A DNA stretch of 64,000 nucleotides from Dongia rigui. Its GTDB lineage: Bacteria > Pseudomonadota > Alphaproteobacteria > Dongiales > Dongiaceae. The first letter of the stretch is position 1; every line of letters starts with the position of its first letter. Where the stretch lies: positions 2,046,001 to 2,110,000 of the forward strand of contig NZ_JAXCLX010000001.1 of assembly GCF_034044635.1 (NCBI RefSeq), read 5' to 3'. Below are positions 1 through 64,000 of the stretch, one piece after another. The position numbers and the translations under genes are program-made. Under the pieces are notes generated by a model. The model saw only the letters and a program-made list of their open reading frames with translations, did no database searches and had not been told where the DNA came from.

Positions 1-1
1 C

Positions 2-355
2 ATGCTGAACCTGCTCAGCAATGCCGTGAAGTTCACCCTGGCCGGCGGCGAGGTCAGCATCGGCGCCACGCGTATTGCCGCCAATGACCACGCGAAAAAC
101 GGCGCGGCGCCGGGCATCGAGATCTGGGTCAAGGACAACGGCATCGGCATCGCCGCCGCCGATATCGCCAAGGCCCTGTCGCCTTTCGGCCAGGTCCGCA
201 CCAATGCCACCACCGCTCAGCAGGGAACGGGCCTCGGCCTCCCCATCACCAAATCTCTGACCGAGCTCAATGGCGGGCGATTCGAAATCGAAAGCGCCCT
301 CGGCAAAGGCACGAAGGTCAGCATCCACTTCCCAGCTGGCAAGCTCGCCGCCTAA
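2..355 (+). CDS. sensor histidine kinase, C-terminal ATPase domain (partial)
   Basis: The 117 visible residues are the ATP-binding HATPase_c domain of a sensor histidine kinase; the sensory and phosphoacceptor parts lie off the left edge. The N box (NLLSNAVKF, residues 3-11), G1 box (DNGIGI, 45-50), F box (SPFGQV, 60-65) and G2 box (GTGLGL, 75-80) occur in the order expected of the GHKL ATPase fold. By family it would autophosphorylate a conserved His and pass phosphate to a response regulator. The protein ends shortly after the domain, with no receiver or Hpt extension. The signal it senses cannot be judged from this piece. It converges on the quinone oxidoreductase gene. Confidence 0.9.
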   Translation: MLNLLSNAVKFTLAGGEVSIGATRIAANDHAKNGAAPGIEIWVKDNGIGIAAADIAKALSPFGQVRTNATTAQQGTGLGLPITKSLTELNGGRFEIESALGKGTKVSIHFPAGKLAA

Positions 356-398
356 TCCACGATTTCCAGCGGAGGCGCTTGTCGCCGTGTCCTGAAGC

Positions 399-1388
399 TT
401 AGGGCAGCAGGATGACCGAGCCGGTGGTCTTGCGTGCCTCAAGATCGCTCTGTGCCTGCGCCGCGTCCTTCAAGGCATAGGTGTGGCCGATATTGATCTT
501 GACCGTCCCCTTCGAGACGACATCGATCAGCGCATTGGCGGAAAGCTCGAGATCGGCGCGGGTCGCGGTATAGGCCATCAGCGTCGGGCGCGTCAGGAAC
601 AGCGATCCCTTCTGCGACAGCAGCAAGGGTTCGATCGCAGGGACCGGGCCCGAGGCATTGCCGAAGGTCACCAGATAGCCGCGCGGCCGCAGGCAGTCCA
701 TCGATGGGATGCAGGTATCCTTGCCGACGCCGTCATAGACGACATGGACACCCTTGCCATCGGTCAGCTCTTTGACGCGCTTCACCCAATCCTCGGCGCG
801 ATAGTCGATCACGTGATCCGCGCCGAGCGATTTTACGATGGCGCATTTCTCCTTGCCGCCAGCGGTCCCGATGACGGTGGCGCCCAGCGCTTTCAGCCAT
901 TGCACGGCGATCGACCCAACCCCACCCGCCGCCGCGTGGAACAGCACCAGATCGCCGGGTTTCACCGTATAGGTGCGGCGAATGAGATATTCGACCGTCA
1001 TGCCCTGCAGCATCATGGCGGCGGCGGTGTTGAAATCGATGCTGTCCGGAATCTTCACCAGCTTATCGGCCGGATAATTGCGCCATTCGGCATAAGAACC
1101 CAAAGGGGCCGCGCAATAGGCGACGCGGTCGCCGACCTTCAGGCTGGTCACGCCGGCGCCAAGCGCTTCGACCACGCCAGCGCCTTCGAGGCCGATCCCT
1201 GAAGGAAGCGGCACGGGATAGAGCCCGCCGCGGTGATACGTATCAATGAAATTGAGACCGCAGGCCTTGTTGCGCAGCGTCACTTCGCCGGCACCCGGTG
1301 CCGCCAGCGGTACCGTCTCCCATTTCAACACCTCCGGCCCGCCGGTCTGATGAAAGCGGATGGCATGGGTCTCGGTGGGAATGGTCAT
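399..1388 (-). CDS. zinc-free NADPH:quinone oxidoreductase (MDR family)
   Basis: This 329-residue medium-chain dehydrogenase/reductase resembles quinone oxidoreductase (QorA type), which reduces quinones with NADPH in the cytosol. It shows the N-terminal GroES-like fold, a glycine-rich nucleotide-binding motif (AAGGVG, about residues 153-158) and the family's GLEGAGVVEALG segment near residue 67. The Cys/His zinc ligands of alcohol dehydrogenases are absent, as in quinone reductases. The start at 1388 has a GGAG six to nine bases upstream; a start 13 codons earlier is possible but lacks a comparable ribosome site. The true substrate could be another enone or quinone. It is a single gene ahead of a repeat-filled gap. 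Confidence 0.88.
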   Translation of the reverse strand: MTIPTETHAIRFHQTGGPEVLKWETVPLAAPGAGEVTLRNKACGLNFIDTYHRGGLYPVPLPSGIGLEGAGVVEALGAGVTSLKVGDRVAYCAAPLGSYAEWRNYPADKLVKIPDSIDFNTAAAMMLQGMTVEYLIRRTYTVKPGDLVLFHAAAGGVGSIAVQWLKALGATVIGTAGGKEKCAIVKSLGADHVIDYRAEDWVKRVKELTDGKGVHVVYDGVGKDTCIPSMDCLRPRGYLVTFGNASGPVPAIEPLLLSQKGSLFLTRPTLMAYTATRADLELSANALIDVVSKGTVKINIGHTYALKDAAQAQSDLEARKTTGSVILLP

Positions 1389-1448
1389 GGCGTGGCTCCA
1401 GGAGAAGGGATGAATTGGTCGGAGCATAACGGCCCGACCCTCAATAAG

Positions 1449-1590
1449 AAAACCCTCTCCCCAACGTGGGAGAGGGTGCGAGGCGAAGCCGAGCGGGTGA
1501 GGGGGTGGATCGACCGGATGTGTTGCCGACAGCCCCCTCTCCCCGACCCTCCCCCACCGTCGGTGGGCGGGGGGAGGGAGCTCGAGAGCT
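1449..1590. repeat. GC-rich palindromic repeat, family A, copy 1
   Basis: The gap between the ribB 3' end and the oxidoreductase 5' end holds two hairpin-forming modules, each a CCCTCTCC tract facing GGAGAGGG across a short CCAACGTGGG or CCACCGTCGGTGGG loop. Related copies lie at 2631, 19629, 24772 and 35593. It may end transcription of ribB, but no T-tract follows. Confidence 0.8.
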
Positions 1591-1610
1591 GTTTTGCTAG
1601 AACGCGGTTG

Positions 1611-2267
1611 TTACGCCGCTTTGGCCAGCAGGCTCTGGCGATAGGCGACGATGTCTTCGATGGTGAGAACCGGGAAGCCGTTGCGGCGGCCATAGGCCTT
1701 CGCCTGGCGGCCGCGCAGCATTTCGCCCTCACGGGTCATCAGTTCGCAGAGCACCGCCGATGAACCGAGGCCCGCCAGCTGGGCGAGATCGACCGAACCC
1801 TCGGTATGACCGCGGCGGGTCAGCACACCGCCGGGGCTGGCGCGAAGGGGGAACATGTGGCCGGGGCTGACGATGTCGCTGGCCTTGGCAGTGGGGGCGA
1901 TGGCCGCGCGCACCGTGGTCAGGCGATCCGCCGCGGAAACACCCGTGGTGACGCCGTGCCGCGCTTCGATCGAGACGGTGAAGGGTGTGCCAAAGCGGCT
2001 TTCATTGCGCGTCGCCATCATCGGCAGTTCCAGCCGGTCAACGGTGGCGGCATCGAGACACAGGCAGACGATGCCGCTGCAATCGCGGATCATCCGCGCC
2101 ATGACGTCATGGGTGAGGTTGCTGGCGGCGGCGATGAGATCCGCCTCGTTCTCGCGGTCGTCATCATCCAGCACGATGACGGGCAGGGCCGATTGCATCG
2201 CCTCGATCGCCGCCTGGATGCGGCCTTCGACACGGGACAATTCTGCCTGGGAAATATGTTTGGACAT
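1611..2267 (-). CDS. ribB: 3,4-dihydroxy-2-butanone 4-phosphate synthase
   Basis: RibB converts ribulose 5-phosphate to 3,4-dihydroxy-2-butanone 4-phosphate plus formate, supplying the four-carbon unit of riboflavin. The 218-residue protein carries the acidic catalytic and metal-binding loop [12 protein letters not shown] (34-45), the [12 protein letters not shown] segment and the [11 protein letters not shown] motif. Its length matches a stand-alone RibB; the GTP cyclohydrolase II domain of RibBA fusions is absent. The start at 2267 has an AGGAGCG ribosome site; upstream in-frame codons run into the leader and were rejected. An FMN riboswitch lies in the leader, so synthesis should fall when FMN is plentiful. 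No other rib genes are nearby, consistent with a detached, riboswitch-controlled ribB. Confidence 0.97.
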
Positions 2268-2387
2268 GTGAAACGCTCCTCGCATGGTTTTTGCGACAAA
2301 CGTTCCAGGGCAAGATGCCTGACGCCGCCACATCCGGTATCCGCCGCGTCTCAAACGGCAGATTCCCGGCGCGTTGGCGCCACGATC

Positions 2388-2549
2388 TCGTCTTCTTTCA
2401 TCCGGACTGTGACCGTCGGCTCAGGATTTTGACCTGATCTGCTGACCCGTTTCAAACGGAAACGGCGCTCGCGGGCTCGACTTCTTCCGGGCTATCCCCG
2501 TCTAAAGTCCTACCGCCGGTGGGGATTTTCACCCCGCCCTGAAGACGTA
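2388..2549 (-). ncRNA. FMN riboswitch (RFN element)
   Basis: Read on the minus strand, the leader of ribB contains the classic RFN core: GGGCGGGGTGAAAATCCCC, then ACCGGCGGTAGGACTTTAG, GACGGGGATAGCCCGG, and later CCTGAGCCGACGGTCACAG and TCCGGATGA. The ends pair (ACGTCTTC at 2541-2548 with GAAGACG near 2389-2396) to form P1. About 120 bases separate it from the ribB start codon; they include a GC-rich hairpin-prone stretch but no clear T-tract, so translational control is at least as likely as termination. Confidence 0.95.
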
Positions 2550-2630
2550 TTGACGGGCCGAACATGGCAGGGCCGCCCCGTTCCCGTCAAGCAAGGGAAA
2601 GTTGAGGCTAGACGACGAAAAGTTATCGCT

Positions 2631-2758
2631 TCCCCCCTCTCCCCGACCCTCCCCCACGTTGGGGGGAGGGAGTCCGACCGAGTTTGCACAATTGTTTGAG
2701 TTCAAGCTGGCTCGAGTTCCCTCTCCCCAACGTGGGAGAGGGTTAGGGAGAGGGGGTG
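2631..2758. repeat. GC-rich palindromic repeat, family A, copy 2
   Basis: The left module (CCCCCTCTCCCCGACCC through GTTGGGGGGAGGG) and the right module (CCCTCTCCCCAACGTGGG through TTAGGGAGAGGGGG) are hairpins. The outer arms are also complementary, so the whole unit can fold into one long cruciform. It ends one base before the ogt stop codon. With the riboswitch it accounts for most of the 2268-2759 gap. Confidence 0.85.
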
Positions 2759-2759
2759 C

Positions 2760-3266
2760 TTAAAACAGCCGGCCCTGGCCTTTCTCGATATCGAGGAGGA
2801 AGCGTTTGGCGGTGAGGCCGAGATCGCTGGAATAGCCGCCGAGCTGCGCGGTGCCGATGACGCGGTGACAGGGAATGATGATGGCGATCGGGTTCTGGCC
2901 GCAAGCCGTGCCCACTGCCCGGGCGGCGGTGTATTCCTGCTGGCCCATCAAGGTCGCGAGATCCCCGTAACGCCGGGTCTCACCAAAGGGGATGCGCAAC
3001 AGCATGTTCCAGATCGTTTCCTGGAATTCGGACCCCGGATATTTCAGCGGCAGGTCGAAATCGGTGAGGCGGCCGTCGATGTAAGCCGCCATCTGCTTGC
3101 CCGCTTCCTCGGCCAGAGGTGAGGACACGATCACCTTGGGTTCGATCTTGCGCCAGTGACACTGGATGACGGCCTCTTCATCACAGCGGATTTCGATCCA
3201 GCCGATCTTGGCGCGCAAGGTGACACCAACCGGAATGCCGCCACCCGGCTTTTCGGTCTCGCTCAC
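2760..3266 (-). CDS. ogt: methylated-DNA-[protein]-cysteine S-methyltransferase
   Basis: This suicide DNA-repair protein transfers the methyl group of O6-methylguanine to its own cysteine. The active-site motif PCHRVIG is present (Cys about residue 133), preceded by the helix-turn-helix region with the family's RRYGDLA and ARAVGTACGQNP segments. At 168 residues it is an Ogt-type single-domain enzyme without the AdaA regulatory domain. I chose the GTG at 3266 because it overlaps the hemE stop as GTGA with AAGG nine bases upstream; a TTG three codons earlier (3275) is the alternative. The overlap implies translational coupling with hemE, although the two functions are unrelated. Confidence 0.93.
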   Translation of the reverse strand: MSETEKPGGGIPVGVTLRAKIGWIEIRCDEEAVIQCHWRKIEPKVIVSSPLAEEAGKQMAAYIDGRLTDFDLPLKYPGSEFQETIWNMLLRIPFGETRRYGDLATLMGQQEYTAARAVGTACGQNPIAIIIPCHRVIGTAQLGGYSSDLGLTAKRFLLDIEKGQGRLF

Positions 3267-4303
3267 CGATGCCAACCTTGCACGAGCTTCACCAATTCGC
3301 CCACATGTTCGGGTGGTGTTTCCGGAACAATCCCGTGGCCCAGATTGAAGATGAAGGGCCCACGACCTAGCGTTTCCAGGATCTTCGTCGCCGCATCACG
3401 CATCGCATCGCCACCGGCCACCAGCAATTGCGGATCGAGATTGCCTTGGAGCGCGATGCGCCCTTGCAGCTGGGTAAAGGCCCAGTCGAGCGGCACGCCG
3501 GAATCGAGGCTCAAGCCATGCATGAAGCTGGAACGCGCGAAATCGAGATAACCCGCCCCGCAGGCGCGCGGGAAGACAATCACCGGCACTTCGGGATGCG
3601 ACATGCGTACCCGGTCGACGATGGCCTTCATCGGCGTAAGGCTCCAGCGCAGCAAACCGGCATGGTCGAGCGCACCCGCCCAGCTGTCGAAAATCTGCAG
3701 CACTTCGGCACCGGCTTCGACCTGTGCGATCAGATAGCTCGAGGTCGCATCGATCAGCAGATTCATCAGCCGCTGGAAGCTTTCCGGGCGCTGATAGGCC
3801 CAGGCCTTGGTCTTGGCGTAATCGCGCGACGACCCACCCTCGATCATATAGCTCGCCACCGTCCAGGGAGCCCCGGCAAAGCCAATCAGCGCCGTTTCAG
3901 GGGGGAGCGCTGCCTTGAGGCCGGCAACGGCCGCGTAGACCGGTTTGAGCCGGTTGTGGAACTGGTCCATGCCGAGGCGTGCCATGCCGGCATCGTCGGT
4001 GATGGCGTCAAGCAACGGCCCCCGCCCTTCCTCGAAGCGGAGATCCTGGCCCAGCGCATGTGGCACCACCAAGATGTCGGAAAAGAGAATCGCTGCATCG
4101 AAACCGAAACGGCGGATCGGCTGCAGCGTCACCTCGACGGCGAATTCCGGATTGTAGCAAAGATCCAGGAACGAGCCTGCCTTGGCCCGCGCCGCGCGAT
4201 ATTCCGGCAGATAACGCCCAGCCTGGCGCATCAGCCAGATCGGCGGTCGCGCAAGGCTCTCGCCCTTCAAGGCCCTTACCAGCAATTTCTGAGGCGTCTG
4301 CAT
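3263..4303 (-). CDS. hemE: uroporphyrinogen decarboxylase
   Basis: HemE removes four carboxylates from uroporphyrinogen III to give coproporphyrinogen III in haem synthesis. The 346-residue protein opens with the diagnostic RPPIWLMRQAGRYLPEYR segment (substrate-binding Arg residues) and contains the second family signature GFAGAPWTVASYMIEG. The start at 4303 gives the same spacing to MRQAGRYLPEY as other HemE proteins; an ATG eight codons upstream exists but has no better ribosome site. It is transcribed away from the candidate origin and is translationally coupled to ogt. hemE flanks the chromosome origin in Caulobacter and Rickettsia. Confidence 0.97.
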   Translation of the reverse strand: MQTPQKLLVRALKGESLARPPIWLMRQAGRYLPEYRAARAKAGSFLDLCYNPEFAVEVTLQPIRRFGFDAAILFSDILVVPHALGQDLRFEEGRGPLLDAITDDAGMARLGMDQFHNRLKPVYAAVAGLKAALPPETALIGFAGAPWTVASYMIEGGSSRDYAKTKAWAYQRPESFQRLMNLLIDATSSYLIAQVEAGAEVLQIFDSWAGALDHAGLLRWSLTPMKAIVDRVRMSHPEVPVIVFPRACGAGYLDFARSSFMHGLSLDSGVPLDWAFTQLQGRIALQGNLDPQLLVAGGDAMRDAATKILETLGRGPFIFNLGHGIVPETPPEHVGELVKLVQGWHR

Positions 4304-4400
4304 GGTCTGCTCAGTCCTGATCGTCATTCGGTCTCAATCTTACCAGGGCTCTTCCTACATCTCTAAAAGATAAGACTCTAGGTGGAAGATGATGATGTGC

Positions 4401-4409
4401 GGTGGATAA
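4401..4409 (-). promoter_or_regulatory. DnaA-box-like site
   Basis: GGTGGATAA, which reads TTATCCACC on the minus strand: one mismatch from TTATCCACA. It lies at the hemE-proximal side of the candidate origin, beside GANTC sites at 4413 and 4428. Confidence 0.55.
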
Positions 4410-4533
4410 CGAGAATCCCCGATCTTGGATTCCTATCCTCAGCGGCGATTTGGAAAAGGCTGCGGCTGGCCTTGGGATAGAGATATCGGACAAGTCTGTG
4501 GGCGAACCATCCGGTTGTTGCGACCACGGATTA

Positions 4534-4614
4534 CCGTCATCCCCGGGCGAAGACCCGGGGATCCACGGGTGCAGCTTTCGAGAGTGGATGCCCGGGTCAA
4601 GCCCGGGCATGACG
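4534..4614. repeat. palindromic repeat, family B, copy 1 (inside the candidate origin)
   Basis: Two hairpins in tandem: GTCATCCCCGGG/CCCGGGGAT and ATGCCCGGG/CCCGGGCATGAC, separated by a CCACGGGTGCAG...GAGAGTGG centre. The outer ends GTCAT and ATGAC are complementary. It translates into the MPGLDPGIH-type peptide often misannotated as a small protein. Copies of the same family are at 8656, 9664 and 37654. Confidence 0.75.
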
Positions 4615-4634
4615 AAATTGGAATAGGTGAATCC

Positions 4635-4677
4635 TGTGGATGACTTGGAACCGGCGCCGTCATCCACCTTATCCCCG
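4635..4677. promoter_or_regulatory. cluster of DnaA-box-like sites
   Basis: TGTGGATGA (4635-4643, reads TCATCCACA), TCATCCACC (4660-4668) and TTATCCCCG (4669-4677) lie within 43 bases. Each differs by one or two bases from TTATCCACA, which suggests lower-affinity DnaA sites. Confidence 0.5.
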
Positions 4678-4767
4678 GGATTCGACCCCTGCTTCGCCCG
4701 CTCTTGTCAGGCGGGAAAAGGGGTGCCATGAAAAGATAACAAAGATGAATGGATCGGGAGATCTCGC

Positions 4768-4814
4768 TTATCCACAGCATCCAAGGCAGTTATCAACGCC
4801 CCTCTTGTGGATAG
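4768..4814. promoter_or_regulatory. DnaA boxes at the ppsR side of the candidate origin
   Basis: A perfect TTATCCACA at 4768-4776 is followed by TTATCAACG (4790-4798) and, on the opposite strand, TGTGGATAG (4806-4814). The spacing is roughly two DNA turns between successive sites. This is the densest group of boxes in the gap. Confidence 0.7.
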
Positions 4815-4854
4815 TCTGATATTCCAGTCCTCTCAACAGGCAGAGGCCTTCGCA

Positions 4855-5727
4855 ATGCCCAATACGCAACCGCCGCGCCAGCTGCATGTTCATCTCGTCT
4901 CGGACGCCACCGGCGAGACGCTGAACAGCATCACCCGCGCCTGTCTGGTGCAGTTCGAGCGCGCGCATCCGATCGAACACCATTGGACGCTTATCCGCAC
5001 GACCGGACAGATGGACAAGGTGCTCTCCGGCATCGAGGCCCATCCCGGCCTGGTGCTGTTCACTGTCGTCAATGACCGGCTGCGCCAGCATCTCTTGAAT
5101 GGTTGTCGGCAGCTCGGCGTGAAATTCGTTTCGGTGCTGGATCCGATCATCTCAGCCCTCACCGATCATTTCGGCCAGGTCGCGCGCGGTCAATCCGGCC
5201 GGCAGCACGCACTGGACGCCGAGTATTTTGACCGCATCGCTGCCATGGATTTTGCCCTCGCCCACGATGATGGCCAATCGGCGCGCAACTACGAGGATGC
5301 CGATGTGATCCTTATCGGCGTCAGCCGCTCCTCAAAGACGCCGACCTGCATCTATCTCGCCAATCGCGGTGTAAAGGCCGCCAACATTCCGCTGGTGCCC
5401 AATTGTCCGCTGCCGCCGGAATTGTTTCAGGTCAAGAAGCCGCTGGTCATCGGCCTCACCAAGGACGTGAACTCACTGGTGCAGATCCGGCGCAACCGAT
5501 TGGCCATGATCGCCAAGGATGAGGATTCGGATTATGTCGATCCGCAATCGATCCGCGATGAGGTGGCCCAGGCGCGGAAGCTTTGCACCGAGCACAATTG
5601 GCCGATGATTGATGTGACGCGGCGCTCGATCGAGGAAACCGCGGCGACAATCATCCAGATGCTGAGCGAGCATCGCGACGCGCTGCTCGATGCCAAATCC
5701 GCTGCCGAAAGCCGCGAGCAGGCATGA
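4855..5727 (+). CDS. ppsR: pyruvate, phosphate dikinase regulatory protein (bifunctional kinase/phosphorylase, DUF299)
   Basis: This DUF299 protein controls pyruvate, phosphate dikinase or PEP synthase by ADP-dependent phosphorylation and Pi-dependent dephosphorylation of an active-site Thr. The 290-residue sequence has the N-terminal HLVSDATGETLNS signature (13-25) and the P-loop GVSRSSKT (155-162). The start at 4855 matches the usual N-terminus; 16 upstream in-frame codons run through a DnaA box and were rejected. It is the RP001 gene of the alphaproteobacterial origin cluster. Its stop overlaps the maf start (ATGA), so ppsR-maf-aroE is one coupled operon reading away from the origin. The target enzyme is not in this window. 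Confidence 0.93.
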   Translation: MPNTQPPRQLHVHLVSDATGETLNSITRACLVQFERAHPIEHHWTLIRTTGQMDKVLSGIEAHPGLVLFTVVNDRLRQHLLNGCRQLGVKFVSVLDPIISALTDHFGQVARGQSGRQHALDAEYFDRIAAMDFALAHDDGQSARNYEDADVILIGVSRSSKTPTCIYLANRGVKAANIPLVPNCPLPPELFQVKKPLVIGLTKDVNSLVQIRRNRLAMIAKDEDSDYVDPQSIRDEVAQARKLCTEHNWPMIDVTRRSIEETAATIIQMLSEHRDALLDAKSAAESREQA

Positions 5728-6323
5728 CGGTCTCGCTGGTATTGGCATCCGGCAGCGCCGCCCGTGCCAAGATGCTGCGCGATGCCGGTGTCACGCTCGA
5801 GATCATCAAGCCCGCCGTCGATGAGGACGAGCTGAAAGCCAGCTACCGCGCCGAAGGCGCCGATGTCATCGACACGGCAATCGCCCTGGCCGAGATGAAA
5901 GCCCAGGCGGTCAGCCGCAAGCAGGACGGACGCTATGTTCTGGGTGCCGACCAGATGCTGGAATGCGAGGGCGTCTGGTTCGACAAGCCCGCCGATATCG
6001 CTGCCGCCCGTGCGCAGTTGAAGGCGCTGCGCGGCAGGAAGCATCATCTGATCAGTGCCGCGGTGCTGGTAAAGGACGGGCAGCGCCTGTGGCATCATGT
6101 CGACCGCGCCGAGCTCACCATGCGCGACGTCAGCGATGAATTCCTGGAATGGTATCTGGCGCTGGCGGGCGATGCCGTCACGGCCTCGGTCGGCGCCTAT
6201 CACCTCGAAGGCCTGGGTGCGCAGCTGATGACACGGGTGCGCGGCGATTTCTTCACCGTGCTGGGCCTGCCGCTGCTCCCCGTCTTGGCGATTTTGCGCA
6301 GCCATGGCATGTTGCGCGCATGA
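5724..6323 (+). CDS. maf: Maf-like nucleoside triphosphate pyrophosphatase
   Basis: Maf proteins hydrolyse non-canonical or methylated nucleoside triphosphates (dTTP/UTP or m7GTP, according to subfamily) to monophosphates, a house-cleaning role. The 199-residue protein begins with LASGSAARAKML, the family substrate-binding signature, followed by a conserved acidic DEDELK segment and a GADQMLECEG motif in place of the commoner ADT. It overlaps ppsR by four bases and aroE by four bases (ATGA at each join), so the three are translationally coupled. The ADQ motif makes a YceF-like substrate choice uncertain. Confidence 0.9.
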   Translation: MTVSLVLASGSAARAKMLRDAGVTLEIIKPAVDEDELKASYRAEGADVIDTAIALAEMKAQAVSRKQDGRYVLGADQMLECEGVWFDKPADIAAARAQLKALRGRKHHLISAAVLVKDGQRLWHHVDRAELTMRDVSDEFLEWYLALAGDAVTASVGAYHLEGLGAQLMTRVRGDFFTVLGLPLLPVLAILRSHGMLRA

Positions 6324-7186
6324 CAGCCAAACAGACTGAAATGAGTTTCAAGACGCAATCGGGCAAGACCCTCGTGGCCGGTGTCTTCGGCTGGCCGATC
6401 AACCATTCGCGCAGCCCGCGCCTTCATGGCTATTGGCTGGCGAAATATGGCATCGACGGCGCTTACCTGCCGTTCTCGACGCGGCCGGAGAATCTGGTTG
6501 ATGCGATCCGCGCCCTGCCCAAGCTCGGCTTTCGTGGCGGCAACATCACGCTGCCGCATAAGGAACGCGCGCTCGACGCGGTCGATCATTTAAGCGATGT
6601 TGCACGCCGCATCGGTGCCATCAACACGCTCATTGTGCAGGATGACGGCAGCATCCATGGCGACAACACCGACGGCTACGGCTTTGTCGAGCATCTCAAA
6701 GCCAGTGCGCCGCATTGGCATCCGGGCTACAAGGCGGTGGTTCTCGGCGCTGGCGGTGCCGCGCGTGGCATCATCGTTGCCTTGCAAGATGCCGGTGTCT
6801 CGAACATCGTCATCACCAACCGCACGGCGGCCCGCGCCGACAGCCTCGCCAACACGCTTGATGGCGCCGTCGACGTGGTGGGCTGGGACGACCGTGCGGC
6901 GGCGCTGAAGGACGCGACCCTGCTGGTCAACACCACGCAACTCGGCCAGGCGGGGCAACCACCTCTCGACATCGATTTGAAGCACCTGCCGCGCGAGGCG
7001 GTCGTCGACGACATCGTCTATGTCCCGCTGGAAACCGATCTGCTGAGGGAGGCCAAGGCGCGCGGCAACGCGACGGTCGATGGCATTGGCATGCTCCTCC
7101 ACCAGGCGCGGCCCGGCTTCAAGTCCTGGTTCGGCAAGGAACCGGAAGTAGACAGCGCGTTACGCGATTTCGTGCTGGCGGGCTAG
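6320..7186 (+). CDS. aroE: shikimate dehydrogenase (NADP+)
   Basis: AroE reduces 3-dehydroshikimate to shikimate with NADPH in aromatic amino-acid synthesis. The 288-residue protein shows the substrate-binding SRSP motif (30-33), the catalytic Lys in NITLPHKE (about residue 81), the NTDGYGF motif with its Asp, and the dinucleotide-binding GAGGAARGI turn followed by NRT, typical of NADP preference. The start at 6320 overlaps the maf stop as ATGA; an internal Met at 6341 lacks a ribosome site. In Caulobacter and Rickettsia coaE and dnaQ usually follow; here the cluster stops at aroE, whose stop codon shares a CTAG palindrome with the convergent TetR gene. Confidence 0.95.
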   Translation: MTAKQTEMSFKTQSGKTLVAGVFGWPINHSRSPRLHGYWLAKYGIDGAYLPFSTRPENLVDAIRALPKLGFRGGNITLPHKERALDAVDHLSDVARRIGAINTLIVQDDGSIHGDNTDGYGFVEHLKASAPHWHPGYKAVVLGAGGAARGIIVALQDAGVSNIVITNRTAARADSLANTLDGAVDVVGWDDRAAALKDATLLVNTTQLGQAGQPPLDIDLKHLPREAVVDDIVYVPLETDLLREAKARGNATVDGIGMLLHQARPGFKSWFGKEPEVDSALRDFVLAG

Positions 7187-7773
7187 GCCTTCGCGAAGAT
7201 TGCCGCGACCATCGCGTCGACGGCAGCTTCTGTTTCGAGACCACTTTCCCGAACCAGCGAACGCCAGCTGTGGAAGCTGAGCGCCAGATGCAGCAAGGGA
7301 ATCTGCCGCGGTTCCAGCCCCTCGCCCAAAACCTCGATGATGCGCGCCATGCCAGGGCCCCAGCGCAGGGCCGATATGTCGCGCACCAGCTCGTGATATT
7401 CGGCATCCCGCAGCACGCAGGCGGTGAGATCCGCATTGCGCCCGTACCAATCGTAAAGCGCCTTCAGCCCTGTCTTCAGGCGCGCCTTCGGCCGCGCCAA
7501 CTCGCGCCAGGGGCCGGCATCTGGCAGCGGGTCGCGCGCCATGGCCTCGCCCGAACAGGCCATGAGCAGACTGCGCTCATCGGGGAAATGGGCATAGAAG
7601 GTGTGTCTCTGCACGCCGGCACGTTCCGCCACCATGCTGATCGTGGTGCGGCCGGGACCGATATCGGTATGGAGCTCGATCGCAGCCTCGACGATGCGCC
7701 GCCGGGTTTCGGCGGTCAGTTCGGCGCGGCGCTTCTGCTGATAGGGGCGTTTCTCGGGTTCGCGGCGGGCCAT
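7183..7773 (-). CDS. TetR/AcrR family transcriptional regulator
   Basis: This 196-residue protein has an N-terminal TetR helix-turn-helix: RRRIVEAAIELHTDIGPG, then TISMVAERAGVQRHTFYAHF, where the recognition helix ends in the usual YxxF. The ligand-binding C-terminal half has no recognisable sub-family signature. I chose the ATG at 7773; a GTG at 7785 is inside a probable operator. The gene is divergent from an MBL-fold protein at 7906 with inverted GCAC...GTGTAT repeats between them, so it most likely represses itself and that gene. Its 3' end converges on aroE, with the two stop codons sharing a four-base CTAG. Confidence 0.88.
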   Translation of the reverse strand: MARREPEKRPYQQKRRAELTAETRRRIVEAAIELHTDIGPGRTTISMVAERAGVQRHTFYAHFPDERSLLMACSGEAMARDPLPDAGPWRELARPKARLKTGLKALYDWYGRNADLTACVLRDAEYHELVRDISALRWGPGMARIIEVLGEGLEPRQIPLLHLALSFHSWRSLVRESGLETEAAVDAMVAAIFAKA

Positions 7774-7781
7774 AATTCGAT

Positions 7782-7842
7782 GCACACTTGTGTATTTTGA
7801 ATATTGACGGCGATCGTCACTTTAGATACACATATGCGTGCA
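7782..7842. promoter_or_regulatory. candidate TetR operator pair in divergent promoter
   Basis: GCACACTTGTGTAT (7782-7795) is repeated in inverted form as ATACACATATGCGTGC (7826-7841). The two arms lie between the TetR gene and the divergent MBL-fold gene in a less GC-rich stretch. Location and symmetry suit auto-repression. Confidence 0.5.
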
Positions 7843-7905
7843 ATCAATTTAAATCGCGCCCGCTTGGGATGGGAGCGCGCCCTTTGTTGAGGCAAGGGAA
7901 AGACC

Positions 7906-8637
7906 ATGGAAACCCACATTGCCGAGATCGCCGACGGCATCTATCGCCTGTCGACCTATGTGGCGGAGATCGCCCCGCCCGCCGGCTTTACCTTCAACCA
8001 GTTCCTGGTGCTGGGAGAGGAGCCGCTGCTGTTTCATACCGGCCCCAGGGGCATGTTCCCCTCGGTCCGTGCCGCCATGGCCCGGGTGATGGACCCGGCA
8101 AACTTGCGCTGGATCACCTTCGGTCATGTCGAGGCCGATGAATGCGGCGCCATGAATGAATGGCTGAAGGTGGCGCCCCGGGCGCAGGTCGCCCACGGGC
8201 GGACTGGCTGCTTCGTGTCCCTGAACGATCTCGCCGACCGAGCCCCGCGCATGCTGGACGATGGCGAAGTGATCGACCTTGGCAGCAGCAAGCGCATTCG
8301 CTATCTCGACACGCCCCATGTGCCGCACGGCTGGGAAGCCGGGCTCTATGTCGAGGAGACAAGCGGCACGCTGCTCTGCGGCGATCTCTTCACCCAGCTC
8401 GGCAACGGCCCGGCCCTGGTCAGCAGCGACATCGTCGGCCCGGCGATCGCCGCGGAGGACATGTTCAAGTCGTCCAGCCTCCATCCCAGCATGGGTGCCA
8501 CGATCCGCCGCCTGGCCGATCTGAAACCCCAGCGCCTCGCCCTCATGCACGGGCCTAGTTTCGAAGGCGATGCATCGGCGGCGCTGCTGGCCCTGGGAGA
8601 CTACTACGACCGGCAGCATCAGGCTCAGGCTGCCTGA
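7906..8637 (+). CDS. MBL-fold metallohydrolase, flavodiiron (ODP)-like without flavodoxin domain
   Basis: The 243-residue protein has a metallo-beta-lactamase fold like the di-iron domain of flavodiiron oxygen/NO reductases. The metal motif appears as HVEADE (H74, E76, D78), with the second His of the usual HxExDH replaced by Glu. A later GDLF Asp and MHGPSF His complete candidate metal ligands. It lacks the flavodoxin and rubredoxin domains, so electrons would have to come from another protein if it is a reductase; a simple hydrolase role is equally possible. It is divergent from a TetR gene, probably its repressor. ATG at 7906 follows AAGGGAAAG. Confidence 0.75.
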   Translation: METHIAEIADGIYRLSTYVAEIAPPAGFTFNQFLVLGEEPLLFHTGPRGMFPSVRAAMARVMDPANLRWITFGHVEADECGAMNEWLKVAPRAQVAHGRTGCFVSLNDLADRAPRMLDDGEVIDLGSSKRIRYLDTPHVPHGWEAGLYVEETSGTLLCGDLFTQLGNGPALVSSDIVGPAIAAEDMFKSSSLHPSMGATIRRLADLKPQRLALMHGPSFEGDASAALLALGDYYDRQHQAQAA

Positions 8638-8655
8638 CAGCTGTTGCCACTTGGT

Positions 8656-8744
8656 CCGTAATCCCCGTGAAGGCGGGGATCCACGAGTTTGCTGGCCAGT
8701 GAAGAAAGAAACTCGTGGATGGTCGGCCTGCGCCGACCATGACG
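8656..8744. repeat. palindromic repeat, family B, copy 2
   Basis: The core is ATCCACGAGTTTGCTGG...GAAAGAAACTCGTGGAT (arms ATCCACGAGTTT and AAACTCGTGGAT), flanked on the left by an AATCCCCG/CGGGGAT hairpin and on the right by GGTCGGCCTGCGCCGACC. It sits between the MBL gene and the convergent gene at 8755. It is nearly identical to the copy at 9664 on the other side of that gene. Confidence 0.85.
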
Positions 8745-8754
8745 CGTCATATCG

Positions 8755-9552
8755 CTATCTGTTCAACCATTCACGCACGGTCTTGGGCCGATAATCTGGC
8801 CAGAAGCGTTGCAGAATGCTGGGTCTCAGATACCGACTCTCGAAACTACCTGGCAGCGCTTCTTCGGATATCTTCATTTCGAGGGGAAGTGAGATGGAAT
8901 GGCTTGCAGCGCGACGCCCGTCCAGCAAGCGCTGATAAAGAACACGCGCGTCTTCTTCGTTCTTTGGATCAAAGCACAGCGGATAGACGAAAATTTCCTC
9001 TGCTGGCGCCAGTCTCAAACCGAGATAGACGGTCGGGGCGTATGGCAACCCAAACCATTGACGGCGCCAACTCATGCCCGGGTGGCGTCGGCCGGGCGGT
9101 CCATCGCCAGGATCAAACTCCACCTGCATGATCAGTTGAATGGGTATCGACACGTCGTATTCGAGACCGAGGGTGGTAATCCGCAGCGCACTGTTGTCGA
9201 CCGGCAGAGATACGCCAGCCACCGGCACCCACATCAGCGCAAACCAGTCACGCCTGAACGCGGTCGCTTCGTTGCTCACGACATCGACCGGCCATTGGGG
9301 CTCCTTGAGCGCGGATATGAAGCGCTCATTACGTTGTCGAAGCTGTCGGCGCTCGACAAACGAGTGGATGATGCCGCAGACGAGTGAGGCACAGGAAAGC
9401 GACACCACCATGATCATGGTGTCGCCAAGCCATTGCTGATTTTGTAAGGCATCGCTGACGGCCAAGAAAATGATGATGCCGAGAATCCAGCCGCCGAGAT
9501 GATAGAGCCAACCGTTAATTTTACGCCCGAAGCTCAAAAGAGCCTGCCCCAC
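8755..9552 (-). CDS. hypothetical membrane protein with two N-terminal membrane segments
   Basis: I do not recognise a family for this 265-residue protein. Two hydrophobic helices near residues 18-36 and 42-62 are followed by a charged stretch and a soluble domain of about 190 residues with a Trp/Pro-rich C-terminus (FWPDYRPKTVREW). It likely sits in the inner membrane with the large domain in the cytosol. The start is a GTG at 9552 with an AAGGACGAGG ribosome site. The gene is bracketed by two near-identical direct copies of repeat family B (8656 and 9664), which is unusual here and suggests it may have arrived or moved with them. Its base composition is less GC-biased than its neighbours. 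Confidence 0.65.
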   Translation of the reverse strand: MGQALLSFGRKINGWLYHLGGWILGIIIFLAVSDALQNQQWLGDTMIMVVSLSCASLVCGIIHSFVERRQLRQRNERFISALKEPQWPVDVVSNEATAFRRDWFALMWVPVAGVSLPVDNSALRITTLGLEYDVSIPIQLIMQVEFDPGDGPPGRRHPGMSWRRQWFGLPYAPTVYLGLRLAPAEEIFVYPLCFDPKNEEDARVLYQRLLDGRRAASHSISLPLEMKISEEALPGSFESRYLRPSILQRFWPDYRPKTVREWLNR

Positions 9553-9663
9553 GACCTCGTCCTTATCTGCTATCTCGCCACATCCTTAAATAGTAGGCTG
9601 GTGGCTTCTGACAAGCCATCCGTGGCCAGTTGCTGTCCGGAGTAGGCATACCACGACCCCCTT

Positions 9664-9753
9664 ATCCATCATCGCCTCGAAGGCGGCGATCCACGAGTTT
9701 GCTGGCCATTGAACAAAGAAACTCGTGAATGGTCGGCCTTCGCCGACCATGAC
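9664..9753. repeat. palindromic repeat, family B, copy 3
   Basis: Same unit and orientation as the copy at 8656: GCGGCGATCCACGAGTTTGC, then AAAGAAACTCGTGAATGG and a GGTCGGCCTTCGCCGACC hairpin, with about ten scattered differences. It lies between the divergent gene at 8755 and lepA. Confidence 0.85.
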
Positions 9754-9891
9754 CATAGAACGTAGGTGCAACGTTCAGAGAGCATGGTCAAGTATATAAC
9801 CAATTGAATAAAAACCATTTTTCGCCGGTTGATAAAGCCTGTCCACACCCCTATCTTGCGCCGCGACAGAACTCCCCGAAAACGTGGCCCA

Positions 9892-11691
9892 ATGACCGAT
9901 CTCGCGCATATCCGCAATTTCTCCATCGTTGCCCATATCGATCACGGCAAGTCGACCCTCGCGGACCGACTAATCCAGGCCTGCGGCGGCCTGACCGATC
10001 GCGAGATGACCGAGCAGGTCCTCGACAATATGGACATCGAGAAGGAGCGCGGCATCACCATCAAGGCGCAGACCGTGCGCCTGATGTACAAGGCCGACAA
10101 TGGCGAGACCTATCAGCTCAACCTGATGGACACGCCGGGCCATGTCGACTTCGCCTACGAAGTCTCGCGCTGCCTCGCCGCCTGCGAAGGTTCGCTGTTG
10201 GTGGTCGATGCATCCCAAGGCGTCGAAGCGCAGACGCTGGCCAATGTCTACCAGGCGATCGACCATCACCACGAGATCGTGCCGGTCCTCAACAAGGTCG
10301 ATCTTCCCGCCGCCGAACCCGCCCGCATCCGCCAGCAGATCGAGGACGTGATCGGCATCGACGCCTCGGAGGCGGTCGAGATCTCCGCCAAGACCGGTCT
10401 CAACATCAAAGGTGTCCTCGAGGCCATCGTCACCAAATTGCCGGCGCCCAAGGGCGACCGCAACGCGCCTTTGAAGGCGATGCTGATCGACAGCTGGTAC
10501 GACCCCTATCTCGGCGTCGTCATTCTGCTGCGCGTCATCGATGGCGTGGTCAAGGTGAAGACCCTGGCCCGCATGATGGCGGCCGATGCCGTCTACGAAA
10601 TCGATCGCGTCGGTTGCTTCACGCCGAAGCAGACGCTGACCGGCGAATTGGGCCCCGGCGAAGTGGGCTTCATCACCGCCGGCATCAAGGCCGTGGCCGA
10701 CTGCCGCATCGGTGACACGATCACCGACGACAAGAAGCCCTGCGCCGAAGCCTTGACCGGTTTCAAGCCTTCCGTGCCGGTGGTGTTCTGCGGCCTCTTC
10801 CCCATCGACGCCGCCGATTTCGAAACCCTGCGCGACAGCATGGGGCGCCTGCGCCTCAATGACGCGAGTTTCCAGTATGAAATGGAAACCTCGGCGGCGC
10901 TGGGCTTCGGTTTCCGTTGCGGCTTTCTCGGCCTACTGCATCTCGAAATCATTCAGGAGCGCCTGGAGCGTGAGTTCAATCTCGATCTCATCACCACGGC
11001 GCCCAGCGTCGTCTACAAGATCCACATGCAGAATGGCGATCTCATCGAACTCCACAACCCGGCCGATTTCCCGGATGTGGTGAAGATCGAGAAGATCGAA
11101 GAGCCGTGGATCAAGGCGACCATCATGGTCCCCGACGAATATCTCGGCGCCATTCTCAAGCTGTGCCAGGAACGGCGCGGTCTGCAGGTAGATCTCACCT
11201 ATGCCGGCAGCCGTGCGATGGTGGTTTATCGCCTGCCGCTGAACGAAGTCGTATTCGATTTCTACGATCGCCTGAAATCGATCAGCCGCGGGTATGCGAG
11301 CTTCGACTATCACCTCGACGGGTATGAAGAGAGCGACCTGGTGAAGCTCAACATCCTGGTCAACAACGACCCCGTGGATGCGCTCTCCTGCATCGTGCAC
11401 AAATCCCAAGCCGAAAGCCGCGGCCGCGTGCTGTGCGAGAAATTGAAAGACCTCATCCCAAGGCAGCTCTTCAAGATCGCCATCCAGGCGGCGATCGGTG
11501 CCAAGGTCATCGCCCGCGAAACCGTCTCGGCCCTCAGGAAGGACGTCACCGCCAAATGCTATGGCGGCGATATCAGCCGCAAAAGGAAGCTCCTCGACAA
11601 GCAAAAAGAGGGCAAGAAGAAGATGCGCCAATACGGCAACGTCGAAATCCCGCAGAGCGCCTTCATCGCCGCCCTCAAGATCCACGAGTAA
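9892..11691 (+). CDS. lepA: elongation factor 4 (ribosomal back-translocase LepA)
   Basis: LepA is a translational GTPase that acts on stalled or mis-translocated ribosomes and in subunit assembly. At 599 residues it has the family length. The G1 loop AHIDHGKST near residue 14, the [10 protein letters not shown] switch [10 protein letters not shown]3 and NKVD G4 motifs are all present, and the C-terminal lysine-rich tail ([18 protein letters not shown]) is characteristic. I chose the ATG at 9892 ([15 protein letters not shown]) over an upstream in-frame ATG because it matches the usual N-terminus. No lepB signal peptidase follows, so the classic lepA-lepB pairing is absent. Confidence 0.98.
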
Positions 11692-11718
11692 GTCGGGGAA
11701 TAGAGCAGCGGCGCCGCT

Positions 11719-12018
11719 TCAGGGCTGCGTATCGTCCTTGCGGCCTGAAAAGAGCAGCGCGCCGCCGCCGATCAGCATCAGCGCCCAGAGCGGCAGCATC
11801 AGGATCGGCATCAGCACCCGCTGCCACAGGAACACCGAAATATTGGTCTCGATGAAGCTGCGCAGACCCCGGAGACCCGCCGGCCAGATCATCGACCACA
11901 GATAACCCGTGGCCATCCCGCTCCAGCTGCTGGAGAGCAGGTTTTCAATGACATCGAGCACCAGCAGCAGGGTGCCGGAGGCAATCAGGGTCAAGGCAGC
12001 AAGGCGGAACGCATTCAT
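11719..12018 (-). CDS. small hypothetical membrane protein
   Basis: This 99-residue protein has a hydrophobic helix at about residues 5-27 and one or two more between about 62 and 90, separated by a Trp-rich loop (SSSWSGMATGYLWSMIWP). The C-terminus is short and charged. I recognise no family. The ATG at 12018 lacks a strong ribosome site. It converges on lepA 27 bases away. Coding is supported by the clear membrane topology and codon-position GC bias, but function is unknown. Confidence 0.55.
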   Translation of the reverse strand: MNAFRLAALTLIASGTLLLVLDVIENLLSSSWSGMATGYLWSMIWPAGLRGLRSFIETNISVFLWQRVLMPILMLPLWALMLIGGGALLFSGRKDDTQP

Positions 12019-12249
12019 ACCGACGATATTGCCTGACAGCGCGCGGCGGGTCGAGTGTCGGCTGTGGGAAATCTCTGCTCAGTTTGCCAATTTATAATAG
12101 GAATCAAAGGCCTGCGCTCTGATGCGATGGCCTATTGCCAGACGAATGTTCGCCCGCTAGGTTCCCGCCCGCGCCCGCCACAGCGCGCGTCGGACACCTC
12201 TGTGCTAAGCTTGGCCTGCGCCACGCCTAGCCTGTGCGACGTCTGGCAT

Positions 12250-12339
12250 GGAGAGATGGCCGAGTGGCTTAAGGCACACGCTTGGAAAGCGTGCATAGGG
12301 TAAAACCTATCGTGGGTTCGAATCCCACTCTCTCCGCCA
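12250..12339 (+). tRNA. tRNA-Ser(GGA)
   Basis: The acceptor arm GGAGAGA (12250-12256) pairs with TCTCTCC (12329-12335), followed by discriminator G and an encoded CCA. The anticodon stem CACGC/GCGTG encloses the loop TTGGAAA with anticodon GGA at 12284-12286, reading UCC and UCU. A long variable arm (ATAGGGTAAAACCTAT) and GGTTCGAATCC T-arm confirm a class II serine tRNA. Confidence 0.98.
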
Positions 12340-12580
12340 CGCTCCTACCCCGATTTGGCCATATCTGCGCTTTGCGCGACTGCCGGTCGATGGTCGCTTT
12401 CCCGTCGAGACGCGTCTGCCCGTTGCGTACGGGGAATCGATACCTTGCGTTCCGGCGATATAAGGCGCCTAGTCGAGCTTGATCTGGTTGGACAGATCGC
12501 TGGCTGTTGCAAATCAGATGGCATGCACGTCATGCGCCTGCAGAAGCGACGGGCAATTCCAACTGGTTCCCAAGGAACCG

Positions 12581-12709
12581 ATGACTGACCTTAAAACGTT
12601 GCTGTGCGTCTACGGCATGGTTGCCGCGGTGATGCTCAGTGTCTTCTGCGGCATCGTTCTTATGAAAAACATCTACAACACCGGCATCGTGACGGTGGCA
12701 AAGACATGA
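12581..12709 (+). CDS. 42-residue single-span membrane peptide
   Basis: A short gene with ATG at 12581 preceded by AAGGAA eight bases upstream. After a ten-residue polar start the peptide is almost wholly hydrophobic (about residues 7-25: VYGMVAAVMLSVFCGIVLM), so it is likely a single membrane span with a short periplasmic or cytosolic tail. Its stop overlaps the next start as ATGA, which strongly suggests that both small genes are real and translated together. I recognise no family. It is the first of four small genes between tRNA-Ser and a Tat-exported binding protein. Confidence 0.6.
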   Translation: MTDLKTLLCVYGMVAAVMLSVFCGIVLMKNIYNTGIVTVAKT

Positions 12710-12963
12710 CAAGCCGCATTACCACGCGTGTCGTGACTTTCGTGCATCCCTTCACGCTGGGGGCGCCGGACGATGCCCATCCGGCCGGCAGCTATTCGGT
12801 CGAAACCGAAGAAGAACTGCTTGAGGGCCTTTCTTTCCCCGCCTACCGACGCACACGTGTGTCGATGCAGCGGGTCGATGCCGAGCGGCCGCGTGGCCTG
12901 CTGCAGATCGAAACGATCGATCCGGAGCAACTGGATCGCGCCATTTTCAAAGACAAGTCCTGA
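12706..12963 (+). CDS. small conserved-looking soluble protein (85 residues)
   Basis: The 85-residue product, MTSRITTRVVTF..., contains the block SVETEEELLEGLSFPAYRRT at about residues 31-50. From memory, similar short proteins with an 'LLEGLSFPAYRR' block occur in Bradyrhizobium and relatives as uncharacterised families; this is recollection, not a search. There is no signal peptide or membrane span. The ATGA overlap with the membrane peptide upstream indicates coupling. A small beta-rich fold seems likely. Function unknown. Confidence 0.65.
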   Translation: MTSRITTRVVTFVHPFTLGAPDDAHPAGSYSVETEEELLEGLSFPAYRRTRVSMQRVDAERPRGLLQIETIDPEQLDRAIFKDKS

Positions 12964-13023
12964 TCGCGTGACACGCGTGGCCTCTGGCGTCGATCCCGCT
13001 TTCGCCGTGGAAAGAAGAAAGTC

Positions 13024-13110
13024 ATGAAATACTTCACGCCACCTTTGGTGGTCCCCGTTGCGCTGCTGCTGGTCGTACTTGTCATCGGCTACTACCGCTC
13101 CATGGGTTGA
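13024..13110 (+). CDS. 28-residue membrane peptide
   Basis: A very short gene that begins at ATG 13024 behind GGAAAGAAGAAAG and ends at TGA 13110. The product is essentially one hydrophobic helix (VVPVALLLVVLVIGYY, about residues 9-24) with a Lys at the start and an Arg near the end. Its place between two other small genes, correct spacing of the ribosome site and membrane-helix sequence support it, but nothing outside the window was compared. Confidence 0.45.
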   Translation: MKYFTPPLVVPVALLLVVLVIGYYRSMG

Positions 13111-13124
13111 TCGGGCCTCCACCC

Positions 13125-13442
13125 ATGCCGCCCGATTCAGTCGATCTCGACGGCCACCGCAGTGGCACAGAACAGCAGGCGACGGACCAGCGCCGGCAGC
13201 TGGAAGCCGTGCGCCAGGACCAAGGCCGGTTGGAGGAGCGTCAAGCCACCTTCGATGCGTTCATGTCGGCTGGGCCGGCGCGAAACTGGCCAGAAGCAGC
13301 CGCGCGGGCCCAATATGTCATCCAGTTACTGATGGACAGCTATGGCGTCCGCGACCCACGGCAGCGTGAACTGGTGGCACGCGTCTTCAGCGATTTCGCT
13401 ACTTTGACGGGTGATACGCCAAAGGGGCCCGAGGCGCAGTAA
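13125..13442 (+). CDS. small hypothetical protein with N-terminal coiled coil
   Basis: This 105-residue protein has a strongly charged, Gln/Arg-rich helical stretch at about residues 15-40 (EQQATDQRRQLEAVRQDQGR) likely to form a coiled coil, then a helical C-terminal half. No signal or membrane segment is present. The ATG at 13125 is chosen over a TTG at 13107 that lies in the end of the previous gene. It closes the four-gene run of small proteins after tRNA-Ser. No family recognised. Confidence 0.55.
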   Translation: MPPDSVDLDGHRSGTEQQATDQRRQLEAVRQDQGRLEERQATFDAFMSAGPARNWPEAAARAQYVIQLLMDSYGVRDPRQRELVARVFSDFATLTGDTPKGPEAQ

Positions 13443-13530
13443 GGCATTCGCTGCCCCCGATCATAGGATAGATCGACCGCCCCCTGCTAACGGATTGCCG
13501 AGCCGATATCGACCCGCTTAAAATTGCGGC

Positions 13531-14328
13531 ATGGCGAAGGCCCCGGCCAAATTGCGACGACGACATTTCCTGCTGGGCGCTGCGGCTGCCGGCATCGGCT
13601 GCACTGAAGGTGCTGCGCGGGCCGACGAGAAGCTGCTGCGCATCGCCTATCCCGATAAATCGCCGCCCAATTCCTGGGAAGATCAGGATCGCCGCATGCG
13701 CGGCGTCATGGTCGACCTGGTGGCGGAGGTTGCACGCATGACCGGCTATCGCTTCCGCCCGCTACCGCGCCCATTGCCGCGGGTCCAGCTGGAAGTGGAA
13801 AGTGGCGAAGCCGATGGCATGTGCCTGGTCGTCACCCCGACGCGGCAGAAATTTGCGACTGCCGCTGGCGCACCACTCACCACCGGGCCCGTCACCCTCT
13901 TCGTCCGGCGCGACAACCCAGCCCTTGAGCGCCTGCAGGCCGTGCGCTCGCTCGACGATCTCGCCCGCGCCGACGTGACAGTTGTCGGCATCACTGGCAA
14001 TGGCTGGGTGAAGAAGAATATCGAGGAGCGCGGCATCCGCACTGAACATGCCAGCGGCACGATCGGCACCGTCCGGATGCTGATCGGCAAGCGCGGCGAC
14101 GTCATCGTCGACATGTCGTCGCAGATCAACTGGATCCTGAAAGAGATGCCGGGCGGTGGCGACATCGTCGAATTGCCAGCGGTGATGGAGCAGGTCGACT
14201 GGCACTTGCAGATCAGCAAGAGATCGCCGGTCATCGGCGACCTGCCGCGCCTCACCCATGCGATCAAGAAATTGAAAGCCTCACCGCTCTACCAGACGAT
14301 ACTGAAGAAATATGGGATGAAGGTCTGA
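13531..14328 (+). CDS. Tat-exported family 3 extracellular solute-binding protein
   Basis: A 265-residue protein with a twin-arginine signal (RRRHFLLGAAAAGIG, residues 9-23) and a cleavage region near ARADE. The mature part resembles bacterial extracellular solute-binding family 3 (amino-acid binding): it begins LRIAYPDKSPPNSW and contains MRGVMVDLVAEVARMTGY, a characteristic lobe-1 helix. No permease or ATPase gene is adjacent, so it may work as an orphan binding protein, a sensory partner, or with a distant transporter. Ligand unknown. A similar orphan protein, with a Sec signal, occurs at 60348. Confidence 0.8.
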   Translation: MAKAPAKLRRRHFLLGAAAAGIGCTEGAARADEKLLRIAYPDKSPPNSWEDQDRRMRGVMVDLVAEVARMTGYRFRPLPRPLPRVQLEVESGEADGMCLVVTPTRQKFATAAGAPLTTGPVTLFVRRDNPALERLQAVRSLDDLARADVTVVGITGNGWVKKNIEERGIRTEHASGTIGTVRMLIGKRGDVIVDMSSQINWILKEMPGGGDIVELPAVMEQVDWHLQISKRSPVIGDLPRLTHAIKKLKASPLYQTILKKYGMKV

Positions 14329-14346
14329 ACGCTTTCGCGTTCCCCG

Positions 14347-14958
14347 TTACGGTGTCGTCGACGGCAGATCATTCTGCGCGATGGCTTGCGCCATTGTCAG
14401 CCGTTCTGCGTCAGCCGTTGCAGTGCTGGTGCTGCGGCATATATCGACAACTGTGTGCGAGCCATCCTTGTTTGCCGTCAAGGCGTCGAGGCAGACCATC
14501 GTCAGCCCCGCTTCAGCCACATCAAACGTTACAGCCGGCACATCGCCGATCAAGCCGGGCAAATCCGACTTGAGTCCGCCGGAGAGGGTTCTAAAATTCT
14601 CGATATGGTCGAAGGATTTTTCGTCAAGCCGCTGTGCATCACGCGCGGTGCCACCATAGAAGCGAAACAACAAGACCCAGATCTGCTGCGGACCGCTGGC
14701 AGCTGGATTGACTCGATCGCGTGCCGCCAGTGAGTAGGCTTCGTAATACCCTTGGCCGCCTGGATGAAACGCGCGGCTGCATTTCGGCGCGTCCTTGAAG
14801 TCCTGTAGCTCCAGCGCCAATGCCGAACCGGGCTTGACGAAACCGTCACACGCGATGGTGCCGGACTTCTTGCCAGTCGTTCCCGGTGTCGCCACTTGCG
14901 TGCAGGCGGAGATAAGAGCGACGGCGCCGATGGCCGCAAGCAGGTGGCGAGAAGGCAT
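14347..14958 (-). CDS. hypothetical lipoprotein
   Basis: The 203-residue product starts with a short signal peptide and a lipobox (LLAAIGAVALISAC, Cys about residue 19), so it should be acylated and anchored in the inner or outer membrane. The mature domain has no motif I recognise. I chose the ATG at 14958 because it places the signal correctly; the longer reading frame adds 49 unlikely residues. It is transcribed on the minus strand, downstream of the hypothetical gene at 15051 with a 92-base gap, and converges on the binding-protein gene. Confidence 0.65.
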   Translation of the reverse strand: MPSRHLLAAIGAVALISACTQVATPGTTGKKSGTIACDGFVKPGSALALELQDFKDAPKCSRAFHPGGQGYYEAYSLAARDRVNPAASGPQQIWVLLFRFYGGTARDAQRLDEKSFDHIENFRTLSGGLKSDLPGLIGDVPAVTFDVAEAGLTMVCLDALTANKDGSHTVVDICRSTSTATADAERLTMAQAIAQNDLPSTTP

Positions 14959-15050
14959 GATTTGCTCAAGATAAGTTATCGGGCAGACACACTGCCATTG
15001 GTCGCATGCGAGGTCCCGATCAAAAGCACAAGACCACCTTTCGATGCGCG

Positions 15051-15899
15051 CTACTTCTTCACCTTGCTCATCATCTTCTGCAGGAAGGTTGGGTGCTTGC
15101 CCCATTCGACGCGATCCGGAATGGGTTCGCGCGTGGCGCGGTCGACCAGCTTCTCGCGCATGTTGCGGATCATGCGGCCGACATCATCGGCCTCGACGTT
15201 TTCAGCCAAGGTCTCTGTAGTCTGGGTGAGACCGAGATCTTTTTCCGTGATTTCCATTTCACTTGCCGCCTGAACGATGCGTTCCGAGATTTGTTGCGGT
15301 GAGACATCGGCGCCATGCAGCACGGCATATTGGCCGATGTCGGGTTTGGTGACGATGCCGGTGTCGGTTGCCTCGACCAGCACTTCGCCGATGCGTTTGT
15401 CGAGGGCATCGCGGCGCTCCTGGGTCATCTTGCCAAAGCTCCGCTCCGATACCGCCTTCGACTGGAACAAGGTCATGCCCAGCTTGCCGCTACCTTGCTT
15501 GGCAGCGTTGCGGGCGAGCTGGCCGAATTCGGCGCCGCTTGCCACCGGGTCGGTGTCGACGATGCTGGCAAGCGGGGCATAGCCCCTGGAATTGCTGGCC
15601 GAGAGCATCAGCCACCAGGTCTTGGCGCGAATCCCGTTGCGGGCGTCGAGCTCGAAAATCTTTTCACCGATGATGGGTGTGTGGATGCGCGCCGTCGCTG
15701 TCGTGGTGCCGGTCTGCAGCAACAGCTTGGCCATGAAGCGCAGGAAGAGCAGGCGGTCCTCCTGGGCGACGAAATTGACCAGGTGATCATCGACCAGGCC
15801 GCGCAACGGCTTGCCCAGATGCTTGCCGAAATTGCCGCGCGCCTCGTGGATCCGGGTTGCCTGATCGATCAGAAAAGACATGTCCCAGCTATCGGACAT
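15051..15899 (-). CDS. hypothetical soluble protein (282 residues)
   Basis: I do not recognise this protein. The N-terminal half (about residues 1-120) contains alternating strands and helices (RIHTPIIGEKIFELDARNGI) that could form a PAS-like fold; the C-terminal half is helical, highly charged, and ends in a basic tail (MMSKVKK). There is no signal or membrane span. The ATG at 15899 follows a GGGGGCG ribosome site; 55 upstream codons are rejected. Function unknown; the PAS idea is a weak structural guess. Confidence 0.6.
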   Translation of the reverse strand: MSDSWDMSFLIDQATRIHEARGNFGKHLGKPLRGLVDDHLVNFVAQEDRLLFLRFMAKLLLQTGTTTATARIHTPIIGEKIFELDARNGIRAKTWWLMLSASNSRGYAPLASIVDTDPVASGAEFGQLARNAAKQGSGKLGMTLFQSKAVSERSFGKMTQERRDALDKRIGEVLVEATDTGIVTKPDIGQYAVLHGADVSPQQISERIVQAASEMEITEKDLGLTQTTETLAENVEADDVGRMIRNMREKLVDRATREPIPDRVEWGKHPTFLQKMMSKVKK

Positions 15900-16109
15900 C
15901 ACGCCCCCGGCTTGATGGTTGATTTGGCCCGCCCCCAATTCCCACTTTGCCGCGAGATGGTTAAGCAATGGTGAAAGAGCGCTGGCCTCCTGCACCTGCG
16001 ATATCGCTAAAAAGCCACATAAACCTGCGTGAAATAGCGCGTTTGACAGGGCGTGCCATTGCATTGCGGCAGCAAGCCCTTCGCAACGATCTGGCGGAAT
16101 TCGGCAAGG

Positions 16110-16691
16110 TCAATTGAAAGCCTGGACCGTGCCGTCGCAATCAACGACCAGGCGGCAGGGCGCTAGCGACGCCACATCGAGGGTGTTGCCGATCTCTGGC
16201 GCGTCCAGACCGGTCGCAACCAGATAGACATAGGCTTCGTCCGCAGCGACCGCCATCGCCTGTGCCACGGCATCCTGCAGCCGCGATCGGAGCTTGCGCG
16301 ACAGATGCATCGACGTTGCATCGAGATGCAGGGTCTTTACCTCGCAGGCGATGACGACGGCGCCGCGCCGGGCCAAGAGATCCGGTCCGGGTGCCGCCAT
16401 CGATGAGGCCGCGAAGGCAACATCATCGCAGCCTTGAGACCGCAGATAGAGGAATCCGCGCGCTTCGTTGAAGCGATCCTCCGCCTGGCGCCAGCTGGCC
16501 CAAGGATCGCGATGATCGATCTGGCGCAAGGTGCTGGTCTTCAGTGCCAGCCAGGCATCATCCGGCAAGGCTGAGAGCAAATCGTTCCAACCCTGCAATA
16601 CCGCGCCCGGCAGTCCGTCGAGATGACGCTGCCACATCCGGCGCTTGTTCGCGCCGTCGATGCCGGTGATGAAATCCACGAGGCGCTGCAT
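16110..16691 (-). CDS. hypothetical protein with PD-(D/E)XK nuclease-like motif
   Basis: This 193-residue protein carries a pattern like the PD-(D/E)XK nuclease core: a helix Glu (EARGFLYLR, E76), PGPDLLARRG with D104, a hydrophobic strand, then CEVKT (E117-x-K119), followed by a Arg/Lys-rich helix. If the core is intact it could cut or bind DNA, although a catalytically idle restriction-endonuclease-like fold is possible. The start codon at 16691 abuts the stop of the DUF2239 gene (TAAATG), so the two are one operon. No methyltransferase or other restriction partner is nearby. Confidence 0.5.
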   Translation of the reverse strand: MQRLVDFITGIDGANKRRMWQRHLDGLPGAVLQGWNDLLSALPDDAWLALKTSTLRQIDHRDPWASWRQAEDRFNEARGFLYLRSQGCDDVAFAASSMAAPGPDLLARRGAVVIACEVKTLHLDATSMHLSRKLRSRLQDAVAQAMAVAADEAYVYLVATGLDAPEIGNTLDVASLAPCRLVVDCDGTVQAFN

Positions 16692-17264
16692 TTACAGGTC
16701 CGCGGTTGGTTCATAGGCGAGTTTCAGCGCATGGTCGCGGATGTCGGCCGGCCAGTTCGCGACCTGCGCCTCGACGGCCTTGCGATCGCCGGCATAGAGC
16801 GCGCGGATGGCCGCTTCGAAGCCGGGCAAATCGCCCGCCATCGCCGACATGAAGTGATAGGCGGCATCTTGCGCGCGGCGCTGGGCGCGCTTGGCATCGG
16901 CCCAGCCGTCTTCGCGCTTGCGCGCCTCGTCGATGAGTTTGCGCAGGGCGACCGAGGCGCCGCCCTGTTGCGCGCCGAGCCAATCCCAGTGGCGCGGCAG
17001 CAGCGTGATCTCGCGCGCCACCACGCCAAGTTTGGGCCGGCCGCGCCCACGTGTTTCCTGGGGCGCCACGGTGGCGGCATAGCGCGTGGCGACTTCCGTC
17101 TCGCTGCCGCGGGTATCTAGGTCGATCGCTTTGCCGGTCGCGTCGGCATAGATCAGGATCGGCGCAACACCACCTGCGGCGCGTTTGACGGCCAGGGCGA
17201 TCTCGGCAAGGGGGCCGGCGGCCAAGCGGCGCTGGCCTTCGAAAGCGGTATAGGTCTCGGTCAT
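16692..17264 (-). CDS. DUF2239 family protein
   Basis: The 190-residue protein resembles DUF2239, an uncharacterised bacterial family. It begins TYTAFEGQRRLAAGPL and contains the basic segment RGRGRPKLGVVAREITLLPRHWDWL (about residues 72-96), where the H-W-D-W motif is typical. The basic block could contact nucleic acid. ATG at 17264 follows GAAGGACC. The gene is the first of a two-gene operon with the PD-(D/E)XK-like protein. A perfect palindrome (17295-17308) lies 31 bases upstream of its start. Confidence 0.8.
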   Translation of the reverse strand: MTETYTAFEGQRRLAAGPLAEIALAVKRAAGGVAPILIYADATGKAIDLDTRGSETEVATRYAATVAPQETRGRGRPKLGVVAREITLLPRHWDWLGAQQGGASVALRKLIDEARKREDGWADAKRAQRRAQDAAYHFMSAMAGDLPGFEAAIRALYAGDRKAVEAQVANWPADIRDHALKLAYEPTADL

Positions 17265-17294
17265 CGGTCGGGTCCTTCATCGGTCATGCCTATT

Positions 17295-17308
17295 ATTACC
17301 CGGGTAAT
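17295..17308. promoter_or_regulatory. perfect 14-base palindrome in divergent promoter
   Basis: ATTACCCGGGTAAT is a perfect palindrome in an AT-rich setting (TATTATTACC...TTATATG) between the divergent DUF2239 and chrB genes. Its position, about 30 bases before the DUF2239 start, fits an operator overlapping a promoter. The binding protein is unknown; no regulator gene is adjacent, apart from ChrB itself. Confidence 0.65.
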
Positions 17309-17470
17309 TATATGTTCGTCAATATCGTCCGGATAAAATTATTTTGTCTTGTAACTTGACAGGGTTAGCTTAGGCCCGGATGATTTCCCCAAGGGGTTGA
17401 CCGCGATCGCCCCGTGAGGCCTTGGCTGGAGTATCGCGTCCGCATCTCCCAAAACGGAGTGGACGTCGCC

Positions 17471-18295
17471 ATGCCCAATCTCGACAGTATTACCCCGCAG
17501 CAGCTTTCCCGCCTCATTGGCCTCCCCGATTGCCCAACCATCATCGATGTCCGTGACGATGATGATTACGCGGCCGATCCACGATCCATCCCCACGGCCA
17601 AGCGCCGCGACTATCGCAAGGTCGCCGATTGGGCGGCGGCATTCGCGGGGCGACAGGTTGTCGTCACCTGCCAGCGCGGCTTGAAGCTCAGCCAAGGGGT
17701 GGCCGCCTGGCTGCGCCATGAAGGCATCGCTGCCGAAAGCCTGGAAGGTGGCCACGAAGCGTGGGCCGCGCAGAATGGTCCGCTCGTGCGCGAGGGCGCT
17801 TTGCCCAGGCGTGACGACAAGGGCCGCACGCTGTGGGTGACGCGCGCGCGGCCCAAGATCGACCGCATCGCCTGCCCCTGGCTGATCCGCCGCTTCGTCG
17901 ATCCCGATGCCGTGTTCCTGTTCGTGGCACAGGCCGAGGTGACCAATGTCGCCGAGCGTTTCGGTGCCACACCCTTCGATATCGACGGTGCCTTCTGGAG
18001 CCATCGCGGCGAGAGCTGCACCTTTGATACGATGCTGCAGGAGTTTGGCCTGCAATCGGAGGCACTCGCACGCCTCGCCGTCATCGTGCGCGGTGCGGAT
18101 ACGGACCGGCTCGACATCGCACCACAGGCCGCCGGACTGCTCGCCGCTTCGCTCGGCTTCTCGCGCATGTACAAGGATGACCTGGCGCAGTTGGAGGCGA
18201 GCCTGCCGCTCTATGACGCATTCTATCGCTGGTGCCGCGATGCCGTGGGCGAGGCACATAACTGGTCCGGCCACCAGGCGCGGAGCAGCACATGA
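17471..18295 (+). CDS. chrB: chromate resistance protein ChrB with N-terminal rhodanese domain
   Basis: The 274-residue product joins a rhodanese-like domain (residues about 5-115, active-site Cys67 in VVTCQRGLKLS) to a ChrB C-terminal domain (about 120-260, beginning RTLWVTRARPKIDRIACPWLIRRFVD cut short here). ChrB proteins act as chromate-responsive regulators or helpers of ChrA. The rhodanese Cys is intact, so sulfur transfer or a redox-sensing Cys is possible. It overlaps chrA by four bases (ATGA). The start at 17471 is the Met that precedes the rhodanese fold; 19 upstream codons are rejected. DNA-binding of the classical ChrB N-terminus is not evident. Confidence 0.85.
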   Translation: MPNLDSITPQQLSRLIGLPDCPTIIDVRDDDDYAADPRSIPTAKRRDYRKVADWAAAFAGRQVVVTCQRGLKLSQGVAAWLRHEGIAAESLEGGHEAWAAQNGPLVREGALPRRDDKGRTLWVTRARPKIDRIACPWLIRRFVDPDAVFLFVAQAEVTNVAERFGATPFDIDGAFWSHRGESCTFDTMLQEFGLQSEALARLAVIVRGADTDRLDIAPQAAGLLAASLGFSRMYKDDLAQLEASLPLYDAFYRWCRDAVGEAHNWSGHQARSST

Positions 18296-19620
18296 ACATG
18301 CCGGATGTGAAGCTGCCCAGCCTGGGCGAAGCGTTCCGGGTGTGGCTCAAGATCGGCCTCCTTTCCTTCGGCGGCCCGGCCGGTCAGATCGCCCTCATGC
18401 ACCGCGTCGTCGTCGACGAACTGAAATGGGTGGGCGAGCGGCGCTTTCTGCACGCGCTCAATTTCTGCACGCTGCTGCCGGGACCCGAGGCGCAGCAGCT
18501 CGCGACCTATCTCGGCTGGCTGATGCATGGCGTAAAGGGCGGCCTCATGGCCGGGCTGCTCTTCATCCTGCCGGGTGCCGTCGTGATGCTGGCGCTGTCG
18601 CTCTCCTTCGTGCTGCTGGGCCATCTGCCGTTGATGGTCGGGCTGTTCTTCGGCTTGAAATGCGCCGTGCTGGTGCTGGTGGTCGAAGCCTTGCTGCGCA
18701 TCGGCCGGCGTGCCTTGAAAGGCAAGGCCGCCTATGGGATGGCGGTGGCGGCCTTTGTCGGCCTCTTCCTGCTGAAGATTCCGTTCCCGGCCATCGTCAT
18801 CGGTGCCGGGCTCATCGGGCTGCTGGCGCCACGTGCCTTCACCCATCGCTGGCACGAAGCGGAAGATGCCGGGTCAACCGCCCTCATAGACGCGCTGCTG
18901 CTGCGCCAGCCACAACGCGCATCGATGCTGGCCGTGGGTGCGCGCCGTGCGGGCGTCGCGGCGTTGGCTTTGTGGCTCATCCCGGCGGCGCTCCTCGCTT
19001 TCGTCATCGGCGGTACCTATGGCGACATCGCCCTCTTCTTTTCCAAGATGGCGGTGGTGACGATGGGCGGTGCCTATGCGGTGCTCGCCTATGTGGCGCA
19101 GGATGCGGTCAGCGCCTATCACTGGCTGACGGGGCCCGAGATGCTGACCGGCCTCGGCCTTGCCGAAACCACGCCGGGGCCGCTCATCCTGGTGCTGCAA
19201 TTCGTCGGCTTCCTGGCAGGCTATCGCGAAGACGGCGTGCCGGGGGCCATGGCCGGCGCGCTCATCACGCTGTGGGTCACGTTCGCACCCTGCTTTGCCT
19301 TCGTCTTCTTGGGCGCCCCCTGGATCGAGCGGATGCAGGGCAGCCGCCTGCTCGCCGGCGGTCTGGCCGCCGTAACCGCGGCCGTCGTCGGCGTCATCGC
19401 CAACCTTGCGCTCTGGTTCGCACTTCACGTGCTGTTCCGCATCCAGACATCGCTTGCCTGGGGACCGCTACAGCTCGACCTGCCGCTGCCCGCCAGCATC
19501 GACATTGCCGCCGTCGGATTGGCGCTGCTCGCAGCTCTGGCACTGTTCAGGTTTCGCCTCGGCGTCTTCGGGACTTTGGCAGTGACGTCTGTGTGCGGAC
19601 TTGTTCTTTCATTGATCTGA
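18292..19620 (+). CDS. chrA: chromate efflux transporter, two CHR domains
   Basis: This 442-residue inner-membrane protein is a long-chain chromate ion transporter (CHR family). The N-terminal half carries the FGGPAGQIALMH signature near residue 22 and LLPGPEAQQLATYLG near 60; the second half repeats the pattern (GGAYAVLAYVAQDAV and TTPGPLILVLQFVGFLAGY). About ten membrane helices are predicted by eye. It exports chromate using the proton motive force and confers resistance. It is translationally coupled to chrB. The gene ends before a family A repeat that may be a bidirectional terminator shared with katG. Confidence 0.95.
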   Translation: MNMPDVKLPSLGEAFRVWLKIGLLSFGGPAGQIALMHRVVVDELKWVGERRFLHALNFCTLLPGPEAQQLATYLGWLMHGVKGGLMAGLLFILPGAVVMLALSLSFVLLGHLPLMVGLFFGLKCAVLVLVVEALLRIGRRALKGKAAYGMAVAAFVGLFLLKIPFPAIVIGAGLIGLLAPRAFTHRWHEAEDAGSTALIDALLLRQPQRASMLAVGARRAGVAALALWLIPAALLAFVIGGTYGDIALFFSKMAVVTMGGAYAVLAYVAQDAVSAYHWLTGPEMLTGLGLAETTPGPLILVLQFVGFLAGYREDGVPGAMAGALITLWVTFAPCFAFVFLGAPWIERMQGSRLLAGGLAAVTAAVVGVIANLALWFALHVLFRIQTSLAWGPLQLDLPLPASIDIAAVGLALLAALALFRFRLGVFGTLAVTSVCGLVLSLI

Positions 19621-19628
19621 GCAAAGGC

Positions 19629-19755
19629 CCCTCACCCCAACCCCTCTCCCCGGAGGGGCGAGGGGCCTTGAAGCGAACTCGGTCGAAACTCCCTCGCCCC
19701 GCGTTAGCGGGGAGAGGGGCGGTCGGCGAATGCCGACATGCGTCGGCAGCGGTGA
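19629..19755. repeat. GC-rich palindromic repeat, family A, copy 3
   Basis: CACCCCAACCCCTCTCCCCGGAGGGGCGAGGGG forms the left hairpin and CCTCGCCCCGCGTTAGCGGGGAGAGGGG the right; a nested palindrome GCCGACATGCGTCGGC (19732-19747) sits before the closing GGTGAGGGG. It lies between convergent chrA and katG. Confidence 0.8.
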
Positions 19756-19768
19756 GGGGTGGAACGAT

Positions 19769-22282
<2,514 letters not shown>

Positions 22283-24772
22283 ATGCGATTTCGATTGAGC
22301 GTGGCGAAAGCCATCATCCTCTTTGGCCTCGTCATCGCCGGCGGTTTTGCCGCCGTTCTCATGACCAATTCGCTGGCGCTGAGCGAGCTTAAGGTCAGCG
22401 GCCCGCTTTATCGCCAAATCGTGCTGGGCAAGGACCTCATCGCCGACATTCTACCGCCGCCGGAATATGTCATCGAATCCTATCTCGAGGCGACGCTGGC
22501 GGTTAAGAATCCCGGCGACCTGGCGCAGCATCGAGACCGGCTGGCGCAGCTCAGGAAGGATTACGACCTGCGCCACGCGTATTGGCTGACCGCCGATTAC
22601 AATGCGGAACTGCGCGCCAAGCTCACTAACGACAGCCATGCCGAGGTGGTGAAGTTCTTCGCCGCCATCGACGAACTTCTCCCCGCCATCGAAAAGGGCG
22701 ACGCAGGCGCCATCGACGCCGCCTATGCCAAGGTGAGCGCCACCTACCAGGCGCATCGCGCGGTGGTCGATGCGATTGTTGCCGGCGCCAATGCCGAAAA
22801 CGCCCGTGTCGAAGCCAAGGCCGCTGCGACCGACACCAGCTATCTCACCATCGTCTGGAGCGTGACCATTGTCGTCCTGGTCATGGTGGCTTGTGGTATC
22901 GCGGCCATTGCGCTCGGTGTCATTCGCCCGATCATCCGCATGACCGGTGTCATGACCTCGCTGGCCGAAGGCGCCCACGACATCGCTATCCCCTCGTCTG
23001 GGCGCAAGGACGAGATCGGCGCCATGGCGCGCGCTGTCGGGGTCTTCCGCGACAATGCCCGCGAGAACGACAAGCTGCGCCAGCAACAGGAAGAAGACCG
23101 CCGCCGCAATGACGAGCAGCTGAAGAGCGAGATGCTGCAGCTGACCGAGACGCTGGAGCATGAGGTGAACGAAACCGTGGGCGATATCTCGGCCCAGGCC
23201 ACCAAGCTGACCGAAAATGCCACCGTGCTGTCGCGCACGGCCGCAGATTTGCGCAGCATGACGATCGAGGTCAACGAACTGGTCGCCGCCACCACGCGCA
23301 ATGTCGAGACGGTGGCAAGTGCCACCGAGGAATTGGAAGCCTCGAGCCGCGCCATCTCCAACCAGATCGGCAATTCCAGCAAGCTTGCGGCCAGCGCCCG
23401 CGACGGCGCGGAAGTGGCCAATACCGAGGTGGCGGGACTTGCCAAAACGGCTTCCAGCATCGGCAATGTCGTCGTCATGATCCAGGAGATCGCGGCACGC
23501 ACCAAGATGCTGGCGCTCAACGCCACGATCGAGGCAGCGCGTGCCGGCGAGATGGGCCGTGGCTTTGCCATCGTCGCCGATGAGGTGAAGAGTCTCGCCC
23601 GGCAGACGGAAGAAGGCATCGCCCAGGTCAACAGCCAGGCCGAGGAGATCACCCAATCGACCGCCAAGGCAGTTGGTATCGTCGACAATGTCGCGGGCGG
23701 CATTCGCGACATCGATGCCGTGACCGTCGAGGTGGCGCGCGCCAGCGAGGAGCAGCGCGCCGCCACCGCCGAAATCATGCAAAGCGCCGGACAGGCGGCG
23801 GCTTCCACGCGCTCTGTCGCCGACAATGTGGCCCGCATGATGGAAGGGGTCGAACGCACCGGCCTGACGGCCGGACATGTCAACGATCTCTCCTCATTGG
23901 TCAGCCGCGATATCGGCGCGCTGCAGCAGCGGCTTTATGTCATCCTGCGTTCCTCGGTTGGCGGCAACCGCCGCGATTCCGTGCGCCGTACCGCCGCCAT
24001 CGCCTTCAAGGGTGAATTCGGCGGGCAGGTGGTGACCGGATTCACCGGCGATGTCTCGAATGGCGGTGTACTGGCGGTGGCGGACAACAATGCCGCCTTG
24101 CGTCCGGCCGAGGGCTATTGCGAACTCAAGGACGTCGGCCGCTTCAAGGCGCGGTTGGTGAGCCAGGACCCGCTCGGCATCCACATTCAGTTCCTGGATC
24201 CCGGCGAAGCTGAATTGCAGGCGCTCAGCGACCGCCTGGCTGCCGCCACCAAGGAGGACGAACCTTATATGAAGCTGGTGGGCGACATCGCCAGTGCGGC
24301 CAGCGCCGCGCTGGAACGGGAACTCACAGCGCGCCACATCACGCAGGACGATCTCTTCGACGTCGAATATGACCCGATCGCCGGTACCGATCCGCAACAG
24401 GTCATCGCCAAGCACACGGCGCTCGTCGAACGTCTGTTCCCGCCGCTCATCGAACCGCCGCTGGAACGCGATGCGCGCATTGTCTTTTGCTGCGTCATCG
24501 ACCGCAAAGGCTATATCGCTGCCCATAACCGGAAATATTCGCACCCGCAGAAGCCAGGCGAGACGCTGTGGAACACCGCCAATTCGCGCAACCGCCGCAT
24601 CTATACCGACCGCGCCGGCACACTCGCTGGCCGCGCCACCCGCACCATCGTCCAGACCTATGCCCGCGACATGGGCGGCGGCAAATTTGTCGTGCTGAAG
24701 GAAATCGACGCCCCGATCAAAGCCGGCGGCAAGCACTGGGGCGCGGTCAGGTTGGCGTTGAAGCTGAGCTGA
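22283..24772 (+). CDS. methyl-accepting chemotaxis protein with PilZ and C-terminal Cache-like domains
   Basis: An 829-residue chemoreceptor. A first membrane span (9-29), a helical periplasmic region (30-186), a second span (187-214), HAMP (about 215-270) and the signalling domain (about 290-545, hairpin tip [22 protein letters not shown] cut short here) are followed by a PilZ-like domain (about 560-645) with R563-R564...R568-R569 and D590-V-S592-x-G-G, the c-di-GMP-binding pattern. A further domain (about 660-829) has Cache/PAS-like features ([31 protein letters not shown]). Azospirillum Tlp1 is a known chemoreceptor whose C-terminal PilZ domain binds c-di-GMP. The added last domain is unusual; its ligand is unknown. 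No che genes are nearby. Confidence 0.85.
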
Positions 24773-24928
24773 CCCCCTCTCCCTAACCCTCCCCCACGTT
24801 GGGGGGAGGGAACTCTAGCCAGTCTGAACTCAGCTGTTACTGCGAACTCGGTTGGGCTCCCTCCCCCCACAGTCGCGCATGCCGACATGCGTCGGCGGTG
24901 GGGGAGGGTGGGGGAGAGGGGGCTGCAT
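24772..24928. repeat. GC-rich palindromic repeat, family A, copy 4
   Basis: CCCCCTCTCCCTAACCCTCC...GTTGGGGGGAGGG on the left and CTCCCTCCCCCCA...GGTGGGGGAGGGTGG on the right. In the right arm the usual short loop is replaced by a nested GCCGACATGCGTCGGC palindrome (24881-24896), identical to that in copy 3. It lies between the chemoreceptor and the cyclase gene. Confidence 0.8.
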
Positions 24929-24975
24929 TACGCGGGCGTTTGCAACCGACTGTGCTGCGCCCTATCCTTCCCGCC

Positions 24976-26223
24976 ATGACGCAACTTCCTGCCAATGACA
25001 TGGATGGATTCGGCCGGCTGGTGGCGTGGCTGGCGCAGGCGGCGCTGGGGGATACCGGCAAGCGCAGCGATGGAACACTCGACAACAATCTGGGTGCCTT
25101 GACCTTTGCCGAGGTGTTTGCCGAATTCTGCAATCGCCTAAATGATTGGATCGGCCCGTTCAGCCGCATCTCCATCGCCATGGAAGTGCTGCATCCGGAG
25201 CTGTCCGGCGGCACGCTCTATTGGCGCGATGGCGAGATCGAGGAGCGGCAGGTCAAGCGCGCCGGCATTCTCACCTGGGACGATTACTTGCGCAGCCCCG
25301 TCTATGTCATCGAGCAGACCAATCGCCCCTGGCGCTGGCGCGTCGGCGACGCCGTCCCGGACATGCCGCTCATCCAGGATCTCAGTGCCCAGGGCAACAC
25401 CGATTACTGCCTGTTCCCGCTGCCTTTCCAGGATACCAACCGGACCAGCACCATGTCCTTCGCGACACGGCGGCCGGGCGGGTTTGCTGATCTGGGCGGC
25501 GACGATCTCGGTGCCGGATTGCTGCGCCGCATCGCCTGGGCGATCACGCCCTTTATGGAACGCGTCGCCTTGCGCATCATCGCCCTCGATCTTCTCGATG
25601 CCTATGTCGGCAAGATCGCCGGCAAGCGTGTCTATGGCGGGCAAGTCGAACGCGGCGCTGTGGAGCCGATCGATGCCGCCATCCTGGTCGCCGACCTCCG
25701 TGGCTTCACCTCCCTGAGTGAAGTCCTGGGCGAGATCGCCATGGTCGATTTGCTCAACCGCTATTTCGACACGCTGGGTGGCGCAATCGCGGCGCATGAC
25801 GGCCAGATCCTAAAATTCATGGGCGATGGATTGCTGGCCGTCTTTCCCATCACGGATGATGCCAGCCGCGCCAATGTCCACGAGGCCGCAGTTCTGGCGG
25901 CGCTGGCGGCGCGCGGCAATCTTGCCACACTCAACGCGGCGCTGCTGGCGGAAGGGCGGGCACCCATCGATTTCGGCATCGGTCTCCATGCCGGGTCGGT
26001 GGCCTTCGGCAATATCGGCACCGGCACGCGGCTGGACTTCACCGTCATTGGTCCAGCCGTGAACCAAGCCAGCCGCATCCAGGACCTGACCAAGGAATTG
26101 CACGAGCCGGTCCTGGCCTCCGGTGGCTTCACGGCGATCCTGCAGCGGCCGATGCGCCTAGTCGGTGCCCGAACCTTGCGCGGTGTCGAGAAGCCAGTCG
26201 AGCTCTTTGCGCCGATGCCTTGA
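24976..26223 (+). CDS. class III adenylate/guanylate cyclase domain protein
   Basis: The 415-residue protein has a class III nucleotide cyclase domain in its C-terminal half (about residues 225-400): metal-binding Asp in ILVADLRGFTSL and second Asp in KFMGDGLLAVF, plus DFTVIGPAVNQASRIQ, the substrate and catalytic strand. It should make cAMP or cGMP from ATP or GTP. The N-terminal 220 residues are not recognised and may be a sensory module; no membrane span is seen, so the enzyme is probably cytosolic. The start at 24976 is chosen over a longer reading frame that runs through repeat DNA. It stands 118 bases upstream of cioA. Confidence 0.85.
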   Translation: MTQLPANDMDGFGRLVAWLAQAALGDTGKRSDGTLDNNLGALTFAEVFAEFCNRLNDWIGPFSRISIAMEVLHPELSGGTLYWRDGEIEERQVKRAGILTWDDYLRSPVYVIEQTNRPWRWRVGDAVPDMPLIQDLSAQGNTDYCLFPLPFQDTNRTSTMSFATRRPGGFADLGGDDLGAGLLRRIAWAITPFMERVALRIIALDLLDAYVGKIAGKRVYGGQVERGAVEPIDAAILVADLRGFTSLSEVLGEIAMVDLLNRYFDTLGGAIAAHDGQILKFMGDGLLAVFPITDDASRANVHEAAVLAALAARGNLATLNAALLAEGRAPIDFGIGLHAGSVAFGNIGTGTRLDFTVIGPAVNQASRIQDLTKELHEPVLASGGFTAILQRPMRLVGARTLRGVEKPVELFAPMP

Positions 26224-26341
26224 GCCGAGGCAATCTGTCGCGTGCGGCCAAATGCCGGCTGGCCGGTCAGCCTGCGTCGTTTAGAGTGATTCCAATCTTT
26301 CGCCCCCGATCTGTCGTTGCCGGCAGCAGGAGAATGATGGA

Positions 26342-27709
26342 ATGGACGCACTCATCCTGGCGCGCCTGCAATTTGCCGCCAACATCTCGTTCCATATTCT
26401 TTTTCCCAGCATCACCATCGCCCTGGGCTGGGTGCTGCTTTACTTCAAGCTGCGTCACGACCGCCTGCAACGGGTGGCACCAGGCGACATGCGCTGGATG
26501 CTCAGCTATCGCTTCTGGGTAAAGGTCTTTGCGCTCTCCTTCGCCATGGGGGTCGTTTCCGGCATCACCATGAGCTTCCAGTTCGGCACCAACTGGCCGG
26601 GCTACATGCAGAAGGTCGGCAATATCGCTGGGCCGCTCCTGGCTTATGAGGTGATGACGGCCTTCTTCCTTGAGGCCGTCTTCCTCGGCATCATGCTGTT
26701 CGGCTTCAAACGCGTGCCCAATTGGGTGCACAGCCTGGCCACGTTCCTGGTCGCTTTCGGCACCACTGTCTCGGCCTTCTGGATCATCGCCCTCAATTCC
26801 TGGATGCAGACGCCCGCCGGCTATGAACTGCGCGACGGCGTCGTTTATGCCGAGGATTGGATCGCCATCATCTTCAATCCCAGCTTTCCCTATCGCTTGA
26901 CGCATATGCTGCTGGCTTCCGGTCTCACGGCCAGCTTCCTCATCGCCGGCGTATCCGCCTTGCGCTGGTTCTGGGGCGAAAGGTCCGATGATCTCAAGGC
27001 CGGCTTGAAGACGGGTGTCTATCTGGCGGCAATCCTCATTCCGCTGCAGATTCTGGCCGGCGACATGCACGGGCTCAACACGCTGGAGCACCAGCCGCAA
27101 AAGGTGGCGGCGATGGAGGGCAATTGGCAGACCAGCGGCCAGGTGCCGCTGCTGCTCTTTGCCTGGCCGGACGAAGAAAAACGCGAAAACAATTTCGAGA
27201 TCGGGATACCTTCCGGCGCCAGCCTGATCCTGCGCCATTCACCCGATGGCGTCGTGCCCGGCCTCAACGATTATGCGGGGAAGCATCCGCCGGTGAAGCC
27301 GCTCTTCTTTGCCTTCCGCATCATGGTGGGGCTCGGCCTCCTGATGCTGGCTGTCTCGTGGCTGGGGAGCTTCTATCTCATGCGCGGTCGCGAGATGCCG
27401 CGGCTCCTGCAGCGCGTCTTCATCGGCATGACCTTCTCCGGCTGGGTGGCGACGCTGGCCGGCTGGTATGTGACCGAAATCGGCCGCCAGCCCTACCTCG
27501 TGACCGGCATCCTCACCACCGCCGAGGCTGCGAGCGATGTGCCCGCGCCGATGATCGGGCTCAGTCTGGCGCTTTACCTTATCGTCTATGCCACACTGAT
27601 CGTCGCCTATATCGGCGTCATCACCAAGCTGGCGCGCAAGGCGGCCAAGGGTGAAAAACCCGCACCCGACAAACCTGTTGAGGCCGGCACATTCGCAGCG
27701 GCGGAGTGA
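26342..27709 (+). CDS. cioA: cytochrome bd-type quinol oxidase subunit I (cyanide-insensitive type)
   Basis: Subunit I (455 residues) of a bd oxidase, which takes electrons from quinol and reduces oxygen to water without pumping protons. It begins LARLQFAANISFHILFPS, with the haem b595 ligand His18, and has the EVMTAFFLEAVFLGIMLFG helix carrying the conserved Glu residues, and FPYRLTHMLLAS for the haem b558 His. The loop between helices 6 and 7 (Q loop) is short, as in the CIO subfamily rather than E. coli CydA, so I favour the name cioA. ATG at 26342 follows GCAGGAG. cioB follows six bases downstream. Confidence 0.95.
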   Translation: MDALILARLQFAANISFHILFPSITIALGWVLLYFKLRHDRLQRVAPGDMRWMLSYRFWVKVFALSFAMGVVSGITMSFQFGTNWPGYMQKVGNIAGPLLAYEVMTAFFLEAVFLGIMLFGFKRVPNWVHSLATFLVAFGTTVSAFWIIALNSWMQTPAGYELRDGVVYAEDWIAIIFNPSFPYRLTHMLLASGLTASFLIAGVSALRWFWGERSDDLKAGLKTGVYLAAILIPLQILAGDMHGLNTLEHQPQKVAAMEGNWQTSGQVPLLLFAWPDEEKRENNFEIGIPSGASLILRHSPDGVVPGLNDYAGKHPPVKPLFFAFRIMVGLGLLMLAVSWLGSFYLMRGREMPRLLQRVFIGMTFSGWVATLAGWYVTEIGRQPYLVTGILTTAEAASDVPAPMIGLSLALYLIVYATLIVAYIGVITKLARKAAKGEKPAPDKPVEAGTFAAAE

Positions 27710-27715
27710 GACACC

Positions 27716-28729
27716 ATGCTCGACCTCTTCGGTGATCCCAAAATTTGGCTGCCGCTTGCCTTTGCTGGCCTCATGGGACTTTCCATCCTCATCTACGTCG
27801 TGCTTGACGGCTTCGATCTTGGCATCGGCATGTTGTTCGCCTTCGGTGACGAGGCGGAACAGGACCGCATGATGGCGGCGATCGGCCCCTTCTGGGATGC
27901 CAATGAAACCTGGCTGGTGCTGGCCGTGGGCCTGCTGCTGGTGGCCTTTCCGGCAGCGCATGGCATCATCTTGTCGGCGCTCTATCTGCCGGTCGTGTTG
28001 ATGCTGATCGGTCTCATCCTGCGCGGCGTCGCCTTCGAATTCCGCGCCAAGGCGGAAGGGGAGGGGAAACGCATGTGGAGCCGGATCTTCATCGCCGGCT
28101 CGCTCCTCACGTCGCTCACCCAGGGCTATATGCTGGGGGTCTATGTGATGGGGCTGGATCAGAACCCGGCAACCGTCGCCTTTGGCCTCCTCACGGCAAT
28201 CTGCCTGGTGGCGGGTTTCATGCTGGTCGGTGCGACCTGGCTCATCATCAAGACGGAAGGTCCCTTGCAGGCGCGCGCCATCGGCTGGGCCGGGCGGACC
28301 TTGACCTTTGCCGCCGTCGGCATGGCGGCAATCTCCCTCGCCTCGCCACTGGTCAGCCCGCGCATTTTCGAAAAATGGTTCAGCGGGCCGACAATCCTGC
28401 TTCTGGCGCCTTTGCCGATCGGCTCGGCCGTGATCTTCATCGTGCTGGCGGTGTTCTTGCGCAACATGACGCCGGCCCATGACCGCTGGTGCCGCCTGCC
28501 CTTCATCGCGGTGACCGGGCTTTACGCCCTCGCCTTCACGGGCCTTGCCTATTCCTTTTATCCTTACGTCGTACCGGATCGCCTGACCTTGTTCGAGGCG
28601 GCATCGGCCCCGGAAAGCCTGCTCGTGATCCTCATCGGCGCGCTTTTCGTGTTGCCGGCCATCATCGCCTATTCGGCGCTGAGCTATCACGTCTTTCGCG
28701 GCAAGGCGACGCCGCTCGGCTACGACTAA
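27716..28729 (+). CDS. cioB: cytochrome bd-type quinol oxidase subunit II
   Basis: The 337-residue subunit II starts DPKIWLPLAFAGLMGLSILIYVVLDGFDLGIGM cut to its key part DGFDLGIGML, the family signature, and contains FWDANETWLVLAVG, where Trp and Asp are conserved across CydB/CioB. About eight membrane helices are evident. It pairs with subunit I and stabilises the haems. A GGAGTGAG ribosome site precedes ATG 27716, and the six-base gap to cioA indicates one transcript. No small CydX subunit was found after it; CIO operons often lack one. Confidence 0.95.
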   Translation: MLDLFGDPKIWLPLAFAGLMGLSILIYVVLDGFDLGIGMLFAFGDEAEQDRMMAAIGPFWDANETWLVLAVGLLLVAFPAAHGIILSALYLPVVLMLIGLILRGVAFEFRAKAEGEGKRMWSRIFIAGSLLTSLTQGYMLGVYVMGLDQNPATVAFGLLTAICLVAGFMLVGATWLIIKTEGPLQARAIGWAGRTLTFAAVGMAAISLASPLVSPRIFEKWFSGPTILLLAPLPIGSAVIFIVLAVFLRNMTPAHDRWCRLPFIAVTGLYALAFTGLAYSFYPYVVPDRLTLFEAASAPESLLVILIGALFVLPAIIAYSALSYHVFRGKATPLGYD

Positions 28730-28764
28730 GCCACTGTTGCGACTCGTTTGTTGCGCAGCATTTT

Positions 28765-29190
28765 TCAGGGCAAGCGCGTGATGTCGGCGCGGATGGGCCC
28801 AACTTGCGTTTCGATCCGGATCGGCCACCGTGCGCCGGGATCCAGGTTCGCTGGAATGGTGAACTGGACCGGCATTTCCCGCGCCGTGCCGACAATGGCG
28901 ACGCCGTCGATGATCTGCCGTGTCGGGGGCAAATGGACAATGAGGTCGACCTGTACCTGGCGCCGATCCTGGGCCTGCCGATAAGAACCACGGTAATCAA
29001 GCCCCGCCTCGGCAACACCGAGCGCGCTCACCTGCCCGTCCTGAAGCATCAGTTCGATGCGGCCCGTGCCGTAAACCCCGCTGTAATCCAGGCGGTAATG
29101 GCCGGCAGCCGTGATGGGGGGTGGCCCGGGGGTGCAGGCTGTGATCAGAATCAGGCCCAGGATCCCGGCGACCGTCTTTGGGCGGCGCAT
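28765..29190 (-). CDS. hypothetical lipoprotein
   Basis: The 141-residue product has an N-terminal Arg-rich start, a hydrophobic stretch and the lipobox LILITAC (Cys near residue 18), so it should be a membrane-anchored lipoprotein. The mature part contains beta-strand-like alternation (HYRLDYSGVYGTGRIELMLQ) and ends TRLP. I recognise no family. Two adjacent Met codons (29193 and 29190) are possible starts; the longer reading frame in the same phase adds 90 implausible residues. It converges on cioB with a 35-base gap. Confidence 0.6.
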   Translation of the reverse strand: MRRPKTVAGILGLILITACTPGPPPITAAGHYRLDYSGVYGTGRIELMLQDGQVSALGVAEAGLDYRGSYRQAQDRRQVQVDLIVHLPPTRQIIDGVAIVGTAREMPVQFTIPANLDPGARWPIRIETQVGPIRADITRLP

Positions 29191-29296
29191 CATGTGGCGC
29201 AATATGGGCCGTCCGGCGCCGGATCGGCAAGCCGGCGCTGAACCAGCCCTCTCGGCCTTTCGTACCGAAGGGGTAGCAGCAAAGGGATTGGCCATC

Positions 29297-30019
29297 ATGG
29301 GCGTTACCATCATTTTCGGCGCAACCGGCGGGATCGGCAGCGCCCTGGCCCGCCGCCTCGCGGCAGCTGGCCGCCGGCTGCATTTGGTGGCGCGCGACCC
29401 AGAGAGGCTCGGTGCCCTGGCGGCGGAACTGGATGCCACCTGGGCCAGCTGTGATGTCGGCAAGGAAGATCGGCTTGATGCCGCCTTGGCCCAGGTGCAG
29501 GAACCGGTCGATGGCCTCGTCTATGCCGTGGGGACCATCAACCTTAAACCGCTCGCGCGCCTCACCGTCGATGAGATGCTGGAAGCGTACCGGGTGAATG
29601 CCACGGGTGCCGCCTTGGCCGTCCAGGCCGCGTTGCCGCGCCTCAAGGAAGCCGGAAATGCCAGCGTGCTGTTGTTCTCCAGCGTGGCGGTGGGGCAGGG
29701 ATTCCCGAACCACGCGGCGATCTCGATGGCCAAGGGCGCTGTCGAAGGGCTGACGCGCGCCCTTGCTGCCGAACTGGCGCCAGCCATCCGCGTCAATTGT
29801 GTGGCGCCTTCGTTGACGCGCACTGCACTCGCGGCACCCCTTCTTGCCAACGAACAAATGGCGCGCAGTATTGCGGCACTCCATCCGTTGCAGCGCCTGG
29901 GGGAACCCGAGGACGTTGCCGCTTTGGGCGCCTTTCTGATGTCACCGGAGGCTGGCTGGATCACGGGCCAGATCGTCGGCGTCGATGGCGGGCGCGGTAC
30001 GCTGCGCGGCAAAAGCTGA
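29297..30019 (+). CDS. SDR-family protein lacking the catalytic tyrosine
   Basis: A 240-residue short-chain dehydrogenase/reductase-like protein. The nucleotide motif FGATGGIGSALARRL (7-21), NAG-equivalent region YAVGT, structural Asn101 and the Ser pair of LLFSSVAVGQG (S128/S129) are present, and Lys146 is retained. The YxxxK catalytic Tyr is Ile142 (AAISMAK), so ordinary SDR catalysis should be blocked. Terminal GVDGGRGTL is intact. It may bind NAD(P)H without redox chemistry, or use another residue. The start at 29297 follows AAGGGA; upstream in-frame codons were rejected because they overlap the divergent lipoprotein gene. It converges on a PAS protein. Confidence 0.85.
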   Translation: MGVTIIFGATGGIGSALARRLAAAGRRLHLVARDPERLGALAAELDATWASCDVGKEDRLDAALAQVQEPVDGLVYAVGTINLKPLARLTVDEMLEAYRVNATGAALAVQAALPRLKEAGNASVLLFSSVAVGQGFPNHAAISMAKGAVEGLTRALAAELAPAIRVNCVAPSLTRTALAAPLLANEQMARSIAALHPLQRLGEPEDVAALGAFLMSPEAGWITGQIVGVDGGRGTLRGKS

Positions 30020-30035
30020 GCCGATGTCCGTGCCG

Positions 30036-30482
30036 CTACTGCCCGCCAAAGAGAACGCAGCCGAGAATGACCAGGTCGAGCGGACCGGGTCCACCGCGTG
30101 GTGGCAGATCCGGTACCAGCGGCAGCATCAGCCATGTGCAACGGCGCTGGTTGAAGTCGGCATCAAATTGCGGGACAGCGCCCAAACGCGGCTCACGCAT
30201 GGCTGCGGTGGCAGCGAAATTCGCCTCCCAATATCCGGGACTGCCTTCGATGCGCATGTCTTCCAGCCAGCGGCCGGTAAAGTTCATGTTGTACCGCGCA
30301 CTCAGCGCCGTTCCGGCCAAGCGGTAGTAAAAACGCTTCTCGGCGCGGTGTACCTCGACGATGAGTAGATTCGGCAGCCAGGGGCGCAGGACCTCCGGGC
30401 CGAAAGCGGAATGCAGCGGCATTTCCGCCGTGCCGCGCAAATTCTCCCAAAGCCTGAACAGATCGTCGAGGCTCGCTACCAT
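30036..30482 (-). CDS. PAS-domain protein (PAS_5-like), first copy
   Basis: A small protein of about 148 residues (160 if the start at 30518 is used) that resembles the single-domain PAS_5 family found in Rhodospirillales and relatives. It has LPNLLIVEVHRAEKRFYYRLAGT and the PAS-like strand pattern, with WLMLPL near the end. No effector domain is attached, so it may be a ligand sensor acting with another protein. It diverges from the photolyase gene with about 75 bases between the starts. A second member (32348) lies on the other side of the photolyase, so the pair probably arose by duplication. Confidence 0.65.
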   Translation of the reverse strand: MVASLDDLFRLWENLRGTAEMPLHSAFGPEVLRPWLPNLLIVEVHRAEKRFYYRLAGTALSARYNMNFTGRWLEDMRIEGSPGYWEANFAATAAMREPRLGAVPQFDADFNQRRCTWLMLPLVPDLPPRGGPGPLDLVILGCVLFGGQ

Positions 30483-30556
30483 GTCACCATGCCGTTGCTG
30501 AAAAACCGCCGCCACCATATCCCGCCAGCGCGCTTACTTGCGATAGGTATCGGGTC

Positions 30557-32116
30557 ATGACGCGCTTGGCCGTCATTCTCGGTGACCAACTCAGTCTGGA
30601 TATCGGTGCCTTGCAGGCGATCGACCCTGCGCGTGACGTCGTGCTCATGATGGAGGTGATGGACGAGGCGACCTATGTCGCGCACCACAAGCAAAAAATC
30701 GTCCTGATCCTCTCCGGCATGCGTCACTTTGCGGAGGAACTGCGCGCAGCTGGCTACACGGTCGATTATGTGCGGCTCGATGACGCTGCCAATAGCGGCA
30801 GTTTCAGCGGCGAAATCGAGCGCGCCGTGAAGCGGCATCGGGCCGCCGGCATTGTCGTGACACATCCGGGCGAGCATCGCGTCCTGGCTGACCTCCATGC
30901 ACTGGCATCTGAGATGGATCTCTCGGTCGAATGGGTCGAAGACACGCGCTTCTTTTCGACGCCCTCTCAATTTGCGGCATGGGCGGCACCACGCCGTGAA
31001 CTGCGCATGGAATTCTTCTATCGGCAGATGCGCGCTGCCACGGGCTTGCTGATGGATGGCGCCAAACCGGCAGGCGGACAGTGGAACTTCGATGCCGCCA
31101 ACCGCAAGGCGTGGCCGCGTCATCGCGCCGTGCCGGAACGGCGGCGCTTTCCGCCCGACGCCATCACCCAATCGGTGATCGATCTGGTCGAGCGGCGCTT
31201 TCCACATCATTTCGGCACGCTCGATGGTTTCGGCTGGGCCGTCACGCATGCGGACGCGGAACGGGCGCTGGAGGATTTCATCGCGCACCATCTGCCCTGC
31301 TTCGGTGATTACCAGGATGCGATGCGTGCGGGGGCACCATTTCTGCATCATGGCTTGATCTCGCCCTATCTCAATATCGGCCTGCTCGATCCGCGACGCG
31401 CTTGCGCCTTGGCGGAGCGCGCCTATCGCCAAGGTGTGGCACCCATCAATGCGGTCGAGGGCTTCATCCGGCAGATTCTCGGCTGGCGTGAATATGTGCG
31501 CGGCGTCTATTGGCATCTGATGCCGGGCTATGCCGAAGGCAATGCGCTTGGCGCCGATCAGAAGCTGCCCGCCTTCTATTGGGATGGCGAGACCGACATG
31601 GCCTGCGTGCGCGACGTCATCGGCACGATCCGCCGTCACGGCTATGCCCATCACATTCAGCGACTGATGGTGACTGGCAATCTGGCGCTTCTCTGGGGTG
31701 TGCGCCCGGCGGAAATCGAAGCATGGTATCTCGCGGTCTTCGTTGACGCCTTCGACTGGGTGGAACTGCCCAACACGCACGGCATGGCAATCCATGCCGA
31801 TGGGGGCGTGATGGCGTCGAAACCCTATGCGGCATCAGGGGCCTATATCGATCGGATGTCGAATTATTGTCGCGGCTGCCGGTACGATCCCAGCCAGCGC
31901 CACGGCAAGGACGCCTGTCCGATGACCTTGCTCTACTGGGACTTTCTCGACCGTCACGAAACGCGCTTTGCCGCCCATCCCCGCATGAAGCTGGTGATGG
32001 ATGCGCTCGCCCGCCTCCCCAGCGATGTGCGTCAAGCGATCCGCGCCGAAGCCGCTGCCTTGCGGCGGGCAGGCACCGACCGGTCGGCGGGTGATCCCTC
32101 AGCAGCCTTGTTCTGA
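30557..32116 (+). CDS. phrB: iron-sulfur bacterial (6-4) photolyase / cryptochrome
   Basis: A 519-residue prokaryotic (6-4) photolyase (FeS-BCP group), which repairs UV-induced pyrimidine (6-4) pyrimidone lesions in DNA with light, FAD and a lumazine-type antenna. It starts RLAVILGDQLSLDIGALQ, typical of the family. The four iron-sulfur cysteines fall at residues 350, 438, 441 and 454 (MACV, NYCRGCR, KDACPM), the same numbering as Agrobacterium PhrB. FAD-binding segments include WREYVRGVYW. ATG at 30557 lies close behind the divergent PAS gene. It is not joined to a lumazine gene; ribB at the left end would help supply the precursor. Confidence 0.92.
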   Translation: MTRLAVILGDQLSLDIGALQAIDPARDVVLMMEVMDEATYVAHHKQKIVLILSGMRHFAEELRAAGYTVDYVRLDDAANSGSFSGEIERAVKRHRAAGIVVTHPGEHRVLADLHALASEMDLSVEWVEDTRFFSTPSQFAAWAAPRRELRMEFFYRQMRAATGLLMDGAKPAGGQWNFDAANRKAWPRHRAVPERRRFPPDAITQSVIDLVERRFPHHFGTLDGFGWAVTHADAERALEDFIAHHLPCFGDYQDAMRAGAPFLHHGLISPYLNIGLLDPRRACALAERAYRQGVAPINAVEGFIRQILGWREYVRGVYWHLMPGYAEGNALGADQKLPAFYWDGETDMACVRDVIGTIRRHGYAHHIQRLMVTGNLALLWGVRPAEIEAWYLAVFVDAFDWVELPNTHGMAIHADGGVMASKPYAASGAYIDRMSNYCRGCRYDPSQRHGKDACPMTLLYWDFLDRHETRFAAHPRMKLVMDALARLPSDVRQAIRAEAAALRRAGTDRSAGDPSAALF

Positions 32117-32347
32117 CGTTTTTACACGTGGTCCAAGGTCGGGCCAGCCTGCTTATGACCGTGTGACTTCTGGTCGACCGGCGACAGCGGAACGTGACCC
32201 GCGGCAACTCGCCATCTGGGCCTTCGAAAAAGCTTCTTGATTCAAGTCAGTAATGTCCCACATGCTAAGGATAAGCTTAGTCGCCTGACTGCGGTCGTTC
32301 TACCGTGGTCGCCAATCGGACCCGGATCACGACCTGATGGTAGCGGC

Positions 32348-32926
32348 ATGACGGCATGGGCAGATCTCAGCCGATCACGGTCGGCGCGCGTCAAAGCGCT
32401 GGATGCCTGGTGGCAATCCTGTGCTGGGGATAGCCTTCCTGACAGAGCGGATTTCGATCCCAGCACCTTCACCCCTCTGCTGCCTTTTTTGCTTCTGTCC
32501 GAGGTCGAGCAGCCTTTTCGCCTCCGCTATCGCCTGATCGGAACGGCGGTCCGCGATGTCGCCGGCAGCAATTTCGCCGGCCGCTATCTTGACGAGATAC
32601 TCCCCAACAGCGCTGAAGAAGAGCCCTGGCTGGATCACTATCACACCGCTTACGAGACCGCGCGGCCGCTATACGGCAGCTGCCGCATTCGCACCCTGTC
32701 CGGCGGTCACACGGAATATGAGTTCGGCATCTGGCCGCTGGGGCATCGCCAGGGCGCGCATCAAGACGTGGCGCCTATTGGCGCCGAGGCCGTGCGCCAG
32801 TTTATCGGCCTTGAAGATTATGGCGATTGGCGCGGGCGGGTCAGGCCCTTGCGCGATGAACTCGCCGACTGGCAATACGCGCTGCAGGCCGGCGCCGGCG
32901 CAACCGCACCGCGCCTGCCGCGCTGA
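32348..32926 (+). CDS. PAS-domain protein (PAS_5-like), second copy
   Basis: The 192-residue product contains FTPLLPFLLLSEVEQPFRLRYRLIGTAVRDV cut to its key part RYRLIGTAVRDVAGSNFAGRY, closely parallel to RLAGTALSARYNMNFTGRW in the protein at 30036. It is a single PAS-type ligand-sensing domain with no effector. I chose ATG 32348; an in-frame start at 32237 adds 37 low-quality residues. It follows the photolyase after 231 bases and is followed by msrB on the opposite strand. The intervening gap has AT-rich DNA (near 32225-32290) that could hold its promoter. Confidence 0.65.
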   Translation: MTAWADLSRSRSARVKALDAWWQSCAGDSLPDRADFDPSTFTPLLPFLLLSEVEQPFRLRYRLIGTAVRDVAGSNFAGRYLDEILPNSAEEEPWLDHYHTAYETARPLYGSCRIRTLSGGHTEYEFGIWPLGHRQGAHQDVAPIGAEAVRQFIGLEDYGDWRGRVRPLRDELADWQYALQAGAGATAPRLPR

Positions 32927-32937
32927 ACGCCCGCTGC

Positions 32938-33351
32938 TTATTCGTCCGGCGTGAAGTTCATGGCGACACCGTTGATGCAATAGCGCAGATGCGTGGGCGG
33001 CGGGCCATCCTCGAAGACATGGCCGAGATGGCTGCCGCAGGTCGCGCAATGCACTTCGGTCCGCACCATGAAATGGCTGCGATCGGTCGTCGTTTCGACC
33101 GAGCCGGGGACCGGATCATTGAAGCTCGGCCAGCCGGTGCCGCTTTCGAATTTGGTGCCGGAGATAAAGAGGGGCTGGTCGCAGCCGGCGCAGGTGAAGC
33201 TGCCATGGCGCTTCTCGTAATTAAGCGCACAGGAACCTGGCCGCTCGGTGCCATGGCCGCGCATCACGTGATACTGCTCCGGCGTCAGGCGCTGGCGCCA
33301 TTCGGCATCGCTGCGGGTAACGGGAAAAGTTTTCTCGGCGGTTTTCTGCAT
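32938..33351 (-). CDS. msrB: peptide-methionine (R)-S-oxide reductase
   Basis: MsrB reduces the R form of methionine sulfoxide in proteins, restoring oxidised methionine. The 137-residue protein has the zinc-binding CxxC pairs (CAGC, CATC), the GTGWPSFNDP signature and the catalytic Cys in RYCINGVAMNF. The start at 33351 has GGAGGCC six bases upstream; the longer frame of 189 residues starts in unlikely DNA. It is single-domain, without a fused MsrA or a signal peptide, so it acts in the cytosol. Paired use with thioredoxin is expected. Confidence 0.97.
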   Translation of the reverse strand: MQKTAEKTFPVTRSDAEWRQRLTPEQYHVMRGHGTERPGSCALNYEKRHGSFTCAGCDQPLFISGTKFESGTGWPSFNDPVPGSVETTTDRSHFMVRTEVHCATCGSHLGHVFEDGPPPTHLRYCINGVAMNFTPDE

Positions 33352-33540
33352 GGCGGCCTCCATTTCGCTATCTAAATGGGACCTGGGGCGCCGGAAAGCA
33401 AGCCGCCCAAAATAGTTGCGGGCGCCTGATGGGGATGGCATCGGGCGCCCGCGAAATGAAGCGGAGATGGGGACGGTTGGGTGACCCCGCTTCATGAGGA
33501 GGACCATAACCCTCCCCTGAAAAGGCGTCTGTGATCTGGG

Positions 33541-34461
33541 TCACAATCCGTCTTTCGCCTTTGAACCGTCAGGAAAGGCCTTCACGAAATCGACAAAGGC
33601 GCGCAACGGGGCCGGCATCAAATTGCGGCTGGGGTAGTAAAGATAGGGACCGGAGAATTCGACCCACCAATCGGCCATGATGCCAACCAGCTGTCCCGAC
33701 GCCAGGGCAGAGGCGACGAATTCCTCGAAGGTGAAGACGAGGCCGAGACCGGCGATGGCGGCGTCGACCTCCAGCTCGCTGGAGCTCGCAATGAGCGGGC
33801 CGGTGACATTGACCCGGATCGTCTGCCGCCCTTTCTCGAACTCCCATTGCGGGGCGTTGCCGCTCAAGAAACGGTGGCGGATGCAGGCGTGTTGCAGCAG
33901 GTCGTTTGGGTGCTTAGGTGTCCCCGCGCGCGCGAGGTATTCCGGGGATGCCACCAGCACGAAACGCTGCCGCCGGGGGCCGATGGGCAGCCGGATCATG
34001 TCCCGTTCCAGCGATTCATCATAGCGGATGCCGGCATCGAAACCGGCGGCCAGCACGTCGATAAAAACGTCGCTCGCCCGCACGTCCAATGTGATGCCGG
34101 GATAGGCCTTGAGGAATGCGGCCACGATCGGCGGCAGCACGTGTTTGGCGACGATGATCGGCACTTCCAGGCGCAAGGTGCCGGTGGGCGTGTCGCGCAG
34201 ATCGTTGATGGCATCAAGCGCGGCCGCGACTTCGCCGAGGGCGGGTCGCAGGCGCTCGAGCAGGCGCTGTCCGGCCTCGGTCGGCGTCACCGAACGCGTG
34301 GTACGGTTGAGCAGCCGCACGCCAAGCCGCGCCTCCAGCCGCTGCAGGGCGGCGCTTAAGGACGAGGCAGAGACATTGCGCAAGGCCGCGGCACGGCGGA
34401 AGGAGCGTGTTTCGGCCACCGCCCGGAAGGCATCGAGATCGGCGAAATCGGCTTGGGACAT
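33541..34461 (-). CDS. LysR-family regulator divergent from an aldo-keto reductase
   Basis: A 306-residue LysR-type regulator. The winged-helix starts DLDAFRAVAETRSFRRAAALRNVSAS cut to SFRRAAALRNVSASSLS, followed by ALQRLEARLGVRLLNRTTRSV, the standard DNA-binding segment. The effector domain (about residues 90-290) binds an unknown small molecule. It diverges from the aldo-keto reductase gene at 34570, typical of a LysR that controls its neighbour; the gap contains AATCCG and CGGATT arms (34470-34502) that could be its operator. Confidence 0.9.
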   Translation of the reverse strand: MSQADFADLDAFRAVAETRSFRRAAALRNVSASSLSAALQRLEARLGVRLLNRTTRSVTPTEAGQRLLERLRPALGEVAAALDAINDLRDTPTGTLRLEVPIIVAKHVLPPIVAAFLKAYPGITLDVRASDVFIDVLAAGFDAGIRYDESLERDMIRLPIGPRRQRFVLVASPEYLARAGTPKHPNDLLQHACIRHRFLSGNAPQWEFEKGRQTIRVNVTGPLIASSSELEVDAAIAGLGLVFTFEEFVASALASGQLVGIMADWWVEFSGPYLYYPSRNLMPAPLRAFVDFVKAFPDGSKAKDGL

Positions 34462-34469
34462 TGTGCAAA

Positions 34470-34502
34470 AATCCGAACAGGGTGTTCACATTATACCGGA
34501 TT
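34470..34502. promoter_or_regulatory. candidate LysR operator, divergent promoter
   Basis: AATCCG (34470-34475) and CGGATT (34497-34502) form an inverted repeat with a 21-base AT-richer spacer, between the LysR start and the aldo-keto reductase start. Confidence 0.4.
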
Positions 34503-34569
34503 ATCGCACGGAGCCCCAGAGCCTATCTTGCCCGTCATCAGTTGGATGTCATTGAAAGAGGTAGAGATC

Positions 34570-35577
34570 ATGGAGCAGCGACTTCTGGGCAAGGACAGCG
34601 ACGGCATCAGTGTCTCCGCCTTGGGGCTGGGCTGCATGGGCATGTCGGGGATGTATGGCCCGAGCGACCGGGTGGAGAGCATCGCCACCCTTCATGCCGC
34701 CCTCGATGCCGGCGTGACATTGCTCGACACCGGCGATTTCTATGGCATGGGCCATAACGAGATGCTGATCGGCGAGGCGCTGCGGGCCAGCTCGAAACGC
34801 GACAAGGCGATCGTCAGCGTGAAGTTCGGCGCGTTGCGCGATCCGGCCGGCGGCTGGTCCGGCTATGACTCGCGCCCCAAGGCGGTGAAGAACTTTCTCG
34901 CGCAATCTCTGGTGCGCCTCGGCCTCGACCATATCGACATCTATCGCCCCTCGCGGCTCGATCCCGACGTGCCGATCGAAGACACGATCGGCACCATCGC
35001 CGAGATGGTGCAGGCCGGCTATGTGCGCCATATCGGTTTGTCCGAGATGGGATCGGAGACGATCCGCCGCGCGGCCAGCGTTCATCCCATCGTCGATCTG
35101 CAGATCGAATACTCGCTCATCTCACGCGGCATCGAGGACAACATCCTCGCCACCTGTCGCAGCTTAGGCATCGGCATCACCGCTTACGGCGTGCTGTCGC
35201 GTGGCCTCATCAGCGGACATTGGCAGAAGGATTCGCTGAAAGGCGCCACCGACTTCCGCGGCCACTCGCCACGCTTCCAGGGTGAGAATGTCGATCGCAA
35301 CCTGGCGCTGGTCGACGCCTTGCGCAAGATCGCCGACGAGAAGCGCGTGAGCGTCGCCCAGATCGCGATCGCCTGGGTCGCGGCGCAAGGCAAGGACATC
35401 GTGCCGCTGGTGGGTGCCCGCCGCCGCGACCGCCTGACGGAAGCGCTGGGCTCACTCGATGTTAAATTTACGCCAGCCGATCTCGCCGCCATCGAACGCG
35501 CCGTGCCGAAGGGTGCTGCCGCCGGCGATCGCTACGCCGCCTATCAGATGGCGCAGTTGGACAGTGAGCGGAATTGA
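34570..35577 (+). CDS. aldo-keto reductase family protein with altered catalytic His
   Basis: This 335-residue aldo-keto reductase should reduce an aldehyde or ketone with NADPH. The tetrad members Asp53, Tyr58 (DTGDFYGMGHNE) and Lys85 (IVSVKFG) are present, but the His that follows the strand (usually YYxHRxD) is Ser128 in DIYRPSRLDP. Some AKR groups carry this RPxRLDP form, so activity may be retained with altered substrate choice. The start at 34570 has AAAGAGG upstream. It is divergent from a LysR gene, its probable regulator. The gene ends before a family A repeat. Confidence 0.88.
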   Translation: MEQRLLGKDSDGISVSALGLGCMGMSGMYGPSDRVESIATLHAALDAGVTLLDTGDFYGMGHNEMLIGEALRASSKRDKAIVSVKFGALRDPAGGWSGYDSRPKAVKNFLAQSLVRLGLDHIDIYRPSRLDPDVPIEDTIGTIAEMVQAGYVRHIGLSEMGSETIRRAASVHPIVDLQIEYSLISRGIEDNILATCRSLGIGITAYGVLSRGLISGHWQKDSLKGATDFRGHSPRFQGENVDRNLALVDALRKIADEKRVSVAQIAIAWVAAQGKDIVPLVGARRRDRLTEALGSLDVKFTPADLAAIERAVPKGAAAGDRYAAYQMAQLDSERN

Positions 35578-35592
35578 GCGACGGCGCAGAAG

Positions 35593-35718
35593 CCCCCTCT
35601 CCCCGACCCTCCCCCACGTTGGGGGGAGGGAGTTCCACCGAGTTCGCAATTGAGATCGCGTTCAAGCTGGATAGAATTCCCTCCCCCCAAGGTGGGGGAG
35701 GGTTAGGGAGAGGGGGGC
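35593..35718. repeat. GC-rich palindromic repeat, family A, copy 5
   Basis: CCCCCTCTCCCCGACCC...GTTGGGGGGAGGGAG on the left, CCCTCCCCCCAAGGTGGG...TAGGGAGAGGGG on the right. Its sequence is nearly the same as copy 2. It lies between convergent genes (aldo-keto reductase and MBL protein), where a bidirectional terminator would be expected. Confidence 0.85.
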
Positions 35719-35762
35719 GAAGCGACCTTTCTTGAATGTGATCAGCCAACAAACGCAGCAAA

Positions 35763-36632
35763 TCAAAACGCGTTGAGCGGCAGCTTCAGGTAGGCAGTGC
35801 CGTTCGCTTCCGCCGCCGGCAGATGCCCGGCGCGCATGTTGACCTGGACGGCTGGCAGAATGAGGCGCGGCATGTCGAGCTTCTTGTCCTTGGCCTCGCG
35901 CATGGCGACGAAGTCCTCTTCCGTCATGCCGAGCTTGACATGGATGTTGCCGGCCTTCTGCGCACCCACCGTCGTTTCCCAGCAGATTTCCGTGCGACCC
36001 GTGGGCAGATAATCGTGGCACAGGAACATGCGTGTGGCATCGGGCAAGGCGAAAAGCTTGTGGACGGAGCGATAAAGCTCCCGCGCATCGCCGCCCGGGA
36101 AATCGCAGCGCGCGGTGCCGTAATCCGGCATGAACAAAGTGTCGCCGACGAACAGCGCATCGCCGATGAGATAGCTCATGCAGGCCGGCGTATGTCCCGG
36201 CGTGTGCATCGCGCGGGCCTCGATCGAGCCGAGGCGGAAGGTCTCGCCATCGCCGAGCAGCTGGTCAAACTGGCTGCCATCGGTCGCGAAGTCGCTACCG
36301 GCATTATAGATTCGCCCGAAGGTTCGCTGCACCTCCGCCACATGACGACCGATGATGATGCGGCCGCCCAGCTGTGACTTGAGGTAAGGCGCCGCTGTCA
36401 GATGATCGGCATGGATATGGGTTTCGATGATCCATTCCACCTTGGCACTGGCCGCGCGCACGCAGTCGATCAGCTTGTCGGCGGATCTGGTGCTGGTGCG
36501 CCCCGCCGCCTGGTTGAAATCCAGCACTGAATCGATGAGCGCCGCCGCCTTCGTCGCCGGGTCGATCACGGCATAGGAGATGGTGGCGGTGTCGGGGTCG
36601 AAGAAGCCGTGGACCAATGGCTGGACGGACAT
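35763..36632 (-). CDS. MBL-fold hydrolase, persulfide-dioxygenase/ETHE1-like
   Basis: The 289-residue protein carries the MBL metal motif ETHIHADHLTAAPYL (HxHxDH), a GHTPACMSYLIGD loop and the GDTLFMPDYGTARCDFPGG segment shared by persulfide dioxygenases and related BigR-associated enzymes (Blh). By family it may oxidise glutathione persulfide to sulfite or hydrolyse a thioester. No rhodanese domain is fused, and no BigR-type regulator is nearby. The start at 36632 gives a complete N-terminus beginning VQPLVHGFFDPDT. It lies on the same strand downstream of the LysR gene at 36739 with about 106 bases between. Confidence 0.85.
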   Translation of the reverse strand: MSVQPLVHGFFDPDTATISYAVIDPATKAAALIDSVLDFNQAAGRTSTRSADKLIDCVRAASAKVEWIIETHIHADHLTAAPYLKSQLGGRIIIGRHVAEVQRTFGRIYNAGSDFATDGSQFDQLLGDGETFRLGSIEARAMHTPGHTPACMSYLIGDALFVGDTLFMPDYGTARCDFPGGDARELYRSVHKLFALPDATRMFLCHDYLPTGRTEICWETTVGAQKAGNIHVKLGMTEEDFVAMREAKDKKLDMPRLILPAVQVNMRAGHLPAAEANGTAYLKLPLNAF

Positions 36633-36738
36633 GCGGAGTCTCGTTCGAGAGAATTCACGTGAGCGGAATGTACAACCGAGCGCCCATCCAGTTCCACCCC
36701 CACCCCTCAAAGGGAGGCGAATTAATCGCTGGGGAGCC

Positions 36739-37629
36739 TTACGCCTCGCTGAAGCCCGGAAACTGCATCGAGAACAGCGCGAGGCTGATGGGCGAGAGCG
36801 GTTCGCGGTCCGGGACGATGAGCCCCACCTGCCGGCTGATATCCGGCTCGGTGAGGTCGAGGGCAACGGCGCCGCTCGGCATGCCGAGAACCTGGATGAG
36901 CGATTTCGGCACGATGCTGGAAAGCCTGCCAGAGCGCACATGGGCGCAGAGATTGACCACGGAGTTGGTCTCCAACTGCGGGCGCGGCGCGCAATCGACC
37001 GATTTGAAGATGCTGTCGATGATGCGCCGGTTCTGCATGTTGGGGGTGAGCAGGCAGAGCGGCAATTCGGCGGCCTGGCGCCAAGTGGCGAACTTCGCCT
37101 TCCCCAGTGGCCCTTGTTCGGGCGTCAGCAGGACATAGCGCTCGGTATAAAGCGGGCGCTGCAAGACGCCTTTCAGGGGCTCTGATTCGAGATAGGTGAT
37201 GCCGGCCTCGAGCTCGAAATGATCGATGCCCTGCTGGATCTCGGCCGACGATGTGGACCAGACCGTGACGCGCACCTGCGGGTGCCGGTCGTAAAGCGGG
37301 TCGGTCACCAGGGGCACCAGCGGCAAGGCGGAGGGAATGACGCCGAGGCGCAAATTGCCGGTGAGGGAACGCTTGGCATTCTGGATGCCCTGGCGGAGCG
37401 AGTCGTAATCGGAAAGGATGCGCCGCGCCCAGAGCAGCACCTCCTGCCCTTCCGGCGTGAAGCCCTTGAAGCGCTTGTCGCGCTCGACCAGCGGCACGCC
37501 CAGCTCTTCTTCCAGCTGCTTGATCGCGGTGGAGAGCGCCGGCTGCGTGATGTTGCACGCCGCCGCCGCCCGGGCGAAATGCCGCTCACGCGCGAGTGCT
37601 GCGAGATAGACGAGCTGGCGCACAAGCAT
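36739..37629 (-). CDS. LysR-family regulator downstream of the fds operon
   Basis: A 296-residue LysR-type regulator with a standard N-terminal helix-turn-helix (RHFARAAAACNITQPALST, about 17-35, and KQLEEELGVPLVERDKRF) and an effector-binding domain. It follows fdsD on the same strand with a family B repeat between them. In Cupriavidus and Rhodobacter a LysR-type FdsR controls the fds operon from beside it, so this is a reasonable candidate; control of the MBL hydrolase gene on its other side is equally possible. No operator could be assigned to it directly. Confidence 0.88.
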   Translation of the reverse strand: MLVRQLVYLAALARERHFARAAAACNITQPALSTAIKQLEEELGVPLVERDKRFKGFTPEGQEVLLWARRILSDYDSLRQGIQNAKRSLTGNLRLGVIPSALPLVPLVTDPLYDRHPQVRVTVWSTSSAEIQQGIDHFELEAGITYLESEPLKGVLQRPLYTERYVLLTPEQGPLGKAKFATWRQAAELPLCLLTPNMQNRRIIDSIFKSVDCAPRPQLETNSVVNLCAHVRSGRLSSIVPKSLIQVLGMPSGAVALDLTEPDISRQVGLIVPDREPLSPISLALFSMQFPGFSEA

Positions 37630-37653
37630 GTTGGTGGAGCCCCGTAAACTTAG

Positions 37654-37755
37654 TCGTCATGCCCGGGCTTGGCCCGGGCATCCACGAGTTTGCCAGTAAG
37701 CGGGTGATTTGTGGAAAGAAACTCGTGGATCCCCGCACCAAGTGCGGCGATGACA
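37654..37755. repeat. palindromic repeat, family B, copy 4
   Basis: Left hairpin ATGCCCGGGCTTGGCCCGGGCAT, then CCACGAGTTTGCC and GGAAAGAAACTCGTGGAT arms, then CCCCGCACCAAGTGCGG with a GATGAC end. It sits between fdsD and the LysR gene. Same core as the copies at 8656 and 9664. Confidence 0.85.
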
Positions 37756-37771
37756 AGGGAGGTGTACGTCC

Positions 37772-38008
37772 TCACGCGCTCTTGGCGAGGTCCGGTTGCT
37801 TGGCGGCGAGTTTCTGCAGAGCTTTGCGTGTCAGCGGCTTCAAATCGGCACCACCGGCATTGAGATGGGCGTAGATGCCGCGGCGCATGCGCGGGTCCCA
37901 GAATTTCTCGATATGGACAGCGATGCCCTCGATCGCCTCGCTTTCCGGATAGGATTGGAAGAAATCGGCGATCTGGTTCGCCATGGAGACAAGACGGTTG
38001 TCGTTCAC
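37772..38008 (-). CDS. fdsD: formate dehydrogenase delta subunit
   Basis: The 78-residue product begins NDNRLVSMANQIADFFQSYP, the conserved opening of FdsD, a small accessory subunit needed for maturation or stability of the soluble NAD-dependent formate dehydrogenase. I chose the GTG at 38008 since it yields the usual distance to LVxMANQI; an internal ATG is at 37984. It is the last gene of the fds operon, 13 bases after fdhD. Confidence 0.92.
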   Translation of the reverse strand: MNDNRLVSMANQIADFFQSYPESEAIEGIAVHIEKFWDPRMRRGIYAHLNAGGADLKPLTRKALQKLAAKQPDLAKSA

Positions 38009-38021
38009 GATGGGAGACCCC

Positions 38022-38870
38022 TTAAGGCAGAAGGCGATGTGGATGGGTGAGGCTCAGCACACTGTCGCGCCGCGCCAGGGCCAACAGCGTGAGGCCGGCA
38101 TCATCGGCAAGGCGTGTGGCGAGCGCTGTCGGCGCCGAAACCGAGACCAGAATGGGGAGCCCGGCGATGGCAGTCTTTTGCACCATCTCGAGCGAGCAGC
38201 GGCTGGTGATGAGCGCAAAGCCGCCGGCCGGATCGATCTTTGCTTGGGTGATGGCGCCGATCAGCTTGTCGAGCGCGTTGTGGCGTCCGACATCCTCGCG
38301 CACGAACAGCAGCTGGCCGTCCGTGTCGGCAAAGGCCGCGGCGTGCAGTGCATGGGCCTGGGCATTGTGAACCTGTGCCGCCGGCAGATCGCGCAAGGCC
38401 CGGTCGATGGCGGCCAGGGGCACCCGCGTCGCCGCCGTCACCCGGGGCAGGTCGCGCGCGACCGCCTCAAGCGAATCAAGGCCGCAAAGACCGCAACCCG
38501 TACGCCCGGCAATCGTGCGGCGGCGTTCCTTCAACTGATGGAAGCGTTCGGAAGCGAGATCGATGTTGAGCTCGATGCCCTTTTCATGCGGCACCACCTC
38601 GACATCGCGGATCTCGGCCGCATGCTGAATGATGCCCTCGCTCAGCGAGAAGCCGCGGGCGAAATCCTCGAGATCGGCGGGGCTTGCCATCATCACGGCA
38701 TGGCTGATGCCGTTATAGACCAGGGCCACCGGCACTTCCTCGGCGAGGAAATCGAGGCGGTCCACCTGCGATCCGTCAAAGCCCAGCTGCCGCAGCTTGG
38801 CAGGACGCACCATCGGGGGAAGATCCCCCGCCGATGTCGCCTCGCCAGATTGCTGCAGCTTTTTGGCCAT
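38022..38870 (-). CDS. fdhD: formate dehydrogenase accessory sulfurtransferase
   Basis: FdhD (FdsC in this operon type) moves sulfur from the cysteine desulfurase to the bis-molybdopterin guanine dinucleotide cofactor of formate dehydrogenase, which makes the enzyme active. The 282-residue protein has the functional Cys pair in GRTGCGLCG (C126 and C129) and the conserved FARGFSLSEGII segment. It starts three bases after the fdsA stop, so it is in the same transcript. Both Cys residues of the CxxC loop are intact. Confidence 0.96.
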   Translation of the reverse strand: MAKKLQQSGEATSAGDLPPMVRPAKLRQLGFDGSQVDRLDFLAEEVPVALVYNGISHAVMMASPADLEDFARGFSLSEGIIQHAAEIRDVEVVPHEKGIELNIDLASERFHQLKERRRTIAGRTGCGLCGLDSLEAVARDLPRVTAATRVPLAAIDRALRDLPAAQVHNAQAHALHAAAFADTDGQLLFVREDVGRHNALDKLIGAITQAKIDPAGGFALITSRCSLEMVQKTAIAGLPILVSVSAPTALATRLADDAGLTLLALARRDSVLSLTHPHRLLP

Positions 38871-38873
38871 CGC

Positions 38874-41708
38874 CTACTCGGCTGCCTTGGTGATGCGGCG
38901 CGATGCCTGGCGGAACAGGGCGTTTTCACGCTGCCATTCCGATTGGTGGTTGGAGAGCCGGACCTCGACCGCCGTCACCTTGTATTCCGGGCAATTGGTC
39001 GCCCAGTCTGAGAAGTCGGTGGTGATGACATTGGCGCCGGTCCCAAAATGGTGGAACGTCGTGTAGACCACGCCCGGCTGCATGCGTTCGGAAATGACGG
39101 CCTTGAGGCTCGTCTCGCCGACGCGGCTGATGATGGCGACGTTGTCGCCATCGCGGATGCCGCGCTGCTCGGCGTCGAAGGCATGGATTTCCAGAATGTC
39201 TTCCGGATGCCAGGCGACGTTGCCCGTGCGCCGCGTCTGGGCGCCGACATTGTACTGGCTCAGGATCCGGCCAGTGGTGAGGATGAGCGGGAAGCGCGGC
39301 CCCACCTTCTCTTCCGTCGGCACGAATTCGGTGATCATGAAGCGGCCCTTGCCGCGCACGAACTTGTCGATATGCATGGTCGGCGTGCCGTTGGGGGCGG
39401 CGTCATTGCAGGGCCATTGGATCGAGCCCATCTCCTCGATGCGCTTATAGGAGACGCCCTTGAAGGTCGGGGTGAGGGCCGCGATCTCGTCCATGATCTC
39501 GGACGGATGGCTGTATTTCATCTCATAGCCCAGCGCCTTGCTGAGCATCATGGTCACTTCCCAATCGGCATAACCCGGCACCGGCGGAATCGCCTGGCGC
39601 ACCATGTTGATGCGGCGTTCGGCATTGGTGAAGGTGCCGTCCTTCTCGAGGAAGGTCGTGCCCGGCAGGAAGACATGGGCATAGTTTGCCGTCTCGTTGA
39701 GGAAGATGTCCTGCACGACGACGCATTCCATCGCCTCGAGGCCGGCGGTCACATGCTTGGTGTTGGGGTCGGATTGCGCGATGTCTTCGCCCTGGATGTA
39801 GATGCCCTTGAACGTGCCGTCGACGGCGGCATCCAGCATGTTGGGAATGCGCAGGCCCGGTTCCGGATCCAGCGTCACACCCCAGGCCTGGTTGAACTGC
39901 TCGCGCACCGCATCGGTCGAAATATGGCGATAGCCGGTCAGCTCGTGCGGGAACGAACCCATGTCGCAGGAACCCTGCACATTGTTCTGGCCGCGCAAGG
40001 GATTCACGCCCGCGCCAATGTGCCCGACATTGCCGGTCGCCATGGCAAGGTTCGCCATGCCCATGACCATGGTCGAGCCCTGGCTGTGTTCGGTGACGCC
40101 GAGGCCATAATAGATGGCGGCATTCTTGACGCTGGCATAGAGCCTTGCGGCCGCGCGCACATCGGCGGCTTTGACGCCGGTATACTTCTCCATCTCCTCC
40201 GGCGAATGCCGCTTGTCGGAGACGAAATCGCGCCAGCGGTTGAACTCCATCATGTCGCAGCGTTCGGCGACATAGTCTTCCTTCACCAGCCCTTCGGTGA
40301 CGATGACATGGGCCAGGGCATTGATCATGGCGACATTGGTGCCGGGCTTCAGCGGCAGATGGTAATCGGCCTTGATATGCGCCGACTTCACCAGATCGAT
40401 GCGCCGGGGATCGACGACGATCAGCTTGGCGCCCTGGCGCAGCCGCTTTTTCATATGGCTGCCGAACACAGGATGCGCGTCGGTCGGGTTGGCGCCGATC
40501 ACCATGATGACGTCGGCTTGACGCACGGAATCGAAATTCTGCGTGCCGGCCGACGTGCCGAAGGTCTGCGACAGGCCATAGCCGGTGGGCGAATGGCAGA
40601 CGCGGGCGCAGGTATCGACATTGTTGGTGCCGAAGGCGGCGCGGATCAGCTTTTGCACCAGATAGGCTTCTTCATTGGTGCAGCGCGACGAGGTGATGCC
40701 GCCGACCGAGGTGCGGCCGTATTTCCCCTGGATGCGCTTGAACTCGGATGCTGCGTAATTGATCGCCTCCTCCCAGGATACTTCCTTCCAGGGATCGGTG
40801 ATCTTGGCGCGGATCATCGGCTTGGTGATGCGATCCTGATGCGTCGTGTAGCCCCAGGCGAAACGGCCCTTGACGCAGGAATGGCCGTGATTGGCTTCGC
40901 CGTCCTTATAGGGGACCATGTTGACGACTTCGGTGCCGCGCATCTCGGCCTTGAAGGAACAGCCCACCCCGCAATAGGCGCAGGTGGTGACGACCGAATG
41001 CTCCGGCTGGCCGGCTTCGATGATGGTCTTTTCCATCAGGGTCGCGGTCGGGCAGGCCTGCACGCAGGCGCCGCAGGACACGCATTCCGACCCTAGAAAA
41101 TCTTCCTTCTGCCCCGGCGAGACGGTCGAGGCAAAGCCGCGGCTGTCGATGGTGAGGGCGAATGTCCCCTGCACTTCCTCGCAAGCGCGCACACAGCGCG
41201 AGCAGACGATGCATTTCGAGGCGTCGAAAGTGAAATAGGGATTGCTCTCGTCCTTCACCGCATCGAGATGGTTTTCGCCCTTGAAGCCGTAGCGCACGTC
41301 ACGCAGGCCCACGACGCCCGCCATGTCCTGCAGCTCGCAATTGCCGTTGGCGGGGCAAGTGAGGCAGTCCAGCGGATGGTCGGAGATATAGAGCTCCATG
41401 ATATTGCGGCGGAGCTTGGCGAGCTTGCCGGTCTGGGTCCAGACCTTGAGGCCGTTCTCGACCGGCGTCGTGCAGGAGGCCGGGGTGCCGCGGCGCCCTT
41501 CGATCTCGACCGCGCAAAGCCTGCAGGAGCCGAAGGCCTCGATGCTGTCGGTGGCGCAGAGCTTGGGCACCTTGGTGCCCATCTCGGCGGCGGCACGCAT
41601 GATCGAGGTACCTTCCGGCACCGTCACATCCTGGCCATCGATGGTGAGGGTCACCATCTTGGTGGAGAGGCGGATCGGGGTGCCGTAATCAGTTTCTTTG
41701 ATCAACAT
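38874..41708 (-). CDS. fdsA: NAD-dependent formate dehydrogenase alpha subunit (molybdenum)
   Basis: The 944-residue catalytic subunit oxidises formate to CO2 at a Mo-bis-MGD centre. Its clusters can be traced: [2Fe-2S] at C51/C62/C65/C79; a His-ligated cluster at H111/C115/C118/C124; two ferredoxin clusters (C166/169/172/176 and C209/212/215/219); and the Mo-proximal [4Fe-4S] at C243/246/250/278. The Mo ligand is Cys371 (CARVCHSP), not selenocysteine. Cofactor-binding segments follow. ATG 41708 has AGGAA upstream; the gap to fdsB is 15 bases. Formate oxidation here links to NADH formation through FdsBG. Confidence 0.98.
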   Translation of the reverse strand: MLIKETDYGTPIRLSTKMVTLTIDGQDVTVPEGTSIMRAAAEMGTKVPKLCATDSIEAFGSCRLCAVEIEGRRGTPASCTTPVENGLKVWTQTGKLAKLRRNIMELYISDHPLDCLTCPANGNCELQDMAGVVGLRDVRYGFKGENHLDAVKDESNPYFTFDASKCIVCSRCVRACEEVQGTFALTIDSRGFASTVSPGQKEDFLGSECVSCGACVQACPTATLMEKTIIEAGQPEHSVVTTCAYCGVGCSFKAEMRGTEVVNMVPYKDGEANHGHSCVKGRFAWGYTTHQDRITKPMIRAKITDPWKEVSWEEAINYAASEFKRIQGKYGRTSVGGITSSRCTNEEAYLVQKLIRAAFGTNNVDTCARVCHSPTGYGLSQTFGTSAGTQNFDSVRQADVIMVIGANPTDAHPVFGSHMKKRLRQGAKLIVVDPRRIDLVKSAHIKADYHLPLKPGTNVAMINALAHVIVTEGLVKEDYVAERCDMMEFNRWRDFVSDKRHSPEEMEKYTGVKAADVRAAARLYASVKNAAIYYGLGVTEHSQGSTMVMGMANLAMATGNVGHIGAGVNPLRGQNNVQGSCDMGSFPHELTGYRHISTDAVREQFNQAWGVTLDPEPGLRIPNMLDAAVDGTFKGIYIQGEDIAQSDPNTKHVTAGLEAMECVVVQDIFLNETANYAHVFLPGTTFLEKDGTFTNAERRINMVRQAIPPVPGYADWEVTMMLSKALGYEMKYSHPSEIMDEIAALTPTFKGVSYKRIEEMGSIQWPCNDAAPNGTPTMHIDKFVRGKGRFMITEFVPTEEKVGPRFPLILTTGRILSQYNVGAQTRRTGNVAWHPEDILEIHAFDAEQRGIRDGDNVAIISRVGETSLKAVISERMQPGVVYTTFHHFGTGANVITTDFSDWATNCPEYKVTAVEVRLSNHQSEWQRENALFRQASRRITKAAE

Positions 41709-41723
41709 GATTTGGGTTCCTCG

Positions 41724-43286
41724 TCACTCAGCCGCGGCGCGGTGGCCGGCGGGCCGGTTGAAATCTTCCGGGAAATGGCGGACGGCGCTTTGCACTGGGA
41801 AGGGTGTGAGGCCCCCCAGCGCGCAGAGCGAGCCATCCAGCATGGTGTCGCAAAGGTCGGCCAGCAGCTCCATGTTCTTCTGCCGGTTCTCGTCATTGCG
41901 GATGCGGTCGATGACTTCTACGCCGCGGGTCGAGCCGATGCGGCAGGGCGTGCATTTGCCGCAGGATTCGATGGCGCAGAATTCCATCGCGAAGCGGGCC
42001 TGCAGCGCCATGTCGACGCTATCGTCGAAGACGACGATGCCGCCATGACCCAGCATGCCCTTGGCGGCCGCCATGGCTTCGTAATCCAAGGGCGTGTCGA
42101 GGAGGCTGGTCGGGAAATAGGCACCCAGGGGGCCACCCACCTGCACGGCGCGGATCGGCTTGCCCGATGCAGTGCCGCCGCCGAAATCCTCGATCACCTG
42201 GCGCAGCGTGATGCCGAAGGCTTTCTCGATGAGGCCGCCATGTTTCACATTGCCGGCGAGCTGCAGCGGCATTGTGCCGCGCGAGCGGCCCATGCCGAAA
42301 TCCTTGTAGAAGGCGGGACCCTTGTCGAGGATGGTCGGCACTGCCACGAAGGACAGCACGTTGTTGATGACGGTCGGTTGGCCAAAGAGGCCCTTGATGG
42401 CGGGCAGCGGCGGCTTGGCGCGTACCATGCCGCGCTTGCCTTCGAGACTCTCCAGCAGCGACGTCTCTTCGCCGCAGATATAGGCACCGGCGCCGAGACG
42501 CAGTTCCAGATCGAAGGCCTTGCCCGAGCCCGCGACATCGGGGCCGAGATAGCCTTTGCGGTTGGCGGCGACGATCGCCTTTTCCATCTGCGCATAGGCC
42601 ACCGGGTATTCGCTGCGGATATAGACGAAGCCCTTGGTGGCACCCACGGCGAGACCGGCGATGGTCATGCCTTCGATCAGCAGGAATGGATCGCCTTCCA
42701 TGATCATGCGGTCGGCAAAGGTGCCGCTGTCGCCTTCATCGGCATTGCAGACAATGTATTTCTGCTGCGCTTCAAGGCCCAGCACGGTCTTCCACTTGAT
42801 GCCGGTCGGGAAACCGGCGCCACCGCGGCCGCGCAGGCCCGATTCCGTTACCGCCGTGACGATTGCCTCGCCGCTCATATGCGCCGCCGCCTTGAGGCCG
42901 CGATAGCCGTCATGGGCGATATAGTCTTCGATGTCGGTTGGATCGGTGATGCCGCAGCGCGCGAAAGTGAGGCGCTCCTGGTGCTTGAGATACGGCACTT
43001 CTTCCGGTCGGCCGATGCAGAGCTTATGTGTGCGGCCGCCGTTGAGGAAATCCGCCTCGAACAGCGAGGCGACGTCTTCCGGTGCCACCGGGCCATAGGC
43101 GATGCGGCCTTCCGGTGTCACCACTTCGATCATCGGTTCCAGCCACAGCATGCCGCGGCTGCCATTGCGGATGAATTTGATCTCGATCTTGCGCACCAGG
43201 GCCTCGACCTCGATCGCGCGCAGGACCTCATCGGCGCCGCAGGCAACGGCCGCGGAATCGCAAGGGATGTAAATGGTCGTCGCCAT
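41724..43286 (-). CDS. fdsB: NAD-dependent formate dehydrogenase beta subunit (FMN, NAD)
   Basis: The 520-residue flavin subunit transfers electrons from FdsA to NAD. It resembles NuoF/HoxF with the FMN and NADH motifs GRGGAGFPTGIKWK and GAYICGEETSLLESLEG, and a [4Fe-4S] site in ESCGKCTPCRIGS. The N-terminal 115 residues are a thioredoxin-like region as in NuoE-NuoF fusions. The start at 43286 overlaps the fdsG stop (ATGA), so the longer frame is rejected. Together with fdsG and fdsA it forms the soluble enzyme. Confidence 0.98.
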   Translation of the reverse strand: MATTIYIPCDSAAVACGADEVLRAIEVEALVRKIEIKFIRNGSRGMLWLEPMIEVVTPEGRIAYGPVAPEDVASLFEADFLNGGRTHKLCIGRPEEVPYLKHQERLTFARCGITDPTDIEDYIAHDGYRGLKAAAHMSGEAIVTAVTESGLRGRGGAGFPTGIKWKTVLGLEAQQKYIVCNADEGDSGTFADRMIMEGDPFLLIEGMTIAGLAVGATKGFVYIRSEYPVAYAQMEKAIVAANRKGYLGPDVAGSGKAFDLELRLGAGAYICGEETSLLESLEGKRGMVRAKPPLPAIKGLFGQPTVINNVLSFVAVPTILDKGPAFYKDFGMGRSRGTMPLQLAGNVKHGGLIEKAFGITLRQVIEDFGGGTASGKPIRAVQVGGPLGAYFPTSLLDTPLDYEAMAAAKGMLGHGGIVVFDDSVDMALQARFAMEFCAIESCGKCTPCRIGSTRGVEVIDRIRNDENRQKNMELLADLCDTMLDGSLCALGGLTPFPVQSAVRHFPEDFNRPAGHRAAAE

Positions 43287-43765
43287 CAGCGCAGCTCCCC
43301 GGCAATCTTGTCGAACTTGGCGGGCGTCACGCGGCCATGCAGCTTGCCGTCGACCATCATCGATGGCGCGCAGGCGCACAGCCCTAAGCAATAGACGGCC
43401 TCGAAGGTGATGCGCTTATCCGCCGTGGTTTCGCCCAGTTCGACGCGGAGATGCTTCTTGATATGCTCTTCCAGATCGCGCCCGGCCATCGACTGGCAGG
43501 CTTCGGCGCGGCAGACCTTCACCACATGGCGGCCGGCCGGCGCTTTCCGGAAGTCGTGGTAGAAGGTGAGGACGCCATGCACTTCGGCGCGGGAGAGGTT
43601 GAGTTCGTCGGCGATCACGGGGACGACGGTGGCATCGACATAGCCGAATGCGTCGTTGAGGGCGTGCAGAATGGGCATCAATGCGCCATCCAGCGATTTC
43701 TTCTCCTGAACGATGCTGAGGGCGGCTTTCGCATCCCAGGACCTAGCGGCGGCTAATCCCGACAT
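43286..43765 (-). CDS. fdsG: NAD-dependent formate dehydrogenase gamma subunit
   Basis: The 159-residue first gene of the operon is NuoE-like. Its thioredoxin-fold [2Fe-2S] site has the four cysteines in VKVCRAEACQ and YCLGLCACAP. It works with FdsB in the electron path to NAD. ATG at 43765 has AAGGAAA upstream. The promoter should lie in 43766-43944, where inverted AATCC/GGATT motifs occur. Confidence 0.97.
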   Translation of the reverse strand: MSGLAAARSWDAKAALSIVQEKKSLDGALMPILHALNDAFGYVDATVVPVIADELNLSRAEVHGVLTFYHDFRKAPAGRHVVKVCRAEACQSMAGRDLEEHIKKHLRVELGETTADKRITFEAVYCLGLCACAPSMMVDGKLHGRVTPAKFDKIAGELR

Positions 43766-43859
43766 TCAATTTTCCTTCCGGTGACCGGCGTCTCTCTTGG
43801 GGCCCAGAATTAGGGCCTTGGTGCCGGTCTTGGTGTCCTCAAAGCGACATCCACTCAGT

Positions 43860-43893
43860 AATCCACAACCCGCGTGGTGGATTCAAATCCGCC
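43860..43893. promoter_or_regulatory. candidate operator upstream of the fds operon
   Basis: Arms AATCCAC (43860-43866) and GTGGATT (43877-43883) are perfect inverted repeats with a ten-base spacer, and GGTGGATTCAAATCCGCC (43876-43893) is a second, near-perfect palindrome sharing the middle arm. Three AATCC half-sites in 31 bases upstream of fdsG suit cooperative binding by a regulator such as a LysR protein. Confidence 0.55.
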
Positions 43894-43944
43894 GCGGTTA
43901 TGATCTAATAAAAGAAATTTATCAAAATCGATAAAGAACGGCTA

Positions 43945-44472
43945 TCAAAGAGCGTTCTGGGGCTCGCCGGCCGCCAGGGCCGTGAAGGGCGGCGGGTAAA
44001 TTATCTTTCCTTTTCTACCACTTAATGCGCCAGGGATCAATTCCAGGGCCATCAAATAGGGTCCGGCAAAGGGGCTTTCGAAACCTTGTGCCAGCGTCGC
44101 CGAAAAGCCGAAGCGGCTGTAATAACTGGGATGGCCCAGGACGATGACCGCCTGCCAGTCATGTTGCACTGCAGCGACAAGCCCGGCCCGGGTGAGAGCC
44201 GTCCCGATCCCGCGGTTCTGATGCGGGGGCAACACGGCGAGTGGCGCCAGGGCCAAACCCATGACCGTGTCATCATCAACGTCGATCACCAGCGGGCTGA
44301 ACAGGATATGACCGACGATGGTGCCGTTCTCACGCGCCACCAGCGAAAGGACCGCCAAATCACTGTGGGTGAGGTCGGCCACCAGCCTGCCTTCATGCGG
44401 CGTGCCGAAAGCAGCGTCATGGAGCTTGGAAATGGGCGCCAGGTCGGCCGCTGTTGCAGCTTTGATATCCAT
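43945..44472 (-). CDS. GNAT-family N-acetyltransferase
   Basis: A 175-residue acetyltransferase of the GCN5 family. It shows the acetyl-CoA motif with LALAPLAVLPPHQNRGIGTALTRAGL cut to PPHQNRGIGTALT (motif A, about residues 83-95) and the preceding strand GHILFSPLVI. By family it acetylates an amine of a small molecule or protein from acetyl-CoA; the substrate cannot be told. It lies upstream of fdsG on the same strand but 179 bases away, with its own promoter likely; it diverges from the carbon-nitrogen hydrolase gene. Confidence 0.85.
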   Translation of the reverse strand: MDIKAATAADLAPISKLHDAAFGTPHEGRLVADLTHSDLAVLSLVARENGTIVGHILFSPLVIDVDDDTVMGLALAPLAVLPPHQNRGIGTALTRAGLVAAVQHDWQAVIVLGHPSYYSRFGFSATLAQGFESPFAGPYLMALELIPGALSGRKGKIIYPPPFTALAAGEPQNAL

Positions 44473-44560
44473 CTATGAGATATAAGCGTCTCGCTGCTGA
44501 CGCCAAGCTTAAGATAGCGTCGCACCGCTCAATTCTCTCGTGAAGAAAGTCGGCCCTTCT

Positions 44561-45343
44561 ATGCGTCTCGCCTTGTTGCAGAACGATTCCGTGCCGCTCG
44601 ATACCGATTGGCAATTCACCGCTTTGGCCGAGGTGGCACAGCATCTCTCCGGCGCCGCCGATCTGCTGGTGACGCCGGAACTGTTCATGGCCGGCTACCG
44701 CATCCCGGTGGATGACATGCGCCGCTTGGCCCAACCCGCCGATGGCCCCTTCGCGCAGAAAGTGGCGCGGCTCGCGCGTGAAACGCAAGTTGCCATCCTC
44801 TATGGCTTTGCCGAAAGGGATGGCACGCGCATCTATAATTCGGTGCAGGCTTTCGATGGCACGGGCCAGAAACTGGCACTCTATCGCAAACTGCATCTAC
44901 CCTCCGATGTTGAGCGCGAGATATTTTCGACCGGCGACCGGCTTGTGACGTTCGACCTCGGCGGATTCAGGATCGCACCACTCATCTGCTACGACGTCGA
45001 GTTTCCCGAAACCGTGCGCGCCTGTGCGCAAGCGGGCGCCGACGTCGTCGTGGCACCCACCGCCTTGCGCCAGCACTGGTCGCAGATCGCCGAGATGATG
45101 ATCCCCATCCGTGCCCTGGAAAACGGCCTCTTCCTCGCTTATGCCAACCAGGCAGGGACCGAGGCGGATTGGGACTATGCCGGCCTCTCCTGCATCATCG
45201 CCCCGGATGGCCGGCCCCTGGCCCGCGCCGGTGACCAGCCCGCCCTAATCCTCGCCGAACTCGACAAAGCGGAAATTACCGCCGCGCGCTCCAAACTCAC
45301 CTATCTCCACGACGCGCGCTTCACCGTGACGGGACCTGTGTGA
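44561..45343 (+). CDS. carbon-nitrogen hydrolase (nitrilase superfamily)
   Basis: The 260-residue enzyme has the family triad: Glu40 in LVTPELFMAG, Lys110 in YRKLHLPSD and Cys143 in LICYDVEFPE. Members hydrolyse nitriles, amides or carbamoyl groups to release ammonia or an amine; sub-family cannot be fixed, though size and motif spacing suit an aliphatic amidase or N-carbamoyl-amino-acid hydrolase. The start at 44561 matches typical N-termini; a GTG at 44540 adds seven residues. It precedes the APH-like kinase on the same strand by 99 bases. A second member is at 59482. Confidence 0.88.
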   Translation: MRLALLQNDSVPLDTDWQFTALAEVAQHLSGAADLLVTPELFMAGYRIPVDDMRRLAQPADGPFAQKVARLARETQVAILYGFAERDGTRIYNSVQAFDGTGQKLALYRKLHLPSDVEREIFSTGDRLVTFDLGGFRIAPLICYDVEFPETVRACAQAGADVVVAPTALRQHWSQIAEMMIPIRALENGLFLAYANQAGTEADWDYAGLSCIIAPDGRPLARAGDQPALILAELDKAEITAARSKLTYLHDARFTVTGPV

Positions 45344-45442
45344 CATTTGCGGCGCGCGTGGCCATTTCGTGCCGCTCTCTTGCAAGTGAACCCGGCACCC
45401 CTCTAAGAGACTGCCTCGACGACGCATCATTTGAACAGACCC

Positions 45443-46441
45443 ATGACCCACCCGCTTACTTCCGCCCAGCTCACCCCAATCATCAACGAACTCGCCGCAG
45501 CCGCGCTCCCACGCTGGCATCTGGGCGGCGCCAAGGTGACCCTGGTCAATCATTCGGAAAACTGGACCTATCGCGTCGAGCCGCAGGACGCGCTGCGACC
45601 GGTGATCCTGCGCGTGCACCGGGCGGGCTATCATTCCCTGAACGGTATCCGCAGCGAGCTGGCCTGGATGCGCGCCCTGCAAGCGGAGGCCGGCGTCAAG
45701 ACACCGCAGGCGATCCCGGGCCGCGACGGGGCCGACATCCAGACGGTGTCGCATCCGGCGCTGGAGAGCCCCCGCCATTGCGTGCTGTTTGAATTCATCG
45801 ACGGCATCGAACCGCCGCAGGACGATCTGGTGGCACCCTTCCGGCAGCTGGGCGAGGTGGCGGCGCGCTGCCATACCCATGCCGAGACCTGGCAGCGGCC
45901 GGCCTATTTCGATCGCCTCGCCTGGGATTTCGAGCATGCGGTGGGTGCGACACCCAATTGGGGCGACTGGCGGCAAGGTCCGGCCTGCACCCGTGAACGC
46001 GCGGCGGTCATTCAGCGCGCGGTCGATCTGTTGCAAAAGCGCCTTGCCGCGTTTGGCCAGGGGCGTGACCGCTATGGCTATATCCATGCCGATTTCCGCC
46101 TTGCCAACCTGCTGCTGCACGAAGGCGACGTGCGCGTCATCGATTTCGACGACAGCGGGCTTGGCTGGTTTCTCTATGACGCCGCAACGGCGGTGAGTTT
46201 TTTTGAGACCCGCGCCGATGTGCCGGAGTTGATCGAGGCCTGGAAGGACGGCTATCGCCGCCGCCGCGCACTCTCAAGCGCTGAAGAGACGGAGATCGAC
46301 AGCTTCATCCTGCTGCGGCGCCTGACGCTCTTTGCCTGGATGGGTTCGCATAACGAAACCGAGCTGGCGCAGACCGAGGGGCCTGGCTATGCGCAAGGAA
46401 GCGCCGAGCTTGCGGAGCGATATCTGACCCGCTTCGGGTGA
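45443..46441 (+). CDS. aminoglycoside phosphotransferase (APH)-fold kinase
   Basis: The 332-residue protein has a protein-kinase-like fold of the phosphotransferase enzyme family: HADFRLANLLL (catalytic loop, Asp and Asn) and VIDFDDSGLGW (metal-binding Asp). It resembles SrkA/YihE and homoserine-kinase-type-II relatives. Substrate unknown: it could phosphorylate a small hydroxy compound or protein; nothing suggests antibiotic resistance. The ATG at 45443 is preferred to a TTG at 45431. It stands between the hydrolase and the S33 peptidase gene, 175 bases before the latter. Confidence 0.85.
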   Translation: MTHPLTSAQLTPIINELAAAALPRWHLGGAKVTLVNHSENWTYRVEPQDALRPVILRVHRAGYHSLNGIRSELAWMRALQAEAGVKTPQAIPGRDGADIQTVSHPALESPRHCVLFEFIDGIEPPQDDLVAPFRQLGEVAARCHTHAETWQRPAYFDRLAWDFEHAVGATPNWGDWRQGPACTRERAAVIQRAVDLLQKRLAAFGQGRDRYGYIHADFRLANLLLHEGDVRVIDFDDSGLGWFLYDAATAVSFFETRADVPELIEAWKDGYRRRRALSSAEETEIDSFILLRRLTLFAWMGSHNETELAQTEGPGYAQGSAELAERYLTRFG

Positions 46442-46556
46442 GGGTTCTGTCAAGCCAGCCACCTCACCCGTCAAGCGTCTGCACCCCACGCAGCCTAGGC
46501 TTGCGCGCATTGGGCTTGATCTCGCATCTGCGAAAGCCCTAGCATCGCGCGCTGTA

Positions 46557-46579
46557 CAGACGCCAAACAAGAGCGTCTG
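46557..46579. promoter_or_regulatory. inverted repeat upstream of the S33-dpp operon
   Basis: CAGACGC (46557-46563) and GCGTCTG (46573-46579) are perfect seven-base arms with a nine-base spacer. A separate perfect palindrome CTGTACAG (46552-46559) overlaps the left arm. They lie about 40 bases before the first gene of the peptide transport operon. Confidence 0.4.
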
Positions 46580-46616
46580 ACGCGACAGGCAGGCAGAGAC
46601 TGAGGGGGCTGGGTTG

Positions 46617-47507
46617 ATGTGGCGCGAGATTCCCGCCGACGAGCGGCATGAGATCAAGGTCGACGGGCACAAGGTCGTTGCCTATTCCTTCGGCAAGGGG
46701 CCGCAAACAGTGCTCCTCCTCAATGGCGGGCCGGGCCTCCCCTGCGATTACCTGCGCGAGGCGCATTCCTGCCTGATCGATCAAGGTTACCGGGTCGTGG
46801 CCTTCGATCAGCTGGGGACGGGCGCTTCCGACCGCCCGACCGACAAGGCGCTGTGGAACATCACGCGCTATGTGGCCGAAGTGGAAACCGTGCGCACAGC
46901 GCTCAATCTGGGCAAAGTGCATCTTTTGGGCCATTCCTGGGGCGGGTGGCTCGCCATCGAATATGCGGTGACGCATCCGCAAAACTTGCAGACGCTGATC
47001 CTCGAAGACACCAATGCGGATATGCCGCACCTCATTTCCGAGCTGATGCGCCTGCGTGATGCGCTGGGTTCCGAGACAGTCGCCATGATGCAGCGGCATG
47101 AGGCGCAAGGGACGCTCGACCACCCGGAATACCAGGCGGCCGTCACCATTCTCAATTACCGGCATGTCTGCCGCCTTTCGGAATGGCCGGCGCCGGTGAA
47201 GCGTTCGCTCGACGATTGGAACATGGGACCCTACGGCACCATGCAGGGGCCGAATGAGTTTCTCTATACCGGCAACCTCAAGGATTGGAACCGGGTCCCG
47301 GATCTCCATAAGATCCCTTGCCCGGTCCTCATCACCACCGGCCAGCATGACGAGCTCACCCCGGCCTGTTCGCTGCGCATGAAGCTGCATCTCAATGACG
47401 CCGAGCTGCATGTCTTCCCCAACAGCAGCCATATGCCGTTCTATGAAGAGCCCCACGCCTATTACCCGGTGCTCAACAGCTTCTTGAAACGCCATAGCGG
47501 TAGATGA
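46617..47507 (+). CDS. alpha/beta-fold peptidase S33, proline iminopeptidase-like
   Basis: The 296-residue product is a proline iminopeptidase or L-amino-acid amidase of family S33: oxyanion loop NGGPGLPCDYL (36-46) and nucleophile elbow GHSWGG (Ser107). The His and Asp members fit NSSHMPF and TGQHDELTP. By family it frees N-terminal proline or amino acids from peptides or amides. ATG at 46617 follows GAGGGGG. It ends 13 bases before dppB, so hydrolysis and uptake genes are co-transcribed, which suggests breakdown of imported short peptides. Confidence 0.9.
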   Translation: MWREIPADERHEIKVDGHKVVAYSFGKGPQTVLLLNGGPGLPCDYLREAHSCLIDQGYRVVAFDQLGTGASDRPTDKALWNITRYVAEVETVRTALNLGKVHLLGHSWGGWLAIEYAVTHPQNLQTLILEDTNADMPHLISELMRLRDALGSETVAMMQRHEAQGTLDHPEYQAAVTILNYRHVCRLSEWPAPVKRSLDDWNMGPYGTMQGPNEFLYTGNLKDWNRVPDLHKIPCPVLITTGQHDELTPACSLRMKLHLNDAELHVFPNSSHMPFYEEPHAYYPVLNSFLKRHSGR

Positions 47508-47520
47508 AGCCGGCCGGCAA

Positions 47521-48465
47521 ATGAACCTCTATCGCTATCGCTTCATCCTCGCCCGGCCGCTGCAATTGCTGCCGGTGCTCATCGGCATCAGCGTCATCAC
47601 CTTCGTGCTTGTCCGCCTCATTCCCGGCGATCCGGCGCGCGTGCTGCTCGGCGCCAAATCAACGCCCGAGGCCATCGCCCGCATCCGCGCCCAGTTCGGC
47701 TTGGATGAGCCAATCTGGCTGCAATATGCCTACTTCCTCAAGAACCTGGCGCTGGGCGACATGGGGAAGTCGATTCTCTACAAGATGCCGGTCCTGCAAT
47801 TGATCGGTGAACGTCTGGCGCCGACCGCGCTGCTGATTTCAGGCAGCGTCCTGCTGGCGCTGGCGTTGGCTGTGCCGCTGGCCTCGATCGCTGCCACCAG
47901 GCGCGGCCGTTTTGCCGATCATGCCATCCGTCTCTTTTCAACGGCTGGCCTCGGCTTCCCGCCCTTCTGGCTCGCCATCATGCTGATCATCGTCTTCAGC
48001 GTGAAATTCGATCTCTTTCCCGTGGCGGGCTATGGCGACAGCTGGGGCGACCGGCTGCATCATCTGGCGCTGCCCTGCTTCACGGTCGCCTTGGCGCTTT
48101 CTGCCGTCATCACGCGCAATCTGCGCGCCAGCATGATCGCCGAGCTGGCCTCCGACCATGCCACGGCGGCACGGGCGCGCGGCCTGTCCGAGCGGCGCGT
48201 CTTCTGGCGGCATGTGCTGCCCAATGCCGTCATCCCGGCCATCAACCTGCTCGCTGTCAATATCGGCTGGCTCATCGGCGGCACGGTGGTGATCGAAAGC
48301 GTGTTCTCGATTCCAGGCCTCGGACAATTGCTGGTGCGCGGCATCTTCACGCGCGATTACATGGTGGTGCAATCGGTCGCCATGGCCTTTGCCTGCGCCA
48401 CCGTCGTCGTCAATTTTCTTGCCGACGTGCTCACGGTCGCCATCGATCCCCGGGTGGAATTATGA
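47521..48465 (+). CDS. dppB: peptide ABC transporter permease, DppB type
   Basis: The 314-residue inner-membrane permease has about six helices, opens with RPLQLLPVLIGISVITFVLVRLIPGDPA cut to VITFVLVRLIPGDPA, the family signature, and carries the EAA-like loop ARARGLSERRVFWRHVLPNA that docks on the ATPases. It is the first permease of the dipeptide/oligopeptide-type importer. dppC starts in its stop (ATGA overlap). Substrate not determined; nickel and opine importers share this fold. Confidence 0.9.
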   Translation: MNLYRYRFILARPLQLLPVLIGISVITFVLVRLIPGDPARVLLGAKSTPEAIARIRAQFGLDEPIWLQYAYFLKNLALGDMGKSILYKMPVLQLIGERLAPTALLISGSVLLALALAVPLASIAATRRGRFADHAIRLFSTAGLGFPPFWLAIMLIIVFSVKFDLFPVAGYGDSWGDRLHHLALPCFTVALALSAVITRNLRASMIAELASDHATAARARGLSERRVFWRHVLPNAVIPAINLLAVNIGWLIGGTVVIESVFSIPGLGQLLVRGIFTRDYMVVQSVAMAFACATVVVNFLADVLTVAIDPRVEL

Positions 48466-49328
48466 GAGGGGGTGGAATGGCGAGCACCACCGTGGCACTT
48501 GGCGCCGGTTGGCGCCTTCGCTTCGGCAGACACCCTTTGCCCCTGCTGCTCGGTGCCGCCATCATCGGCTGCATCGCCTTGCTGGCAATCCTGGCGCCGG
48601 TCGTCGCACCCTTCGACCCGATCGCCCAGAATCTCGAGGTGAAGCTGCAGCCACCGAGCGTCGCTCATCTCTTCGGCACCGATAATTTCGGGCGCGATAT
48701 CCTGTCGCGCATCATCTGGGGTGCGCGCATCGATCTGCAGATGGGGATCATCGGCGTGTTCTTCCCCTTCCTCATCGGCACGACGATCGGTGCCATTGCC
48801 GGTTACGCGGGCCGCGCTGCCGATGCCGTGGCGATGCGCGTCGTCGATATCGTCCTGGCCTTTCCGTTCCTGGTCTTGATGCTGGCGATCATCGCCATCC
48901 TGAAACCGGGTCTTTCCAGCTTCTATATCGCCATGGCGCTGGTCGGCTGGGTGTCCTATGCGCGCCTCATCCGCGCCCAGGTGCTGGTGGCGAAATCGGC
49001 CGATTATGTGACGGCGGCCAAGAGCCTCGGCTACAGCCATCCGCGCATCCTCTTTCGCCATATCCTGCCCAACGTGCTAACCAATTCGATCGTTTTTTCG
49101 ATGTCCGACGTCGTGCTGGTGGTGCTGAACGGCGCCGCGATCTCGTATCTGGGGCTGGGTGTGCAGCCGCCGACCGCCGAATGGGGCATAATGATCGCGG
49201 AAGGACAGAACTTCATCACCACCGCCTGGTGGATCACCGCGTTCCCGGGCCTTGCGATTGTCGTGATGGCCTTGGGGTTCAGCCTGCTGGCGGATGGCTT
49301 GGGCGAAAAGCTGGGGGTGCGGGAATGA
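48462..49328 (+). CDS. dppC: peptide ABC transporter permease, DppC type
   Basis: The 288-residue second permease has GTDNFGRDILSRIIWGARIDL, diagnostic of DppC/OppC, and an EAA loop TAAKSLGYSHPRILFRHILPN. The start is drawn at the ATG overlapping the dppB stop; an ATG at 48477 with GAGGGGGTGGA behind it is the stronger ribosome-site alternative. dppD begins in its stop codon (ATGA). Confidence 0.9.
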   Translation: MRGGGMASTTVALGAGWRLRFGRHPLPLLLGAAIIGCIALLAILAPVVAPFDPIAQNLEVKLQPPSVAHLFGTDNFGRDILSRIIWGARIDLQMGIIGVFFPFLIGTTIGAIAGYAGRAADAVAMRVVDIVLAFPFLVLMLAIIAILKPGLSSFYIAMALVGWVSYARLIRAQVLVAKSADYVTAAKSLGYSHPRILFRHILPNVLTNSIVFSMSDVVLVVLNGAAISYLGLGVQPPTAEWGIMIAEGQNFITTAWWITAFPGLAIVVMALGFSLLADGLGEKLGVRE

Positions 49329-50299
49329 GCCCGCTTCTCGCCGTCAAAAACCTCGCCGTCCGCGCCGACATGCATGGCCGCGGCTTTCATCTGGTCGAAG
49401 ATGTCACCTTCTCTCTCGAGAAGGGCGAGATCTTAGGGCTCGTCGGTGAAAGCGGGTCGGGGAAGTCGGTGACCTGCCGCGCCCTTTTGCGTTTGTTGCC
49501 GGGCGCCAATCTTGCCATCACCGCGGGCGAGATCCTGTTCGAGGGCCGCGATTTTGCGAAGATGTCGGATGCCGAGATCCGCAACGAACGCGGCGCCTCG
49601 GTCGGCATGATCTTCCAGAACCCGGCGAGCCATCTCGATCCTGTCATGAGCATCGGCGACCAGGTGGCGGAATCGATCGTTCTGCATCGGAATGTCTCCA
49701 AGGCCGAGGCCTGGAGCCAGACGATCGATCTGTTGCGCCAGGTCGGCATTCCGGACCCCGAACGCCGCGCGCGCAATTTTGCTCATGAATTTTCCGGCGG
49801 CATGAAGCAGCGCGCCATGATTGCTGCGGCCCTTGCCTGCGATCCGCAGCTGCTCATCGCCGACGAACCGACCACGGCGCTCGACGTGACCGTTCAGGCA
49901 CAGATCCTGCGCCTCCTCATCGATCTGCGCGACAGGCGCGGGCTTTCCATCATCCTGGTGACGCATGATCTGGGCGTCGTCGCACAGGCCTGCGATTCCA
50001 TCGCCGTCATGTATGGCGGGCGCATCGTCGAGCGCGGGCCCAAGCGCGACGTGCTGAAGGCGCCCTTTCATCCTTATACGGCGCGTCTCATCGCCTGCCA
50101 GCCGGCGCATGGTGCGGGCCACGGCCTGATGCCCAGCATTCCGGGCCAGCCGCCCACGGCCGGGGACATGCCGCCAGGCTGCCGCTTCCACCCGCGCTGC
50201 GACCTGGCGCAGGCAAGCTGCCGGGAACTCATCCCGCACCTCAAGGAGCGTGTCGTCGGCCACCTGGCCGCCTGCCCCGTGACGGAGCTGAGCTCATGA
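49325..50299 (+). CDS. dppD: peptide ABC transporter ATP-binding protein, DppD type
   Basis: The 324-residue ATPase has Walker A GESGSGKS, signature FSGGMKQR (a LSGGQ variant) and Walker B LLIADEPTTALDV, with the C-terminal oligopeptide/dipeptide extension (PGCRFHPRCDLA, with Cys residues) that in this family can bind an iron-sulfur cluster. It energises uptake with DppF. It overlaps the neighbours by four bases at both ends. Confidence 0.92.
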   Translation: MSPLLAVKNLAVRADMHGRGFHLVEDVTFSLEKGEILGLVGESGSGKSVTCRALLRLLPGANLAITAGEILFEGRDFAKMSDAEIRNERGASVGMIFQNPASHLDPVMSIGDQVAESIVLHRNVSKAEAWSQTIDLLRQVGIPDPERRARNFAHEFSGGMKQRAMIAAALACDPQLLIADEPTTALDVTVQAQILRLLIDLRDRRGLSIILVTHDLGVVAQACDSIAVMYGGRIVERGPKRDVLKAPFHPYTARLIACQPAHGAGHGLMPSIPGQPPTAGDMPPGCRFHPRCDLAQASCRELIPHLKERVVGHLAACPVTELSS

Positions 50300-51291
50300 G
50301 CGACGCGCTGCTCCGGGTCGAAGATGTCGCCGTCCATTTCCAGGCCGGCAAGGGCCGGCTCGTCCGCGCCGTCAACGGCGTCACCTTTGCCCTCAAGCCA
50401 GGTGAGACTTTGGGGCTGGTCGGTGAAAGCGGCTGCGGCAAGTCGACACTTGGTCGCGCCATTCTGAAACTGGGTCCGCTCACCGACGGCCGCGTCTTCT
50501 TCGATGGCATTGATGTCGGCGCTGGCGATGCAGCCGGTGTGGCACAGTTGCGGCGCGAAACGGCGATGATCTTTCAGGATCCCTACAACGCGCTCAACCC
50601 GCGCCTTTCCATCGGCAGTGCGATCGAAGAAGTGCTGCGGGTGCACAAGAAAGTACCGCCGGAGCGGATCAAGGAACGTGTTGCGGAACTGATGCAGCTT
50701 GTTGGCCTGTCGCTGGCGCTGGCAGACCGGCGCCCGCGTGCCTTGAGCGGCGGGCAATGCCAACGCGCCGGCATAGCGCGGGCGCTTGCCATTGAGCCGA
50801 AGCTGATCATTGCCGATGAATGCGTGGCGGCCCTCGACGTCTCTATCCAGGCGCAGATCATCAATCTGCTCATCGAGCTCAAAGGACGCATGAACCTCGC
50901 CCTCATCTTCATCGCCCATGATCTGGGTGTGGTGCGGCGCCTGTGTGACCGCGTCGCCGTCATGTATCTGGGTCGCATTGTCGAGGAAGGGGCGACCGAG
51001 GATGTGTTCGGCGCCCCCAAGCACCCCTATACGCGGGCACTGATGCGGGCAATCCCCGAGATCGATCCGGATCGCGGCCTGCCGGCCGACCCGTTGGGCG
51101 GCGAGCCGCCGAGCCCGCTCGATATTCCTGAGGGCTGCGCCTTTCATCCGCGCTGCCCGGACGTGATGCCGGCCTGTCGCCAGAACCCGGCGCCGGCGAC
51201 GCATATCGTCGGCCAATGCGAGGTCGCCTGTCATCTTTATCAGAACGAGAACACCAACGACCAACAAACCAGGGAGAGGATCCATGCTTAG
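50296..51291 (+). CDS. dppF: peptide ABC transporter ATP-binding protein, DppF type
   Basis: The 331-residue second ATPase has Walker A GESGCGKS, signature LSGGQCQRAGIARAL and Walker B LIIADECVAALDVS, where Cys replaces the usual Pro after the catalytic Glu. The C-terminal tail again has the PEGCAFHPRCPDVMPAC cysteine pattern. The start overlaps the dppD stop as ATGA, and the stop lies eight bases inside the dppA start region. It completes the ATPase pair. Confidence 0.92.
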   Translation: MSDALLRVEDVAVHFQAGKGRLVRAVNGVTFALKPGETLGLVGESGCGKSTLGRAILKLGPLTDGRVFFDGIDVGAGDAAGVAQLRRETAMIFQDPYNALNPRLSIGSAIEEVLRVHKKVPPERIKERVAELMQLVGLSLALADRRPRALSGGQCQRAGIARALAIEPKLIIADECVAALDVSIQAQIINLLIELKGRMNLALIFIAHDLGVVRRLCDRVAVMYLGRIVEEGATEDVFGAPKHPYTRALMRAIPEIDPDRGLPADPLGGEPPSPLDIPEGCAFHPRCPDVMPACRQNPAPATHIVGQCEVACHLYQNENTNDQQTRERIHA

Positions 51292-52801
51292 AAAGAAATG
51301 GTTGGGTATCGGCGTTGCCAGCGTACTGGCCCTGCTGACCATCGGCACCAGTGTCGCCGAAGCCGACGGCGTGCTGACCATCGGCCGGCGCGAAGACGGC
51401 ACCACCTTCGATCCGGTGAAGACCACGCAGAACACCGATTTCTGGGTGTTCTCGAATGTCTTCGACGTGCTGGTGCGCGTCGACAAGACCGGCACCAAAT
51501 TGGAGCCAGGCCTTGCCGAAAGCTGGGAGGTTTCGTCCGACGGCCTCGTCTATACCTTCAAGATCCGCAACACGACCTTTTCCGACGGTTCGCCGCTGAC
51601 GGCCAAGGATGCGGCCTTTACCTTGACCCGCATCCGCGACAATCCCGCCTCGCTCTGGTCGGATACCTACAAGGTGATCAAGACGGCGGAAGCCAAGGAC
51701 GATCGCACCTTGGTCGTGACGCTGAATCAGCCGGCCGCACCGTTCCTGGCCTCGCTCGCCATGCCGGGCGCCTCGGTCCTTTCTGAAGCCTATGTGACCA
51801 AGATCGGCGAGGACGCGGTCCTCGACCACCCGCTGGGCTCCGGCGCCTTCGAACTGGTCGAATGGAAGCGCGGTGAGAAGGTCGTCCTCAAGAAGAATCC
51901 CAATTTCTGGGAAAAGGACCGCGTGCATCTTGATGGCGTCGAATGGATCTCGGTTCCCGACGACAATACCCGCATGCTCAAGGTGCAGGCAGGCGAGTTG
52001 GATGCAGCGATCTTCGTGCCTTTCTCGCGCATCGCCGAATTGCAGAAGGATGCCAATCTCGAGGTTCATCTCGATCCCTCGACGCGTGAGGACCATCTCC
52101 TCATCAACCAGCGCAATGCGCCCCTCGACAAAATCCCGGTCCGCCAGGCGCTCGACATGGCGATCGACAAGCAGGCCATCGTCGACACCGCGACCTTCGG
52201 CTTCGGCGAGGTGGCCAATTCCTACGTGCCCAAGGGCGCCCTCTATCACAACGACAAGAACCTGCTCCGTCCCTATGACCCGGAAGGCGCCAAGAAATTG
52301 TTGGCCGATGCCGGCGCCAGCGATCTGACGCTCAACTACATCGTCGATGCGGGTGATGAAGTGGCGGAACAGACCGCGATCCTCATTCAGCAGCAGCTGG
52401 CCAAGGCTGGCGTCACCGTCAATATCACCAAGGTCGATCCCAGCTCGTCCTGGCAGATGGAAGTGGATGGCGAATACGACATCGCCACCAATTACTGGAC
52501 CAATGACGTGATCGACCCCGACCAGAAGACCACCTTTGTCCTGGGCCATGACACCAACAACAACTACATGACCCATTACAAGAACGACAAGGTCAAGGAA
52601 CTGGTGGCGGCCGCCCGCGTCGAGATGGACCCGAAAAAGCGCGAGGCCATGTATATCGAGATCCAGACCATCGCCAAGGAAGAGGTGCATTGGATCGATC
52701 TCTATTACAGCCCCTATCGCAACGTCACGCGCAAGAACATCAGCGGTTTCTATCAAAACCCGCTCGGCCGCTTCTTCCTGGAAGACACGGTCAAGAACTA
52801 A
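51284..52801 (+). CDS. dppA: peptide ABC transporter substrate-binding protein
   Basis: The 505-residue periplasmic protein has a Sec signal (about residues 1-27, ending VAEA) and the family 5 solute-binding fold: LTIGRREDGTTFDPVKTT, GLAESWEVSSDGLVYTFKIR cut to LAESWEVSSDGL, and APLDKIPVRQALDMAIDK. Peptides or small charged compounds are likely ligands. Unlike most operons, the binding-protein gene is last. ATG 51284 follows GGGAGAGG and overlaps dppF by eight bases. A strong terminator follows at 52823. Confidence 0.92.
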   Translation: MLRKKWLGIGVASVLALLTIGTSVAEADGVLTIGRREDGTTFDPVKTTQNTDFWVFSNVFDVLVRVDKTGTKLEPGLAESWEVSSDGLVYTFKIRNTTFSDGSPLTAKDAAFTLTRIRDNPASLWSDTYKVIKTAEAKDDRTLVVTLNQPAAPFLASLAMPGASVLSEAYVTKIGEDAVLDHPLGSGAFELVEWKRGEKVVLKKNPNFWEKDRVHLDGVEWISVPDDNTRMLKVQAGELDAAIFVPFSRIAELQKDANLEVHLDPSTREDHLLINQRNAPLDKIPVRQALDMAIDKQAIVDTATFGFGEVANSYVPKGALYHNDKNLLRPYDPEGAKKLLADAGASDLTLNYIVDAGDEVAEQTAILIQQQLAKAGVTVNITKVDPSSSWQMEVDGEYDIATNYWTNDVIDPDQKTTFVLGHDTNNNYMTHYKNDKVKELVAAARVEMDPKKREAMYIEIQTIAKEEVHWIDLYYSPYRNVTRKNISGFYQNPLGRFFLEDTVKN

Positions 52802-52822
52802 GCGACGCTCGTGAAGTGGCAG

Positions 52823-52853
52823 CGGCCGGGCAATGTCTTGCCCGGCCGTTTTT
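52823..52853 (+). terminator. intrinsic terminator after dppA
   Basis: CGGCCGGGCAA (52823-52833), loop TGTC, and TTGCCCGGCCG (52838-52848) form an 11-base perfect stem, followed by TTTTT. It lies 22 bases after the dppA stop and directly before the convergent chemoreceptor stop, so it may stop both, though the A-tract needed on the minus side is not evident. Confidence 0.9.
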
Positions 52854-52854
52854 G

Positions 52855-54981
52855 TTAAAGCGTCCTTACGATATGCAGGAAGCTTTCCACTTCCTGGCGC
52901 AGGACGGCACCATTCTTGGCGAGCTCTGCGGCGGCGGTCAGGACCTGACCGGAAGCCAGACTGGTTTCGCGCGAGGCTTCGGTGACGCCGCCGATATTGG
53001 CGGATACTTCGCTGGTGCCGTCGGCGGCCTGCTGCACGTTTCTTGAAATTTCCTGTGTTGCGGCACCTTGTTCCTCAACCGCCGAGGCAATGGTCGTCGA
53101 GATCTCGCTCACCCGGTTGATCACCAGGGTTATGCCTTGAATGGCTTCGGCCGAGCTTTCGCTGGATTGCTGGATCGCGCGCACCTGGCCGCCGATCTCG
53201 TCCGTGGCCCTTGCTGTCTGCATGGCCAGGTTCTTCACTTCCGAGGCCACCACGGCGAAGCCCTTCCCGGCCTCGCCCGCGCGCGCCGCTTCGATGGTGG
53301 CGTTCAAGGCCAAGAGATTCGTCTGGCTGGCGATGGCGTTGATGAGCGTCACAACATCACCGATCTTCTCAGCGGCGGCTGAAAGAGTCCGGACTCTGTC
53401 ATTGGTTGTCTCGGCCTGCGCCACGGCTTCGTTGACGACGCGGTTGGATTCGATCACCTGGTTGCTGATCTCGGAAATCGAGGCCGACAGCTCCTCTGTG
53501 GCGGAAGCAACCGTCTGTACGTTCTGGGTCATCTCTTCGGCGGCGGCAGCGACGACATTGGCTTGCTGGGCCGTTTCCTCCGCCGTCGACGCCATGGATT
53601 GCGCGGTGGATTGCAGTTCTGTGGCGGCAGCGCTGACCCCCTCGACCACGGCGCCGATGGCCTTGTCGAAATGGGCGACGGCCGCTTCCATGCGTTTGCC
53701 GCGTTCGATCTGGCGTTGCTGTTCGGCTGCCTGCTGTTCGGACAAGGCGCGTCCTTCGATCAGTTTTCCGCGGAACTGCTCGGTCGCCTGCGCCATGTCA
53801 CCGAGCTCGTCCTTGCGCGTCGTTGCTGGCACCGTCACGCTGTAATTGCCGTCGGCCATCTCGCCCATGATGCGCGTGAGGGCCGCGAGCGGGCCGGTAA
53901 TGGCGCGGGCACCGAAGAAACCAATGGCGACCGCGACCAACAGCGCCACAAATCCCACCATCAGGATGATGTTGCGCGTATGGGTAACGGGCGCGAAGAT
54001 CTCTGCTGCGTCCACTTCGCCGATGATGACCCAACTCGTACCTTCGAAAGTGATCGGTTTATAGGCCGACAGCACGGGGACGCCGCGATAGTCATCGACG
54101 ACGCCAATTCCTGTTTCGCCCTTGAGGCCCGCCTCGACACTGGACGTCTTTACGTCCTGATTTAGGATCGAGCTGGGATCGCCGGGCTTGAGGAAGCGGG
54201 AATCGCTGCGCATCTTCAAATCGGCACCGACGATGTAAGTCTCGCCGCTGACGCCCATCCCTTCGGCGCGCTGCATGACCGCGTTGATACGGCCCACCGG
54301 CATCTGGAAGATGAGCGTGCCGATGAGGTCCGTGCCGCGCATGATGGGCGTGCCGATAAAGCTTGCCGGCACGCCTTTGCTGGGGGCGTAGGCGGCAAAA
54401 TCGGAGAAAGCAACAGCGACCGATCCCTTGCCATCCTGGATCTTCTGCCACACGCGGGCGAGATCGCTGTCCTTCCATTCGCCATCGGCAAGGTTGGTGC
54501 CGTAATCGGGCTCCTTGGTATAGGAGTAGACGACATTGCCGTTGATATCGACCAGGAACAAGTCGTAATAGCCGCGCGTTTCAGCCAGCGCCTTGTACCA
54601 GGGATGAAACCGCGCATGGGCGGCGCTGTAGGCCGAGCCGTCCTGCGCCGCCATGAGATCCATGAGCTTGGCCGGATTTGGGTTGGTATCGACATAGAGC
54701 TTGCGGGCTTCGCCCGGCGGCAGTTCAGCGTAAGCCTTGGAGAACGCATCCATGGCAAGGCGCGTATCGTCGGTGAGTGCAAAGAGCTTGAGGTCTTCGG
54801 CAATAGTGCCGAGGTAGCTCTCCAGCGCCGCGGCGCGAGCGTCGACCAGCGCCGTGAGCTTGCCTTCAGCCGATTCCTTCAAGGCGGCCTGCGCAAAGAA
54901 GACGGCGATCAAGCCAAGCGCCATCAAGGCGACAGCGATGAGGGCCGTCACCGCTGCTGGCATTTTCGCGGCTAGCTTCAT
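52855..54981 (-). CDS. methyl-accepting chemotaxis protein with periplasmic double Cache domain
   Basis: This 708-residue chemoreceptor has a first membrane span (about 12-34), a large periplasmic domain of about 300 residues with dCache features ([33 protein letters not shown]), a second span (about 338-360), HAMP and a signalling domain with the hairpin tip [20 protein letters not shown] cut short here. dCache domains bind amino acids, amines or organic acids directly. Its position, convergent with the peptide transporter, fits sensing of a related nutrient, but this is inference. ATG at 54981 follows AGGGAGTGGATC. No C-terminal pentapeptide tether is visible. Confidence 0.93.
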
Positions 54982-55145
54982 GATCCACTCCCTGGGGACA
55001 GACGCGTCAGAACCGCGTTATGGTTGCCAACCTACCGAGGGAAAGTTAAAAATTGTGGAAGGGTGAATAGGTATAAATATTTGATAAATAGGCATTATTT
55101 CCATATCACCAGCGCCTTGGGCTGGCACCATTGTGTCGCCTTGAT

Positions 55146-55177
55146 GAACAATAAGATCGCAAATGCACCTATTGTTC
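55146..55177. promoter_or_regulatory. inverted repeat upstream of the pirin gene
   Basis: GAACAATA (55146-55153) and TATTGTTC (55170-55177) are perfect eight-base arms with a 16-base spacer, about 60 bases before the pirin start and next to an AT-rich stretch (55040-55105). It could be an operator or a hairpin in the leader. Confidence 0.45.
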
Positions 55178-55240
55178 GTGCCTCCTGCGATCTCTAACTT
55201 CACCCGTACTCACTTTCCGACATCACCGAGCGAGCTTTCC

Positions 55241-56074
55241 ATGACCCAGCGGCAGACGCAGCGCATCATCACCGGCACCGAAGCCTCGGACGGCGACGGT
55301 GTCAAAATGAAGCGCCTCTTTCCGGTGCAGGGCATCGTTCAGGTCGACCCCTTCCTGCTGTTCGATGAATTCGGCTCGGATGATCCCGGCGCCTATATCG
55401 GCGGCTTTCCCGACCATCCGCATCGCGGCTTCGAAACCGTCACCTATATGCTGGCCGGGCGCATGCGCCATTTCGACAGCCGCGGCAATAGCGGCCTGCT
55501 GACGGCCGGTGGCGCGCAGTGGATGACGGCGGGGCGCGGCCTAATTCATTCCGAAATGCCGGAACAGAGCGACGGACTGATGCGCGGCTTTCAGATCTGG
55601 ATCAACCTGCCGGCTGCCGAAAAGATGGTGCCGCCGCGCTATCAGGACTACGCGCCGGAGGAAATCGCCGAAGCCACGCTGGAAAGTGGCGTGACACTGA
55701 AGGTCGTGGCGGGGACGGCGAGCGGCATCACCGGTCCCGTCAACGGCGTCTCGCGCCAGCCGCTGCTGGTCGATGCAACGATCCCGGCGGGTGTCACCTG
55801 GCGCCAAGGTGTCGATGCCGGTGCGACGGTCCTCGCTCACGTCTTCGAAGGCTCGGCCGAGATCGGCAGCAAGTCGCTGGGACAGACGCAGATGGCGGTG
55901 ATGGGTCCGGGCGACGAGATCGAGGTGACGGCGGGCAAAGATGGCACGCGCGTGCTGGTCCTGGCCGCCCAGCCGATCGGCGAGCCGGTGGTGCGCTACG
56001 GCCCCTTCGTCATGAATACCCGCGCCGAGATCGAAGAGGCCTTTGCCGATTATCAGGCCGGCCGCCTCGCCTGA
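55241..56074 (+). CDS. pirin-family protein
   Basis: The 277-residue protein is a double-cupin pirin. Iron ligands lie in GGFPDHPHRGFETVTYML (His-x-His) with further His and Glu in HSEMPE of the GGAQWMTAGRGLIHSEMP segment; the second cupin follows. Pirins include quercetinases and redox-sensing regulators; which applies cannot be told. The start at 55241 (MTQRQTQRI) replaces a longer frame lacking a ribosome site. It is followed after 137 bases by the MttB-family gene. Confidence 0.92.
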   Translation: MTQRQTQRIITGTEASDGDGVKMKRLFPVQGIVQVDPFLLFDEFGSDDPGAYIGGFPDHPHRGFETVTYMLAGRMRHFDSRGNSGLLTAGGAQWMTAGRGLIHSEMPEQSDGLMRGFQIWINLPAAEKMVPPRYQDYAPEEIAEATLESGVTLKVVAGTASGITGPVNGVSRQPLLVDATIPAGVTWRQGVDAGATVLAHVFEGSAEIGSKSLGQTQMAVMGPGDEIEVTAGKDGTRVLVLAAQPIGEPVVRYGPFVMNTRAEIEEAFADYQAGRLA

Positions 56075-56211
56075 CCGAGACCGCGATTGGGAAACCCGCC
56101 CAATGAGCAAAGCGCATTGCGCTAGCGCATAATTGCGGCACAGCCGTTCTGTTCAGGCCGCCCCTCGGTGGATAAGCTTCCCTCAGAAAAATAAGGGGGG
56201 ACGGCGCCAAG

Positions 56212-57777
56212 ATGGCTGAGGATCATGAAAGTCATGCGCGGGTGCGCGTGCGGCGGCGCGGCGACGATCACGCGCGGCGGCCGCGCGACAGCGGCTTGGC
56301 GCAGGGGAATTTTCCGGCCATTCTGAAACGCAGCCTGAAGCCGGTCGAACCGTTGAACCCGGAACAGCTCGACGCGGTGCATCGCGCCTCGATCACGATC
56401 CTCGAAGACATCGGCATCGAGTTCATGGGCGCCAAGGCGCGCGCCGCCTTTGCCAAGGCCGGGGCCAAGGTGGATGACGGGACCGGCATTGTCCGCATTC
56501 CCGAAGCATTGATCAGCGAGGCCTTGAAGACGGCGCCGCGCTCCTTCGCGCTGACACCGCGCAACCCGGCGCGGCGTATCGAGCTTGGCGGCGATGCGCT
56601 GGCCTTCAGCCTGGTCGCCGGTCCGCCGACGGTCGAGGACCGCGTCAACGGTCGCCGCCCCGGCAATCTCGAAGACTACCGGCGCCTCATCCAGCTGGCG
56701 CAAAGCTTCGACATCATCCATCTCATCGGCAATCAGCCGACGGCACCGCAAGAATTGCCGGCGCAGAGCCGCCATCTCGATTGCTATCTTGCCAACGTCA
56801 CCTATTCCGACAAGGTCTATCACTGCACGGCGATTGGCGCGGAGCGCGCTCTCGACGGCATCGACATGGCGGCGATCGCGCGCGGGCTGACGCGGGAGGA
56901 CCTCGTCACCGATCCATCCTGCATCACCATCATCTCGGTCAATTCCCCGCGTCGCTTTGATGAAGCGATGAGCGATGGGTTGATGGCGATGGCCGAGTGG
57001 GGCCAGGCGAGTGTCATTACGCCCTTTACCCTGATGGGTGCGATGGCACCGGTCAGCCTCGCCGCCGCCCTTGCCCAGCAGAATGCCGAGGCCTTGGCGG
57101 GCATTACCCTCACCCAGCTGACGCGGCCCGGGGCGCCGGTCGTCTATGGCGCCTTCACCTCGAATGTCGATTTACGTTCCGGCGCACCGGCCTTCGGTAC
57201 GGCGGAGAATGCGCGGGCGACCTTGATCGGCGGGCAATTGGCGCGGCGCTATAACCTGCCCTACCGCGCCAGCAATGCCAGCGCCAGCAATGCGGTCGAT
57301 GCCCAGGCGGCCTATGAATCGGAAATGTCGCTGTGGTCGTCGGTGCTGGGCGGCGCCAATCTCGTCTATCACGGCGCCGGCTGGATGGAAGGTGGCCTGA
57401 CCGCCTCCTTCGAAAAGATCGTGCTCGATGTCGAGATGCTGCATCTGATGGCGGGCCTGGTGCAGCCCTTCGACATTTCCGACGCCGAGCTCGGCCTCGA
57501 TGCGCAGCGCGAAGTGGCACCCGGCGGGCATTTCTTCGGCGCCCAGCACACGCTGGCGCGCTATCAGACGGCGTTCCACAAGCCGCTCATTGCCGATTGG
57601 CGCTCCTATCCCAATTGGGCAGCCGACGGCGGCCATGATGCAACCGCGCGTGCCACCGCCATCTGGCAGCAGGCCCTCAACGCCTATGTAGCGCCACAGC
57701 TCGATCCCGGCATCAAGGAAGCGCTCGATGCCTTTGTCATGAAGCGCAAGGAAGAGCGTCGCACGGCCCAGGATTAG
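56212..57777 (+). CDS. trimethylamine methyltransferase (MttB) family protein, non-pyrrolysine
   Basis: The 521-residue protein resembles the MttB superfamily of corrinoid-dependent methyltransferases. It has no in-frame amber codon, so it belongs to the non-pyrrolysine members, which include glycine betaine (MtgB), proline betaine and carnitine-type demethylases; the substrate is unknown. Family segments include the NPEQLDAVHRASITILEDIGIEF cut to RASITILEDIGIEF and LVYHGAGWMEGGLTASFEK cut to GAGWMEGGL. No corrinoid protein or reductive activator is in the window, so its partner must be elsewhere. ATG 56212 follows AAGGGGGG. It ends by overlapping the next, convergent gene by four bases. Confidence 0.85.
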   Translation: MAEDHESHARVRVRRRGDDHARRPRDSGLAQGNFPAILKRSLKPVEPLNPEQLDAVHRASITILEDIGIEFMGAKARAAFAKAGAKVDDGTGIVRIPEALISEALKTAPRSFALTPRNPARRIELGGDALAFSLVAGPPTVEDRVNGRRPGNLEDYRRLIQLAQSFDIIHLIGNQPTAPQELPAQSRHLDCYLANVTYSDKVYHCTAIGAERALDGIDMAAIARGLTREDLVTDPSCITIISVNSPRRFDEAMSDGLMAMAEWGQASVITPFTLMGAMAPVSLAAALAQQNAEALAGITLTQLTRPGAPVVYGAFTSNVDLRSGAPAFGTAENARATLIGGQLARRYNLPYRASNASASNAVDAQAAYESEMSLWSSVLGGANLVYHGAGWMEGGLTASFEKIVLDVEMLHLMAGLVQPFDISDAELGLDAQREVAPGGHFFGAQHTLARYQTAFHKPLIADWRSYPNWAADGGHDATARATAIWQQALNAYVAPQLDPGIKEALDAFVMKRKEERRTAQD

Positions 57778-58388
57778 AAATTGGGACGAGAGTCGTGGTC
57801 CGAATGAAGTTTCTCGTAGCGCCGGATATAGTGGGTCTGCTCGACTGCGTTGGCAATGAATAGAGTTAACAAGAGGCCGGTGGTGATCGGCGAAAGAAGC
57901 ATGCGGATTGGATCGTCGGTGGCTGCGAACAATATTCCAGCGCCGTTAGTGCTACCCCTCGGATTAACGCCAAATACCAACATATATGTCATAGCTACTG
58001 CGGCAATGCCGGAGATGGCTCGATGTCGTTCAATAAAACCGATGCTGCGGCTTGGCACCCATTCCAGCCTTTCACTTGGCCGCCAAGACCACGTCGCCGC
58101 GTAGAAGATCAGGGCTGCTATCACCGATATGGTGGTCGACGTAAGGATGCGCGCATATCGCAATGCGCCTTCGATCCCAAAGACTTCAACGATTTTGGGC
58201 AGGTGATTGTGGAGGTTTGGTATCCACTGACCTATCCACAAAAGTGCCTTCTCGTTTGTCACCGCCCATGGCAACCGATGCTCAATAGCTGGTCCGAGAA
58301 TGACTAGATCAAACGCCCAATAGCCAAGTGCAAGGAGAACAAAGATGCCGATGGTACGATTTAGAGGTTTCCGCAGCGACCCGAACAT
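57774..58388 (-). CDS. hypothetical membrane protein
   Basis: This 204-residue product has four likely membrane helices: about 13-33 (IGIFVLLALGYWAFDLVILG), 84-104 (STTISVIAALIFYAATW), 126-146 (ISGIAAVAMTYMLVFGV) and 170-190 (PITTGLLLTLFIANAV). I recognise no family. The start at 58388 (MFGSL) is chosen because longer frames add poorly coded residues. Base composition is clearly less GC-rich than the genes either side (for example ACATATATGTCATAG), which may mean recent acquisition. It opposes the MttB-family gene with a four-base overlap. Confidence 0.55.
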   Translation of the reverse strand: MFGSLRKPLNRTIGIFVLLALGYWAFDLVILGPAIEHRLPWAVTNEKALLWIGQWIPNLHNHLPKIVEVFGIEGALRYARILTSTTISVIAALIFYAATWSWRPSERLEWVPSRSIGFIERHRAISGIAAVAMTYMLVFGVNPRGSTNGAGILFAATDDPIRMLLSPITTGLLLTLFIANAVEQTHYIRRYEKLHSDHDSRPNF

Positions 58389-58560
58389 TTCGTTGCAACC
58401 CACCTTTACTCGTTTGGGCCGGAATTCTAGCTCTTGATCACGTTGGTGCAAACCGTGAATGCTGGATGAGCAGATTTGCATTCCGACCCTTGAACTGGCA
58501 TCAATCAGGCCCTCGCATAGCCATATCCGTCTCACGGATTGCCACAAGGGTTCGTAGGTC

Positions 58561-59364
58561 ATGAAGGTTTTCATCAGCAGCGATATCGAAGGGACGGCCG
58601 GCATCACCCATTGGGATGAAGCCGAGAAGAAGCATCCGGCCTATCCCGAATTCCGCCAGCTGATGACCGGCGAAGTGCTGGCGGCGATCGACGGCGCCAT
58701 CGCGGCGGGGGCCACCGAGATCCTGCTGAAAGACGCCCATGATTCCGGGCGCAACATCATCACCGAAAATCTGCCGGATTGCGTCCGGATCATTCGCGGT
58801 TGGAGCGGCCACCCGTTGAGCATGATCCAGGGCGTCGAGGCTGGCTTCGATGCCGTGGTCTTTACCGGCTATCACAGCCGCGCCGGTGCGGAAGGGAACC
58901 CGCTGGCGCACACCACCAATCTGCGCATCGCGGAACTGCGCCTCAACGGCGTGCCGGCATCGGAGTTCCATGTCTATGCGACGGCTGCCGCCTATTACAA
59001 GGTGCCGTCGGTGTTCGTCTCCGGCGATGCCGGCATCTGTGCCGATGCCGCGCGCCTCAACCCCGGCATGGTGACGGTGCCGGTGCTTGAAGGCATCGGC
59101 CGCTCGACCGTCTCCATTGCGCCGGCTTTGGCGCGCGCGCGCATCAGGGACGGTGTCGCCCAGGCGTTGAAGCTCGACCGGACGAAATTGCTGCCGCCGG
59201 TGGCCGATGTGACCGTGTTGGAGGTGGTTTTCAATAACCCGACGGATGCCTATCGCGCCTCCTGGTATCCGGGCGCCCAGCATATCGGCAATCGCACGGT
59301 CCAGTTTGCAGCGCGGGATTATTTTGAGATCATGCGCGCGCAGAAGTTCATCTTAGGCATCTGA
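58561..59364 (+). CDS. D-aminopeptidase, peptidase M55 family
   Basis: The 267-residue protein is of the DppA-type D-aminopeptidase family of Bacillus subtilis. It has the SSDIEGTAG start (Asp8 and Glu10 zinc ligands), DAH (His60), GYHS (His105), LAHT (His117) and Glu135, the full metal and catalytic set. It cleaves N-terminal D-amino acids from peptides, for example in peptidoglycan fragments. The name dppA is avoided to prevent confusion with the transporter gene at 51284. It leads a plus-strand run with the amidase and binding-protein genes, suggesting uptake and processing of D-amino-acid compounds. Confidence 0.92.
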   Translation: MKVFISSDIEGTAGITHWDEAEKKHPAYPEFRQLMTGEVLAAIDGAIAAGATEILLKDAHDSGRNIITENLPDCVRIIRGWSGHPLSMIQGVEAGFDAVVFTGYHSRAGAEGNPLAHTTNLRIAELRLNGVPASEFHVYATAAAYYKVPSVFVSGDAGICADAARLNPGMVTVPVLEGIGRSTVSIAPALARARIRDGVAQALKLDRTKLLPPVADVTVLEVVFNNPTDAYRASWYPGAQHIGNRTVQFAARDYFEIMRAQKFILGI

Positions 59365-59481
59365 GCGGCACCGGTCGGCCGCCGGCTTGCCGCCTCAGAC
59401 GGCGGAAGAAGGCTGTACCGCCACCGCTGGCTTCGGTTATCGTTCAGGGGTGTTGGGGGTCAACATCAGTCTCGGGATGGG

Positions 59482-60351
59482 ATGGACATGAACGAGGCAC
59501 GCCCGGTCACGATATCGATCGCGCAGTTCAACGCGCAGGATGACGAGAAGCCGGCCAATCTCGCCAAGGCGCGGCATTACCTCGACCTCGCGGGCGCGCG
59601 CGGCAGTCACATTGTTGTTCTCCCGGAACTCTTCACCGGCACGGGTTTTTCGAGCGGTGATGCGCATAAGGCACTGGCGGAATCCATTCCCGGTCCGACC
59701 TTCGATCTGATGGCCGATGCCGCACGCCGGCACGCCATGTATGTGACCGGCTCGTTCTATGAAAAGGGTGCGGATGGACGCATCTACAACACGTCGCCGG
59801 TGGTGGCACCCGGCGGCGATCTCTTGGGCTGCTATCGCAAGACACATCTTTTCGACGTGCCCAACCGCACCGACCTGCCGCCCGGCATCATGGAATCCGC
59901 CAAGGTCACGCCGGGCAAGGAGCTGCAGCTTTACGACACGAACCTTTGCCGCTTTGGAATCGGCATCTGCGCCGATATCCGCTTCCCGGAAATGTTCCGC
60001 GCCTATGCCCGGGCCGGTGCCGAACTGATCCTGCTGCCGACCGCGTTCCTGTCGCCCCGCTTCGACCATTGGGATTTCCTCTTGAAGGCGCGCGCGACCG
60101 ACCACCAGATGTTCATCGCCGCCTCCGGCATGACGGGGCGGGAAAAGGTGACCGGCATTGGCTTCATCGGCCGCTCCAGCGTGGTCGATCCCTGGGGCGT
60201 CATCCTCGCGGGCGCGCCGGACGAGGAGGCGCTGCTCACCACCACCATCGATCTCGACCAGGTGCGCCGCGTGCGCAATTGGTGGCCGCTCAACGACCAG
60301 ATCCGGCCGGACCTTTATGGCGCCGTGGCGGTGAAGACATCGCGGCCATGA
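59482..60351 (+). CDS. carbon-nitrogen hydrolase, omega-amidase (Nit)-like
   Basis: The 289-residue enzyme has the nitrilase triad: Glu49 in VVLPELFTG, Lys120 in YRKTHLFD and Cys163 in GICADIRFPE. KTHLFD and the overall size are typical of the Nit2/omega-amidase group, which deamidates 2-oxoglutaramate or similar keto-acid amides. Met codons at 59482 and 59488 are both possible starts behind GGGATGGG. The following binding-protein gene overlaps its stop as ATGA. Confidence 0.88.
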   Translation: MDMNEARPVTISIAQFNAQDDEKPANLAKARHYLDLAGARGSHIVVLPELFTGTGFSSGDAHKALAESIPGPTFDLMADAARRHAMYVTGSFYEKGADGRIYNTSPVVAPGGDLLGCYRKTHLFDVPNRTDLPPGIMESAKVTPGKELQLYDTNLCRFGIGICADIRFPEMFRAYARAGAELILLPTAFLSPRFDHWDFLLKARATDHQMFIAASGMTGREKVTGIGFIGRSSVVDPWGVILAGAPDEEALLTTTIDLDQVRRVRNWWPLNDQIRPDLYGAVAVKTSRP

Positions 60352-61118
60352 AACGCCTTCTGGTCTTGGTTTTTCTGGCTCTGGCAGCCACTTGCGCCAA
60401 CGCGGCGGCCGATGAACCCTTCAAGGTCGTCGCCGAGAATGACTGGTATCCCTATTCCGCCCTGCGCGATGGCAAGCCAGACGGCATGGCGGTCGATCTG
60501 GTGCGCGCGGCCTATGCGGCTGCCGGCGCCAAGGTCGAGTTCGTCAGCCAGCCTTATGCGCGCTGCCTGGAGGAGGTCGAAGCCGGCTGGCAGCTCGGCT
60601 GCTTCGACACCACGCGTGAACCGGCGACCGAAGCCCGGTTCCGCTTCCATGACAATCCGCTCTTTTCGGCCAATATCGTCATCATCGCGCCGGTCGATTC
60701 GCCTGCCCATGACCTTGGACCCGTCGACCTGAAGAACCAGCGTGTCGCCGTCACCAATGGCTATACCTATGGCGAACCGTTCCAAGGCGATGCGTCGGTC
60801 GACAAAAGCGTGGTGAAGAATGATCTTTCCGTTCTGCGCGTCGTCGCCATGAAGCGCGTTGCCTATGGCGTGATCTACGACAAGGTGATGGCGCATCTCC
60901 TCGCCGAGCATGGCAGCGAACTGGCGGGCAAGGTCAAGATCGTTGGCCTGCTCTTCCAGCCCGATCTCTATGTGTCATTTTCAAAGAAGCGGCCCGAGGC
61001 GACGGCGGCCATCGCGGCACTTGATCGCGGGCTTGAGATCATCCGCAAGAACGGCACCTATCACGAGATCGAGCAGCGTTGGGCTGCGCGCTTCAGCGTG
61101 GCTGGCGCCCCGCAGTGA
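60348..61118 (+). CDS. periplasmic solute-binding protein, family 3
   Basis: The 256-residue product has a Sec signal (about residues 1-20, ending CANA) and a family 3 solute-binding domain (FKVVAENDWYPYSALRDGKPDG, then GMAVDLVRAAYAAAG). No permease or ATPase gene is adjacent, so as at 13531 it is an orphan binding protein. It overlaps the amidase by four bases (ATGA), so the two are translationally linked. The ligand may be an amino acid or amide-related compound. It converges on the hydroxylase gene with 26 overlapping bases. Confidence 0.82.
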   Translation: MKRLLVLVFLALAATCANAAADEPFKVVAENDWYPYSALRDGKPDGMAVDLVRAAYAAAGAKVEFVSQPYARCLEEVEAGWQLGCFDTTREPATEARFRFHDNPLFSANIVIIAPVDSPAHDLGPVDLKNQRVAVTNGYTYGEPFQGDASVDKSVVKNDLSVLRVVAMKRVAYGVIYDKVMAHLLAEHGSELAGKVKIVGLLFQPDLYVSFSKKRPEATAAIAALDRGLEIIRKNGTYHEIEQRWAARFSVAGAPQ

Positions 61119-61890
61119 AGGGCAGCAGCAGCAGCTGGCCGAGCGCCAGCCGTGCTGCATCCTGTTCTTCTGCCAACCCCAAGACGACGCCGTCCTGGCC
61201 CAGGCGCGGTGCCTCGAAATAGCTGCGACCCAGCCGGTCCCACAGCGACAGGATGTTGCCGTAATTGGAATCGGTCTCTGGCTGGTCGATCGAATGATGC
61301 CGCCGGTGCATGTCGGGCGTGCAGATGAGATAACGCAGGTGCCGATCCCAGCGCGGTGGTATCGCCAGATTGGCATGCGTGAAGAGCGAGAAGGCGCTGA
61401 GCGCCGCTTCGTAGATGAGGACGATCATCGGATCGGCACCCAGTGCCAGCACGATGCCGGCCTTATAGAGCGCCGACAGCAGGATCTCGACGGGGTGGAA
61501 GCGGAAACCGGTGCTGAGATCGACATCGAGATCGGTGTGATGCACACGGTGCAGGCGCCACAGGAGCGGCACCTTATGCGTCGCTACATGCTGCAGATAG
61601 ATGGCAGCATCGAGGACCAGCAGGGTGATGAGGGCTTCGATGGCAAAGGGCCAGTCGAGGAGGTGAAACAGACCCCAGCCCTCTTTTTCTGCCAGCAGGG
61701 CCGCCGCAAAGACGATGGCGCCCAGCGTCAAGCGCTGCGCCAGCACGTCGATGACCAGCAGGCCCAGATTGCTGCCCCAGCGCTGGCTCTTGCCGACGCG
61801 CAGGGGTCGGCGCGGATAAAAGGTCTCCGCCAGGCCCAGCAGGGCAAACAGGATCAGGAAGATGCCGAGGCGGAAGAAGGCTTCATTCAT
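61093..61890 (-). CDS. sterol desaturase / fatty acid hydroxylase family membrane protein
   Basis: A 265-residue inner-membrane di-iron oxygenase-type protein of the fatty acid hydroxylase superfamily. The three His boxes appear: HVATH, HRVHH and DMHRRHH, between membrane helices. It may hydroxylate or desaturate a lipid such as a hopanoid, carotenoid or sphingoid; the substrate is unknown. ATG at 61890 is drawn from the first Met of the run MNEAFF. The 3' ends of this gene and the binding-protein gene overlap by 26 bases on opposite strands. Confidence 0.9.
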   Translation of the reverse strand: MNEAFFRLGIFLILFALLGLAETFYPRRPLRVGKSQRWGSNLGLLVIDVLAQRLTLGAIVFAAALLAEKEGWGLFHLLDWPFAIEALITLLVLDAAIYLQHVATHKVPLLWRLHRVHHTDLDVDLSTGFRFHPVEILLSALYKAGIVLALGADPMIVLIYEAALSAFSLFTHANLAIPPRWDRHLRYLICTPDMHRRHHSIDQPETDSNYGNILSLWDRLGRSYFEAPRLGQDGVVLGLAEEQDAARLALGQLLLLPFTAGRQPR

Positions 61891-61909
61891 GAAGCCATTA
61901 GAACGCCCC

Positions 61910-62692
61910 TCAATTGGCTGCGGTCAATGCCTCTGGCGCGCCGACGACCTGGCGCGCGTCATAGCCCTGGTCAAGGAGGACGGTGGCAAGCCACGCCGAG
62001 CGGTCACCGGCCGTGGCGATGCGCGTATCCCGGTCGATACCCTTGGCGGCCAGGATCGCCGCGATCTGGTCGGCGCTCTTGATGCGTCCATCGGGGGTCA
62101 GCAATTCCGGCGACAGGTCGCTTTCCACCAGCTGAAAATCACGCGCGCTGGCGCGGGTCGCGTCGAGCGACCAGGAATCATCATGCGCGATCTCGAAATT
62201 GCCCAGGCCGAAGGGCGCCTGGACCGTCGGCAGGCCGGCGGCAAGCAGGGCCGGCAAGCCGCCATCCACCATGGCAATGCGCTGATGACCGAGCGAGCGC
62301 AGGGCCAAGACGAGGGCCGCGTCTTCGCCTAAGCCATGGGCCGGGTCGCCCAGCACGATGACCGGTTCGCCGCGGTTGACGCCCAGATTGCGCAAGCGGT
62401 CCGTTACCTCGGCATCGCTGCCGGCAAGATCGGCGGCACTCAGGATGCCGGCATTGCGGATCGGCGCCTGGGCGCGCAAAGCCGCATTGCGGGCGTCCAG
62501 CACGATGGCGCCGTCGGCAATGACCGCACGGGCCTCATCGACGGAGAGCAGCCATTTGCGGTCGAAACCGATGACGTCGACCGCCTCGGCCGGGGCCGCG
62601 GCGATGCCGGTCAGCGCTGCGATCGCGCCCACGGAAATTGGCGTCGCGGCCAGAAAAGCGGCAATAATCAGTGACTTAGGCTGAATAATCAT
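61910..62692 (-). CDS. exported tandem rhodanese-like protein without cysteine
   Basis: The 260-residue product has a signal peptide (about residues 1-36) and two rhodanese-like domains (about 45-155 and 175-255), recognisable from VLDARNAALRAQAPIRNAGIL, FDxxGxPAL-like IAMVDGGLPALLAAG and TRIATAGDRSAWLATVLL. The catalytic Cys position of the second domain is Ala228, and the whole protein contains no cysteine, so sulfur-transferase activity is impossible. It may be a structural or binding protein in the periplasm. It is 19 bases upstream of the hydroxylase gene in the same direction. Confidence 0.75.
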   Translation of the reverse strand: MIIQPKSLIIAAFLAATPISVGAIAALTGIAAAPAEAVDVIGFDRKWLLSVDEARAVIADGAIVLDARNAALRAQAPIRNAGILSAADLAGSDAEVTDRLRNLGVNRGEPVIVLGDPAHGLGEDAALVLALRSLGHQRIAMVDGGLPALLAAGLPTVQAPFGLGNFEIAHDDSWSLDATRASARDFQLVESDLSPELLTPDGRIKSADQIAAILAAKGIDRDTRIATAGDRSAWLATVLLDQGYDARQVVGAPEALTAAN

Positions 62693-62814
62693 CCGTCCTC
62701 ACAGATCGGCCTGCCAGTATCTGTCGACGACAATGTCAACGAGGCAGACCTATTCATCTCCCTTTAAACACTATTAGATCGATAGAGTAAAGAGAGAAAT
62801 ACTTAAGCCCGTCT

Positions 62815-63708
62815 TTAGGGATTCTGGACTTCGGCCAGAATCCAGTCGCGGAAGGTCCGGGCCGGATGCGCCAGGCGCTCGCCGGCCCGCTCCACCAGGT
62901 AGAAGGCCTCGCTGCTTTTGATCTTCGCTGCACAGGGGGCGACCAGCCGCTTTTCCGCCAGCAGCCGGTCGACGAAACAGGATCGCCCCAGCATGAAACC
63001 ACTGCCGGCGAGGGTCAGGTCCACGGCGAGGCTTGCCGTGTCGAAGACGACGGCCTCCGTCGCAGCACCCGCCGGGAAGCCGGCGCCGCGGAACCAGTCG
63101 GTCCAGCCTTCGGCGAAGCTTGCCACATGGATGAGGCGCTGCCGGCTAAAGGCTTCCGGCGGCAAGGGCCGCGGCAATCCTTCCGCCAGTTCCGGCGCGC
63201 AGACCGGAAACAGCCGGTCGCGCGTCAGCCGATAGGCGGTGAGCTGCGGCCAGGCGCCGATACCGCAACGGATCTCGAAATCCGCGTCGCGGTCGATCTC
63301 CAGCGGCGTCCACAGCGTGGTCAGAAGGCGCAGCCGCATATCCGGATGCTGATTGAGGAAACGCGGCAGGCGGGGCGCCAGCCACAAATGCGCAAAGCCG
63401 GCGGTGACGCGCACCGACACGTCTGCCGCCGACCGCCCATGGAAGATCTCATCCGTCCCCGCCCCCAGCCGGTCAAAGGCATCGCGGATGACGGTGAGGT
63501 AGGAAAGACCCGCCTCAGTGAGGCTCAGCCCCTGCGGCCGGCGCAGAAACAGGCTCTGCCCCAGATGCTCCTCCAGCGCCTTGACCTGCTGGCTGATGGC
63601 CGCCGCCGTGACGCCCAGCTCGTCGCCGGCCCGGGCAAAGGAAATGTGCCGGGCGGCGGCTTCAAAGGAGCGCAGCATCCCTAAGGGCGGCAGCTTACGG
63701 AACGTCAT
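62815..63708 (-). CDS. LysR-family regulator, GcvA-like, divergent from sulfatase
   Basis: A 297-residue LysR-type regulator of the GcvA-like group: starts MTFRKLPPLGMLRSFEAAARH, with HTH GDELGVTAAAISQQVKAL and EHLGQSLFLRR. It diverges from a choline-sulfatase-like gene at 63823. A perfect 8-base palindrome (63719-63739) with a LysR-type T-N11-A core lies just upstream of its start. I chose the ATG at 63708; a GTG at 63717 gives three more residues. It likely controls itself and the sulfatase gene in response to choline or choline sulfate. Confidence 0.88.
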   Translation of the reverse strand: MTFRKLPPLGMLRSFEAAARHISFARAGDELGVTAAAISQQVKALEEHLGQSLFLRRPQGLSLTEAGLSYLTVIRDAFDRLGAGTDEIFHGRSAADVSVRVTAGFAHLWLAPRLPRFLNQHPDMRLRLLTTLWTPLEIDRDADFEIRCGIGAWPQLTAYRLTRDRLFPVCAPELAEGLPRPLPPEAFSRQRLIHVASFAEGWTDWFRGAGFPAGAATEAVVFDTASLAVDLTLAGSGFMLGRSCFVDRLLAEKRLVAPCAAKIKSSEAFYLVERAGERLAHPARTFRDWILAEVQNP

Positions 63709-63718
63709 GGCGGTCACC

Positions 63719-63739
63719 AGGCTAAGACGAACTTAGCCT
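63719..63739. promoter_or_regulatory. perfect palindrome, candidate LysR operator
   Basis: AGGCTAAG (63719-63726), spacer ACGAA, CTTAGCCT (63732-63739): a perfect inverted repeat, with the LysR-type T-N11-A core inside (63723-63735). It lies immediately upstream of the LysR start and about 85 bases before the sulfatase start, so it can serve auto-repression and activation. Confidence 0.7.
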
Positions 63740-63822
63740 CTGACTCTATAATTTCTGGTTTGAAGACGCCAGTTCCAAGGGTGACACTTGGTCTCAGCTC
63801 CAGGCGACAACGGGGAACCCAG

Positions 63823-64000
63823 ATGGCACAGCGCAAACCGAATTTCGTCATTTTCATGCTCGACCAATTGGCGCCGCAATTCATGCCGAGCTACGGCCAC
63901 CCCGTCGTGAAGATGCCGGCGATGCAGGCCTTCGCCGACAAATCGGCGGTGTTCGACGCCGCCTATTGCAACTATCCGCTCTGCGCCCCGGCCCGCTATT
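63823..64000 (+). CDS. choline-sulfatase-like arylsulfatase (partial, right edge)
   Basis: The first 59 residues of a sulfatase. PNFVIFMLDQLAP supplies the metal-binding Asp and CNYPLCAPARY carries the Cys-x-Pro-x-Arg formylglycine motif (CAPAR). In alphaproteobacterial BetC (choline-O-sulfate hydrolysis to choline and sulfate) the N-terminus is of this type, so choline sulfatase is the first guess; another small aryl or alkyl sulfatase is possible. ATG 63823 follows GGGGAA. The gene continues past the window. A divergent LysR gene precedes it. Confidence 0.8.
   Translation, partial: MAQRKPNFVIFMLDQLAPQFMPSYGHPVVKMPAMQAFADKSAVFDAAYCNYPLCAPARY

Follow-up and report, generated by a model that had tools for sequence, protein, structure and literature searches.

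Does the gap between hemE and ppsR hold the origin (oriC) from which this Dongia-like alphaproteobacterium replicates its chromosome, as the original prediction proposed, and if it does, which part of the gap might be opened first? The DNA analysed, referred to as the window, is a 64-kb stretch (G000:C1:2046001-2110000) on contig C1 of a 4.66-Mb genome in ten contigs. Among named records, the nearest relatives of its PpsR were those of a groundwater MAG labelled Proteobacteria bacterium (95%) and of two Dongia MAGs (88% and 91%), the PpsR of Dongia mobilis strain CGMCC 1.7660 standing at 85% in the same comparison. Among the matches listed in the openly available literature, no Dongia origin was found in print.

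Gene neighbourhood and DnaA boxes of the gap

The gap is framed and followed by four genes:

3263 to 4327, minus strand: hemE, uroporphyrinogen decarboxylase, left boundary, reading away from the gap (NCBIfam TIGR01464, 413 bits, above the cut-off)
4855 to 5727, plus strand: ppsR (RP001/COG1806 type), right boundary, reading away from the gap (NCBIfam NF003742, 340 bits, above the cut-off)
5724 to 6323, plus strand: maf-like gene (NCBIfam NF002690, 204 bits, below the cut-off of 269; TIGR00172 maf, 107.7 bits, also below the cut-off)
6320 to 7186, plus strand: aroE, shikimate dehydrogenase (NCBIfam NF001312, 387 bits, above the cut-off)

The NCBIfam matches bore out the predicted order of hemE, gap and ppsR-maf-aroE, with maf being only maf-like by its scores, and the flanking genes indeed read away, hemE leftward and the other three rightward. 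The gap itself comprises 4328-4854, its left edge being uncertain by 24 bases because hemE may start at 4327 or at 4303. Divergent hemE and COG1806/ppsR are the boundaries of the alphaproteobacterial hemE-COG1806 type of origin, and the AT content of the gap (46%, compared to about 37-38% across the 64-kb window) is high, as in origins. The same arrangement recurs in the family, where ppsR was found in 16 of 17 genomes and adjoins a divergent hemE in 15 of those 16, one inserted gene intervening in the sixteenth.

Scans for DnaA boxes and GANTC, together with an alignment of five gaps (the window and L069-L072), marked the following sites:

4768 to 4776, plus strand: perfect DnaA box TTATCCACA, first member of the array near ppsR, unchanged throughout the five-gap alignment
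4790 to 4798, plus strand: DnaA-like site TTATCAACG, 22 bases from the perfect box, with TTATCAAC identical in all five aligned gaps
4806 to 4814, minus strand: DnaA box CTATCCACA, one mismatch, third of the array, with TGTGGA identical in all five aligned gaps
4635 to 4643, minus strand: DnaA box TCATCCACA, one mismatch (box scan)
4401 to 4409, minus strand: DnaA box TTATCCACC, one mismatch, adjoining a trio-like repeat (box scan)
4669 to 4683, plus strand: TTATCCCCGGGATTC, a box-like site with a GANTC, partly conserved (box/GANTC scan and five-gap alignment)
4703 to 4731, plus strand: partly conserved block CTTGTCAGGCGGGAAAAGGGGTGCCATGA, possibly a ppsR promoter or protein site (five-gap alignment)

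The perfect box anticipated at 4768 is present on the plus strand, and the weaker boxes expected on both strands were also recovered: those at 4401, 4635 and 4806, all on the minus strand, carry one mismatch, so that the gap holds four boxes with at most one mismatch and, again counting 4768, nine with at most two. Since boxes with at most one mismatch number 253 in the 4.66-Mb genome, only about 0.03 would be expected per 528 bases; dinucleotide shuffles of the gap contained 0.09 on average, and neither the four boxes with at most one mismatch nor the nine with at most two were reached in any of 3000 shuffles. A scan for clusters covered 1.264 of the 4.66 Mb (27% of the genome), the window among it, and the runner-up there, a stretch of ~520 bases, had two boxes with at most one mismatch, or six with at most two; the cluster in the gap is beyond chance and unmatched elsewhere in that 1.264 Mb. 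It is to be noted that TTATCCACA with up to one mismatch is rarer genome-wide than its reversed pattern (253 vs 452), as though the genome avoided boxes other than those of the origin.

The five-gap alignment revealed that the gap is conserved mainly at its two ends. The most conserved stretch is 4351-4420, which is almost invariant, and the cores at 4768, 4790 and 4806 are invariant together with their spacing; 4669-4683 and 4703-4731 are partly invariant, and 4440-4620 is scarcely conserved. No consensus sigma-70 promoter was found in the 4703-4731 block. The box at 4401 is retained in one of the four aligned relatives and degenerate in the other three, and canonical boxes fade outside the genus, L115 (genome G013) and L118 having none with at most one mismatch.

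Four GANTC sites within 271 bases had also been put forward as a sign of the origin. The count was correct (4413-4683), and a fifth site lies at 4374, giving five in the gap against a window average of 0.75 per 527 bases. However, dinucleotide shuffles of the gap had a mean of 3.7, with at least five in 938 of 3000, and GANTC was rejected as an origin mark, its number being one that the dinucleotide make-up of the gap can account for. A CcrM-like protein with a RAMA domain is encoded at C1:1170 kb, and among 14 control genomes a match to the RAMA-domain family was obtained for Caulobacter only; any role of CcrM and GANTC in the timing of replication would be conjectural.

Chromosome-scale signals and the dnaA locus

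A ParB gene scoring above the cut-off and a ParA-like gene scoring below the curated cut-off lie at C1:2028.7-2030.5 kb, followed by gidB, gidA and trmE up to 2034.7 kb, with hemH and rho further on (2039.6-2044.2 kb) and hemE after them; we take the gene cluster at parAB to resemble the parAB neighbourhood of Caulobacter. Perfect parS sites are located on C1 at 2031.1 and 2033.2 kb, and one with a single mismatch at 2032.0 kb, which places parAB/parS 17-19 kb to the left of the gap, close enough to accord with an origin there. Two other perfect parS sites lie far from parAB, at G000:C1:589284 and G000:C3:544004.

A dnaA-parAB cluster had been named as the kind of place where an origin would speak against the gap. 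As it turned out, parAB is near the gap, whereas dnaA is on another contig, C3, between genes that we take to be rpsT and dnaN from their translations, without a family search. As in many bacteria, replication could begin at this rpsT-dnaA-dnaN locus, in which case the boxes between hemE and ppsR would merely regulate those two genes. There is a perfect TTATCCACA upstream of dnaA (C3:671624), and the R. centenum genome paper suggested dnaA-dnaN as the general place of the origin in that species (PMC2890560). The 1.3 kb examined at dnaA, however, contained only one box with up to two mismatches, the nearest perfect parS on C3 (the site at 544004) is ~128 kb from dnaA, and the only ParB-family match on that contig is weak and ~300 kb away; an origin at dnaA is therefore scarcely credible. 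A position for the origin is of particular use in this lineage, where GC skew is weak and origins are hard to call, the R. centenum paper having resorted to dnaA-dnaN.

Cumulative GC skew, which the original prediction had suggested as a check, was too flat on the genome's own contig for confirmation. On C1, of which 1.22 of 2.45 Mb were sampled, the curve declines as far as 1.4 Mb, changes little between there and 2.25 Mb and then climbs; its minimum bin, 2.15-2.20 Mb, is 0.1-0.15 Mb from the gap, in a draft whose contigs are unordered. This skew is weak, and agrees with an origin at 2.05 Mb without proving one. The relative G013 is a single 5.87-Mb contig, in which 20 samples were positive in 9 of 9 cases over 0-2.4 Mb and negative in 9 of 11 over 2.7-5.58 Mb. 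When 5.44-5.86 Mb was read every 5 kb, the cumulative minimum fell at 5.635 Mb, within a noisy trough of ~5.53-5.65 Mb; the hemE-ppsR gap of G013 is at 5.592 Mb, 43 kb from this minimum, and parS sites are at 5.607 and 5.609 Mb. The strand bias of the genes around the gap had no clear pattern. The sole SSU rRNA match lies at the start of contig C7, and rRNA orientation says nothing on the origin.

Considering the gene order, the box cluster, parS and parAB 17-19 kb away, the conservation of box positions and the skew minimum near the same gap in a relative, we conclude that 4328-4854 is very probably the chromosomal origin of this Dongia-like alphaproteobacterium, a predicted function to which we assign a probability of about 0.93; the placement between hemE and ppsR is thus upheld. 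The origin is of a known kind. Like the Caulobacter crescentus Cori and Rickettsia prowazekii origins described in PMC1914354, it is flanked by hemE and COG1806 (RP001/ppsR), with DnaA boxes between. It differs from them in that no CtrA (TTAA-N7-TTAA) or IHF consensus site was found in the gap, dnaA is not nearby, and a REP pair occupies the spacer. In Caulobacter, parS is within 8 kb of the origin (PMC4468827), as opposed to 17-19 kb here. The predicted COG1253-hemE origins of Wolbachia, Ehrlichia and Anaplasma (PMC1914354) are similar in the hemE boundary, the boxes in one gap and the limited use of GC skew, but here the right boundary is COG1806/ppsR rather than COG1253; the same paper takes the COG1806/ppsR boundary as the ancestral state.

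The REP pair in the spacer

The original prediction regarded the presence of a repeat inside the origin as odd. The repeat is indeed there, and was located by pattern search:

4535 to 4614, unstranded: two inverted REP palindromes that form a BIME-like pair within the variable spacer

Strict REP halves number 131 genome-wide; of the 100 listed, most form inverted pairs, and the spacing within pairs is mostly 50-55 bases start to start. The repeats therefore resemble bacterial REP/BIME elements, which are dispersed inverted pairs of short palindromes, and the window copy is unlike them in lying inside an origin. Six Dongia-type gaps were compared, namely the window and L104-L108, a set that overlaps the five-gap alignment (L069-L072 repeat L104-L106 and L108). 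For L070 and L071, gap lengths and box places match those of L105 and L106, while the contigs of L069 and L072 equal in length those of L104 (G005:C2) and L108 (G002:C3). It was found that the full pair is present in three of the six (L103, L104 and L106, the window included); of the others, L105 had no match, and L107 and L108 had one loose palindrome match each. Recurrence in half of these gaps might suggest that the pair is a working part of the origin, but its absence from the other three, its position in the least conserved stretch and its being one of many copies make this very improbable. Because the spacer lies between two conserved ends and is itself unconserved, the REP pair is best read as a tolerated insertion, a dispersed element that has entered the unconserved spacer, which accounts for the oddity. 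By eye, the two halves are swapped between the window and L069, its closest relative, as if flipped or converted in place, and the L105 gap (G007) has, at the place of the pair, a degenerate stretch like one REP half, as if decayed. The only other REP copy found in the 64-kb window is one half at 37655-37684.

The hemE-side module and its triplets

The unexpected part of this origin is the module at its hemE side, along with its deviant triplets. Its components are as follows:

4351 to 4421, plus strand: conserved module on the hemE side, made up of an AT-rich tract, a trinucleotide repeat and DnaA-like sites, and proposed to be the unwinding element (alignment, model R1)
4356 to 4380, unstranded: AT-rich part of the module, a putative melting site; 40-mers starting at 4356-4359 have the highest AT content in the gap (65%)
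4385 to 4396, minus strand: four DnaA-trio-like triplets, ATC ATC ATC TTC on the box strand, with a 4-base spacer to the box (published box/spacer/trio rule)
4413 to 4421, unstranded: GAATCCCCG, second box-like site of the module (alignments)

The box at 4401 (minus strand) and the run at 4385-4396 form the only site in the window with a box of at most one mismatch and a run of at least four triplets; a looser rule (at most two mismatches, at least three triplets) is satisfied at 12 places in the 64 kb. All four triplet centres are A in the window. By the rule of the basal origin unwinding system (BUS, made of a DnaA box and DnaA-trios), namely a box with at most two mismatches, a spacer of 0-16 and at least three NAN trios, the window module passes, with a spacer of 4 and four trios, as does the same module in L104, while those in L105, L106, L107 and L108 fail. 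The repeat in the window's genus is GATGATGATG, of another register, and its TNG runs are only 1.

To follow the module beyond the genus, a sequence-only model, R1, was built from the hemE-side block of 20 synteny-chosen gaps (14 from the family and 6 others, the window included). Training excluded the divergent L112, L116 (whose piece has no hemE), L088, the nearly identical Azospirillum gaps L076-L084, and L069-L072 as repeats of L104-L106 and L108. In its own genome, R1 matched the hemE-side module and nothing else (E 1.6e-11, with the window in training), and in the family it gave one match each in 15 of 17 genomes, the misses being G010 (68% complete, ppsR not found) and G012 (whose gap was left out of training as divergent). 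Loci outside training, namely G014 and the Azospirillum loci L076 and L082, were also matched; L088 was not. Run under strict filters on 385 alphaproteobacterial genomes, this 68-base model matched 89 of them, once each, and gave no match in 296. The 84 matches outside the family comprise 70 inside a hemE-ppsR gap, 10 beside hemE in 3-5 kb pieces without ppsR, two classed as ppsR-side only and two beside neither gene; that is, 82 of 84 adjoin hemE and/or ppsR, although some of the 84 genomes are probably close kin of the six non-family training loci (L201, for example, resembles the Skermanella gaps). The module had the same orientation at every locus in which hemE or ppsR was recovered.

In the BUS papers (PMC8287927, PMC6669920), the DnaA-trio rule calls for at least three 3'-NAN-5' triplets no more than 16 bases from a box, and the authors suspect that deviant trios lacking the central adenine exist. 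The module resembles that system in having a DnaA box, a short spacer, a triplet repeat and an AT-rich tract in the same order (same sources). In the 82 alphaproteobacterial matches near hemE or ppsR, an AT-rich tract is followed by ~25-30 bases that contain TNG triplets and in which C is rare or absent, and then by CCTGTGGATA-n-CGGGGATT. The polarity of the trios relative to the box strand presumably agrees with BUS, known from B. subtilis, as well. Unlike in BUS, 5'-TNG-3' (3'-GNT-5') predominates among the triplets of the 82 matches, the central base being A, T or G: the best TNG runs have 106 A, 100 T, 61 G and 1 C there, and a central A is not conserved across the group.

TNG runs in the 82 averaged 3.27 triplets compared to 1.23 in shuffles, and NAN runs 2.43 compared to 2.29, a value of 2.43 being reached by 6 of 100 shuffles. 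These statistics are biased upward because the matches were found with a model trained on the 20 gaps. In the 20 synteny-chosen gaps themselves, a 3-base period was evident (lag-3 identity 0.45 vs 0.30, 0 of 400 single-base shuffles), and it persisted when the set was thinned to 13 gaps, including three of the window's genus (0 of 2000 shuffles). The register was not singled out in these 20, where TNG runs were 2.00 against 1.18 when shuffled, yet GNT was 2.10 and NTG 2.15; only among the 82, with their bias, does TNG exceed the other registers (3.27 vs 2.00 and 1.88). Tentatively, and with slightly more doubt than confidence, we propose that Alphaproteobacteria share an origin-opening module consisting of an AT-rich tract, 5'-TNG-3' triplets and paired sites near TGTGGATAnCGGGGATT, a unit of its own beside hemE or ppsR. 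It would represent the suspected deviant DnaA-trio without a central A, seen by DnaA as 3'-GNT-5' with a centre that is hardly ever C, and the window's triplets would have drifted to 3'-TAG-5'. Among the matches listed in the openly available literature, no alphaproteobacterial trio element was found in print.

Other roles of the module have to be weighed against this. It could be a hemE promoter, mRNA leader or RNA element outside origin function, considering that it is beside hemE in most of the 84 loci and that a divergent gap is expected to hold promoters. Nonetheless, its distance to hemE varies, a scan for sigma-70-type promoters, the only type scanned, found none, and an Rfam search gave chance-level matches only and no family. 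Moreover, in L232 and L248, of one genus, a TauD-family gene parts the module from hemE by ~1.2 kb, and in L267 rho takes the place of hemE, with ppsR still ~350 bases away in all three; the module also remains near hemE in the ten pieces lacking ppsR, and in L229 and L231 it is next to maf, ppsR not being found. Since it is kept despite inserted, replaced or absent neighbour genes, the module appears to be more than a hemE leader or ppsR promoter, and such a plain role is unlikely, indeed decidedly so. Less easily set aside, but still on the unlikely side, is a module that binds a regulator or bending protein in a genuine origin that melts elsewhere, e.g., in the 62.5% AT stretch from near 4731. 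In its favour, the triplets differ among lineages, A-centred runs barely exceed shuffles in the 82, and the 4401 box is not conserved in the genus; against it, AT-rich tract, triplets, spacer and paired box-like sites follow one another as they do in the unwinding system described in print.

The location of the origin is well supported, and it is the unwinding role of the module that we infer. If the module does unwind the origin, DnaA would bind the ppsR-side array (4768-4814) and the scattered weaker boxes, and its loading would extend to the hemE side, as far as the two box-like sites at 4401-4421. DnaA may then run onto the single-stranded trio-like triplets at 4385-4396 and melt the AT-rich tract at ~4356-4380, whereupon the helicase would load and two forks would leave, one past hemE and the other past ppsR; ParAB would segregate the new origins through parS 17-19 kb to the left. 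The question of which single-strand sequence DnaA recognises could then be tested on trios that lack a central A, in a class that includes the laboratory model Caulobacter, and the class-wide module with its deviant triplets is the part most worth the attention of specialists.

Several loci merit separate mention. The R1 matches near neither gene, L252 and L275, may be chance matches or relocated origins. The gene between hemE and the module in the two loci of one genus encodes a TauD-family dioxygenase (L232 1362-2459, L248 1364-2461). In G014, a single-contig relative, a major-facilitator (MFS) transporter gene (L179 10937-12268) lies between the module and ppsR.
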